Position numbers and translations under genes: made by a program. 64,000 nt of DNA from Amyelois transitella. Taxonomy: Eukaryota > Arthropoda > Insecta > Lepidoptera > Pyralidae. The DNA is taken from positions 8,331,001 through 8,395,000 of the forward strand of contig NC_083509.1 in the NCBI RefSeq assembly GCF_032362555.1, given 5' to 3'. Shown one piece after another: positions 1 to 64,000 of this stretch. The notes under the pieces are model-generated. The model did no database searches, was not told where the DNA came from, and saw only the letters and a list, made by a program, of their open reading frames with translations. Position 1 is the first letter of the stretch. Each line of letters opens with the position of its first letter.

Positions 1-2160
1 ACCAAAAATTGTATACTACATTCATCGTTACAATTATTTTTATATCATACTTAACATTTCTATATCATGCTTTGAACAGATACGAAAACTATTTCTACAA
101 AGTTACTTCAACAAATGCAATCGCCCACTTCTTATTCTATTTTTGCAGCATCATTCAATCTAGATTCTTTTTAAATAATGAAAATGTTAATTTCTATATC
201 AAATTATCGCAAATAGATAAAGTTCTTAAAGCTCATTACAGTAAAGTTATAACAAATGTCATCCATAGAATGAATTGGATTACACTTTTTACCTTGTTCC
301 TTGTTATATGTTTTGTAGTGAGTTTAGTATGTGTGACGAGAGATCTGTATCTTCTCGTATTAGTTACAGTAATTTTGGTAACTCATAGTACCGTGCTAAC
401 GGAAATTAATTTCAGCTCAAATCTTATAGTATATTTAGGTTTACATATACAAGTTATAAGTAATATATTAAGACAGCACATAGAAAAAACTGAACGAAAT
501 TTGGCACTAGAGGAATATTCAATTTTTAAGAAATATTTCATCAAGACTGTTGGATCCAAGATTTATGATTTCAATGATATTGCTCTGGATGATTACATAA
601 AAAGGATATTAACAGCGTTCTCAAAGTTTCAAAATGTTTACAAATTTCAAGTAAGATATATAGTAAATTGCTTTTGTACATAGCAGTTAAACTTATTTAT
701 AAGAAACTAATAATTTGCGAGATTAGCTAGCGTGATAAGAATTCCGATTTCAGAAGACTGGTATTGATTTATGTCAAGAGTCTCATGTTTCCAGATATTT
801 TTATTCACCAATAAAGTTGCGATGTTCATGGTTACAACGTTTGAGTATGTGCTTCTCGCCGTACAAAGCGATGTAAGTTATAAAATATTAAACACCAATA
901 TTAATGGTTTCTATAGCATATCAAATAAAATAACAATTCTCAAATTTTTCATTGATCCCGGTTGCGTCTCTTCCTCTCTGTATACGCCTACAACCAGACA
1001 CAAGACGAGGGAAATTTTTACACGAACTTACTTCTATAGGACCTCTTACGGCTTAGTTTCTCAGCCGGATCATGTATAATAACAGTTGCCTAATGGTGTA
1101 GGATGTCTTTGCCTCGATTTTTTTCCATATTTCTAGTCCATGCTCTTACGTTGAGGTAATTGGTATATGCTGCGAATGATGACTATGAATGAAATATTGA
1201 AACTGATTTATGTATTTTTTTCCCCATTCCAAGAAGTTGCATGAATGACATATAAGAATGACAATAAAAGAAAATTGGAATATTACAGAAACCTTTTATT
1301 TGCACTGGAATTACATTAATGTACCTAACCAATCGAATAGGGATTTTTTGGGAAACTGAATATATTCATGAGCTAAAGCTAATGTTGTATTTAGAAAATA
1401 TTCATATTTTTTAGGGTCCCAATCGCCTAAACTTAGTTATTTTGGCCATACTGACAACAACAGATACTTTTGGGCTATTACTTCTTTGCCTGCGCTGTGA
1501 GGCCTTAGAAAGGGATGTAAAGGAAGTTAAACTAATATCCATTAAAGTCATGTCAGTCTACCATACTGGTGAGTACTATTTACTTTTTGTCAAATCAAAG
1601 AACCTTTCTCTTCTAAACTTTAGATTTTCACTAACCCTCTAATAAGGTCTATCCCTAATAACCTGTCACTATCTGAATCACTCAAACATCAAACTATATA
1701 TCTAGCTGAACGTTGCCTTCTAGTCTTTTGTAAGATAAGTAGCTGTGTCTACCCCGTAAGGTATAAAAAGATGTGATTATATTAATGAACTTTTAAAAAT
1801 ACCTCGATGATGGAATTTGTCATTAATATAGTACCTCATTTTTATTATGTTCTTTACTATTTACAAAAAGATTATACGATAGTAAAAGTATTATTTAGTT
1901 GTTTTATGGGGACTAATGGTGCAGATATATCTAATCAAGGTATCATACCTTTTTCTCATGGCTTGAAAAATTAATAAAACAAATTGTTTACATCAGGAAC
2001 CTTGAGGGACAAAGCCAAGAAGATATATAGAGCAGTAGAAGACACATTCCCCCGGTTCTCTGTTTACGACATGTGGGAGCTGGACGCGAGACTTTTCATC
2101 AGAGTGTGCAACGTGGTCACCGGGTTCTTTGTCACTTTGCTTCAATTTACATATCTGTAA
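1..2160 (+). CDS. Gustatory receptor gene 1 (5' end outside window)
   Basis: Four visible exons: <1-650, 795-872, 1415-1568 and 1997-2160 (stop TAA at 2158-2160). All junctions are GT-AG and the frame is open throughout. The protein is a multi-pass membrane chemoreceptor of the insect Gr family, a ligand-gated cation channel subunit of taste neurons. The family call rests on several hydrophobic segments, the exon pattern with short 3' exons, and a C-terminal GFFVTLLQF that fits the Gr hallmark TYhhhhhQF with G and F replacing T and Y. About 347 residues are visible. By comparison with gene 2, roughly the first 54 residues lie left of the window. I see no frameshift or premature stop, so the visible part looks functional. 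The ligand cannot be told; it resembles the expanded, probably bitter-type receptors of moths. Intron 3 (1569-1996) holds a degenerate repeat. Confidence 0.85.
1648..1785 (+). repeat. Interspersed repeat family A, degenerate copy in Gr1 intron 3
   Basis: Matches the 3' two thirds of the family seen more completely at 48056-48315 (reverse orientation): ACCTGTCACTATCTGAATC, AGCTGAACGT and GTCTACCCCGTAAGG in order, ending in an AT-rich tail. Unclassified short repeat, probably SINE-like. Confidence 0.6.
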
Positions 2161-2916
2161 AGAAGCTATAGGAAATCATGTAATCTAGGAACAAGTATCA
2201 TCTCGGAACTGACAGTCTTTTATAGATTTATATCTAAAATTCTGTAGGTAGATAAGCTTTTTATGAATAATTGGGTATGTTCACTTTTTAGACTACTTTA
2301 TGTGGTTGCCCGGAAGAGATTACATAATGCGTTAAGGCCGCGTTTTATATATTACCTTCTTTTAAGATAGATTTTATTTTTATTTTATGTGTGTTTAAAG
2401 GGTATTCTATCTACTTCTATGAAAAAATATCAATATAATAAGGTTATTTTAAATTTATTTCATTAAACTCAACGTATTTATTTTTTATTTTCTGTGTTAT
2501 AATATTAAATATAATAATAAACAATTTTAATTATTATATTGCTTGATTTGCACAGCAAGTAAGTACGTGTTATATATCTTTTAATCAAGTAAGTTATTAT
2601 ATATAACTCAATTGTTACCTTCAAAAAAATTAATAAAAAAGAAACAAGTCACATTTCATTCCATTTGAAAATATTGAAAGTTTTCATTCATTCAAGTCAT
2701 TCTGTTCACATTAAATATGTATTTACCTGTTATCTTTCATCTATTAGAAAATACACATAAAATGTTTACTAATTATGCACATACGCAATTTGTTGCTGAC
2801 CTCGTACTTACATTAATCTAATAAAACACAATCAAATTAATGGAACAATTCATTTGAAAACTAACAAAGTTATCAACTAGACCTTTAAGCATAACTTAAT
2901 TTCAAGTCAAAACAAA
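2161..2916. other. Gr1-Gr2 intergenic spacer
   Basis: AT-rich spacer that must hold the 3' UTR of gene 1 and the promoter of gene 2. An AATAAA at 2516-2521 is a possible polyadenylation signal for gene 1. I see no further coding sequence. Confidence 0.5.
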
Positions 2917-5297
2917 ATGAAAAAGGTAGAACTTAACAAGTCCGAGTATCTTTCAAAGGACATACTCGATGAAGACTTTTTGGTGGTGTTCCGACCGTTT
3001 CGACTATTTCAATTTGTGCTTGGTTCCTGCCGTGTTGACGCTCGCCACAGATTCGTGACTACGCCTACGCGATACCAAAAATTTTACACTGCTGCCATCA
3101 TACTAATTATATTTATATCATATTCGGGAATCGCTTGTTATGCATACGACAGATATCGAAATTTCGACTACTTCTTCAAATTGTCTTTAATGAGTGAAAT
3201 CGTTCACTTTATTTTCTATCTTTCTAGCATCATTCATTCTAGATTTCTTTCGAGTAAAGAAAATGTGAATTTTTATATAAAATTGTCACAATTAAATAAA
3301 GTTTTGAAAGTCAATTCAAGTAAATTAATCACTGACGTGATTCACAGAATGAACTGGATAACCCTGTTCTCGTGGTTTCTTGTCGTATGCTTTATAGTCA
3401 TTACAGCATTTGTTACGAAAAATGTGTATTTAGTTTCTACAGTCCTGGTAATTTTGATTACCCACAGTACTGTACTTACTGAAATTAATTTCAGTTCTAA
3501 TCTGATGGTATATTTTGGCTTACACATTCAAGTCATAAGCAATATGTTTAGACATATTATAGAAAAACACGAAATTAATTTAATAAAGGAAGATTTATCA
3601 ATCTTCAAAAAATATTTCACAAAGACTGTAGGGTCAAAGGTGTATGACATTGATAATATTGCATTGGATGTCTATGTGAACAAGATTTTTACAGCATTTT
3701 CAAAATTTCAAGAAATTTATAAATTTCAGGTAAGTTGTTACATTATCTTGAGATACGTGTGTGAAAAGGAAGGCATAAGTTAAAGGTTAAAAGTAATATT
3801 GTCTTATTTGTTTACAACAATAAACTATTATACAATAATTGTATAGAATTATTAAATATGAGAAAGCTGAGTCTGAAATAATTTGTGACACAGATCACCC
3901 AATGAAAATAGAAGAAGTCAGTCAGTAATAGTCAATATACTCGTACACAGAAATCAACATCATTCTTTTAGTTCTTTCGTATCAGAATCTGAAAGAACTT
4001 AAAGAATGATGAAGAAATACCTAGATAATAATGATCAAATCTTTTTACAATCCCTCTTTTTCTGTTTTCAGATATTTTTATTCACCAGTAAAGTTGTAAT
4101 TTTCGTGGTCACAACTTTTGAGTATGTTCTTATCACAGTACAAAACAATGTAAGTTCGTAAGTTCTTCATTATGTTTGTTATAATTATCACACCTTTTAC
4201 GAACTGTCGCTTGCACTTCTCTAACCTCACAAAATTATTAATAGTACGAACTACGAAAAAAGGTACCTGAATTAAGCTTTATTTTAAAGCAAAATGAAAT
4301 ATAATTCTTTATGATCTAGCCTCATACTTAATTACGTAGCTTGAGTTATTAACTAACATCACAAAAGACCTTCGAGAGAACGAACCACTGACAAGCAACG
4401 GGTGATGTATTAAATAAATAATATAGTGATAAAATCATTCTCAAAATACATTCTTATTCTACGTCGTCAACTTATAATTGGATAATATGACCAATTCTCT
4501 TTTAGCCCAGAGTCTAAGTTTGTAATGTCTGGCCCGTTCTAAAGTCTTTTGAAAATAGACACACATGTGTCAGGCCTGTTTTACCGTGTTAATTTTATTC
4601 ATTTATGTTTATATTCCTTTCAGGGTCCAGATCGCTTAGGCTTAGGAATTTTGGCGACACTTACATTAACAGATATTATTGGCTTGCTCTTACTCTGCCT
4701 ACGCTGTGAGCTTTTTGAGAGAGGTATCAGAGAAGTCAAACTGGTGTCCATTAAAGTCATGTCTGTCTACCATACTGGTACTGATGTATTTCTTAATTAA
4801 CATCTTTTTAAAGCACCACCATATCTGTTAAGAGGTAGAGGTAATAGCAGATCAACCTACCCAATTTTACTGCAAATTAGAGACTTAACACGTAAAAGAG
4901 TTCCATGTGGTGTAACTTGATAAACGGTTGACTGTTCTAAGCAGTTATTGGCACTTTAGAGTAGTCATACTACTTATTATTTGCAAAGGCAAAAGAATAC
5001 ATTTGATTTTACAAGTCAAAGAATAAACACCGTTAATTACATGCACGACTTTGTAATATAAATGAGTGCGACTAAAAGTCACATAATGAAATTATATTAA
5101 TTATGATGTAATATCGTGTTTCAATAATTTCAGGCCCCCTAAGGGACAAAGCTAAGAAGATATATAGAGCAGTAGAAGACACATTCCCCCGGTTCTCTGT
5201 TTACGACATGTGGGAGCTGGACGCGAGACTTTTCATCAGAGTGTGCAACGTGGTCACCGGGTTCTTTGTCACTTTACTTCAATTTACATATCTGTAA
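2917..5297 (+). CDS. Gustatory receptor gene 2 (complete, tandem copy)
   Basis: Four exons: 2917-3729, 4072-4149, 4624-4777 and 5134-5297, giving 402 residues, a usual Gr length. The start ATG at 2917 sits in an AACAAAATG context. Predicted membrane segments lie near residues 54-76, 91-110, 146-167, 170-190, 278-296, 301-325 and 384-402, i.e. seven. The C-terminal GFFVTLLQF matches the Gr signature position. Exon lengths 2-4 (78, 154, 164 bp) and phases are identical to gene 1, so the two are tandem duplicates 756 bp apart. It acts as a taste receptor subunit in the dendrite membrane of gustatory neurons (family knowledge); the ligand is unknown. Oddity: exon 4 is almost identical in DNA to that of gene 1 although exons 1-3 are clearly diverged. 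Confidence 0.88.
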
Positions 5298-6264
5298 AGT
5301 AGCAAGATATATTTATGATATTAATTTATACGCCGATAATACTGGATAACTACTTATTTCGTTGAGTATAGGGACCGGCTGCTCTTAAAATTCCTGTTCA
5401 CGAGGATAGTAAAACGCGGCTAGCCTTCAATAGACGATTACTATGACTCAGTTACGAGTGACGACTGAAGGGAAACAAAGTTTGTAATAGAAGGCAAAGC
5501 GACTTTCTGATGTGTGGCTTAGTAATAGAATTAAACTCGTTCCATTAAATAAGTATACCAAAACTCAAATTATAAAAGATAGTTGAACGTAAAGGTTACG
5601 AGTAACAGCGAACATCAGTGACTATTTTTTTTTCTATTTTAAGTATAAGTGAATTTTTACATGCATTTCTATTTTACGTAGCAAAAATCAATATCTGTGC
5701 GACTACGTAAACTAAGGAATATTGAGTTCCACTCGATGGAAAAGCCGACCACAACGCTTTTGAAATAATTGAATATGGCTAATAATACAGCAATGAGTTT
5801 TTATTGCACGAAAATTAATTCTTACGAGTGAACAACGAATTGTGTTCGCCACAAGTTTTCATTACCCTTAATTTTCAGTCATTTCGGAGTCCGTAAAACG
5901 ATGGTTACAACTATTGCAATAATTACATTTATACTTAGTGTTTGCCTTTTACCGAAGATCATTTGGATGAATATTAATGAAATACTAAAAGCCAAAACGG
6001 TTCTGAGTATCACTTAAAATCTGTTATTACGGTAGCTTAACAGAAGTTTAAATGAATCAAGATATTATTGAACAGAAACCGAAATGGTTCATATTGTGTC
6101 CATTACGTTAAAAAGCTCTTTGAATGGAAAAAAAATGCACGTTCTTTAACACAACTTTCAATTATTTGCCATTTTCGTCAGGTGCATCAAAAAAAAATAT
6201 TTTTTTTTTACAAAATGTAAGTTTAAGTTGCACGATAATTTTTATAGTAACTTTTTTCGTCATT

Positions 6265-6745
6265 GTATATGTTAACGGAAATGTATGTAATCCGTCATTG
6301 TATACAATTCCTAGGAAATGTATGTAATTCCTAAAATAGCCCGGATTTGTGTGAAATAAGTTATATTAGACACATTTCCTAGGAAATCTATACATTTCCT
6401 AAATAGCAATCGGAAATGTAAAACCCGTGATGGTACGCGGGGATAACGGGGCGAGGGGCATCATTCAGAATGTTAACAAACGCTAAGAACACCGCCTAAA
6501 AATATTATTCTCATTTAAACAAGGTGTTTTATTACAGAAAGCCTTCTTTTTATATCTACATTTCCTAATACGAAATGGGAATTTTATACAATTCCTAGAA
6601 AATATATACATCTCCCAGGATATGTATGTATTAAATAATTTTTAAAACAATATTTTATACATTTCCTAAATAGCTTCGGAATTGTATACATTTCCTTGGA
6701 GTTGGATGCAATTCCTAGATTTTATACATTTCCGTTAACATATAC
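6265..6745. mobile_element. MITE-like element with terminal inverted repeats and internal palindromes
   Basis: The ends 6265-6286 and 6724-6745 are 22-bp perfect inverted repeats beginning GTATATGTTAACGGAAATG. Inside, the core GGAAATGT/ACATTTCC or close variants recur at about ten places in both orientations, often joined as palindromes such as ATTTCCTAGGAAAT (6373-6386). The phrase ACATTTCCTAAATAGC recurs in both halves (6392-6407 and around 6659-6673). There is no coding capacity. Size, terminal repeats and lack of genes suit a non-autonomous DNA transposon. A TA target site is possible, because both ends sit in TATA-like context, but no longer duplication is clear. Family unknown. Confidence 0.6.
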
Positions 6746-7102
6746 ATAAATTAGTGTATTAAAAAACGTTTCAAATAAATTACAATCTTTATTGACGGCC
6801 AATAGCTTTATCATAATGAAACCGGCAAATTCAATTAATGTAGTCACATTTAATATCTTTAATATCTTCATTGTAATAATAAATGAACCGTAGAATTAAA
6901 ATATCTAGATGACATAGTATCATAGGGCACCTTTAGGTCTCCTTGGCAATAGGGAAGTGCTCACTGCTTTTGCTTCTTAGTAAAGGCCCCTTATCGGGCA
7001 GGTCACGAAGAATTAACTTTTTCTGATTGACCTAGGTCTTCAATTGATTATAAAATATACTTATCTTAATCCGTGTGAATTGTCACATATATATTTTATT
7101 GT

Positions 7103-7215
7103 AGGTGATGGGCTAACAACCTGCCACTATTTGAATCTCAATTCCATCATTATGACATACTTACAGCTGAACATGGCCTTTCAGTCATTTCAAATAATCT
7201 TAGTCTTAAGTCTTT
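7103..7215 (+). repeat. Interspersed repeat family A, partial
   Basis: Contains the family phrases GATGGGCTAACAACCTGCC, CTATTTGAATCTCAATTCC and CAGCTGAACATGGCC in the expected order. Both ends are eroded. Confidence 0.65.
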
Positions 7216-9672
7216 CTTCTCTATAATAATTCTACGCATGGAATGGTAGTTCTTTGCAGATAACATAGTGAAATGGCATCTATTAATACACAGAACTAAA
7301 ATAAACGGAGCTTTTAACAGGCACGCAGCCTTCTGCCTTCTTAATTATACAGTCATTCCTATGAAGTGTCTCTTTTCTTATCAAGAAATAAATGAATAAT
7401 ACGCCTAATCTAAAACGACTGAATAAAAAATCACTTTTATTCATGAAGTCTGTAATAAGTTGAACGTTTTAGTCAATAATTAAATGATAGTAAAAGTAAA
7501 ATTTGAGAATTCTTTCTTTAGTTATTGAATAAAAAAAATAATAATGTGACTATCGTATTGAAATCGTAAAAAATTTTGATTTAAGTTTATTAGTTCAATG
7601 TAGTGCCAATTACTCAAGTATCCTACTAAATATAGGAAAATGTCTTTTACAGAAGTAAGCTTCAGCCGGGTTGAACGTCACTCTTAACGATGTAGAGCGA
7701 AATAGTCACAAGACTCCTCGTTAAGCTGGAAGGCTTAATGATAAAATTGAGATGCAAAGATGTTTGTTAGCCGATTGCCCAAAAATAATTCCAAATGTAT
7801 TAGCATTTAATTTATTATCATTAACGATCTGCGCGGGAAACATACTAGCCCACACTATACTCGTATTTATTTTCCACACAGAATGTGAGTTTTGGTGAAG
7901 TATTAAAGTGACTATAGATGAATGATAATAAAACAATGGCGCAATGCTTATCATATCATGAAATAAAAAGACTATTATTTATAATCAAAAAAATTATTTT
8001 GACATTAAATAATAAAATCTTATACAATTAATCACTAACTACTACTAATAAAAATATACCTAATTAAATAATTGAAACTAATATTAATTATTTTATACTT
8101 AATAATAAAAAAAACAGTTACAGTTTGTTTACTGTCTAAAAGCATTAAATTCACGATAGGAGATTAACGCCAAATACGGCCACCCAACTCATATGATAAC
8201 ATCGTTAAGCAAAAGACCAAATAATAGCAAAAGTGGCGAAGTTATCAAAATGTAGTTATATCGTTAAATACAGTAGCATAAAATTAAACAAAATAATACA
8301 AGTCTTGTGGTAGGCACGGTTTATTTTGACGAAGTCTACCGATAATGGTCATCGGACAATTTTTATTTTTATTCTGGCATAATCGCGGCACAGAGCTGGT
8401 TTTATAAAGCGACAAATAAACGAACGATTTAATAACTGTGCCTAGTTTTAACAGATAAACGCTACACAAGAGTAGAGACATGAAAAATAAAATATTACGG
8501 CTTTTCCTAAAGTTACGTCAGTAAGTGGTCACATCATCAAGAAGTTTAGAGGTCATATACCTATGTAAAGATCCGAAGAAGATCTTAGAAGATTTATAAC
8601 ACAAAATCTTAAAAAAATTGTAGTATGTTCATTATTTTATTCGTAAATCAGAATTTGTATCCAAGTTTACACTGAAAGTGTATTTTGTTCTTTTTCAGTG
8701 TGTGAGGCAAATGTAATAAGTATCCGCCTTTATTTTGGTAATACTTTACACGTTTAGAAACTTTACTAATCAGACTACTATAAAGTATACATAGATTGTA
8801 AGTCTATTATTACTGTTGTCAATGAAATTTTATGTCGAAAAACCAGTTGCAAGCGCGGCCTGCCACGCGCCAACAGTCAAGTCAATACAACACAATACAA
8901 CATAAAACAGATGATTTTTATTCATGTACCTACGACCATCGAGATAAAAGCTCATCAGCAAGAACAAGCATATGACCGGGTAAATTATGATAATCATGAT
9001 ATTATATGAAACTGACTGATAAAGATTGATTACAAAGCAATTTAAATGGACATTAAAAACGCATAATTTATATTAGTTTTAAAATCTCCTTTAGACTAAA
9101 ATCTATTAAATAAAGTGATATTAAAAACATACAACATTATAGAAGAAATCAGTTTACCTACGTACTTATTATTATTCAAGTAATTTAGTAATTTTTATTG
9201 TTTTCTCTATATTAGAAATCAACTTTATTCAGTAGTATTAAATACGCTTAAATAAATTGAACGTTACTTTTTATTAGTAGTTTGATCACTCAAATCTAAC
9301 TGCTCTAAAAGGGCATCATATTATCTTTACTCCGAACCATCAATTGAAAACGCTGCATAATTTGATTGTATGGATAATGATGTACTAAATTGGACGTAGT
9401 GCTGATTAAAACTGTTAACTATGGACACAATTAAAATTTCAGCCTACGATTGGACTTGCTGCTTTTTGCAGAACAAAGGGACAATTTCACGCCGATTTTT
9501 TGCTATATGGCTCTGGAACAGAAATAGATCAAAATGAATACACTACACCTATAGAGGGGAGGCATAAACAACAGTGTTGGGAAAGTTTTGGTTTATCGAC
9601 AAAATAAAGTTCTTAATTTTATATGATATGCAATGAAAAATCCAGCCTTTTTCCTGTATAAATTGTAATTTC

Positions 9673-9768
9673 CGTATTGTTCCCGGCGCCAATAGAAAAA
9701 TGGATAGGACCACTCTACCTCCTTCTCGTGGATGTCGTAAAAGGCGATGACAAGGTTGAATTTGGTGA
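9673..9768 (+). repeat. Interspersed repeat family A, 5' part only
   Basis: Shows TTCCCGGCGCCAATA, GGACCACTC and GGATGTCGTAAAAGGCGATG, which form the 5' end of the family; the 3' part is missing. Confidence 0.6.
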
Positions 9769-12700
9769 AATTTGAACACTATATTTGATAAGATAAAATT
9801 AAAAATTCCACTCGACAAAAAATATTTCTCCTTATTATGCGATAAACCCATAGCGGTTTAATTAAATATTTAATCGACAATTACCCATCCTTACTGCCTT
9901 CGACCTTCAATATTTTATTTACCAATCGCATTTCCACTTGGTGCTGCAAGCCTGCCAATAACCGCAGCCAATTAAGTTCGGTAGCGCCTCTGTAGGCTAG
10001 TTTTTGTCACATCCATACAGCCTTAATTGGCGGATACCCATCATTAGCTATGAGCAATGAACGCGCGGTTAGATTGACTTTTTATATTTCAATTATTGCT
10101 ACCATAATTCGAGTGTTTGAAGAGTTCATCACGAGAATCCAATTATTAGTTGCTATATTTTTTGAGTAGTGTTAAATACGGTGAACCTTAGTAAATGTAT
10201 ATAGAAATTAGTATATTTCGTAACAATACCATATTCTTTAACCAATCTGAAATGACCACTTCCAAGTTTGCCTCACTACGAACGTATGTGATTATTCGAT
10301 CATAACAACTTATGTCGAGAATGAATAAAAATGCATACGCTTGCGTAAGTTCTTACTGTACTCCACCCATCGCATATCCAGGTGGAGAGCTTGGCTCTAC
10401 TAATTATTGTTTACTATGCAAGACCAGTTTTGAGCTAATCAAATCTGTAGTGCCGCTTTGCAAATAGATCGCGAAAAATCTAGTGTTTGTATGTAGAAGA
10501 ATAATATAACAAAAGACTTTGTTACCTCGAATAAAATGAACTAGATAGATATATATTTTTATACTGTACAGCTTTAGTTGAACTAATTTTGTTTGGAGAA
10601 TCTTATATTTTATGTCAGTACACATGAGCGGCACTCATAATTTCGAGTTGTTATAGTTGTCTAAGAACAAAATCATAAACTTAATTATTACAATGTCATT
10701 TTCGGTTACGATAAATATTTACTATTATTTTTAAACTAATGGAAAAGTTATTTTTATTGCCTTGAGTTTTGTTTGCAATGAGAATAACAAGCAACGATGA
10801 TAAATTCGTTGGTAGTGCCAATAACTTATCCTGTCTTATAATTTATCTGTGTTTCTGTGGTTTTGCTAAATAAAGGTAAAATTATGGGTACAATATAGTG
10901 TTTTTGCAATTGTGCATACCTACCAGAATAATAATAAAAAAATAATAAAAAAGTGTAAGCAACACTGTTATGATGTATACAGTAGAGAAGAAAGCTTCTC
11001 TACTGTAAGACCGGGTTTTATCTTTTCATATAATAGCATGATCTTATCTGCAACTGATAATATTTTAGTTTTAAGCTACAGAAATCTAAATAATAGTAGC
11101 TTATTATGCATTGTCTATGGTGCACATTTTACTTATTATCAATAGACTTGTATTTAAAAACAAATAGATTTTTACACACACAATACCATGTCGTATCTTA
11201 AAGGGGTTTTTTATGGCAAATATCATCTTTGGCAGGACGATGATATAGGAAATTAGATTCAGATAGTAGTGCGTTATATCTATTGATTGACTTTAAAAGT
11301 CTGTTCAGGGAGAGTAGCGAACACCATATTTTTCTTCGCTTCCAGACCACGATGGAAGCAAATTATAGTCTTGTCTTGTGCCTATTGGATCTGTCTGCCT
11401 TGCAACTGATGAAGTCGTGATATAAGTATATGTGCGTATATGTACGTCTGTGGCACCCTGTGTGTGTATTATTTACTATGCATATGTCATTGTCACGTTC
11501 TATTAGTAGTAAGAGAGATAAAATGGTCTGTTTGTCCCCGAAGCCGCGAGGGTTAGCCATAATGGGCATGGTCCAGACATGCTGCTCACATATTATGACC
11601 ATATCCCGAACTGGTCCCAATATCGCTTATTATGTATCGCCTTTGTGTTAATCATATCTTTCGCTGAGTATGGCCCAGCTACCGGTCGCAGTCTATTAAT
11701 AAAGTCAGTCTAAAAAATATTAATTTACAGATGTATGATTCATGTTTTTGTCTTCCTTGTTGTATTGTAATAAATCATTTTTTGTGATTATTATTAGACT
11801 ATACTTTGAAAATATAACAATATTGTCTTTTCTTACATTTTTAATTCAAGAATTTACGGCTAAGCAGTACATAATGAAAAAAAGATTCAATTTCAATATA
11901 CTGTTTAATACCTGTCAAAAGAAAACACTAACTGACAAAAAATGAACTGTCCAAACCGCTGAAACTGGAGATAAAAAATTTGGCATGGGATCTTATGTGA
12001 TCTAGGGATGCACTAAGAAAGGATTTCAAAATTTCCACAAGCATATTCTACTTTTAAATATAAATCACTTGTACAAATACTAGGAACCCGCTCCAGGTTG
12101 GCACGGGTAGAATTTATAAGTAAAACACCTTTCCAACATTTAAAACAGAAAAAAACTCCATTCACATCTTTCCGAGATTAACATATTCAAACGGACAGAG
12201 AAAATCGGGGGACTTTGCTTAAAACATGTAGTGAATTATTATTTTAATATTGAAATAGTTTAGATCATTTACTTAAGTACCTCACCTACGTCTAAATAGT
12301 CATTCGGTATTAGAGAACATATCACACCTCTGTACTCTCCTTATTCTGCACACATCTATGGACGGAATGCTTGCAACCTGCTATTGTAGTCAAGTGGTCA
12401 AGGAATTTGTCTTTTTAATCGCACTGCTCCTACTATGCCCGGGGCCTATTATTAGGGTTAATTGGAATTATTAAAGTTTTTTTTCACAGCAACTAGAGTT
12501 TTAGTAGATAGTGATGCATACGAGATAGCTTTGAAAGCGAGCGCGCTTTTAGATTAATTTATGGTTAGAGTACGTGTTATGGAAATTTTAATAGAAGCTT
12601 TGAGCTTGAGCGTTCTAGATTACTTTTCACGGCTGGATGTTCAATGATTCAATTATTTTATTAGTTTGTCGATTTTGTTATTTATGCTCACTTTATATAC

Positions 12701-13510
12701 CTACTCTATTTATATTATTATTATATAACTTCTTTCAAAGAAGTACGCGACGATATCAGGATTTCTAAAGTTTCTAATTTAGTCTTTGCAAATGTACGGT
12801 TTAGTATATAATCCACGGTGTCATCTCAAAAGATTTGTTGTAAACTTGTATTTTTCTTAAGAATTTTATAATCTTAAATTGCCTCGAAATTAAAATAAAA
12901 TTGAATGTACTTTATACGCGAACAACGTTTTGCAAACTACTCGCTTTCGACCTTTCAGAGCTCATCATATTTTGCAGTAGGAATTAAGCTCGAGCGGGTA
13001 CTTGTATCATTTACATAATTATTGATAATTAGTCCAGGATCACCGTGACGGAGTATCTTCTTAAGAAGCAGTGTTTATCGACGAATTGCCTCGCGATTGA
13101 GTCGCATGCTACAATTACGATCACTTTTATCGATTTTTGAAACGATTGTTATGGCGTTCAGTTTAAAAATTTATTTTTTATTGCATACTTTGATTGATAT
13201 AAACTTGTGAAAGCTAATAAACTATGTTAAACTGAAAATGTTTATTTATAGAATAGCTAATTTAAAATTAATTCTACGATAATTCCAAATAAACAAAAGC
13301 AATAATCAAAGATAAAGCCCAGAATTATCCACTCTGCAGCAAATTAACAAAGAAACCCGATCCCACATAGGTGGAACAAGGGCATGAGGAAGGAGAAGAG
13401 TCGAAGATGGTTTTTTCCCGTCAACAATATTGAAAAATTATTTGTATTTCACTCTTGTTTGAAAAATGACTTACTTCTTCTGGTTCTTCTTCTTTTGGTT
13501 ACTTCTCTAA

Positions 13511-13605
13511 TATACATTACATACATACATATAATCAGTGAGGTAGACAAGTAATAATCCTAAAAAGACTGATAGACTACGTTTAGCCACTTTATGGGTA
13601 ATCTT
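13511..13605 (-). repeat. Interspersed repeat family A, 3' part, reverse
   Basis: An (ACAT)n tail is followed by eroded GAGGTAGACA and GACTGATAGACTACG, i.e. the tail end of the family read on the minus strand. Confidence 0.5.
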
Positions 13606-13879
13606 TTTAATAGAACTCGGAACAGAAATCAAAATATATTCAAACTTTTATATCAATGTGTTATTATTTACAAAATAGTTAATTCTTCAAACGACTTAGC
13701 CCCTGAAGGTATTCCATGTTAGGCCCTGGCATGATATGTAATCCTTTCTTGGTGTGCAGGTGCATACTAAAGGCGTCATTCGGTCTGACCGTTTGTCAAG
13801 TGGAATGCAAAAAAGAAATGATCTATTAGATTTTTATTTAAAAATACTTTTACTAACAAGTATACTATAAGTAAATTAG

Positions 13880-14107
13880 CCGTGTGGTTTCCAGCATTAA
13901 TAAAAAAAATAATGATACAGAGCGACTAAGGCATAGACTAATTAACTTCTTTTAGGCGTTGGGGTAGCAACCTTTCACTATATGAATGTCTATTCAATCT
14001 TTATGCTAATCAGCTGGACGTGGCATTTCAGTCTTCGTAAGACTGTTGGCTCTGTCTACACCGCGAGGGATAAAGACGTGAATATATTGCTTTGAAAGTA
14101 TGTATGT
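13880..14107 (+). repeat. Interspersed repeat family A, near full length
   Basis: Starts CCGTGTGGTTTCC, continues through GCGACTAAGGCATAG, GGCGTTGGGGTAGCAACC, GTCTTCGTAAGACTG and GGCTCTGTCTACACCGC, and ends in TATGTATGT. Confidence 0.65.
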
Positions 14108-14839
14108 TACTTTGTACCAAGCTATTATTTCGTCAAGTCATTTATTGATCCAATAAAAGTTCCAGCCTAATACATAGCAAGTTAATAACGCATAAACTCT
14201 CACGACATTACTCAAAAATTTTAATATAACTTCCGAACATGAATAAATTTGTATTCGTAATATCAAGCCAGTCGTTCCATTAAAAAATAAATGAATTAGC
14301 CTGTCTCGGTGTGAATGCCCAAACATTTTCATTGAGACATTGCGGAGGATATTAGATTTAAGCACGATATATTAAATAGGTATTACGCCTAAAAATCAAA
14401 AGTATATCGTATTTTTCAAACTCTAATAACTTTAAAATAAAGTTCATTTCGCAACATGGTCAATCTAAATTCTCTTTTAGACGTGACGACACAAATGTAT
14501 TAGCTTCAGGCGACGGGGCGCTATTCGTTATCTATTAAAATCTCAGTCGGATACACTCTTTATCATTAACACAATATAAATATTTATTTATCGATGGACA
14601 ACTGGGTACTTAATTCAGAAGCGGGATTATTAAGGACGTTACACATGAATAAAAAGATCACAAAGTAAAGTTTATTCCGTTGATACTACAAAGTTGATCA
14701 ATAAAGTTAGGTATATAATTTATTATTTCTAAGTACTTTTTGAGTCTTTATAAAGTACTCGAGTATCTTGTTTAGTAAGTATTACTCAAGTAAACTCAGT
14801 AAATCCCCATAAGAAAATTTTACTTGCCAACACTTTGTT

Positions 14840-14940
14840 GTACATACATATAGGTTTAAGACACATATTATTAGTGTAGTGTAGAACGTGGCCTGTCAGT
14901 CTTTCCGTTTCCTGGATTGATAGACAGAACCTACATCTTT
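14840..14940. repeat. Eroded family A fragment
   Basis: TACATACATATAGG and GAACGTGGCCTGTCAGTC match family phrases, but their relative order is mixed. This suggests a rearranged or nested remnant. Confidence 0.35.
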
Positions 14941-17024
14941 CCACTTGCCATCCTGTATACTTCTTTCGCTTCATACACATTTTATGACTCTCTTCGTGCA
15001 AGCTTTTAGCCGTCTTTTCACCAGAACATCCCTGATTTGGTCAATTTGTTTAACACAATGTCTGAAAATTATTAAGCTTTTTAGTGTAGCATTTTCTATT
15101 TAATACAACGAAGTTTTTCTGCTTTGTTAAGATACAATTTTAATATTTGGTCTGCTTAGAACAGATTGGGTATCGATGCAAACCATCTTTGGCACATCAC
15201 TTAATTTAAAATCCTGTTAATATTTGTTATGCAATTAATGACGAATATTTTTATTTCGTCATGTGTACGAACTCCTTTACAATAAATGAAACACTACATC
15301 CAACACCTCATTAAAGATTGGAATACGTTAGTGCCCGCGGCGGGTTGCCGACGCACCACTAAAACAAACATCTCTATTAATTTCCACGGACCCAGAGATC
15401 GAAATTACATTGAGACCAATATCAATCATCCGAGTCAAAAATATTAAGGTTACAAAAGTCAATTTCATCCAAGTCGTTCTAGCAAGGAAACTGGCAAACA
15501 AACTCAATATATTCGATATTGGTAAAAGACAAATGTATTTAACTTTTCGTACACAATTTATACTGTATTATAAAGAATATTTTAATTGGCAAAACGTATT
15601 AAATATTTGTAAATTTTGAAGCACAATAAAAATTATGGTGTAGTTGCGAAAAGTAAATAATACTCAAGTGATTATTTCACTATAATACAGTTAATTTAGT
15701 CTTGCTTTATTCCTACAAAATGCTATAATTTACATGCGTGTTACATCTGTATTTTCTATATTTTATATCCAAGCTGTCTTGTCCAATACGATAATCGATA
15801 CGGATACTCATTCGGATATTCAAATCAAGACCTAACACGGTATGTATCGATTAAAAAGTTTATTGATATTAATGGTCCCGAAATACAATACAGAGGAGTT
15901 AGTTATTTACTACTTAATTTATCTCTGATTCTACAGAAGTTATAAGTTTTTTTTCTTCTTTTTATTGTTTCTTTGGATATAACGAAAATACAGGGCATGA
16001 GTACACATTTTGTAAAGTATTACCGAATTGTTAAGTTCAAAACTGAAAATATTTTCAAGTATTTGTTGCAATATTACATCATTTAAAACACTAATACACA
16101 GTCTTATTGTTGAAAGCAAATTCAAGGCTTAAAATTTTGCAAAAAGCAAGTCAATAAAATTCCAATAATTAAGATCTCGTATAAAATGTTATCACATCTA
16201 ACATGCAGCCACCATGATCCCACGAGTATTTAGGGTGGGCACTGATCTTTCTCATAATTTTCCACTTAATACAACAACTTTCTGTTTAAGTAGTGTCGCT
16301 TATTTTACAAAGAATAAGGTATTTTTTATGATATGCTGAATGCGTAGCTATCTACGAATAAATAAAAATTATAAAAAAAATTAAACACGAACTTTTCGTC
16401 TTTATAACATGATGTTGTCTAAAAAAATTGAAAACTATATAAATATATAAATTGATGTAGACTAAACCTTCGTTTCCTCATCATGGTGTTGTTTTATTTA
16501 TCTTTATTATTTTTGTTTTATTCACAATTTTACGTATCCGTACTAATCAAAAATATAATATATTCTGACCACTAACGTACTTTATGCAGCATTGTTCTCG
16601 ATCTTTACCAACCTTTACTTCCTCAGCGTCTCTTTAGAAGCGAAAATTATTACATTCCCCATTAGTGACAGTTTAAGCTGCCGACATAAAATCACTGATA
16701 TTTTATGATCTACTTATCGCAAAGTCTCTTATTGTTGGCTCCTGTGGTCGGTATTTTTGTACACAAAGTCAGAATACGAAGTAAGTGCTAAGACGCATCG
16801 CGGCTTCATTAAAACATGTTTAGTGTCAGCTCACACGGTAAGCTTGATGCATCGACTTTCTATTACTTAAAAGCTCGATAATATGAAGTTATCCATGTTA
16901 AATTCAGACAATATATTACTTCTGCTGTCTGTTTGAAGATTCCATTGAAAGATGCTTTATTATTAAAAGCATTTTAACAGTATGCACATATAATTATTTA
17001 ACATCAGATTGTGCGCGTGGAAAG

Positions 17025-17075
17025 ATGTAGTCTCTGCCTACGCCTCCAAGAAAAAGGCGTGATTTTATGTATGTA
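17025..17075 (+). repeat. Short repeat family B fragment
   Basis: GATGTAGTCTCTGCCTACGC ... GGCGTGATTTTATGTATG closely matches the copy at 48923-48974. Unclassified retro-element tail with (TATG)n end. Confidence 0.55.
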
Positions 17076-18597
17076 ACATCAGAGTTTAAGCCTTTTTGTT
17101 ATAATGGAATAATACAAAATTTAAGTACAAGTAAGACAGTATATTTAGAACATTTAAAAAAATATTTTTAAGTGTTTAACTTAATTTTAGAGCTCCAATT
17201 CTACTTTTTTGCATTTAATATTTAGTAACTCTAACTTATACTAAAACTATATTACAATAACTAAAACCTCAAAATAAGAACAACTGTTCAATATATGTAA
17301 TGTAGTATTAGCACAGGTTTATTTAAAAAAATACTCTAAGTACTTATCTCAATCGGTTCAATATCTACACTATACCATATCACATTCCAATAAACGACTT
17401 TTTATGTAACAATAAAATATTTACATACAAAGAAATGCTGCCGCCTGATGATAAACGCATCATGAGAGCCCCCAGGCATCTCGTTTGATATCTCTTAAGA
17501 ACAAATCACTGTTTTATCGTTACTACCATCGTAAAAAATATTGATAACATAAAAAAGTGGTCGAAAAACAATAGAGTGGATGGATTGAAAGGATCCCAAC
17601 AACAGATAAAGAGTTAGATATGTATTAATAATACCTCTATTTTATAGTGACCGTATCACTTAAATGCTGGTCATTGAACAGCGTTATAGGCCCTATGGTG
17701 TCGTTGAAGGGACGTCGAATGGGATTGTATTAAGACATCGGATTAAATGGCGCCACGAAATTATGGATAAGTTATTGATACTCGAAACAGTTTTATAGAT
17801 GTTGAAGTGAGATATTATGTTTCTTGGTGTTGTGTGCGCATAATGTATAATATTTTGTTAGTTGCCTTGCATACTTCCAATCACTCTTTTCAGATACTGC
17901 TTTCAAAGTGAGGTGTCGTTGAATTAAAGTTTTTACAAAAACAATAGAAAATATTTCTGTTTGATTTTTGCGACTAATGGGACTGTTTGTTTCGTAAGGG
18001 ATATAAAGATGAAATATGTGTTTGTCGAAGTATCGGTATACATATGTAGTTAACATGCATAAAATATCATAATTCCAAAAATTCTTTAATAATATTTTCT
18101 TACAAAACATTAGGACCTGCCTCAATAATTAAAATGTTAATCGCTCGGCCACGCGTTCCAAACTCATCGATAAGCCAATATTTTACATCACAATGACCAC
18201 ATCGACTGTTATGAAGCTAATTTTGTAAATGGGTAATCTAATAACTAATGTGGCTGATTGGATTAAGACGTCAAAGCGCGGCCGTTTTACGGTCGACAGA
18301 AACGATCGAATTTCTATAAGGAATGCTGTAATCGATCGCGGGGCTTGTGATATGATAGCACGTTAATACGCCTTTTTATTGAATCTCTGCTAAGGCAAAG
18401 GGAGTTAAGATGGACATTTAAATTTACTCTGTGTAGTATATGTAATAGGAAACAGTGACTAAAATAAATATTAACATATTAGTGCATGGATAAAGATGGG
18501 ATTTTTTTTAAACTATAGAAATATTTTCAAACCTGACATGATAGTTAAACACCAAATTATTCCCGCAGCTTTGCCCAAATAAAAATAAAAACATAGG

Positions 18598-18782
18598 TAC
18601 ATACATACAACTGCTGCTTGAATTGATGATAGAATTGAGATTCATATAGTGATAGGTTGCATTGCTAGCCCATCTACCAGTTAAAAGAAGATTTCCAAGT
18701 TTATAAGCCCTAAGTCGCCTTTCACGACATCCACAGGAAGGGGATGGAGTTGTCATATTCTATTTTATGTCGGTGCCGGTAA
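18598..18782 (-). repeat. Interspersed repeat family A, reverse
   Basis: Minus-strand copy: TACATACATAC tail, then GATGATAGAATTGAGATTC, GTGATAGGTTGCATTGCTAG, CGCCTTTCACGACATCC and a CGGTGCCGG end. Confidence 0.65.
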
Positions 18783-19433
18783 AAAGAAAAAAACACTTCT
18801 ATATCCCGTTACCGTTATACGTTATCTTGGTTTTTCTTGATGGGATACCTTAACTCTTCAAATATCCGCAAATATTCATGACTAATTGCAACTCCTTACA
18901 TCCATTAGTTTCTGCTGTAATGCACTATAATTCTGTGCTGAAAGTACGCATCTTTTAAATTTACGTCATGTCGATATCGGGGGAAAGGAGAAGGGAATAT
19001 CAAAGGAAATAATACTTGAGACGCACATATATTATTTGTTTGCAGACCTTACTCAAAAATCAGAAAAGAGGAAATTCCATTCATAACTGCCTTAGAACAA
19101 ATTGTACCTTGTTGTAAATGATCAAAAACAGAACAGAATAATTATATAATTTTTCTAATTATTGCAATTCGTATGCAACTTATTGCTATTATTCAGACAA
19201 TTAGCGCTAAAATATGATACATTAGCACTCGTTAGATATTTAAAACAGCAATATGTACTAGCAATGTCTTCATTATATATTAATGATTTAAAAATTTTTT
19301 TTTGCCTATTTAATTTCTATTGAAGACAGCATACTAATATCTATTTATTAATTAGACTGCGATTAATGTAACAATTTTTAGTTTGTTTTTAAATAAATTA
19401 TTTTCAAACGAACGGAATTTTTGCCATATTTGG

Positions 19434-19660
19434 CGGCCTCTGTAGCGCAGCGGTAGTACCTACACTACACTTGTCTGTGACACCGGAGGTCCTGGGTTCG
19501 AATCCTGGCCAGAGCTGGCCTGGATCTTGGATGTTTATCTTTATAAGTATTTGTTATAAAATATAGTATCGTTGAGTTAGTATCTCGTTACACAAGTCTC
19601 GAACTTACTTCGAGGCTAACTTAATTTGTGTAATTTGTTCCGTATATATTTATTTATATT
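19434..19660 (+). mobile_element. tRNA-derived SINE
   Basis: Head with RNA polymerase III internal promoter: A box TAGCGCAGCGG at 19443-19453 and B box GGTTCGAATCC at 19495-19505. It is followed by a non-tRNA body containing GTTAGTATCTCGTTACAC and AACTTACTTCGAGGCTAAC, and a tail of TATTTATTTATATT. This head-body-tail order fits a SINE type common in Lepidoptera, mobilised by LINE enzymes. It is not a working tRNA gene: the head carries an enlarged middle and is fused to the body. No clear target-site duplication was found. Confidence 0.8.
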
Positions 19661-22329
19661 ATTGGTGAAATGTTCACCGGTTAAAAATAACACACATACC
19701 TACATACACAATGACCTCCTCCCGGGCCGGCAAAGACTACACCTTTTTACTTGCCACGACCCCTGCATACTTTTATTTCGCTTTCAAATTGGTACTCAAA
19801 TTAGGTATTTATGTAAAAAACTCAGGCTCTTCATAAAAAAATCTTACTTTCAATGTAATAATTCTCCTCTATTCATCCATGATTTATTTTATCAAAATGT
19901 ATCGACGAAACATAATTAGAAACTCGACATTTATCAAGATACATTTTTTTTATTTCGGCAAATCGTATTACTAAAGGACGTTATCGCAAAACCAGGGGCT
20001 TATCAGTGTCTCCCTTGTTTTGCGGCGGCAATAAATTGTTTAAATATACCATAATTCTCCGCTTCCTAAGATCATTTCCCGATAAGTGTTTATTAGAACA
20101 CGGGTGGCAGAGCTGTGCGATATTACAAAAACAGGTGTGGGACAAAAAACAGGTTGCCTTTTTTCACTTTCGCAAATCCCAAAAAGCGACTCGTTGTGTT
20201 TTGAGCTTGTTTAGCGTTATCGCTGGTTGTTTCGTAAATAATGATCGGTCGCGAACTTGTGAACAACTTGCTAACTCAAATGTTTAAATAGTTCTCTGCT
20301 TGGTTTTATAAAAAAAATGTTCAACATTTCACTAATACGAATACGGTTATTATTCCTATTGCAATAATATACATCATTTATTTTGATGTGACGTATATGA
20401 TTTACTATTTTATAATTAATAAATTGTTTATCATAAAATTAGGTTTTATGGACCACCATTAAGGTTATAGTATGATAAGGACAAGGAGTACTCGATCGAC
20501 TATGCTTTCTTTTACAAACAATGCAGGAAGAGAAGTTACATCACACTTTTTTTTAGCTACCAGGCCAGCTTGCTAGTAAGTACTTGATACCTCTTAAAAA
20601 TTAGGCTTCATAAAGTTACCTATATAAATTTGACAGTCGACAACTTGTGTGGCACGCTTCTGTCATAAGTCAGTACTTGCCCTAATTAAGGTTTCAGGAA
20701 CACTCGTTAAGAAAATAACCAGGCAGCCAAAATTCTGCATTACTTTAATACGATGCTTCGCGATGATAAGTCGTACGCAATTCGTGAGGTCATCAACAGA
20801 GTATTATTTGTGTAATGTTTTAATTTAATCCTAACTTATGTAACGCATTTTTTTAATAGCCGGCTCCTTTGAGTGTTCATATTTATTTGTTACTTAAACC
20901 GCTAATTTAGGGAAAAGCTTTCTTATGATTTAAGCATTTCAACTTTGCTGCAGTATTTACAGTGACGCGTATTTTAACCAGTTCGTATTATATAAATAAA
21001 ATATTGTGAGCAGTTTATCAATGTTTTTTGCAAACTTTTAAAACTAACTACCAAATATAAAAAGATTAATCAGTCCCAGTTACTTCTAGGAAATGATATA
21101 AGTACGGTTTTTTTTTATTTTTAATGGTATTTTTGTATTGGTAATTGAAATTTGTTATCGCACTAATCTAGATCATAAATACGATTTATATAATCACTAA
21201 TAAATAATATTTCACTACCGATAAGGCTTTTCCACACCTTTTTTATGTTTATTAAATTTTATTGATACCACATCTGCAAATAGGTATATATTTCGAAAAT
21301 TACCATAAATTATCAAAATTAACATGAATATCGGTGGCCATTACGCGAACTACATGATACGTCAAGTAACCGATAAATAACATAATACTTAAAATAGTGA
21401 TGAATATAAAATGCTGTATCGATATCCAGTTTAGTAAATTAACGACTCCGATCGGCGCATACGCCGATATTTATGGCACAAATTTGTCTCAAGTTCGCAT
21501 GCTGTCTCATTACTGCGCGCGCGACAAAGAATTGCCGCGCGACATTTGTCAACCGAACAGTTGCAAATAGCGAATCACCCCGTGTATAGTTAATTCTGTG
21601 ATTTTTGAGCCTTTAATTGCCGTATCACAGACCGCACTTAAACGGATTAATTTAAGCCTACTACAATGGTATTTCAATCAATATTCTTTAGTACTGTAAA
21701 TATTTTCATATTTTACCTTCGTAAGATAGGTACTTACCCTTTTCCATCTATCCTAATAAATTGTACTTTTACAATGAGATTAATTCTTGTCTTTCTTTAT
21801 AAAATAGAGACTTGTCATTTTCTTGGTTTATTATAGAACGCACCATACGTACAAATATTTTCTCAACCAAATTATTTATTAGCACAAGATGACTCTACAA
21901 AGATCTCGGGAAATACGCCATTTGCAACCGGTCAATCCAGAAAATATGAGACTGGTTCATGAATGAATCTTATAAAATAATCTCTAATAAAATACTATAA
22001 CTTAAATGGTATCTGTTTTTTTTTAATCTATGGTTCAAAACTACGCAAGTACTTCTTAAATAGTCATATTCATAACGTTATATCGAGTAAATACATCAAT
22101 GGGCACCGACAAACGCAAAAATACAGCAATGTTACCGCAAACAAATCACATAACAATGAGACCGATCGGATCGAACTATTACCGACGGTATGAACACAAC
22201 ACATGTGAAGTCCAACAGTATATCCAGAGCACTTAATGCAGATTCTCAAAGGAGCCCCGGTAAATAATGCTGTTTTACGATCACCACGCGCTGAGCCGGT
22301 ATGCCATTGTGGCAACCTTCGAACGCACT

Positions 22330-22480
22330 TTATTGGCTAATTTTATTCAATTAAATTGTTCTGGTTGCGCATGCGCCGACACCGGGCGCGTTCATTTTAA
22401 CGCCTCGGAAATTATTGCAATAGATAACATAATGCGCCGCTCTTGACAGATTTAAGAGAGGAACTCGCGCCCTACGACTA
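22330..22480. promoter_or_regulatory. Promoter-like CpG-rich patch with NRF1-type palindrome
   Basis: An inverted CCAAT (ATTGG at 22332-22336) lies about 30 bp before TGCGCATGCGCC (22366-22377). The latter is one base from the NRF1/erect-wing consensus YGCGCAYGCGCR. CpG-rich sequence follows. No gene start is visible beside it, so function is uncertain. Confidence 0.3.
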
Positions 22481-25400
22481 CAACACAGTAAATATGATAA
22501 CGGCCGTAATCCAGTATTGACATGCACTGCTTTAAACATTGAGTGCCATAAAATAGATTGCATCCACGAACTACTGACGTCCTCTTAATTCAAAGGCTTG
22601 AAATGAATATGTTAATGCTGACATAAAACAGTGGTGGCTTCCAAACGGTGACTCGTAACCACATGCTGCGAAGACACTCAGATGTTTTCATCACTAATTT
22701 TTATTGTTTAGAGGACAAAACTTACTTAGACCCTTTTACTATAAAAAAGAGTTGATTTCACTAAACGCAGTTCGCGTCATGCTGACAACGCATTTCACAA
22801 ATCGTTTATAATGGAATTTATATCAATCCGGGATACGTATACGCATAGTTGATAGTATCGCGCTGTTATGAATGTTGACATGAATAACCTACCTACTTCT
22901 AAAATATGAAAGGGTTTTTGATGTTGTTAAAATAAGTTAGTCCACACAATTTTTTTTCCTAAAGAACGGCAATGGAATAAATATTTATATTTTTTCATAC
23001 ATTAAAATAACTTAGTAAAATCCCTGTTCATATAAATATATGGAAGTAAATGAAGTTCCATTTGCATTTTGCGAAATATTACTTAAATACAAATTATTCT
23101 ATATATCTTTAAAAATATAAAAAACAACATCAAATCTTCCTGTCAATAAACAATTTTTAAATATACTCAACCTGCTCAAACTAATAAATTAAATCAAAAA
23201 CAGTCCAATAACTACAAATCATTGGCATTCAACATGCAAATAGTCAAAGGGAGCCCGCAAAAAAATGGCCTACGGGCGCCTCAGAATGTTATATCCGCAA
23301 AATAATCGGCAAAAATTTAGCTTCCACATCTATAAATATTATAAGGACACCTAGTATTCTCCCATAAATCGGTACAAAAACAAATAAAATTATATTTAAT
23401 AGCCTCGTGAGAACTGTCGCCCGCCTCCCACTGCGGCCGGCTCGTTAAATATTTTAATTGCGCCGCTAAAAAGGTCCCAAAATTTTTATTTCTCGTAAAT
23501 CAAAGTTGTGTCCACGGTAGTCCTGTTACAACATTTTTTTGTTTCCAACTGTCCAATAAACGACGTAACTTTGGAGGCGTCTTGAATCTTTTTGTTCTCT
23601 TTACCTGGGTCCCGATGTTAATACTAACATCATCATTGATTCGTGAAAGCAAATTGTACAGTTTGGGTCGATTAAGATCACTGCCTGCGCACCGTCAGCC
23701 CAATTTTTCCGCTTCTGAATTTCTCAAAACTTGATATTTGCCGAAAAAGGTCTCATGAGCAGATAAATATCAAAATGCAACCCTATCATTCTAAGCATTT
23801 ACGGAATATCTGCGGTTACAATTACAAATAGACCTCCCAGATATAATCATTTACCATTACCAACCATTGGAACTTTTACATGAAATAAGTTATCAATTTT
23901 GTCATCAAAACATTTTAGTGACGTATAATTTTGACCAAGTCGGAAGCATCATTCCGTCAAAGGTCGACAGTCATTCGAAAGCCATCATTCATCCGCAAGT
24001 AGACGTCGAAAATAAATATTCCAGTCAATAAAGGAGACTGTTTGTTTTTCTAACAGGAAACTTATTAAGTAAAAAGATTGGTAAAAAACAAAAAGGACGG
24101 TGTGGGTGGCGGCAGTTGACGACAGTTTAAATAGTGTAACTGGATATGAGAGTCCAGTAGTTTGTTTTTCTTGCGCACTCTAAATTGTCGGAAGCTGATG
24201 AGATGATATTATTTCGGCAAGACCCTTCGAAGAGCGTTTATGAGTGTTCATTTTTACTACCTAAAAAGGTTGACGGAAGCGATATCTTACAGCCACTTAC
24301 GTGCGGTTACGTTTTTGTATAAAAGAGTCATAAAATGGCAGTAGTTGGATAAATAACAACGGTAAATGAAGAGCCTTGAAAAAATTTGATTGCACTTACT
24401 TGAATCTTTTTTGGACATAATCACAAAAGTTAATTAAATATGTAAGCTACATTATTTGAGTCTCTTTGAATAATGACATTAATCATGTAAAAATCTACAG
24501 GTAACAAAACGAACGTACTGAATAATTTCTTATATTTCTGATAGGACAATGAACATAATAAATAAATACATGAACTTATTAATAATAATAAGATTTTTTT
24601 CTTAGTAACTTTATAATTATTTGACTTTTAAGATTAATAAAAGCAGAAAACTTTTGAATATAATGATTTAGTGCCATTTTTCTATCATGCCATTTTGTAA
24701 TTTAGCTATAAACAATATTTACATGAATACACCTACCTACTGGTGTAGGTATTAACTATGTTCTTTAAGGTGTCAAATTAAGTCAAAATAATACTTCTCT
24801 CTCACACTTATGCGTTTATAAAACAAAAGCTATTATAACCCACTATACTGAACTCATTTACGAATAAAATACGAAACATGCGAATTTCAACTCTAAAGAC
24901 AAACTAGATTACCATTATACCTGTATCAATGCAAACAAGTACCGCAGTATCAGCTAATTGACACCTCACTGATATTAACCAGTAGCTTGGAGAATTTTAG
25001 TTGGACCATGTAGGTATCTTCCCACCAATACTCGTTTTACCTTATCTCATTGTTCTCATCTACATACCTAGATTTTAATCTGTGGTCGAGGTTTGAAGTC
25101 ACATACAATACAAAATAGAGAGATAATCATATGCAATTAATGCTTGCATGGTTAGCGACTGTCTTTGTTGCGATTTTCATTGCATAGGCATGGTACATAT
25201 ACATATATGGTTTTCCATTAACTGTTACCCGTATTACCGATCACAGAACAAATAAACACAGACTTCTAGAGATAAAGCGTAGAGTCATCTATATATTTGC
25301 ACATAGATAGTTGTGTAATACTTAAAGAAAACTCTGCAAAGTATATGGAAATCAATATCTGGCCTTACCAACTCCGTCAGTAAAGGTTTAACGGAAAGAT

Positions 25401-25951
25401 GCAGTTTGAGCAAGTGGGCTTATAACCGTGGATGAATTTGACCGAACAAGTGAAGAGAAACTTGTGTAAGTAATACAGTTGTACAAATAAATCTTTCGTT
25501 CATTCACTCATTCACCAGGAAGTGGAACTGAAAGGACAGAGAGTGGACTGAAAAAATAATAGGTAATTGCTTTCATCCATTGTGAATTTATTATGACAGT
25601 TACATTTATGTGCAACTATTCAAAACATAATGCAGACATTCTTCATAGGTACTGAACGTATTATTTGCTAAATGCCAAACGTAATCCAAAAGATAATCAA
25701 TCTCAAAATTACATTAATCTAAACAGAATGCATTCACAATGGCATTAATGGCAGAGATTTTTTCTCGAGATCAATAAAATGATCGAGGGTTCACGTTTGT
25801 GTGTGTAGGCGCAACGGGGAAGAGGTCACGTGGCGAAACCCTCGTTACAACCCCTATTCTTGTCTCCCGTCTCTTTCTTTAATTCTAAAAAATGCAGAGT
25901 TAGAAGAAAACAGAAGATAGGTTGGGTGTGTGAGTGATGGCGCGGGCTCAA

Positions 25952-25959
25952 ACAGCTGC
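25952..25959 (-). promoter_or_regulatory. Proneural-type E-box
   Basis: ACAGCTGC, on the minus strand GCAGCTGT, fits the Drosophila Achaete/Scute/Daughterless consensus GCAGSTGK. It lies about 5.7 kb upstream of the asense start. A single 8-mer is weak evidence. Confidence 0.25.
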
Positions 25960-28900
25960 CGACTCGAATATTTTTTGGTCGGTTACGTTAAAGGTAATAA
26001 TAATACGATCGAGGTTTGATTAATGTGGCCGATCTAGTTGTTACACACTTCCAGGCTTAATTAACGTTTTTCAATTTAAATATAGTTTTAAAGTTTGAGT
26101 TTGAGAAAAACAAATATATCAACTTATTGTTAGTCGTCAAAAACATAACTTTTCGTTGTAACTATTTATTCACCTACCCTTTATCACATGTAAGGCTGTT
26201 TCCATAAAAAAATTAAGAAACCATATCTCACACATACTTTATAACGTCTCAAGTTTACAAGGCTCCTTTCTTTCATTAGATGAGTATCAGATCAATCAGT
26301 ACTCCACTATCTGGTAAGTGAGTTAATAATTTTGATCCGCTAATCTAATTTACGGTTGAAGTTTTGAGCATATATGAGTAATATGTTAAAATGAATCTTA
26401 ATTATTATTAAATTTAGATAAAGTATACAAACGAACTAATGTTGTGCTTGATAAATATTTACCTTATTAAAAGAGAAGAAAATAAATAATTGCACAATCA
26501 TCAAATAGGCAAACCTGTTTGCCAAGAATTAAAGACTTTTTATTTAAATGTAAAATTTTAAGATTAGCGCAATAAAAGCAATTCTCAAAAGATCGTTTGC
26601 ACTTTTATTTTCGCATAAAAAATTGCAAGTAACGGTTCTGCCATAGAAAACGAAAGTCCGCTGTGCAATTCAAGAAAACTGCCTAAGGGACTTGCTCTTG
26701 CGCATTTGCACAATAAATGCATAGGAACTCATTAAATTTGTGAACTTTATTTATCTGGAAATAAAGTTCAAAAAGAAACGCTCACATATTTATGTGCGCA
26801 ATTTAAAATTTGTAAGTAGGTATGAAGTTGGTAAGAAGTTCATTGAAAACGAATGCAGTTTGGACCAAAAGCAGGTAAGTCTTTCAACGTTTCTCTGGGG
26901 TGAATGTGAAAGGCATATTGTGTGTCAGTCTGAGTCTGAGAATACCTCTAAAGAAAATAAAGTACTGGTCTTTGAACATTTCAAAACTATACATACACTA
27001 TATATTTATACTAAAAATATTTTGAAGATATTTTGAACAAACAAGAATTCAATTCTTGTCTTGGACTTTCAAGAAAAACAGAACTACATAGAATACAACT
27101 GCATGTTTATAACGTACATAAATTTCAGAATAAGGTTACTTTTTTGTCTGCCTGTTTGTCTGTAGCAGCAAATCCTCAGAATCTACCACAACTGCTTGTT
27201 TTTAAATTATCACATTATGACTATGAATGAAATTAAAAAGCAAATAAATGTTATTCGCGCAAGGTATTATACCTACCCACCGGAAACGGCATAATAACTC
27301 AATTTGCATAGCATTCTTAGAGCTTTTTTCTCCAAGTCTAGGCTAGTCTGGTGCAACCCTCCCTCGGGTGACCTTAGCTTATTTCATTTCAAGTTGAAGG
27401 TTCCCCTTTATCCCGCTTCTAATAAGAAATAATGCGTCTGGACCGGGGAAGACTGAATGGCCTAGCTATTTCAAGGTAGCCTATATTTTAATATAAATAA
27501 ATAGGGTTAACAAAATTAGAATTTAGTTTTTTTTCTCTCTTACTATATTTTTTATTATACAAACAGGTATTGAGGTGGATTTCTCTGTTCTATGAAACAT
27601 TTCGAGATATCTAAACGCCTGTTTTGACTTTGACATACTGTCTAAAATAAATTTTTAAATCATATCAATGTATTAATTATTCAAAACATTTGTTGATAAA
27701 TTCAGTATCAAATACCTACTTTAGTCCGCAAAGCACTTCTTTACACAAATATAGGTAATCCGCAACATGCTTTAGATTATTTCAGTGGCAGTTAATTTCG
27801 AGAAAAATATTAAAATTAACCATAATTAATTACGATTATCTATTCCTACTTAATTTAATAAAAAAAATGCTAAATCCTCCATATTTCCCATCTCTCAACT
27901 TAAAATTAGACTTAATAAAATAATAAAAGTATTTATAATGACAGGTAGCGGCCCTAAGCCTTAACCTATCTCAATAGGTTAGCGTTTGAAGGCAACCTAT
28001 TGGTACCCAGATGGTGGATCAAAGCACAGGTTAGTTTTATTCCTGTTGCCTGCCTACCGTCTAGACGGCCTACTGTTACTCTGATTGTATGTAAACAAAG
28101 ACGTACTTGGCTACAGCTGTTTCTTTATGCTCTAATATGACTTTTGAAGTAACAACGGTTATTTCTTTTATATATTTCTTTTGCTAAGGTTTCTCTATTC
28201 ATTGATATATTTTATTAAGTGTCTCTTTTAAGTATTATCGTGTATGAATTCAATGAAATTTTTTAACTTAATTCGATTACATATTACGTTTTGCATAGGT
28301 CTAATATGGGTAAGGTTCCATTGGAAAGATCTTGTAAAATCCTGACTTATCTAACTCAGAATAATGGTCAAAGGGCGCGCCCAGGGCTTGACACCGCTGT
28401 GATATCTATGGCATTGGTCTTATAACTGAATACTGGAAAACGAAACGTAGCTTCAGTATTTAAATTAATTTGTTAAATGTTACATCCCTTCGATTTCCTT
28501 TTTAAAATATCAACAATAACTTAACGGGTTTCAATGTTGTTATCAAAAGCACCTCACTTATGCTCTCAAAACAACGCAGATTAGTTCACCTTCCCCTCTC
28601 AAGGAACCATTGCCATATGGTCTGGCTAAATTTAGACTCTCATATAACCTGTGTGATTCCAATCTCCAGGGTCCCAGATGTTTTCAAGATGGTGCGCCTC
28701 GGTTTACCGAGCGGATTGCAGGAAAAAACACGACATCTTGAATTACAGGATGCACTGTCGCATAAGCTGGAAGCACTAATCCTAAAGATGTTATTTCAGA
28801 TTGCACATTTATTTTTAAGCCTATAAATGCATTTGACTCTCGCGCCTGAACGCAAAGATGGATTGAAGAAATTTCTATCGACTTTGCTTATCGATAAAAT

Positions 28901-29342
28901 ATAGGCGTTACATACCACAAATATCACCACAAAAAGTGTAGTCAGAAATATAAACATCAAGCTATATGGAAAATTATAAATCAATAAGATTAGAATTTTT
29001 TAGTAAATCGCATACATAAATATATCACGCCTTTATTAGTTATATGGTAGACATAGCAAACAGTTTTCAAAAGATAGAATAAAGAAGAGAAGAAGAAGAA
29101 AAATAAACTAAATTGTAATAAAACCAAAGATTAACACTTAAAATGAAATAACACCTTTTTTATAACCAAACTTATTTTCGAAACAACAGATAATAACATC
29201 GTATTTTATATTTATGTGCATTTGTATTTCTTCGACATACGAAGTGCCTTTGAAAGTTATAATATGAACTGAGAAAATTACTTTTCAACCGTATTTTCCA
29301 ATAGAAGGAATTAAAGGAAACACTATTTATTTTCCTATAAGT

Positions 29343-29399
29343 AAGTACCTCAAAAAAAAAACTAACATTAAAATGTTAGTTTTTTTTTTTGAGGTACTT
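29343..29399. repeat. 57-bp near-perfect foldback
   Basis: Arms AAGTACCTC-A10-CTAACATT (29343-29369) and AATGTTAG-T11-GAGGTACTT (29372-29399) are complementary apart from one extra T, with a 2-nt centre. Confidence 0.85.
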
Positions 29400-30145
29400 C
29401 ATTTTTGAGATTTACAATAAACAAATGAAATAATAAAATACCAACCCCCTTATAAAATTAATATGTTGCAGTTAATACCCGTGTTTTCCCTACTTAGAAC
29501 TCGATTTTACAAAATGTTTTTTTAAAACTAGAAATATCAGTTTAAACTGCACTTTTTTCTTGACAACACACGTTTACCCAAATCAAAACAGTTAAAGCTA
29601 TTCTCAAAGTTCATAGACTTTATTTTAATAGATCGCGAGACGTCTACTGATTAATCAAATCTTTTTGACCAAAACTAACTCAACCTAATTTATTGGCACA
29701 GTTAGAAGTTAGAAGTTAACCTACCGAACCAGTAGGGTTTATTACTGTTAGATTTTCTATATAACCCCTGCTGATTTTTAAAACTACCTATATCTTGTTT
29801 TAATGTCATATTAGTACCTCTAGTGCTTGTTTTCGCTAAATCTCGAAATGGTAACTAGTTTTTATTTGAACATTAATGGTATCGGTGGTAAATTTAGTAA
29901 GAAAAAATAAAGAGAAAATTGGTTTTAAAGAATTACGGGTTATAACTGTAACATAAATTATAATTATTCACCGAAATCTACTCTTACACACTTTTTCTTG
30001 TAATGGTATAAATATTATCTTTAACTACATCTGTAAATAATAAATATTAATTAGTCGCGTAATATTGTTGCTAACCCAAGCCTAATCATGACTGTTACAA
30101 TAAGTAAAGTCGTCATACACAACTAGTTCAAGATCAAAAGGCAAT

Positions 30146-30157
30146 AGGCACGTGCCA
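30146..30157. promoter_or_regulatory. Candidate Hairy/E(spl) repressor site upstream of asense
   Basis: AGGCACGTGCCA has the palindromic core GGCACGTGCC and differs by one base from the E(spl) bHLH consensus TGGCACGTGYYA. It lies about 1.5 kb upstream of the asense ATG, beside a GC-rich patch with CAGATG at 30184-30189. Notch-driven E(spl) proteins repress proneural genes in Drosophila. The role here is inferred from position and motif only. Confidence 0.35.
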
Positions 30158-31349
30158 AAGCCGAGCACAAAGGCAAGGGTGAGCAGATGGCGGTGGCGTA
30201 GGCGGCCCCGCACACATGCGCAGGGTCAGCTCTCGTAGCGGGAAAGATATGTTGATAATTAAATTTAAATGGGTCATAGAAACAATTGATAACGTTATCT
30301 GATTATTGCTTCTAGTTATTGATATTGATATTACTTTGTTCTATCTACAATCTAAAATTGCTTCGCTAAAAATGTCGTAACTGATTCTCTCATATTATTG
30401 AAAATCAGGATTTTAAAGGAGAAGGAAAAAATTAATTGATGAATTTCTTTTCTTCTTTTAATTTTATTAAATTTTCATAGTTATTGTACTTTAAATAGCT
30501 AGTTTACAGTACGCAGTATACGGTAAAATACAATTTATAGACTATTTTGTGGTCCATATTCAGGAACTTATCTTTTAATGTAACAAGGTGTTTCTTAAAA
30601 TACTTTCAGACCAACCCCTGCGCCTGCGCAGTTTTTGAAAATCCATTCAAGAATACGAACGGTTTTAACATCATTACTGTATATGTGTGCAACCGCGTTA
30701 AATATGTAAGTGCATTATATTGATATGTTGCATGTGTGCAATAATATTACACACACATGCCGGCGTTTGGGTGCGACACCCCATGAAAATTATTGTCCTC
30801 GATACGACTGCGGTGACCATAACAATAAGAAATATTTGGAACAAATTTCTAAACTACTGTGGTCGGGAAATAAATAATACCTAGTTTAAAATACGTTTTT
30901 TAATCCTTAAGGGATATTTTTAAAGCACATATTTGAGTTAAATATAACATAACTTCACAAGATACGCCGATCATAAAACGTAATCAGTAAATTAACCTTG
31001 TACTCTTCATGTCCTTAAACTCTTTATTAGATTACATCAAATTATCCTAAAGATAACTTATGTCCACGTACAAGGTTATCTTAAATCACTACCTATGTTT
31101 ATTAGTGAATTATCTATGCAAACAAATAAAATAAAATTTACGATATCTTGAAATAAATCTTTAATTTAAAACTATTGTACTTCTCTTACAGCTTTACAGA
31201 TACAGTACAATCTTTTTGACTGTTGTACTATTTAGGCCATTAGGTCAACTGTATACCTGTATCCTAAAAAAATTTAAATGTCTTATAAGCTCATAAACAA
31301 AATTGTACTTAGATGTAGTACCAAATAAAACGCAACGTGTTGTCACAGT

Positions 31350-31636
31350 AGAATAGCGCCGCTGCCCGGTTCCGCCCTTTGGAAGAGCATGTGTGCAACT
31401 AGTAAACGTAAGTACTACCCCTGTTTATCCCCCCGCGAGCAACCCCAGGTGCGACGGCCGGCACGCGCCATTCCCGCCGCGGCTGGCGCCCTGACGCCAC
31501 CTAAACTCTAATCATACGAACAACTTATATCAAAGTACCGTTATCTTCTTCTACGTGAGTCAATCAATAGACTCCTCCGCGACTAATGCAACGCAAACAA
31601 TCGTAACATGTGAAAACTGCAATTCATCTCTACAAA
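31350..31636 (+). promoter_or_regulatory. asense proximal promoter and 5' UTR region
   Basis: A GC- and CpG-rich block at about 31350-31505 stands out from AT-rich surroundings and ends roughly 130 bp before the asense start codon. No TATA box at a convincing spacing is visible. The transcription start cannot be placed exactly. Confidence 0.4.
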
Positions 31637-32860
31637 ATGAGCTCAATCGGGGTCGTCGTCTTCCGCAACTCGCCACTCGGCAAGTCGCAGGTGCTCCAGG
31701 AATCCGTGAATAATTCAGTGAATATAACCAATAACGATTCCAACCAAAATGTGAGACGTGAAATTATTATAGTGAGGAAGAAACAGAAAATACAATCTCC
31801 GCCTGCGACTGTATCAGTGACTTCGTTGGTTCGTGCAGCTGATCCATCTTCAGGAAATATATCGACAAAACGACCGCGTCTTCGGGAAAATGTAGCTGAA
31901 GAAGCAAATCGTGCGCCAACACCTTTAGCAGTTGCGAGACGAAACGCTCGAGAACGTAATCGCGTACGTCAAGTTAACGATGGGTTTGCCGCCTTACGCC
32001 GACACATACCAGAAGAAGTTGCTGCAGCATTCGAGAACGCAAATTCAAACAGAGGCCCAAATAAAAAGTTAAGTAAAGTTGAAACTTTACGGATGGCTGT
32101 TGAATACATACGAAATTTGGAAAGCTTGTTAAACATTGGTCAGGCCGATAAAGAAAACTCAGGACGTCCATCGATGGAATCTTTTCCTTCGCCGGCATCC
32201 TCTTCTCCTAGAGACAATAGCCAAGAGAGAAGCTACTTTTCTCTTAATTCACCAGCTCTTGATGATGAAGATGTAGATGAAGATGAATTAGATGGTTCCT
32301 TACATCCAATATCTCAGCACCAGTACGTAGAACTGGCTGGAGCGGAATCATTTCAACTTGTTTCCACTCCACATTTGTACGAAGAGGAAGAGGGTTCAGG
32401 TCAACCTTTGACACCATCATCTGATTTGCTTGGACATGATGATGTAAATCCTCATCTTCTGGAAGGACATTTTCCGTTTCCTAATTCAGCAGAACAATTC
32501 ACTGTTATACCTGAACAGAATTATCTTAGTGAAACTGATATACCAATAAACGAAAATGATTTTGAAGTCAAATACGCAGAATCCATTCATCAACAAATAC
32601 ATAACTTTAGTGATGAATCTTCTTTACCTTTAGAAGCTATCAACCCTGATTTAATTCTTACTCATAATGGCTTCAAATTCAAAGAAAGCGACAATGAAAT
32701 AATAGATGATCAGCACTACAGTGATATTGAACTGAAGAAAGAGTTGCCAGATATTCAAGTATCTCCAGAAGACAGAGAGCAATTTGAAGAGACACTGAAG
32801 TGGTGGCAAGAGAAAACTCGGCAAGCCCGTCCACTTTTAAAATCTAAAAATGTAAATTAA
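31637..32860 (+). CDS. ase: Asense-like bHLH proneural transcription factor
   Basis: Intronless gene of 407 residues. The open frame extends 27 bp further upstream but begins there with GTG; the first ATG is at 31637 in an ACAAAATGA context, so I start there. The bHLH domain spans about residues 100-165: basic [14 protein letters not shown], helix 1 with [13 protein letters not shown], loop, then [20 protein letters not shown]. This is the achaete-scute family signature, and the IPEEV..AFE stretch plus long acidic C-terminal half fit asense better than ac/sc/l(1)sc. A conserved C-terminal [13 protein letters not shown] (383-395) matches the family's WW-containing tail. It would heterodimerise with Daughterless in the nucleus, bind E-boxes and promote neural precursor fate (family knowledge). 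A candidate E(spl) site lies upstream and K-boxes lie in the 3' UTR. Alternative: another achaete-scute homologue. Confidence 0.88.
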
Positions 32861-33385
32861 TGTTAAATTTCAATTTTATTTAGATAAATTGTAATTATGA
32901 AGATAATTTGTGATGTAACATGTAGGTTATAAAGTAAACATACAGCTGTGGTGCCAAAGTCAGTTGCTGACTGCGCGGGCGCAAGGTGTTCCGTAACGGT
33001 CAGCAGAATAATGATTCTAGTGCACGAGGAACCTTTATAGTTGTACTCAATGTAAAGTTCAAATTAGATAGCTGATAATGTCAACTCTTGGTTATTTACC
33101 TATAAGTAGCATTACTTTCCACCATATGACAATGTGTGTAAATTCCTATAGGTTTAATTACGTAGCTGTTATTTCCTGTACTCGTTAATTCGTCCTGCAC
33201 TTTAGATAATTATAGTTATGTATATTTCAATGTAGTCGTAATATTTATAATGTATATAATTTGAAAATGGCATGTAACGTTATAAAAATAATTTTATATT
33301 ATAATAGTGCCTTCTTATATGGAAATATGTGATCTTAGATTTAGTGCGTAACAGACAATAAAAATTTTTTGTAAGAAAATTGGTT
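32861..33385 (+). promoter_or_regulatory. asense 3' UTR with K-box motifs
   Basis: AT-rich sequence from the stop codon to the polyadenylation signal. TGTGAT (K-box, complement of the miR-2/miR-13 family seed) occurs at 32909-32914 and 33328-33333. K-boxes act in 3' UTRs of Drosophila Notch-pathway and bHLH genes. No Brd box (AGCTTTA) was seen. Confidence 0.45.
33357..33362 (+). terminator. Polyadenylation signal of asense
   Basis: AATAAA about 500 bp after the stop codon, followed by a T/G-rich stretch (TTTTTTGTAAG). It is the first canonical signal after the gene. Confidence 0.6.
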
Positions 33386-34632
33386 TTTAGTTCACATGAA
33401 ATAAGTGTTATATTATATAAAACTCTGCAATGGTAATTAATCCTAATAGGAACAACGACAAAAAACTACTTTAAAAAAATCCGATCCCATTCATGTTTAA
33501 ACCCTTTTGAGCCGTATGCTAATGAAGTCAATTTATATATCAGCAAATGACTACTTAGATTACGGTTACACAAGCATTCGTTCAGTAGATATTAACCCAT
33601 TGGCGTACAATTGATATAAATGAATCCTTTGTACAGAACAATTAACAAATAGAACTTTGCACACTTGCTACATTTAAATTCTATTGATAATTCATATATT
33701 TATGAAGCCAATATTTTAAGCACCATTATGAATATAAAAAATATACTTAATATTATGCACCTATTTTAACAAATTAAAAAGTATAGTGTAATTAATTGTT
33801 AAATTAAAATAACGAAAATCAGATGGAATCTAAACATTGAATTGATTAGATCAAAAGTTTAATTTTTTTTACCATTAGTTAAAATTGATTATATTTTTTT
33901 ATTTAAAATCCTAACCTCAAGCTTTAAACAAGGTTTAAACTGAATGTGAGAAAACCAGTCCCAACTTTGGGCCGTTAACGGTAAGGCGATATCGCTATTA
34001 TAGTAAGCCGCTGTTACAAAAAAAAGGGTCCACATCTAACGGGGTGAATTTTTAGATTTGGATTCGGGATCTGATTTTGTTGAGTTTTTTGGTGCCATTA
34101 TATAAGGATGACGTTGAAAGGTAAAAGTTGAAAGGTAAGAAAGATTAAAAGTTATGACATAAAGTACAGGAAACTCTCGCTTTTTACATACGATCCCATA
34201 TGAAATTTGTAAGGATTGTTTTGATTTCATTCTAAGGTAACGGCATGTTTACAATATTGCTAATCCAGCTAAATCTTGCCTACATATTTAGTGACCATTG
34301 GCTCTGTCCTATCAACATTGATATTAGAATGTGAAATTGCAAGAGCGGACATTAATCAATAAAAATCCTCCAACTTTCGTCTTTGTTTAAAAATATCATA
34401 GTCACACCAGCATGTAAGTACAAACACTCGTCTATAAAAACATTACATAAACAGTAAAAACAATCTATTAAGTACAAAATCGAAGACCACCAAATTATTC
34501 ACCAAATTTAACATATTTTATCAGCCTGTTAACAAAAATCTAATTTTGGTTTGTTTGTTGGAAAAAAGTAAATAGGTACCTATTATTTTCTCTTTGTTAT
34601 AAATATCGCTATTTACATTTATTTTGGACTAA

Positions 34633-34697
34633 GTAATCAAGTTTTTAGAAGCTATCCTTTGTACACCACAAAGGATAGCTTCTAAAAAGTTGATTAC
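34633..34697. repeat. 65-bp hairpin, 30-bp stem with 5-nt loop
   Basis: Arms 34633-34662 and 34668-34697 are complementary at 29 of 30 positions around a short ACACC loop. The stem is too perfect and the loop too short for a typical animal microRNA precursor. Confidence 0.85.
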
Positions 34698-37600
34698 TAT
34701 GTGTACTTAAATTTTTTTTCTCGACTATAGCAAAAGTTATTTTATATTTTCTTCAATTGTGTTGTGATACTAATCAAAATATATATAACGTTTCTTTTAT
34801 TTATCATTAGAATCAATACTTGATAATGCTTTTGAAAACTTTTATCTTAATTTCTAGGTAATGAGTTAAAAAAACATCTCTTGGCTAAAGAATCTATTTT
34901 GGAAATTTTCAATCATATTCCTTTAGATATCGGTAATAATTAGGTAACTCTAGAGTAGCGGCAATATGATTTATATAAATGGTTTTTGTTCTAGTTTCTA
35001 TTTAAAGATTCTGGGAATGCAATGAATTGCATTTACAGATGGCGTAAAAGTATGCAAGCGATTTTAATATTGGTAAACAAAGTTCACTATTTCTTGCTTC
35101 GTTCCACACGCTCCACGTTTCCGGGGCGGAAAGAATTTTAATTTTCTCCTTTTTTTCCTACATCGACAATATCGCCATATTTTACGGGGTAAGCGGCTTG
35201 CACGCTATTTTGGCTTCCATTTAGACATTTTCCGCTTCATTCGTCAAGCGCTGTTTAAGACGATTATTGTTTTGATACACATGAGATACGCAGTACGCAG
35301 GACTTAGTAAACGGTAACAAAAACTAAAAAAAGACTAAATCTCTGTTGTCTTAAAACGAAATGTTTAAACTCGCAAATTTTAGATAATTACGCTCAGATT
35401 ATGTATGTAAATATATTTCAGATTGTATGAATGTAAGAGACGGCTCAGGTGTAAACTGAACTTGATTAAGAAACAATAGGTATAATTATTATTATCATTT
35501 TAAATAATTAATCGTCGTTAATATTACTAAAAATATGGCGCGATGCGACTCACGCCATGGCATCCTAAATTAAATACAGTTTTTAATTATAAAAATAATA
35601 ATGTTATTTTGATATGCCTGCATTACCATTTTTTGTAACTTAAAAAAGATCTAATAAGTGGTGTTCTGTACTCATAGATTATCGCTTAAGTTTACTACTG
35701 AGACAAGTGTCCTCTTGTAATTTTTCTTATCTATCCGTAGGGTTATGAGTACCAGCGGGTGAGTAGTACGTTAAGTACAGCAATAATCTATGCTGCTGTA
35801 CTTGACTAGCGGTAACTTGAATAATTCTTTAGGAACCTGTGTTGCCATTTAATTTTTTTTTCATTTGTTTTTTTATCAGTTACAGATAGTTTAGTTTCAG
35901 CTCGATTCTTCTTACTTTACACGTACTTTTTCCCACGGCTAGTGTTACGTCCAGGAGTTGATACACCCAGCAATTTCCACTGTACGTTGTAATGCAAGAG
36001 TTTCGTATAAATTTATTTATGGCCTGATATCACTAATCACACCTTACATGAAGGTGAACACTATAACTCTTTATATATAAAGCTTTGTGCTATGCAGTCC
36101 TTCATTGAAAAGGTAGTTTTTATGCAACCACGCAATTAAAAATATGCATGCACGTGGTCGCACACGCATCAAAATCATTATGAAGATGAACCTACAGGAT
36201 TTGTGCGTGGGAATAGCGGCCATGACACTACTATAAGGAAGAAGTTCCCGCTTTGAAAAAGTCCGTTACGGGCCACGCAGTAACTTTTGTTGTGTTCGGC
36301 GTATAGGGTGATGAACTCGTCTTGGTATTTAATACTTAATAATACTTTTTAATATCGTGCAGTAATTATCTGGATACAAGAATGGATCTAGATACGAGTA
36401 GTTATATTACAGGTATTATAAGTTTTTTCTAAACTAATAAAAAATCATTAAAAAAGCTTCAGGATTAATAGTGAGTTTCTCCAGTATAAGTTTATTATAT
36501 AATTTGTTTGATGATGGCCAACTTTTATTATACAATAAATTATATTATCAAAGTTATATACTACAAAGATGACTATACAAGTTCATGCATGTTTGCTATT
36601 TGTAGATTTAGGTATATGGAATTTTTTCTAGTATCAAGACACAATGATCGACGCATAAACCAAAGTAAAGTCAAAGAAGCTACCCTATTGTTGTACAATA
36701 TTTATTCTTGCGTGGATCTCGTTGGATCTTTCAGCGAGGTCGTCCATTGTCGCAGGGTTCATGGGAACCAGCAAAAAAGGGACTTCGCCTTTAGGGAACC
36801 GTACCCGAAACTCACCATTCAATAGGCACTTTTTGAATGCGCTCTGTGCAAACTATGATCCACGTGTTTGGAGGCTTATAGCGTTTATCATCATAGAAGA
36901 CCTTTATTTGAAAGAGAGGTAAAAAGTTAATCTGAATTTATATTAATACAAAAAGCTCACCAATGTCTAAAAAGATAATAAATTTGTTTTGTTGAAGTTT
37001 AGATTCTCATCACTTAGGTAGTATTACTTTATTTTATCTGATAACTGAGGGGTTAATGCCAGTTTTACTCGATTTGTATGTAATTGCATTAGTACCATCG
37101 TTACCGCTATATTAAATAATTAAATTATTTATTAATAATAATTAATTTAACCGCTGATTAAATCTTAATATAAATAATAATGAGTAAAACTCGCACTAAA
37201 CCCTCAAAACCTCACCAATAATTAAGATAATTCACATAAAGGGTTAGTCATACATAACTAGTAACGGGAAAGAAGCCTCAGGCATTAGGCAATATTAATA
37301 ATCTCGAGAGTAGCTGTGAATCTTCTAAATATCAAATAAATATAACCATGACTGTCTCCAGCCGGTGCTAAACTTCACAAATACATTTGATTTGATAAAA
37401 AAGATCTATAAAATAAATACAAAAGCCACCACTAAACTTGATTATCGACAATATCTATTTTTCAAAATAAATAAACAATATTTTTAATAATATCCCCGTA
37501 GTTTTTCTTTAGGAATTTAAAATGTACTCTTACCTATTAAAATTTTTTCACTATGTCTTATACAATATTTAACATCTATGTATGATGAAATATTTTATGT

Positions 37601-40120
37601 CAAGTAGTTATTTAGTTGTATACCTCTTGTACGACATTGCCGTTTATCCGTGTTTATTTTGACAAATAGTGTGATAATCAGAGTGATCAGTTTAATTTAT
37701 TGGGCATCCCATTTACTCCAGTACGAGTAAACGCTCGTGTAATTTAAAAAAAGTAACTCATTGGTCGTTACTTCCAATCCTAATAAGGTAGGTTTCTCAC
37801 GAGAAGACAGCAAAATTGGCCAGAATCCCATCAACGAACAATGACGTGACGCCATACGGCATTCGTGCACAGCCCCATCTGGTGCACAGACTAAAAAACA
37901 TATTAACTGTACGCCAAAAGTTCGACTGTCACGGTGGCATATGCGTTTGTTTGAGTATAATTTGTTTAATTTGACTGCGATTGGATGTGAGACTGTAAAA
38001 CAGATGGTGAAAGAGAACTGTTTATTATCAAAACCTCAGATTAAAATAAAACTAAGTGGGATACGTTTAAGAAAAGGCAAAAGAAATACATAAGCAAAGG
38101 GTGAAGCGAAACAAAAGCTTGTGAAGTGACTAATTTCGTCAATTATTAAAACAATGATAAATACTTAAACATATTTAAAACTCATATAGATTTGCTTCAA
38201 AACTTGCTAATATTTATACCGCATAGGTATGCATGCAATGGCACTAGCCTCCATCTTAATGTTTATTTTAATGATTTCTTTTAATAAAGTAATTATCTTT
38301 TCCTCCATTAGCTTATGTATGTTCTATCACAATATCATCCGAATAATTCTGCAGTTGAAAATGTTCTCTAAGAATAAATTTAAAATAAAAAGGTTTAACT
38401 AAAAAGTTCGGTTGAGTAGGTAAGGAAAATTTCTTACTCAACCGTAAACATTTTCTCAGTTATTTTACGAGCTAAAATAATAAAGTCATTTGTTAAGTAT
38501 ACATTTTGTAATAGTTTTATTACGATTAAGATTTATTTCACATATCCGTATAATGTAAAGTATGTCGTCATTTCACCAACTCAGCCAAACAAACTTGTTA
38601 ATGATAAGTTTCTTTGTGATTCACCGGGTCACAAAGTTATCAAATAGAACATTTGCATATCATAAATGATGATACCATCAAAGATTCACGCAGACTCAGT
38701 TATCGCATGTAAAACATTTGTCATTATTTACATACAACACGGCTGTCTTTGTTGTACAAAAGAATACTAGACGTATTTTAAATACTCGTCATAATTAACT
38801 AACATTATACAAATAGAAATAGTTGAGTTAAAGTTTCATGAAATAGCTTTGTCAACGTTTGAAACAAATTTTTTTTTGCATTGTTATTTAATTTGTTTTG
38901 TAAGTTTCTTGAATAAATTAAAAAAATTAAAGTCTCAGACAATAATCTTCTCAGAGATAAGACAGTTAGGTACTACTCGGATTCCTTTAAAAAATGTATC
39001 CCAAGTCTTGTACTATGCCTAGTTTAAAAATATCCTTGCGAAGCATTGACGTACTATAAACAACAGTTGATCGAAGTTGCGAAGTTATAATTAACAATAT
39101 GAAATTAAAAGAATACAAAAAATAGAAATAAATTAGTCACAAACATGAATTATAATATACTTCACTGAATATATAACATTCCTTTATCAAGATTTAAGAC
39201 TATCTATTGACGTCTTCATATTTAATGCGCATTTTCATTTTCATCACTGAGATAATTCGCGCCAAATTTTCCATGATCTGTGTTTGCAACACTTACTTAA
39301 ACTGCTGGATTTTATAATTTATTAATCTGGCCGAGGAAAAGTAAACATATAAAGCTCCTTATAATCTTAAAGCGGTTTTCCGTTATAAATTAGTGTAGAT
39401 AAATTTTTTAATACTGAATATATCAAGATGATAAAACGGAGTTTTTTTCTTTGTATTTTATTATTGCAGTAATGAAGAAAAAACTGCTAGTATGATGTTC
39501 TACTTATACACAATTATGTTACTGAAGTATTTTTAAAACCATACTTTATTTTAAAAATGGCAAATTTTGTTTATAACAATATAATTATCTGTAGGTACTT
39601 CTGTAGCTCACTTACTTTTTAGTACTGAACGAATTAGTATTAAATCTAGTATTTTTCAGTTCCATTGTCAATACATCAGAAGAACATAATAGGCCAACCT
39701 GTACATAGGTAAATAATTTCATCTGTCCCAACCGCTAAACTTCGTAACTTGTTAAATCCGTGCACTGCACCCACAATATGGTGTAACTTAATGCACTCAC
39801 CTAATTATATCTCCAGAAATAGACACGGCATGTGTGTCAACCTGAACGGAAAGAGGGTGCAGGGTAGCGTGCAGGTTTCTACTGCTAGTGGAATATGATC
39901 ATAGAGTTATTAACAGACTAAATTTTGGCCGGGATTTCGCTCTCGTGGTAGTATGGAAATAAATTAATAAACATGTAGTACGTGACGAATCACTCAGATT
40001 GAGCCAGCACAAATTAAGTTCGAGACTTGTGTGTTATGAGATACTAACTCGGCAATACCATATCTTTCCCAGCAATTTACTACTTCCATACGAAAGATAT
40101 GAGTCACTCTATAAATTTTT

Positions 40121-40308
40121 CATTGTCCCACGGCGTAAAAGACGACTGAGGGAAAGGCAAATAAACTTAGACTTATTTTTGTAGTCAATGTTCTATCGAT
40201 CTCAATTCCATCATTTAGCAATGCAGTTGAACGTGGCCTTTCAGTCTTACAAGACTGTTTACCCCGCAAGAGACCGTATAGACGTAACTATATACTTATG
40301 TATGTATC
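40121..40308 (+). repeat. Interspersed repeat family A
   Basis: CCCACGGCGTAAAAGACGACT, split near a junction, then CTCAATTCCATCATT, GAACGTGGCCTTTCAGTC and a TATGTATG tail. The middle part is altered. Confidence 0.6.
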
Positions 40309-40840
40309 AAAATAATATCTGCCTTTCTTGGAGGTGGAAATGAATAAGTTAATGATAAAAATGTGAAATGATGAAGAGAAATGGATTAGTTAATGATAAA
40401 GTTATTAGTTGGATACCACGATATTCATGGACTCTCAAAGATTTTAAGAACTAGGAGTTCTTAACATCTTCATAACATAACTTCATTCATAACATAACTC
40501 GGCAATAGAATAGATTACAGATTTTTTTTTCGTTTAGTACCTATTTATAGTAAGTTTATCTGCAGGACCATTTCTGTTTTAACAAAGTCTCAATTCCTAT
40601 ATTATTTCACCACAATTATTATATTTACATATTTTTTTTATTTTCCCATACAATATTTATTATTCAAAATAGTTTAACCGGAATCACGGAGACAACTGCA
40701 CATGCTGTAACAGTTGCATGCGCATACGCACCATATCATGCGGACCCCCGTTTCCTTTTTCCTTTACGCATAGCCGTTCAGGTACTCTGCCGATTTAAAT
40801 AAGTAATGGAAATTTTTTGATATTCTGCTCAATAATAGTA

Positions 40841-41222
40841 CCGTGTCATATGGTTCGCGGTTCTTTAGACTTGGACCATTTCATCTCTTTCCCATGGATG
40901 TCGTAAAAGAAGTTTATAATTGTCATATTCGTAATAGCAAGAAGAACCAGAAGGCTAGAGGGAATTTATTAACAACTGCGAATAAAACAAATTGCTTAAA
41001 AAACAGAAAAAAATATACGTATTTATCTCAATAGTACAAGTCTGGTAGTGAAGTAAAAAACATGATGTGGAAAAGGTCCTACAAATTTGAGATTCTTTAA
41101 TGGGCTTACGATCTGTCACTATCTGAATCTCAATTTCACCATTCTCCTGTATAACAACAGAGTCTTTTCAAGATTAGCACTGTCTACTCCGAAAGGGATA
41201 AAGACATTATATATGTATGTAT
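40841..41222 (+). repeat. Interspersed repeat family A with internal insertion
   Basis: The 5' end is CCGTGTCATATGGTTCGCGG and CCCATGGATGTCGTAAAAG (to about 40910). The 3' half, from GGGCTTACGATCTGTCAC to TATATGTATGT, resumes at 41101. About 180 bp of unrelated sequence separates them. Confidence 0.55.
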
Positions 41223-43185
41223 TATCAAAAATAACATGTCCTTTTTATCTTTGAGTACTTGACGTACTGATTCTTATCGCTAAAGATTGTTCCAACAACA
41301 AATATTTCACCTCCATATCAAATGGATGACAATGTTGCATTTTCGCTTGTTTCTATGTATATTCTAATCATAATGTATTTAATTTGGAAGGACGACAAGT
41401 GTGTGACATTAGATTATGCAAAAAGGTATAATTTTTATTTATTTTCTTTTTTATAACATTAATAAATGCAGAGCATTTTTTACGTCTTCAAATTGTAAAT
41501 TTCTTTGAGCAAATATTACAATTGGATGATTTTATTATCTTCATAACATTTGTTAATTCGTTAGATTCAAGATATTTTGCTTACACATAGGTATTATCTT
41601 ATTTTAGTGATCATTATGATTCACTCAAAATAAAATAATAAATAACTATGCAAATTCTTAATTAAACAATAACATCTTGCGCTTGCATTGTGAATCATCA
41701 AATTATTGTATGGATGCGTAAGAACTATTGACTGAACTCATTCGAAGACCCTATCATATTTAACATCACCTCGTTTATTTGTAGTACTAATACAAATAAA
41801 AATAAAGTACCCAAGCATTACAAACAACCCTTTTAACAGTCAATAGACATTCGCATTCTCTGCACAGCCCCGCCCACTTCAAAATAGGCGCTTCTTCTGG
41901 ACAATTTTTTACCCTAGTTCTAAATTGCTAACACGTGTACGATTTCCGTTTGGCCACGTGTCTTGGAATTATTAATATATTCTATGGTCTACTGCCGATG
42001 CGATAGAATATGCAACTCGGTGCACATTAAAGTAATCATAGATAAGTTCCAACTTATAACGAGTACATCGTACTGAGTTGCTCTCGATTCGGACACAATA
42101 TTATTCGGACATAGTGTCCGAATCTTGATCGCGTGTAGCTTTGTGGTAAGAAGATGGAAAAAATGTTTTAAACTTCTGATGATTTATATTTCGCTGTGTC
42201 GCACTAATCTTGTCGCAACAGTAAATCTAACTTACATCAAAATTTTATAAATATGACTGCATATTACAATGATAAATCACCTTGAAAACAAACAAAATAA
42301 TACTTTCACTAATCATTAAATCATCAAAAACAATGATACCAGTTTGCGTATCTAATCTTGATATTTACGTAGATATACTTATTTGTAGTAATTAAATCAA
42401 TGGACTTTAATTTATTGTAACCATAAGTCCTCCGAAGAGAGAAATCAATTAACGAAATAAACAATTTTTACTGTTTTTCACATGGTCGTATTGTAACGTC
42501 ATTATGGTCTCAAGATGAATTTCGGCAGACTTTTACTTCTGTAGCATCATTATTTTAAAGGTTTGATCACTGAAAATAATGCACAGGAACTTCTTGTCTG
42601 TCAAATAAAGGCAATTCCACACACTTTTGTGTAATGCTGCGTCTACGTCCGACATTGGCCTTTTGTACTACACCGCATTAATTATGTTAATGACGACCTC
42701 AATACAGTTAATTGTACACGAATGTACCAAACTAGTCAATCTACTGTTTATCAATGTATAGGCCAATCGAACATTGTGTAATTTTATTGTTTGATTAACT
42801 GACAAGGTCCTAATTTATTGGGCTTGGTAAGTACTGATGATAGCAACAATTGTGGATGATAAGTGAAATGAAAAATTCCGACTGCAATCCAATCTAAAAA
42901 GTTTTATTATTTTAATCGATGACTTTAATTTAGTTTTTCGTCGAATCATAGGATTTGAAAGTAAATAAACATAGATATTTTTTTATGTAGAAATAAAAAG
43001 GTTTTACATCACGATATCAGCAACCTGCTTCATCAAATTATTTCATAACATTTTCAGCAACATACCTCCTCAAGAAAAATAAGAAATATCCACATGTTTC
43101 TTAAAACATTTACAAAATACAAAATTGACAAAATGCTTCATAAAAAGTGAATTGATTGGATTGTACCTATATCATATTATAAAAC

Positions 43186-43457
43186 TATACTAATATTATA
43201 AAGCTGAAGAGTTTGTTTATTCATTTGTTTGAACGCGCTAATCTCAGGAACTACTGGTTCGAATTGAAAAATTATATTTGTGTTAAATAGACCATTTATC
43301 GAGAAATGCTTTAGACTATATAAAATCACGCTGGAACTATAAGGGGCGAAGAAATAATGGAAAATGTAAAAAAACGAGGAAAATTATTCATCCTTGAGGG
43401 CTTCAATGATGCTCAAAACAACTATTCCACGCGGACGAGTTCGCGGGTACAGCTGGT
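43186..43457 (+). repeat. Widespread lepidopteran interspersed repeat
   Basis: Starts ATACTAATATTATAAAG, contains GAACGCGCTAATCTCAGG, CACGCTGGAACTATAAGG and GAGGGCTTCAATGATGC, and ends CCACGCGGACGAGTTCGCGG. I recognise this as a very common lepidopteran repeat; its transposon class is not certain to me. Confidence 0.65.
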
Positions 43458-45635
43458 CTCAGATTTAATTTGTGTACAAATATTTTAAAACGATATCAAT
43501 AACGTTTCCCAATAACTGATTATAGGTAAATCCGGAATAAAAACGTTTCGGTTACAATTATTTGTATACATACTATCCTGTATCTACCCAAAATGTAATC
43601 TGATTAAGGTAATTTCATATTTCAATCAACCTTTTATTTAACATATGTATATATGTACTGTACTTACAGAACAAGTACTTTCATCCACTAAGATAAAACT
43701 TCGTTCATTTTTATTGACATAACGAAATTTTTAAGTATTTAGTGTTAGCTGTCTACACAATAAATCAACATCTTTTTTACTCGTGGCGTGGCTTAGTTTA
43801 GTCGGATTAATTTTATTTTATTTTATTATGAAACAGCAAACACTAAGTTACAATAAGATGCAACCCTAATTAACGCCCGAAGGATATATTACTTTGCGCT
43901 ACATTATAGTTTTTTATTACTTTGTTTTTAAAATAATAATAACAAAGGACTTCACCAAGTGTCACTACCTATTACGGAGAAAGGAAATACCTGAATAAAA
44001 TTGTATTGGGCATAGACCGACTCAGGGCCTGTTAAGAAGGAAATCGATCGTCAGGACAGAAGTTAAGAAGATAATAACTGGTCAAGATTACCTATAAAGG
44101 CAGTTTCAATAACATAATACCAATACTTGCCAAAACAAGATATCATACTGTTATGACTCGCACTACCGTCATCATAATATGACGTATATACTGCATAGAT
44201 CAAATTTTCAGTCAAAAACTTTCAGCCAACCAGCAGAAGTTGTATGTGCACTTTATACATAACCCGCAAGCTCATTAACTTCCTTGCATCCAAAAATATC
44301 ACCGTACTCCAGATGGGATCCTGTAGCAGCAAAAACATGTCGCATGCGGCGTGGGAACTTGGGAATTTTAAAAAAATCCTGGCACATGTTAGCGAATCGC
44401 TTCTTCTTCACGTGTCAAAACAAAAAGCAAGACACGAAGCGACACGCGCCACTTTGCCCACTTAACGGACTGTGAAATAAACCTCGTAAAGGATATATGT
44501 CCTACTTTTATTTGTAAATGTTCTTAGGGTCGGAAATAGGATATTAATTTTATCAATTTATGATATCCCAAAGGTGAAAATGCCTGGTCACAAATGAACA
44601 GTTATTACAATGAGGAATAGAACTTTGATATAGAAGAGATGTTTTATTAATTAACACTATAAACAACACTATCGATTTGACCAAGACAAAGTTATCTTGG
44701 TCAAAGTCTTGACTTTAATCATGATTTCATATCAAAAAGTGATTGGAATGGTATAAAGTGATTAAATTAAATCTTGGAGTTTACCTTTAGAAAAAAAAAA
44801 ACAATAAAAGACGATACATTAAAATAATAAACTAAGTTTAATAAATAGATTTTTATGTACAATTATTTTATACGACTCTTATTAAAACTAAGTTTTAACT
44901 AAGTTTTTTTTCATACCACTATACATTATTGAATATTGTATTAGAAAAATTAAGTCTAGACTGTTATGTATAACAAAATTACGATAATTTCTGTTAATTT
45001 GTAGCCATACAAATGTTTTGTCAGATAACTAGATCAAAAAACTTTATCACAATAACAAGTTTTAAAGCGAAATTCAATAAAATTTCATAATTTTGCCCTT
45101 TGATTATAGACAAAATAATATATTCTAAATCTCTGTCTTATAACTAAATAGTAAAAATTCTACCAAGAAAGATAAGTACAAACTAAATCATGCAATAGTA
45201 TCTACTTATTGTATATTGAAATTTTTTATTGAAAAGTTTAGATAACAAATTAACACTATAATAATTAACTGGTAAAGCTTCTAAGTATCTCAATCGCGTC
45301 ACACAATATCTCTTAATATTTTTTAAATTATAATTTATGTCTTGCTCATCTTCATAGCAGAAAAAGGTGTAAAGACTTTTGTGAACAAAATTATGAAATT
45401 AGAAATTATTCAGGATAAAAAGTCTTTTGTATTTAATTATTCTGTCAAAACGTTGACTGAGGAATCAGAGAGGACTCTTTCTTATTAATATGTTATATCT
45501 AAGAATTGTGGTTCGTTATCACTTAAATAATGACTGTTTTAAATGCAAGTTAGATTTTTTTATATTTTTATATATTATTAAACTAAGAGATCTGCTTGTA
45601 TGTATGTATTAGTTAAACAAAATGTCATTGCTGTT

Positions 45636-48600
45636 TCAGACCTGTGCTTTACTCAAGGGTACGTTTTCTGGCTCTTGAGGTTTACATTTACCATCTCTGA
45701 AGTACTCTTCGACTTGCAATAAAGTTTTTCCCTTTGTTTCAGGAAGGTAAAAGAACAAAAACAAGGTTCCTATTAATGTTGATAAGCCATAAAAAAGATA
45801 TGTCCCATGATGACCAATACTTTCAAACATGGCAGGAGCTGTTTTGACAGTTCCAAAAAATGCTATCGAAGTCATCATTACACTTATACCTGAACCAATT
45901 CCTTTTGTTTCTGTTGCAAACAACTCTCCCACCATATTCCAAGGTAAAGGTGATATGCCTAAATTCGATACTATAATATACATTGCCATCAAACCCAAAG
46001 ATATAATCGGCGTGATGTGTCGTATTACTCGTGTATCAACTAAATACAAGTACAGTGCTAATGTTATCAATGACAAGGATGTAAAAATTCCACTAAACAT
46101 AGCAAGCGGACGACGACCTAGTCTCCTTAATAAAACACATGCAAGGCACAACGATACACATCTTAGGACATCAATACTTAACATAGCAATATAAACAGTC
46201 TTTTTGTTTGTATGCCCTCCAATAAGTTCATTCATCATGTCTGTAGTATATGCGCAAATAACATTTACACCAGACAATTGTGTTATTATAAAAAATAGAG
46301 TCATTACAAACAACGGCTTGTAGAATTCCGGTTTCTTGATATTCAGCTTGAGCGCTTCAATTTTCCCTTTTGAATTGTCTCTTTTAGTCTGTTCTGCAAT
46401 CATTTTGTCCAGTTCTGATTTCATTTCAGGACTTGTTCCTCTATACCATTGAAAAGATGCAATACACTCATCAATTCTATTTCTAGAAGCTAACCACGCC
46501 GGCGACTCTGGTGCGTGATATAATACTATTCCTCCAACAAGAGGGAATGATCCGCAGAGGAAAGCTGCATAACTCCAATGAAGTAAAGTACCAAAAAGAT
46601 GTGACATAAAAACTCCAGCTGCTATACCTAAAGACATGGCAGCTAAAAAGAATCCTCTATATATAGGCGAACTTATTTCTCCAACGAATACTGGTCCAAG
46701 TGGACCTAACCATCCTTGACATAGACCTGTTATAAATCTTCCTATAAGTATGAGATACAATATGTCTTGTGAACATCCGATCAAAACCCAACCGCTTATG
46801 AAGAATGCAACGCATACAAGCTGTGATCGTCTTCTACCCAATCTTTCCATTAAATATCCTGATAGAAGATTTCCAAATACTAAGGCAAACGATGATATAG
46901 AGGCTGAAACAATAACATAACGATAAATTCAACGCACTAATTATTTTTAAATTTCGTTTTTATACTACTACATTAATAAGAATTACATATAATTTTACCT
47001 TACCTAGCCATGATATAGTCTCTATGGAGTATTTGTGCCTTCCCTTTGAGTGTTGTAGCTGTGGTATAAGAATTGCTGAGAATCCCGCCGTTGAACCCGC
47101 TCCAAGAGTCACCATGAATGTCCCGAAGCATATTAAAAACTGTAACAACGAAATACAATATTTTTTTTAATTCTGAAACATCTATGGTCTTGGTTTAAAT
47201 GAAATCGGAGATAACTTTTTCATGTTGGAGATATATTCTTCATTAACGTAATTTTGATTCTAATGATGACTAAAGAGAACAAACTCTTTGTTTTTGGTTG
47301 TATAAATTGTTTTAGAAAAATATGTTTTAGCTACTAAAATAATGACTAAGAATACTATCCAAGCGATTTCATGTCTCAAATTATTAATTTGACAATTTGC
47401 TACAATTTAACGTTATAATTAATTATTTATTACATATTTACTGAGAAATGAGTTCGCGACTCTTTGGCACGTGGATTGATATTGATATCATCAAAGAAAA
47501 CAAGATAGATGTCAACTAATAGAAAGTTGTTATCAGTGTACACGAGTTTGTATGACCTTTATTTAGTAAACATTTCGTATTTAACATTTTCCGTAACAAA
47601 GTTGATGAAAGTTAGAAATTTATTAACACCAAATTTCCTCGATTATTTTTTATCATTAAATTTATCATTCAGTATTTTAAAGTAAAGAAGACATTGAGCC
47701 AAAGTCAAGAGCAGATAAGATGTATTAAATCAAAAACAAATCAATCTTAGACAGAGATTGCTTGAAACAAACAAATCTGTGTATCATTTACTTTAGCGAA
47801 TCTGATCGTAAGCATAAAGCATTTTCTTAGGTAAACTATTGTGAAAGACCTATGTAGCCATAGTGATCATACTCTATATATATTTTGTTAATACAGCTTT
47901 ATAAAAACTTACAACAACACGTTATTTTACATTAATTTTGAACAAGGAACTCTGTTTAGGTATACCTATTATTAAATTAAAATTAAGATATATATTATAT
48001 CTCAATTAAAATTAAGATTAAAAAAATGGCCGTGCGTCTTATGTGATAACATAATACATACATATAATCACATCTATGTATATCACTTGCGTGGTAGACA
48101 GAGCCATCAGTCTTGAAAGACTGATAGGCCACGCCACGTTCAGCTGTTTGGCTTAATGATAGAATTGAGTTTCAAATAGTGACAAGTTGCTAGCCCATCG
48201 CCTAAATAAAGAAACCCAGGTTTATAAGCCTATCCCTTAATCGCCTTTTACGAAATCTATGACAAAGAAAAGGAGTGGTCCTATTCTTTTTCTATTGGGC
48301 CCGGGAACCACACGACCCATTACCTCATAAAATTTCTTTTCTATTGCCATTAATTACACAAAATGTAGAATATTATATGGATCCATACAAACAATCACGT
48401 GGCCAGATAAAGAAATAACTTCAGAGACATAAATTGGAGACTGTAATAAAATCATTTATGCAACTCTCTAAAAATGTGAGATTATGAAAACTATAGGTAA
48501 TTCTTAAGACAGTTGCTAGTTTGGGTGAAATTATTATATCCATTTAGATATTAGTTGTAAGAGGAAGGAGGAAGAAGCAATTATTAAACCTATAATATTT

Positions 48601-49435
48601 GATTAGTGTATGAAGCTCCACCACTTTCCGTCCAAGCCCTGTGATGCACTTCAAAGGCCGATCAAAGTGTCATTGGTCTGCTTTTAAATATGCATACCTC
48701 CGGAACCTGTTTTATTTTATTTCCATGAGATTCTAGGGCTTTATCAAGTTATGCAGTTTAGCTTTTTGTTTACTTAGCTATTTGTTTAATTGAACTAGTA
48801 TTGAAAATATATTATTGTTATTTACTTGTTCATGTAACACTTTGTTCGTAATTACCTTTTCAAGTGTTTTATTTTTGTTAAGAATAATTAATATTTTTTA
48901 TTACTCTCAATTAATCACTAAGTAGTCTCTGCCTACCCCTCCGGGAAAGAGGCGTGATTTTATGTATGTATGTATTAATCACTAAGCTTACATACGAAAA
49001 ACTTTAGATACCTATCCTATTCTTCATTAAAAGCTTATTTACTCAAAATATGTATTAACACCTGCTCTCAAGACCAAAGATAGAAGAAAGTAATGATTTA
49101 TTTATGCAGCGACAATAAATATCTTATACCATCCAATATCCTCATCCTTTGAACCTATATAATTATAATAAACATACTTACCAGAGAAATTCTGTTTTTT
49201 ATTTATTCAATTTTTTACATATTTTCACAAACAACTGAAATAGTTAAAACTCATATTCTTACTATAAAAACTCTTAAACTTTCACTCAACACTATCTACA
49301 AAAGTAAACACCACACACCTGTCTTCTTAATGGCGTCTGCGTATCTTCATGGTCAAATATTTCTTTTGTTTCGATTTTTCCGTTTTCTGTACCATTTTTA
49401 TTAATTTTCTCCAACTCGGCCAATGTGTCATCCAT
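45636..49435 (-). CDS. Tret1-like: Tret1-like facilitative sugar (trehalose) transporter
   Basis: Three exons on the minus strand: 49435-49319 (residues 1-39), 47139-47004 and 46903-45636, total 506 residues. Phases join cleanly (GTAAGG donor after TGGCTAG, acceptor TTGTTTCAG). MFS sugar-porter signatures are present: GRR after TM2 (107-109), GRFITGLCQGW in TM4, PESP after TM6 (216-219), TQLSGVN in TM7 (about 292-298), GRR after TM8 (347-349) and PETKG after TM12 (472-476). The acidic N-terminal tail with a TPLRRQ run before TM1 resembles insect Tret1 proteins. It would move trehalose or another sugar across the plasma membrane; the substrate is inferred from the family only. The gene is head-to-head with the first CYP4G gene, 1.8 kb apart. 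Intron 1 (47140-49318) carries two repeat insertions. Confidence 0.88.
48056..48315 (-). repeat. Interspersed repeat family A, near full length, in transporter intron 1
   Basis: Best copy in the window, read on the minus strand: a CCGGGAACCACACG end (5' of the element), CGCCTTTTACGAAATC, GCTAGCCCATCGCC, GGCTTAATGATAGAATTGAG, GGTAGACAGAGCCATCAG and an (ACAT) tail. Unclassified short repeat with a microsatellite-like tail, probably SINE-like. Confidence 0.7.
48910..48986 (+). mobile_element. Short retro-element fragment with 13-bp target-site duplication
   Basis: A 51-bp family B insert (48923-48973), TAGTCTCTGCCTACCCCTCC ... (TATG)n, is flanked by perfect copies of ATTAATCACTAAG at 48910-48922 and 48974-48986. 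A 5'-truncated body, a simple-repeat tail and a duplication of this size fit LINE-driven retroposition. Confidence 0.7.
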
Positions 49436-50800
49436 CTTGATGCACTCCGGAACACTGTGGCCGACTACTTCATGTTGGACGACCCGATCGGTTTTATTGA
49501 ATGTGATTGTACTGAGCTATCTTATCACGACACATTACTGTTAGTCACTATCTTAGACGGATAAACAATGATTTAATAGTACTTGGATAAAATTTAGGGT
49601 CATTTAGACTGAGAAGAAATTAAGCCTTTCTTATCTTAGCATTTGCCAACGCCCGGTAAAGACAGCTATAACTGATGGTTTATTCATTAGAAGATTTGTT
49701 AAAACTTGTACAGTCGGAACACTTCAATCTCAACTTGCAATCACCAACTCGCTTTGAAATATCTCATTCACTAGCTGGTATAATGGGTTGTGGTACCTGC
49801 CTTTGTGATTGATGAACATAAGAGGTTCCACCAAGTCTTGATCTTCAAGTAGCCAGTATTACGAATAGGTACAGTTTCTTAACTGACTCCGAGTTGGTAA
49901 GTGCGGTGCGGTGGTGTGAGAACTTCAGCTGTTTCAGCTTCTTAAACTTAATAAAACCTCTAATGCATAATAACAAAGCTCTTTTTTGATCAAAAACTGA
50001 TCTGATGTTAAGTTGCTTATACCACGGATAATTAAAATGACGTAAACTTTGTTACTGGAAAACAAACATCCCAATAAGATATAGTCCACAGAAAATGTAT
50101 TGAATACTGACTAAAAATAACTAAATAAAAGTAATGTGATAGAATTCAGTACAACAATGTTTGCCGCATAGTAAACAAGGAATTTAATTATTTAAGGAAA
50201 GAAATACTATTGGGAGCCACACATAGATAAACAACTTTGCTGAAGTTTCTTCGGAAGGAGTTCCTTGTACAACATAGAATAACATGGTTGATATCAATTT
50301 TGTACTAAGACTACTATATTAAAATAAACCATTTATTTCCGCTTTAGTGGTTTCCTCGTCACTGTTTTGTTCCCATTGTAACTCAATTTTCTTTTTCGAT
50401 ATTTTTTATCTTGTAAAAAAGTAAAACACGCCTTTGAATTTTGGATTAGCAAGTTTGTAGCTAATTTATAGCTACTCTGTGTCTTGATTTCAGTCCCATT
50501 ATTATTTATAGAAGTAGAATTGAAGATAATAAAAATAAACTCAATACTTAAGTACGTAATCATACTTACATAATAAATTCGGAGAATAGAGCAAGGATGG
50601 TCAGCTGAGATCATGCGAAGGTTGGCGGATTTCCTTTCTGAAACATTGTTACTAATTTGCAGCAAAACAGTAATATTGTATCACGCAGCCATGTGTTATG
50701 CTTGTGCCTCATGAAAAAAATAAACATTGGGTTCATTAATTTATTTTAAATTATTTATATAAAGGTAAGTGAGTAACTTCTTACAATTGTCAAGTCATGA

Positions 50801-51016
50801 CCCCTCCGTCTCATTCCAATGGATGACGTAAAAGGCGACTAAGGGATAGGCTTATATACTTGAGATTCCTCTTTTAGACGATATTCCGGCAACCCATCAC
50901 TATTTGAATCTCAATTCTATCATTAAGCCGGGCAACTGAGCGTGGTCTTTCAATCTTTTGATGACTGTTGGCTATGTCTACCCCGCGGGGGACGTAGAAG
51001 TGAAAATATGTTATGT
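50801..51016 (+). repeat. Interspersed repeat family A between transporter and CYP4G-A
   Basis: Contains GGATGACGTAAAAGGCGAC, TAAGGGATAGGCTTATA, GAATCTCAATTCTATCATT and GGCTATGTCTACCCCGC in family order; it ends about 210 bp before the CYP4G-A start codon. Confidence 0.65.
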
Positions 51017-51122
51017 CAGGTTAATGCTGTTGGGAGAAATTTTCTTCCATATCGTCAACTCATAACCGTTACTTTAATCAGTTCATTTAATCTTCAATCA
51101 TCATCTACAACCTGAAGTTCCT

Positions 51123-51156
51123 GTTGCGATTTTCTTTCTCCCTAAAAAATCGCAAC
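51123..51156 (+). promoter_or_regulatory. 11-bp hairpin in presumed CYP4G-A leader
   Basis: GTTGCGATTTT (51123-51133) and AAAATCGCAAC (51146-51156) are perfectly complementary with a 12-nt loop, about 70 bp before the start codon. A GT donor at about 51162 could pair with the acceptor at 51223 as a 62-nt UTR intron (inference). Confidence 0.45.
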
Positions 51157-51227
51157 CAACAAGGTGTGTGCATTACTTATCACAAACTTTGACAATTTAA
51201 TAAAAAAAAGTTACTATTATCAGAAAA

Positions 51228-54200
51228 ATGAGCCAGTTGCAAGAAGATGCGGTGGTGGAGCAACTACACACCACGACCAAGTTTGCTACCTACACCCTGA
51301 TCGTAGTCACCGCCGCTCTATGGCTGCTATGGAGACAACAGAATCAGTCTAGACTATACAGATTGGGTAACAGGCTCCCTGGACCACCAGCTTTACCATT
51401 GTTTGGCAACGCCCTCAGTGCGATTGGGATAAAAACCACAGGTAATTGTCAAGTTTTTGTATTGTCATTGTACTTAGCTGCAGCTACTATCACTTTACAT
51501 AATAATATTTCTTTGAAATACCTGGTTGACTGGACGAAATCCCTCACACGGATAAGTCCGTCCGTCGGTAATGTATTTTTATGTATTACTTATTTAATTT
51601 GTTATGTACAATAAAGAATTTACAAACAAACAAACAAGTACTCGTATATGCAAAAATGTATAAATGAAGATGTTTTATCTAGCATGCTTTTTCGAATGCT
51701 TAATGGCTTAATATATATCTAATATATTATAATAATATACTTTAGTGTGAAATTTCACATGCCGTTATCTGACTAGAGTCACGTTTTTAGAATTGGGAAT
51801 CGTCATATTTTATATGTACTCTACTTCTTACAAATTTCCCTAAAATCTCAGTCCAGAGTTTTGCGAAATTTACTGATACTCAATTTTCATATTATCTGTT
51901 CAACAGATGTAATAAGAATTTGTCTTAACTACTCCGCTCAATATGGTCCAGTGGTTCGTGCCTGGCTCGGTAACAGGCTCTACGTATTCATCCAAAACCC
52001 TGACGACATTGAAGTTATCCTAAACAGCCAGATTCATATCGAGAAATCTGATGAATATGATCTTTTCAAACCTTGGCTGGGCGAAGGACTACTTATAAGT
52101 AAAGGTACGTAGGGTATTTAAGAGTACAGAGAGTATTATCGAAATCTAACTCTATATTAAGCTGGCCGATTTCTCATTCCTGATAATCATTTTAATTATT
52201 ATTTTCATTGCAGGCAACAAATGGAGAACACATCGGAAATTAATAGCGCCAACGTTTCACATAAATATCTTGAAATCCTTCATAAGTGTTTTCAATCAGA
52301 ACAGTGTGAATGTGGTGAAGAAAATGAAGAGGGAAATTGGAAAAACATTTGATGTTCACGACTACATGAGTGAAACTACTGTGGACATACTGCTTGGTAA
52401 GCTCGGTAACTCGGAATATCATAATACTGTGATTAACAGTTTATGATATTCCGAGTTAAACATAAAAAGCGAAAGACTGTATACTATAAGACTGATCACT
52501 CATATACTTACATTGTTTTCCAGAAACTGCTATGGGTATTACTAGGAAAACACAAGATGAGTCTGGTTTTGACTACGCAATGGCTGTTATGAAGTAAGTA
52601 GGCGCTAATTATTAAATTAATTTTGTACAATATTCCTCTTAAAACAATTGTTTAAATTTTATTTGGGATATCTTCATTTCGAATTAATTGTTTATAAAAA
52701 AAATATTATTGTTTTCTTGTAGTGTCTAACTACTTACATTTATTTACAGGATGTGTGAAATTATTCATCAAAGACATTACAAACTATGGCTGCGATTGGA
52801 TTACACGTTCAAATTTTCATCATTTTTCAAAAAACAAATTAAACTTTTAGAGATTATTCATGGATTAACAAACAAGGTAAATACAAATGATGTGAGCACA
52901 ATTAATTTTCACTGCATGAAACTTTAGATTCTTGTGAAATATTCACATCAATTTTTTCAGGTAATAAAAAGTAAAAAAGAAATATATCTTGACAATAAGG
53001 CTAAAGGTATTGTTACACCTACAATGGATGAGTTAACTAGAACAAACGTCGATACTGAAGCAAATAAAACCATATCCGACAACGTTTTCAAAGGACTAAG
53101 GGATGACTTAGATTTCATTGACGAAAACGATGTAGGTAAGTAAGTAAAATAACACGGAGTAACGTATATTTTACATAAATAGCGATACATATAATTCGCC
53201 TATATCCTTTGCGAGGTAGAAAGAGCCAGAAGTCTTGAAAAGTCTTATCATTTAAACATCATCTTTATTATATTTAAATTAACTTTAAAAAATCATTTGG
53301 TACTAGTTTTTAAACAAATTAATCTTTTGAAAAAAACAAGCAAATAAATGTACACAAAATTTACTTACTTTAATGGAAGAAATTAATCTCTTGTTAAAGG
53401 TGAAAAAAAACGTCTTGCCTTTTTGGATCTTATGATAGAATCCGTTCAAAGTGGAACAAATATAATAACGGATCACGAAATTAAGGAACAAGTAGATACG
53501 ATAATGTTTGAGGTAAGAAGATGTCTGAAATATCAGAAAATCTACATAAAATATCGCAATGAAGATGAAAGCTGAGAATTTTTTATTCACAAACTACAAA
53601 GGTGTTAAATTGTTACGTTTTAAATGTCAAATACTTAGTTCGACATTCCGTTGTCGGTTTTGATTAAAGTTCTTTATGTAAATCATTATCATACATGAAA
53701 AACACTACAGATAAATCTTCTTATTTATCCGTAGGGTCATGATACCACAGCAGCTGGATCAAGCTTCGTATTATGCTTACTGGGTGTCCACCAGGACATT
53801 CAAGATAAGGTATATGACGAATTGTATGAGATCTTCGGAAACTCTGATCGGCCCGTTACATTTGCTGACACGCTGCAAATGAAGTATTTGGAAAGAGTAA
53901 TTCTAGAGTCCTTAAGGTTGTACCCACCGGTACCTGCTATTGCTAGAAAATTAAATCGCGATGTCACTATTGGTAAGTAAATATATGTAACAATACAATA
54001 AATCTTCTAAGACAACCATAACCATCACAATAATATATTCCATTTGAGAATGGGCGGACTTATGCTAAAGGCATTATCTAAAAATCAACCTTTGAGTTGA
54101 ACGTGTGGGCGTAACGTAGAAGGCGTAGAGTAAATTTATGTATGAAAGCATGTAAAATGATTCAAGTAAATAATTAGGTTAACTCTTTTTCTCTATGAAT

Positions 54201-55568
54201 TTATATGCGTTTTCCTTGTTCTTAACTTAGCAACTTTCTAACACTCCTCTCCTTATTGCCCGGTCTTTTGGTATTCATAACAATTTTCCTTGCAGTAACA
54301 AACAATTACGTAATACCTGCGGGCGCCACCGTCGTGATAGGCACGTTTGGTACTCATCGCAGAGAGGACTACTACAAGAATCCGGATAAATTTGACCCGG
54401 ACAACTTTCTACCAGAAAACACTGCAAACAGACACTACTACAGCTTTATACCTTTCAGTGCTGGACCCAGGAGCTGTGTTGGTATGCGTTTTGCATTAAA
54501 GTTTGTTCTCGTCCTGCTGGTGTGCTAATTTTGGGGAAAATTATCCATGTAATCAATTACTTCCAAGTTCAAATCTGCCATTAATTAATTTTTATCCTAG
54601 TGCCAATAACAAACCTTCGAAATCCAATGTAAGCCTTTGCGTTTGTAATACCTTATACCAACATTTGCCCATAGCTCCAACGACTGTTATGTGGGAACTT
54701 CTTTTGTGAAATGACGACTCAATTTTCCCCTAATCTTCCAAAAAAAACACGTTTATTGTACCTACTTATATGCCGAGTTGTTTTAGCGGCGGTACGGTAA
54801 AAAAAAAAGTTCTCTATCATCCACTAAGAAAAATTTTCATATACCAATCTACGAAAAAGAAATGACGACTAACGACAAAACTTATTTAAAATTAACCTTA
54901 AAATTTAAACTATTAATAACTTATTTTCCATGAAATACATTCATTGTATTGTTCGGTTAATACGTGCGTAACGTTAACCTAGAAATGTTTTTGAAACAAA
55001 TTAATCATTGCCATTATTGCATTCGATGCAAATAAATGTAAATCGTATTGGCGTTAATTTAAAATACAAATGCATTTTGATGGGCATTCATGATCTTGCT
55101 CATTTATTGTTTAGTTTACTCATGGTTTTTGTTGCACATTATTTAACACCCGCATTATATTTTTTTTTTTTTTATCTCTTTTTATAATAAAACTTGCAAT
55201 CCAAGATAACGACAACACACCATTTCTCTAAATATTTTTTTTTACCAAAATTATAGCAATTGCCATGTGTCAATTAGATATTTTTATGTGTAGGTAATAT
55301 TCTTGGTCTGTGTTAGAGCATAAAAAACCTTAACTGTTTTCACCTTTTACCTGCTGTAAAAACGTACATAATTTATTTTTCAACAGGTCGCAAATATGCT
55401 ATGCTGAAGCTGAAAATTCTACTTTCAACAATTTTGCGCAATTACAAGACAGTTTCTGTGGTACCCGAAAGTGACTTTAATCTACAGGCGGATATTATTC
55501 TGAAACGAAGTGACGGGTTCCGGATCAGAATCGAACCTAGGACAAGGGTCCCATCTAATTTTCAATAA
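51228..55568 (+). CDS. CYP4G: CYP4G cytochrome P450, copy A
   Basis: Ten exons: 51228-51441, 51907-52104, 52214-52396, 52524-52593, 52750-52876, 52961-53135, 53400-53512, 53735-53972, 54296-54481 and 55387-55568, giving 561 residues. N-terminal membrane anchor 19-35 and LPGPP hinge 50-54. I-helix GHDTT at 361-365, ExxR at 418-421, and heme loop [11 protein letters not shown] with thiolate Cys500. It is CYP4G rather than another CYP4 because of the long acidic insertion encoded by exon 6 (about residues 280-322, [13 protein letters not shown]) and the KMC.I.H.RH.K.WLR stretch. CYP4G enzymes are ER P450s of oenocytes that decarbonylate long-chain aldehydes to cuticular hydrocarbons (family knowledge). 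The exon 7 acceptor TTGTTAAAG is weak but forced by the frame. An acceptor-like TTATTATCAG four bases before the ATG suggests a 5' UTR intron. Confidence 0.93.
52408..52457. repeat. Perfect 17-bp stem hairpin in CYP4G-A intron 3
   Basis: AACTCGGAATATCATAA (52408-52424) and its exact reverse complement (52441-52457) flank a 16-nt loop, starting 12 bases after the exon 3 donor. Confidence 0.85.
53189..53250 (-). repeat. Family A fragment in CYP4G-A intron 6
   Basis: Eroded 3' part: CCTTTGCGAGGTAGAAAGAG and CAGAAGTCTTGAAAAGTC. Confidence 0.5.
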
Positions 55569-55616
55569 ATTGTAACACGTTATATTTTAAGCAAAAATGT
55601 TTATTACTAATATACG

Positions 55617-55626
55617 AATAAATAAA
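55617..55626 (+). terminator. Polyadenylation signals of CYP4G-A
   Basis: Overlapping AATAAA at 55617-55622 and 55621-55626, about 50 bp after the stop codon. Confidence 0.6.
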
Positions 55627-57407
55627 ATTTGGTTTGATTTATCAGAGGGCATCGTTTTAAACCGAAGGGTGCATGCATTACGCACAAATCGAGATTAATC
55701 TTGGACACTCTAGGAGTACAACAAAAGAGGGTTTCTTACGTTTTTGAACATAAATTTAAAAAAAATCACAGATTTTAGCGCCTATCTGACTTACATATTT
55801 GTTGGGTTGGCTAACCCAAGTTAGCCAGCTCTTTTATTTCTAAGTTCCATATTTGAGATTTTCGTTGAAACGGATTCGAAGGAACATTTTGTACGTAAGT
55901 AATTGCGAGTAAGTGGGTGTGGGGGAGATATTTCGACACCACTCTACTAATTTTAAAACTTTATGATCATGATGACATTGCCATTTCGGCGGTTTACGTT
56001 TATAATATTATAAATACTCTCTTTTAACTTATTTATTTAAATTTCTTAAATTATAATTTTATAATATTTGTGAATAAAAAATAGAAACATTACAAAAAAA
56101 TGTTTAGATATCTAACAGCAGCAGAATAAGACTCAAGCTGCCGGTAGTTATGCCTGCAGAGAAAGAAACCTTCTGATGATTCTCTATAGTATAGTTATGT
56201 CGTTCCAAATTTAAGGGTATATTCCAACAACCAACTTGGCACGTGTTGTGGGAGTTGTGGGCGTTCCAGTGACAGTGACAGACATGCAAATATTACGTCA
56301 AAACTTCAAAGACATTCTATTATTAAGTAATTGTAGTCATTTAAACTCAGAATTATAAATTCCTTGCCCGAAATTATTGGAAACAAAATTTGTTTTACAT
56401 TTCATGAGTCATATGACGTAGGCCACAGATGCTAATATATTTATGCTTATTATTTTTATATCATAATACTTACTTAATTTGAAATTGTAGAAATCGTGTT
56501 AACGTTTAATATTTTTAATGTTTAAATTATATAATGTAACAAAAAATTCTGCAATAAATGTGCCTTTTATAAATGTGCCAATTTATTTATATGTAGGGAA
56601 CTATTTACACACGCAATTTCTTTTTCATTCTTTGATTAATACAATGTAATATTATACATACATGTTCGTATTCCTATTTCTTATACCTAATAAAATATAT
56701 CTACATATAATTATTATTATAATAAAAAATTAAAATAAATAAATATTAACAATATAAAATTATTGTACCTATGGATGCAACTACACGTACGTCACCACTT
56801 TGACATAAAATATTTATGATAAAAGTTCTATTTTTCTTCGAATAAATTTTTGTCACTCTTTATTCCTTTAGTTTTGTACTCTATTTAAACCTAATATTTT
56901 AATTATTTAGAAATTATGTCATTACTTTCAAAAACAAAACGCTAATTATCAATTACATTACACGGAACAGTGGTATCAAAAATTGAACTTACGCAAAAAT
57001 ATATAATTACACAGGTGAGACCTTCAGATCAAAGTTCACCTTAATAAAATGGCAATTATGCAAATAATCGTCACACTCATTCACAGACTTACTGTAAAAA
57101 GAGGCTTCTGTAGTTGTATTGATTCAGACGGCATTTTATATTCAATGAAGGGGTAGCAAAGTATAGTTTAGGTCATTGTTACTGTTAGTGCCCAAAAAAG
57201 GAAGCCTTTCTAACGTAAGTCCTAATACATTTTATGAATTTAGAATTTTATTTTGCAATATTTTTTTTTATAAAATTCAACCATACTGACAGTAATTATT
57301 TTATTTTGATAATAATTACAAAATTTGTAGTTTAAGGAATTTAATAAAGAACATAATAACGGTAACTCATTATATTGATTTTAATATTATTCTATCCCCA
57401 GAAAAGG
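55627..57407. other. Intergenic region between the two CYP4G genes
   Basis: About 1.8 kb of AT-rich DNA, presumably holding the CYP4G-B promoter and a 5' UTR exon. CACGTG in the context TTGGCACGTGTTG lies near 56237. No coding sequence is supported; the short open frame at 56104-56289 (-) is not recognisable. Confidence 0.45.
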
Positions 57408-60400
57408 ATGTCGGTCATAATTGAAGAAGAAACCGGTTACCACTACGGTTATTCTCGTCTAATCTTCTACCCCTTGCTGTTACTTGCGACTGGGCTATGG
57501 CTTTTTCATAGATGGCAACAACAGTCCAAAATTTTCATTCTGGGAAATAAAATACAAGGCCCTTCTACGATACCTTTTCTTGGGAACACTCTTCTGGCAC
57601 TAGGGAAAACGCCTTCAGGTAAGTTTTAATAAACAGCGATTTTTTACTCGTATTGAACGCATTTTAAAGTTTGGTACATTTGGCTATTTGAATTTGTCCA
57701 TAAGGTATAGGAATTATTATCATAACACATAACATAACATTAAATCACGTCTATCTCTCTTGCGGGGTAGACAGAGCCAAAAGTCTTCAAAATACTGAAA
57801 GGCCGCGTTCAGCTGTTTGGGTTAATGATAGAATTGAGAATTGAGGTTGGTAGCCCATCGCGTAAAGATAGAATCCCAAGTACGTAGTCCAAGTAAATAA
57901 GCCTATACCTTAGTCGCCTTTTACCGCCCACATGGAAGAGATGGAGTGGTCCTATTCTTTGCCGGGAACCACACGGCACTATTATTATAACACAATGTTT
58001 TTAATGCTTCACTTTTTAAAAAACTCACTAAATTCAATTTCGACAACTATTTCTAGAAGATGAAAAGGGACCACAATAAAAAAATATTTCATTCTAAATT
58101 GTCAGGGTTAACTAACTATATTGTGACACTTATTTAGATTTTTCATTACTACTGAATTAACCATTGTAGATATTTTGGAACTATCAGTGAAATTATCAAA
58201 AAAATACACGAAAATCGCTCGCATTTGGTTTGGAAATAAACTGGTCGTGTTTCTTACGGAACCTGACGATGTCGAGGTAATTCTTAACAGTCAAGTTCAT
58301 ATCGATAAATCAGCAGAATATGCATTCTTCAAGCCTTGGCTAGGTGAAGGATTACTGATTAGTTCTGGTAAGTGTAAAATATGTATTAACAATACGTTTT
58401 CAAAATTTACATAAAGGGTGCGAGAATCTATAAAATTTAGCAAAATAAACTCGATGATGTCTGTTCTTAATTTTTAATATGATTTTTTTTTAATAAACCT
58501 TTTTATAGTATACTATCCTTTTCTTCATCATTATTATTTAAGGTCACAAATGGCGATCACATCGTAAAATGATTGCTCCGACGTTTCACATCAATATTCT
58601 GAAGTCATTTGTTGGTGTTTTCAATCAAAATAGTTTAAATGTTGTGGAGAAACTCAAACCTGAAGTGGGCAAAGTGTTTGATGTCCACGACTATATGAGT
58701 GGTGTAACTGTGGATATTTTACTTGGTAAGTATCGAAAGTATTCTTTAAAATGTATTTCAATAACTATGACTTTCTAATAACTTACTTTATACTTATAGA
58801 AACTGCTATGGGAATCAATAGAAAAACACAGGACGAGTCTGGTTTCGATTATGCTATGGCTGTTATGAAGTGAGTATTATTTTGTTATAAATATTATACA
58901 AGAAAATATATCGCTGAATCTGCTTTAGTGACTGGTTCGCTTAGATAGATAACCCGAAGAACTAAATTTTAACGAAGTTTTTTAATTTATTAAATTTACC
59001 GTGTGTTACAGAATGTGCGATATTATCCATCAGAGACATTACAAACTTTGGTTAAGATTTGATTTCATATTCAAACTTACTTCAATATTTAAACAGCAGA
59101 TCAAACTTCTGAAAATCATCCACGGCCTCACCAATAAGGTAAATTTTCTAACCTTCCGTCTTAATGATATAGTAATATTATAATTAAAAATATATTTTAT
59201 CATATTAACCTCGTATTTTGAAGGTGATCAAGCAAAAAAAGCAAGTTTATATGGAAAACAAGGCCAAGGGAATTATACCAAATACCATTGAAGAGTTAAT
59301 CAGATCAAATAATGAAAACGATTTAGTGGATGACACTAAAACTTTAGCTGATATGGTTTTTAAAGGTTACCGAGATGATCTTGATTTTAATGACGAGAAT
59401 GACGTTGGTAAGAACGAAAATACTTAGTAACGAGTATTATGCATTGGTGTTGTGTTCTACGTTGATCTCATTAAACTTTTTTTTCAGGTGCGAAAAAACG
59501 TCTTGCTTTCTTAGATCTCATGATTGAATCGGCGCAAAATGGTACTAATAATATTACAGACCATGAAATTAAGGAAGAAGTAGATACAATAATGTTTGAG
59601 GTTAGTATACAAATGTTTTAAGTAACTTTTTTCTTTATCTCAAATCGTATTTTTTTTATTTAATTATTTTTATTTGCTGAATAATCGGAAATTTTGTTGA
59701 CAGGGTCACGACACTACAGCCGCTGGTTCTAGTTTTGTCTTGTGTCTTCTTGGAATACATCAAGATATACAAACGAAAGTGTACGATGAATTATACGAGA
59801 TATTTGGTGATTCTGATCGTCTAGCAACTTTCAACGATACTCTGAAAATGAAATATCTCGAACGAGTAATACTTGAGTCGCTCAGATTGTACCCACCTGT
59901 GCCCATCATTGCTAGGAAACTGAATCAAGATGTCAAAATTGGTAAGCAACTTACAGAGAAAAGAGGAAGTTGACATACTAAATCTAGTAGTGGATATATC
60001 CAATCTGTACTTGCACAATTTTCAAAACGTTGTTTGTTTGTAGGTTATAAGACCTAAATAAATAGTAAATGTCTTGCAATACAATATTGTTTTTAGAATC
60101 TAACACTCAAAATATTATTTTCTTGACAGTTACAAATGGGCACATCCTCCCAGTCGGTTCGACCGTGGTCATAGGCACATACAAGATCCACCGCAGCGAG
60201 AAATACTACAAGGATCCGGAAAAATTCAATCCAGACAACTTCCTCCCTGAAAATACTGCGAATAGGCACTACTACAGCTATATACCTTTCAGCGCGGGAC
60301 CTAGGAGCTGTGTTGGTATGATCATATGCATTGTTAAGATTTGCTTTAATATTTTTATAAACTATATCAACCTAAGTAGTCCCTTTTTTAATAATAATAC

Positions 60401-60769
60401 CAACTAGATCCACTTATATTACATTTGTTTTTTTGTTTGTAATATCTTTATTGCATAGAAATTTACAAATTAACATGAAAATAGTTATAAAATTACATTT
60501 AATATCGGATCGGATTCTAAAAATATCGTTTAAGATTATTGATATCCAGATTAGCTGGAGCTTACGATAATCTTAAAATTACAGGTCGGAAGTATGCAAT
60601 GTTGAAGTTAAAAGTGTTGCTATCAACAATTCTTCGCAACTTCAAGACCACTTCTGCGGTGAACGAGCAGGGCTTTAAACTGCAAGCCGATATAATTCTG
60701 AAGAGAGAAGATGGTTTCCGGCTGATGATTGAACCAAGGAAACGAGTTCCTTCTAAAACAATCAACTAG
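57408..60769 (+). CDS. CYP4G: CYP4G cytochrome P450, copy B
   Basis: Ten exons: 57408-57618, 58170-58367, 58543-58725, 58800-58869, 59012-59138, 59224-59407, 59488-59600, 59704-59941, 60130-60315 and 60585-60769, giving 564 residues. The frame is open upstream only from a TTG, and TATCCCCAG ends six bases before the ATG, so I read a spliced 5' UTR and start at 57408. I-helix GHDTT begins at residue 363, ExxR at 420-423, heme Cys502 in [11 protein letters not shown]. The acidic CYP4G insertion is present ([13 protein letters not shown]). All introns sit at the same places and phases as in copy A; only exons 1, 6 and 10 differ in length. The role should be hydrocarbon synthesis like copy A, possibly in another tissue or stage. 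The hinge is IQGPSTIP rather than LPGPP. Acceptors TTATTTAAG (exon 3) and TTTTGAAG (exon 6) are weak. Confidence 0.93.
57722..57977 (-). repeat. Interspersed repeat family A in CYP4G-B intron 1
   Basis: Near full-length minus-strand copy ending in GCCGGGAACCACACGGC. The flanks ATTATTATCATAACACA and ATTATTATAACACA look like an imperfect target-site duplication. Copy A of the gene lacks it at this position, so it inserted after the duplication. Confidence 0.65.
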
Positions 60770-62255
60770 ACATTATATTCAAACTAAGATTAGATTTATT
60801 TGATCCGTGATACAAATTTGAGTGAATTAGATAAAGTTCACAACATGAAGTTTTGTAAAATATCTAGCTATTTCTTCGAACCTAAATATTATTATGGTTT
60901 AATCTTGGTTGTTTAATAACATATCTAAATAGTTGGAAATCAGAAGGCTATGAGAAGAATATTAACGTGTTGTACTGACCCCACTTAAAATAGAATAATG
61001 TAGTAGTAATTTACATAGAAATAACAATAATAATCAATTAACTAAAGCAATATTTTGAAAACTGATTATAATGGAATTTTAATATTTTCGTTCTTTTTTA
61101 AAGTTTTGTATTAGATTAATAAAGTAAAATAAAAATGCATTTTCATGTTGTGTTATTTGTAGAAAAATTGCGGGTAAGGATTACGGGTTAAAACTTTTTA
61201 TTTCGGTTAAGCTAGGTTATCTTCGCTAAATAGAATTAACATGATGCGTTTTAATTTTACTTTTAAAAAAAATCTATAGGTATTAATTAAACATGACTTC
61301 ACATTTTCGGAAAGCTTAGCCCCCGGGTTCGGTTCCCCGGGTCATTAAGTATAGCAGCTGAGAATGCAGTCCAAACTGCGCAAGGATGAGAGATTATAAG
61401 AAATCTTACATTTATTATTCGTACCTCGATATTATTTTGTTACTTTGAGGTTTTTAGGTATATTGAAGTTTTCTTGCCTTAAATAAATAAGATACAAGCA
61501 AAGTGGTAAAATAATGAATACTTATGATTTAATAATCTTCATTTAAAAAAACAACTGGATGTTTTATTTCTAAAGTTAAAAATTGTCAAAAACATTTTAG
61601 GAATGAGTATATTTTCACTCATTCATTCATATAGGTAATCACGTCTATAACCCTTGCGAGGTAGACAGAACCAGCAGTCTTGAAAGACTGATAGGCCACG
61701 ATCAGCTGTTTGGCTTAACAATAGGTACCTATATTTTAAGGTTATAAATATTCAAAGGTGAAATTTATATCTAGAATAAACTTTTAAAAACAAATCATTA
61801 ACTTTAGCAGTATAGAACGTGCTTCTATGACTATATAGACAATATTATTATCCATTTAATTCGCTTACTTAGGAATAGAAAATATATTCGGATTAAATAC
61901 ATTTCACATTTACTTAATTATATCGTAAATTTTTTTAAGGTATTTGATGATCTTTTGATGATAATAATCTTATAATTTCTTAAATATCATTCAGTCAGTT
62001 TAATTGTAATTCTAATTTTTATGACACCTGATTTTAAAATCACTTAAAAATAAAGGAATATCAAATAACATTTAGACTTTGAACTTGTTATCTTCAAAGT
62101 CTAAATCTTGTTCCTCTATATCGTGAAATAAAAATAATTTAAATATTCAGACATAGTAGCTACTATAGAATACTGAATAATAATATTATAAAATATAATT
62201 ATTCAGGTTTAATAGGGGTGCCTATAATCATTTTTAATAAAGCTAGTTACATTAT
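60770..62255. other. Convergent intergenic region
   Basis: Holds the 3' ends of CYP4G-B (+) and the transporter-like gene (-). A family A fragment lies at 61634-61720 (GCGAGGTAGACAGAACC, CTTGAAAGACTGATAGG). A 12-bp stem hairpin lies at 62071-62105 (TTTAGACTTTGA and its complement). No coding sequence seen. Confidence 0.5.
61118..61123 (+). terminator. Polyadenylation signal of CYP4G-B
   Basis: AATAAA about 350 bp after the stop; a second AATAAA follows at about 61129-61134. No nearer canonical signal is visible. Confidence 0.5.
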
Positions 62256-64000
62256 TCAGGATCTTTTTTTACGATACACCAAGTACTCTATGGTCCACAG
62301 CACAATACACACTAAACAGCAAATAGCCATCGCGAGGAAACAGTACATGTAGCTTCCTGTAGCGTCATACAGCACACCTGGAAAAATATAGAAAAAAAGA
62401 CATTTCTTTTAATGCTCTAAAGTCATATTTTTATTATATAAGAAATTACTGAGCGATCAGGTTATTTTGTCCTTAATTAATAATTTGAAGTTGATCTTAA
62501 AATTTTTTGGTCTCAGTCTTGTTCTTCGTTATTAATTAGCAAAAAAATTAAATTTACATAACTGTGTATGGGATGATGAAATTATTTTTGGAGCCTAATG
62601 TTCCAAAATATGACCTTTGTAAAAGCTACTCAATAAAACGATTATAAACCACCTCCGTTAATAAGAACAAAAAAATCTCACCAATAAGCGGGTCTGCCAT
62701 TAACATCAGAACTCCTGAGAATAGTATGTGCAGCGCCAATGCCGCTGGGAACCTATCAGGCGCTGCAGCCACCAGCACCAGGGGAAACAACACTTGTACT
62801 GTGCACCTGACTAGCCCTGATATAGCTGTCACAGCGAACACGTACCAGAGATCACTGGAGCTCACTAGAGCTGCAAAAAATTGTTATTGTTATGTAAAGG
62901 TATGATTTCTGTGATGTCAGGTCAGGCTTGTTACATTGACCTTTAAGAAAATAAGAGCAAGGGATAGATGGAAAGGTTATTGCAGAACGAGGAGTTTTTA
63001 ATGTGAACATAAAGCCTTTAGGTTTTGAACGATCATGATTATATGTGATTAATTTACCCTTTGTGTCACATATTTCAAGAATACTATATATATTTCAGAG
63101 TCTCAATCTAAATCATAAGCAGTTCTACACTATAACATAGTATTAAATTAAAGCCGTAAGTACTTGTATCATACGCTCCAAGATTGATGATCCTGCTAAT
63201 TTTAAAATAATATTTGTAATTGATTATAATGTTCCTAATAAAATAAATATACAAACCTATACGAAGAACAACGGTAATGCAAGTGCCAATATAGAAAAGC
63301 TTTTTGCTGTCCACAACAAAAAAATAAGTGAACACGGCAAATGCAAATCTGGCCAGCAGATCTGCCAAAGCACCAACCATGACGCAAGTTGCTACTTCCA
63401 TCTGAAATCGATTTAATGATCCCTTTTAACGATCTTTCCATCAATAAAATATATTGGTGCAAACACCTACTTAATTCATCAGAAGTGGTATAAAGATGTT
63501 TCATAACAGTTGTAAAATCGATTCAACTTTTCATTTGTAATTTGAATACATAATAAAAAGTACAGTGTTAACTTCTATTTTAAAGATCATAAATTTTAAC
63601 CGAACGATTAAATTTTAATTAACATACTCAAAATATAGTATGTGTTACAGATAAATTCTTACTTGAGAAAATCCATATGAGAACAGAAGCATTGGTTCCA
63701 TTGCCAAATATGTCACGTCGGATACAAAAGCGAATCCAATCCCAACCAAGGTACTTACAAACCTTGGATCTTTCAAAAGATCTAATTCGACGTTGTCACA
63801 TATTACTTTTCTGGAATATAAAAACCAGAATTTTATTGATTATGTAGATTTATAGATGTAATACAAAACTTGCTCAAGATGTCATAAAAGTAACTTACAT
63901 AATACTTTTCTGTATAGATTCATGTCGACTATTCACCTTGTTTTCTTTGACCTCTTCAACATCACCTGACAACATTTTTATAACAGACTCATCATTACCG
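62256..64000 (-). CDS. SLC16 monocarboxylate-transporter-like protein (3' part)
   Basis: Five exons on the minus strand, in order >64000-63899, 63810-63663, 63401-63257, 62870-62682 and 62377-62256 (stop TGA). All junctions are GT-AG and the frame is continuous. The visible part starts in a hydrophilic, charged central loop (ESVIKMLSGDVEEVKENK), then LLKDPRF before six hydrophobic segments, and ends in a basic tail YRKKRS. A large cytoplasmic loop, an LL.DPRF-like entry to TM7 and the DPLIGVLYDATGSY motif before the last segments match the C-terminal half of SLC16/MCT-type MFS transporters. It would carry a monocarboxylate or related small molecule across the plasma membrane; the substrate is unknown. 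The N-terminal six segments lie right of the window. Another MFS family is possible but less likely. Confidence 0.82.

Follow-up and report, generated by a model that had tools for sequence, protein, structure and literature searches.

The last exon of two tandem genes at one end of our Amyelois transitella window (the whole stretch of 64 kb that was analysed) is nearly identical in both copies, in a pair that has diverged strongly elsewhere and whose flanks are unrelated. We attribute this identity, with a probability of roughly 0.85, to homology-bounded interlocus gene conversion, either from one gene of the pair to the other or from another member of their array. Both genes lie on the plus strand and have four exons, gene 1 at 3-2160 and gene 2 at 2917-5297. 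The 5' end of gene 1 is beyond the window edge, its model starting at position 3, and the four exons of gene 2 encode a product of 402 aa. In both spliced models the internal exon edges carry GT/AG and the frames are open until the stop. The features are as follows.

3..650, plus strand: gene 1 exon 1, 5' part outside the window; open frame that aligns with gene 2 exon 1, donor GTAAGA
795..872, plus strand: gene 1 exon 2; AG/GT edges, frame kept
1415..1568, plus strand: gene 1 exon 3; AG/GT edges, frame kept
1997..2160, plus strand: gene 1 exon 4, the last, stop included; from the spliced model and the alignment with gene 2
2005..2160, plus strand: probable conversion tract of gene 1; 2 of 156 nt unlike 5142-5297
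2917..3729, plus strand: gene 2 exon 1; ATG start, open frame, donor GTAAGT
4072..4149, plus strand: gene 2 exon 2; from the spliced model
4624..4777, plus strand: gene 2 exon 3; from the spliced model
5134..5297, plus strand: gene 2 exon 4, the last, stop included; from the spliced model and the alignment with gene 1
5142..5297, plus strand: probable conversion tract of gene 2; from the repeat pair, codon statistics and changepoint scan

For exon 3, gene 1 has the stronger donor (GTGAGT, against GTACTG in gene 2), and the exon 1 products are 64% identical in amino acids.

The contrast between exon 4 and the remaining exons carries the argument. From AGGGAC to the stop codon the two genes differ at only two of 156 bases (GCC/GCT and TTG/TTA), both synonymous, just as the original prediction had it, and a repeat search independently recovered the exon-4 pair as copies 3.1 kb apart. 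The same prediction held exons 1 and 3 to be much diverged, and indeed nucleotide differences amount to 189/648 in exon 1 and 39/153 in exon 3, with 13/78 in exon 2 and 6/162 in exon 4 (347 aligned codons; the stop, codons 1-53 of gene 2 and a gap of two codons are omitted). Where both genes encode the same residue, Met and Trp excluded, the block (codons 352-402) has 2 differing codons in 49 and exons 1-3 have 82 in 192 (Fisher P 2.8e-8). By NG86, dS is 0.062 in the block and 0.15 over exon 4 as a whole; exons 1-3 have 1.28, or 0.87 by YN00. Single exons vary: exon 2 alone gives an NG86 dS of 0.38 over 26 codons. Exon 2 (795-872, 4072-4149) is also low in synonymous differences, with three of 18 same-residue codons differing, and is too short to reach significance in a changepoint scan.

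In 10000 codon-column shuffles no identical run grew beyond 53 nt, against 122 nt for the longest one observed; outside exon 4 no identical run is longer than 17 nt. A changepoint scan of same-residue codons delimited a low-divergence segment at codons 356-395, in which none of 38 differ, and its score was reached in 0 of 1000 permutations. A second such segment within exons 1-3 was not significant, since 675 of 1000 permutations reached the best one. Selection at the protein level cannot explain this synonymous identity.

The synonymous sites of exon 4 could in principle also have been fixed since the duplication by a constraint at the DNA or RNA level, through splicing signals, RNA structure or an overlapping gene. 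Such a constraint would fit a block that coincides with an exon, and also a protein segment that is fully conserved, none of its 51 residues differing between the two genes. However, folding of exon 4 is nothing unusual (z +0.86 on the plus strand in gene 1 and +0.24 on the minus strand in gene 2), no Rfam family was found in 1-6500, and the lone antisense frame that is open through gene 1 exon 4 has a stop in gene 2. Moreover, four of the six differences in this exon fall within its opening 8 nt, one of them a Thr/Pro change. Altogether, we consider constraint, although the main rival, an improbable explanation.

The edges of the block are equally informative. Similarity begins 8 bases inside exon 4 on the 5' side and ends at most a few bases beyond the stop on the 3' side. 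A comparison of the two third introns by blastn gave no match better than E 0.16, that of the 3' flanks gave one off-register match (E 0.038), and neither intron 3 nor the 3' flanks yielded a collinear alignment. The expectation that similarity would be lost just within the 5' exon edge and after the stop, between unrelated flanks, was therefore borne out. What is found here, a bounded tract of excess identity that includes synonymous sites, in diverged paralogues with unshared flanks, is the pattern by which gene conversion is recognised. A crossover or a copied segment is disfavoured, because flanking sequence would be expected alongside and would be recognisable at about 6% synonymous divergence, yet it is absent.

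Near-identical exons only 3.1 kb apart, in an assembly judged from its sequence alone, might also mean that a recent DNA duplicate of exon 4 replaced an older exon, or that the assembly is in error. For a copied piece, breakpoints would have to coincide with both exon edges and the insertion with a functional place, and a simple assembly collapse would not give two differences within the block together with unlike flanks. Nor did a displaced exon turn up in the window: searches of the 64 kb by blastn and tblastn for a third copy, an exon-4 relic or further related genes returned nothing convincing, the best matches outside both genes being E 0.18 (exon 4, blastn), E 0.81 (exon 4, tblastn) and E 0.076 (gene 2 protein, tblastn). 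We thus regard both versions of this explanation as very unlikely. Beyond the window, in searches for orthologues, the gene 2 protein gave 23 pattern matches in viral contigs and the exon-4 peptide 127 in prokaryote genomes, none of which was confirmed in either set.

A spliced cDNA used as the conversion template would account for the fact that only exonic sequence is common and the introns are untouched, and the end of exon 3 is also alike (one of nine same-residue codons differs in codons 339-348). However, the four differences at the very start of exon 4 are not what a tract running across the exon 3/4 junction would produce, and the scan found no significant second segment in exons 1-3. 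A cDNA template is scarcely credible here.

Conversion of the last exon, as originally predicted, thus explains far better than any rival why synonymous divergence is near zero here, in a diverged pair with unrelated flanks; the part of that prediction that invoked GC bias is only suggestive. We infer that conversion between the paralogues, or into both from an array member, made or kept exon 4 near-identical; the donor may be either gene of the pair or a further array member beyond the window. A new strand that enters non-homologous sequence cannot anneal back, and conversion by strand pairing consequently predicts a tract that ends at both limits of homology. The copied tract would have stopped at just these limits, 8 bases into exon 4 and a few bases after the stop codon, since neither the introns nor the 3' flanks are similar enough to pair. 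Exons 1-3, with identical runs of at most 17 nt, would have escaped conversion. Since they lack any longer run, exon 4 probably never diverged as far. Repeated rounds of conversion, added to the conservation of the protein since the duplication, probably kept it similar and hence convertible, as the last convertible island of the pair. From the block dS of 0.062 (0.007-0.25, Poisson limits for two changes), and at a rate of 2.9e-9 per site per generation, the age would be about 11 (1-44) million generations, to be read as an order of magnitude only.

Several points count against this scenario. Had exon 4 diverged as far as the other exons, with runs of at most 17 nt, it would have offered little for conversion to act on, so that recurrence must be assumed. 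The tract is short (156 nt). Exon 1, the longest exon, shows no conversion, contrary to what a purely length-driven process would give. Finally, the raised GC content at third codon positions (GC3) shades into exon 3.

This last point bears on the proposal that a GC-richer block was left by GC-biased conversion. The GC content of exon 4 is 0.457 in both genes, against 0.275-0.432 in exons 1-3, exon 3 being close (exon edges were 1 nt off in places). GC3 is 31/51 and 29/51 in the block and 90/293 and 97/293 in exons 1-3, hence nearly twice as high, and no 51-codon stretch of exons 1-3 exceeds 23/51. The rise persists after control for amino acids (P 0.0001 and 0.0009). Exon 3 is intermediate, and compared with it alone the block stands out weakly (P 0.029 and 0.17). 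The elevation beyond the amino-acid effect fits GC-biased repair, for which such a footprint is suggestive and not diagnostic; raised GC3 may also be a long-standing property of the exon. For Leptidea butterflies, an estimate of GC-biased conversion is given in the part of PMC8175052 available to us. We put forward tentatively, and with more doubt than belief, that exon 4 is a recurrently homogenised module: conversion would have reset it alone since the duplication, while the remainder of the receptor diverged, and the GC3 footprint would be its trace. Members of the array would then have one C-terminal segment in common.

Other frames in the window have GC3 values of 0.30 (helix-loop-helix), 0.28 (sugar transporter), 0.49 (cytochrome P450) and 0.43 (unassigned). 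The first is a 416-aa open frame at 31610-32860 on the plus strand with a helix-loop-helix domain (PF00010, E 1.3e-19), which may be an achaete-scute type gene. The second is a 404-aa open frame at 45636-46850 on the minus strand that matches the sugar transporter family (PF00083, E 1.6e-57), and the P450 match (PF00067, E 1.1e-23) at 60069-60407 on the plus strand is probably one exon of a larger gene. A frame at 51228-51614 gave no Pfam match. At 6277-6722, short diverged direct and inverted repeats cluster around GGAAATGTAT; they are perhaps the remnant of a mobile element or a satellite.

Both genes are likely gustatory receptors, an identity that sequence tests do not prove. Gene 1 matches the Pfam family 7tm_7 along positions 31-368 of the 370 of the profile at 17.5 bits (E 0.0026), under the curated cut-off of 26.6, and gene 2 does not match it even at E 10. 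When exons 2-4 of gene 1 were compared with the PDB, solved gustatory receptors were the sole matches up to E 10 (8vc1, E 0.008; 8uvt, E 0.025), collinear to the C-terminus; the whole protein gave E 0.017 and 0.052, respectively. Exons 2-4 of gene 2 reached 8vc1 only at E 1.5, ranked second behind an unrelated chain, and the whole gene 2 protein did not match the solved gustatory receptors. A structure model of exon 1 only, built from a two-row alignment, was too poor for judging a seven-transmembrane channel fold (mean pLDDT 40.3). In insect gustatory receptors, the last short exon encodes the C-terminal motif TYhhhhhQF (PMC3732137). Here, the C-terminal GFFVTLLQF aligns with TYLVILIQF of 8vc1, with QF kept and TY replaced by GF, a variant absent from those given in the portion of PMC3732137 at hand. 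According to the excerpt of PMC4817054, Type 1 lepidopteran bitter receptors are proteins of about 400 aa encoded by 3-4 exons. With 402 aa, four exons and three introns, gene 2 resembles these BmorGR58-like receptors in size and exon count. A difference lies in the Pfam family, which gene 1 matches below the cut-off and gene 2 not at all.

Gene conversion among chemoreceptor paralogues has been reported before. In Drosophila, a high conversion probability was reported for 8 of 14 orthologue groups tested, in a paper that also warns of false positives arising from differing selective constraint (PMC4122928, in the sections available). The copies of exon A of Gr39a are another case (PMC2204066), and conversion was offered as an alternative for the Gr59d copies of Drosophila suzukii (PMC5144986), as far as the available parts of these papers go. 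For a Gr64 gene of Drosophila willistoni, the accessible text of PMC2667405 describes no evidence of partial conversion. Our pair resembles the Drosophila cases (PMC4122928, PMC2204066, in the same sections) in the much greater similarity of one part of the gene, compared with the remainder, between tandem paralogues, and differs from them in that the tract is the last exon alone and the introns of the pair no longer align. Our searches of open-licence papers on gene conversion in gustatory or odorant receptors, or in last exons, turned up no case of last-exon conversion in Lepidoptera. A further parallel is the Dlx pair of Capitella teleta, a diverged linked pair with a short tract of surprisingly high nucleotide identity; in that pair, however, the genes lie tail to tail, the tract takes in some intron and the GC content of the tracts is no different from the rest, whereas GC3 is raised in exon 4 here (PMC3199776, from the portion available).

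We read the present case as a clean instance of a process already known and not as a new kind of system. As a sharply bounded natural case, it bears on the question of how little homology interlocus conversion needs. It also bears on whether conversion allows the parts of a chemoreceptor to evolve at different rates, and it is a warning that gene trees built from the C-terminal sequence of such receptors can mislead.
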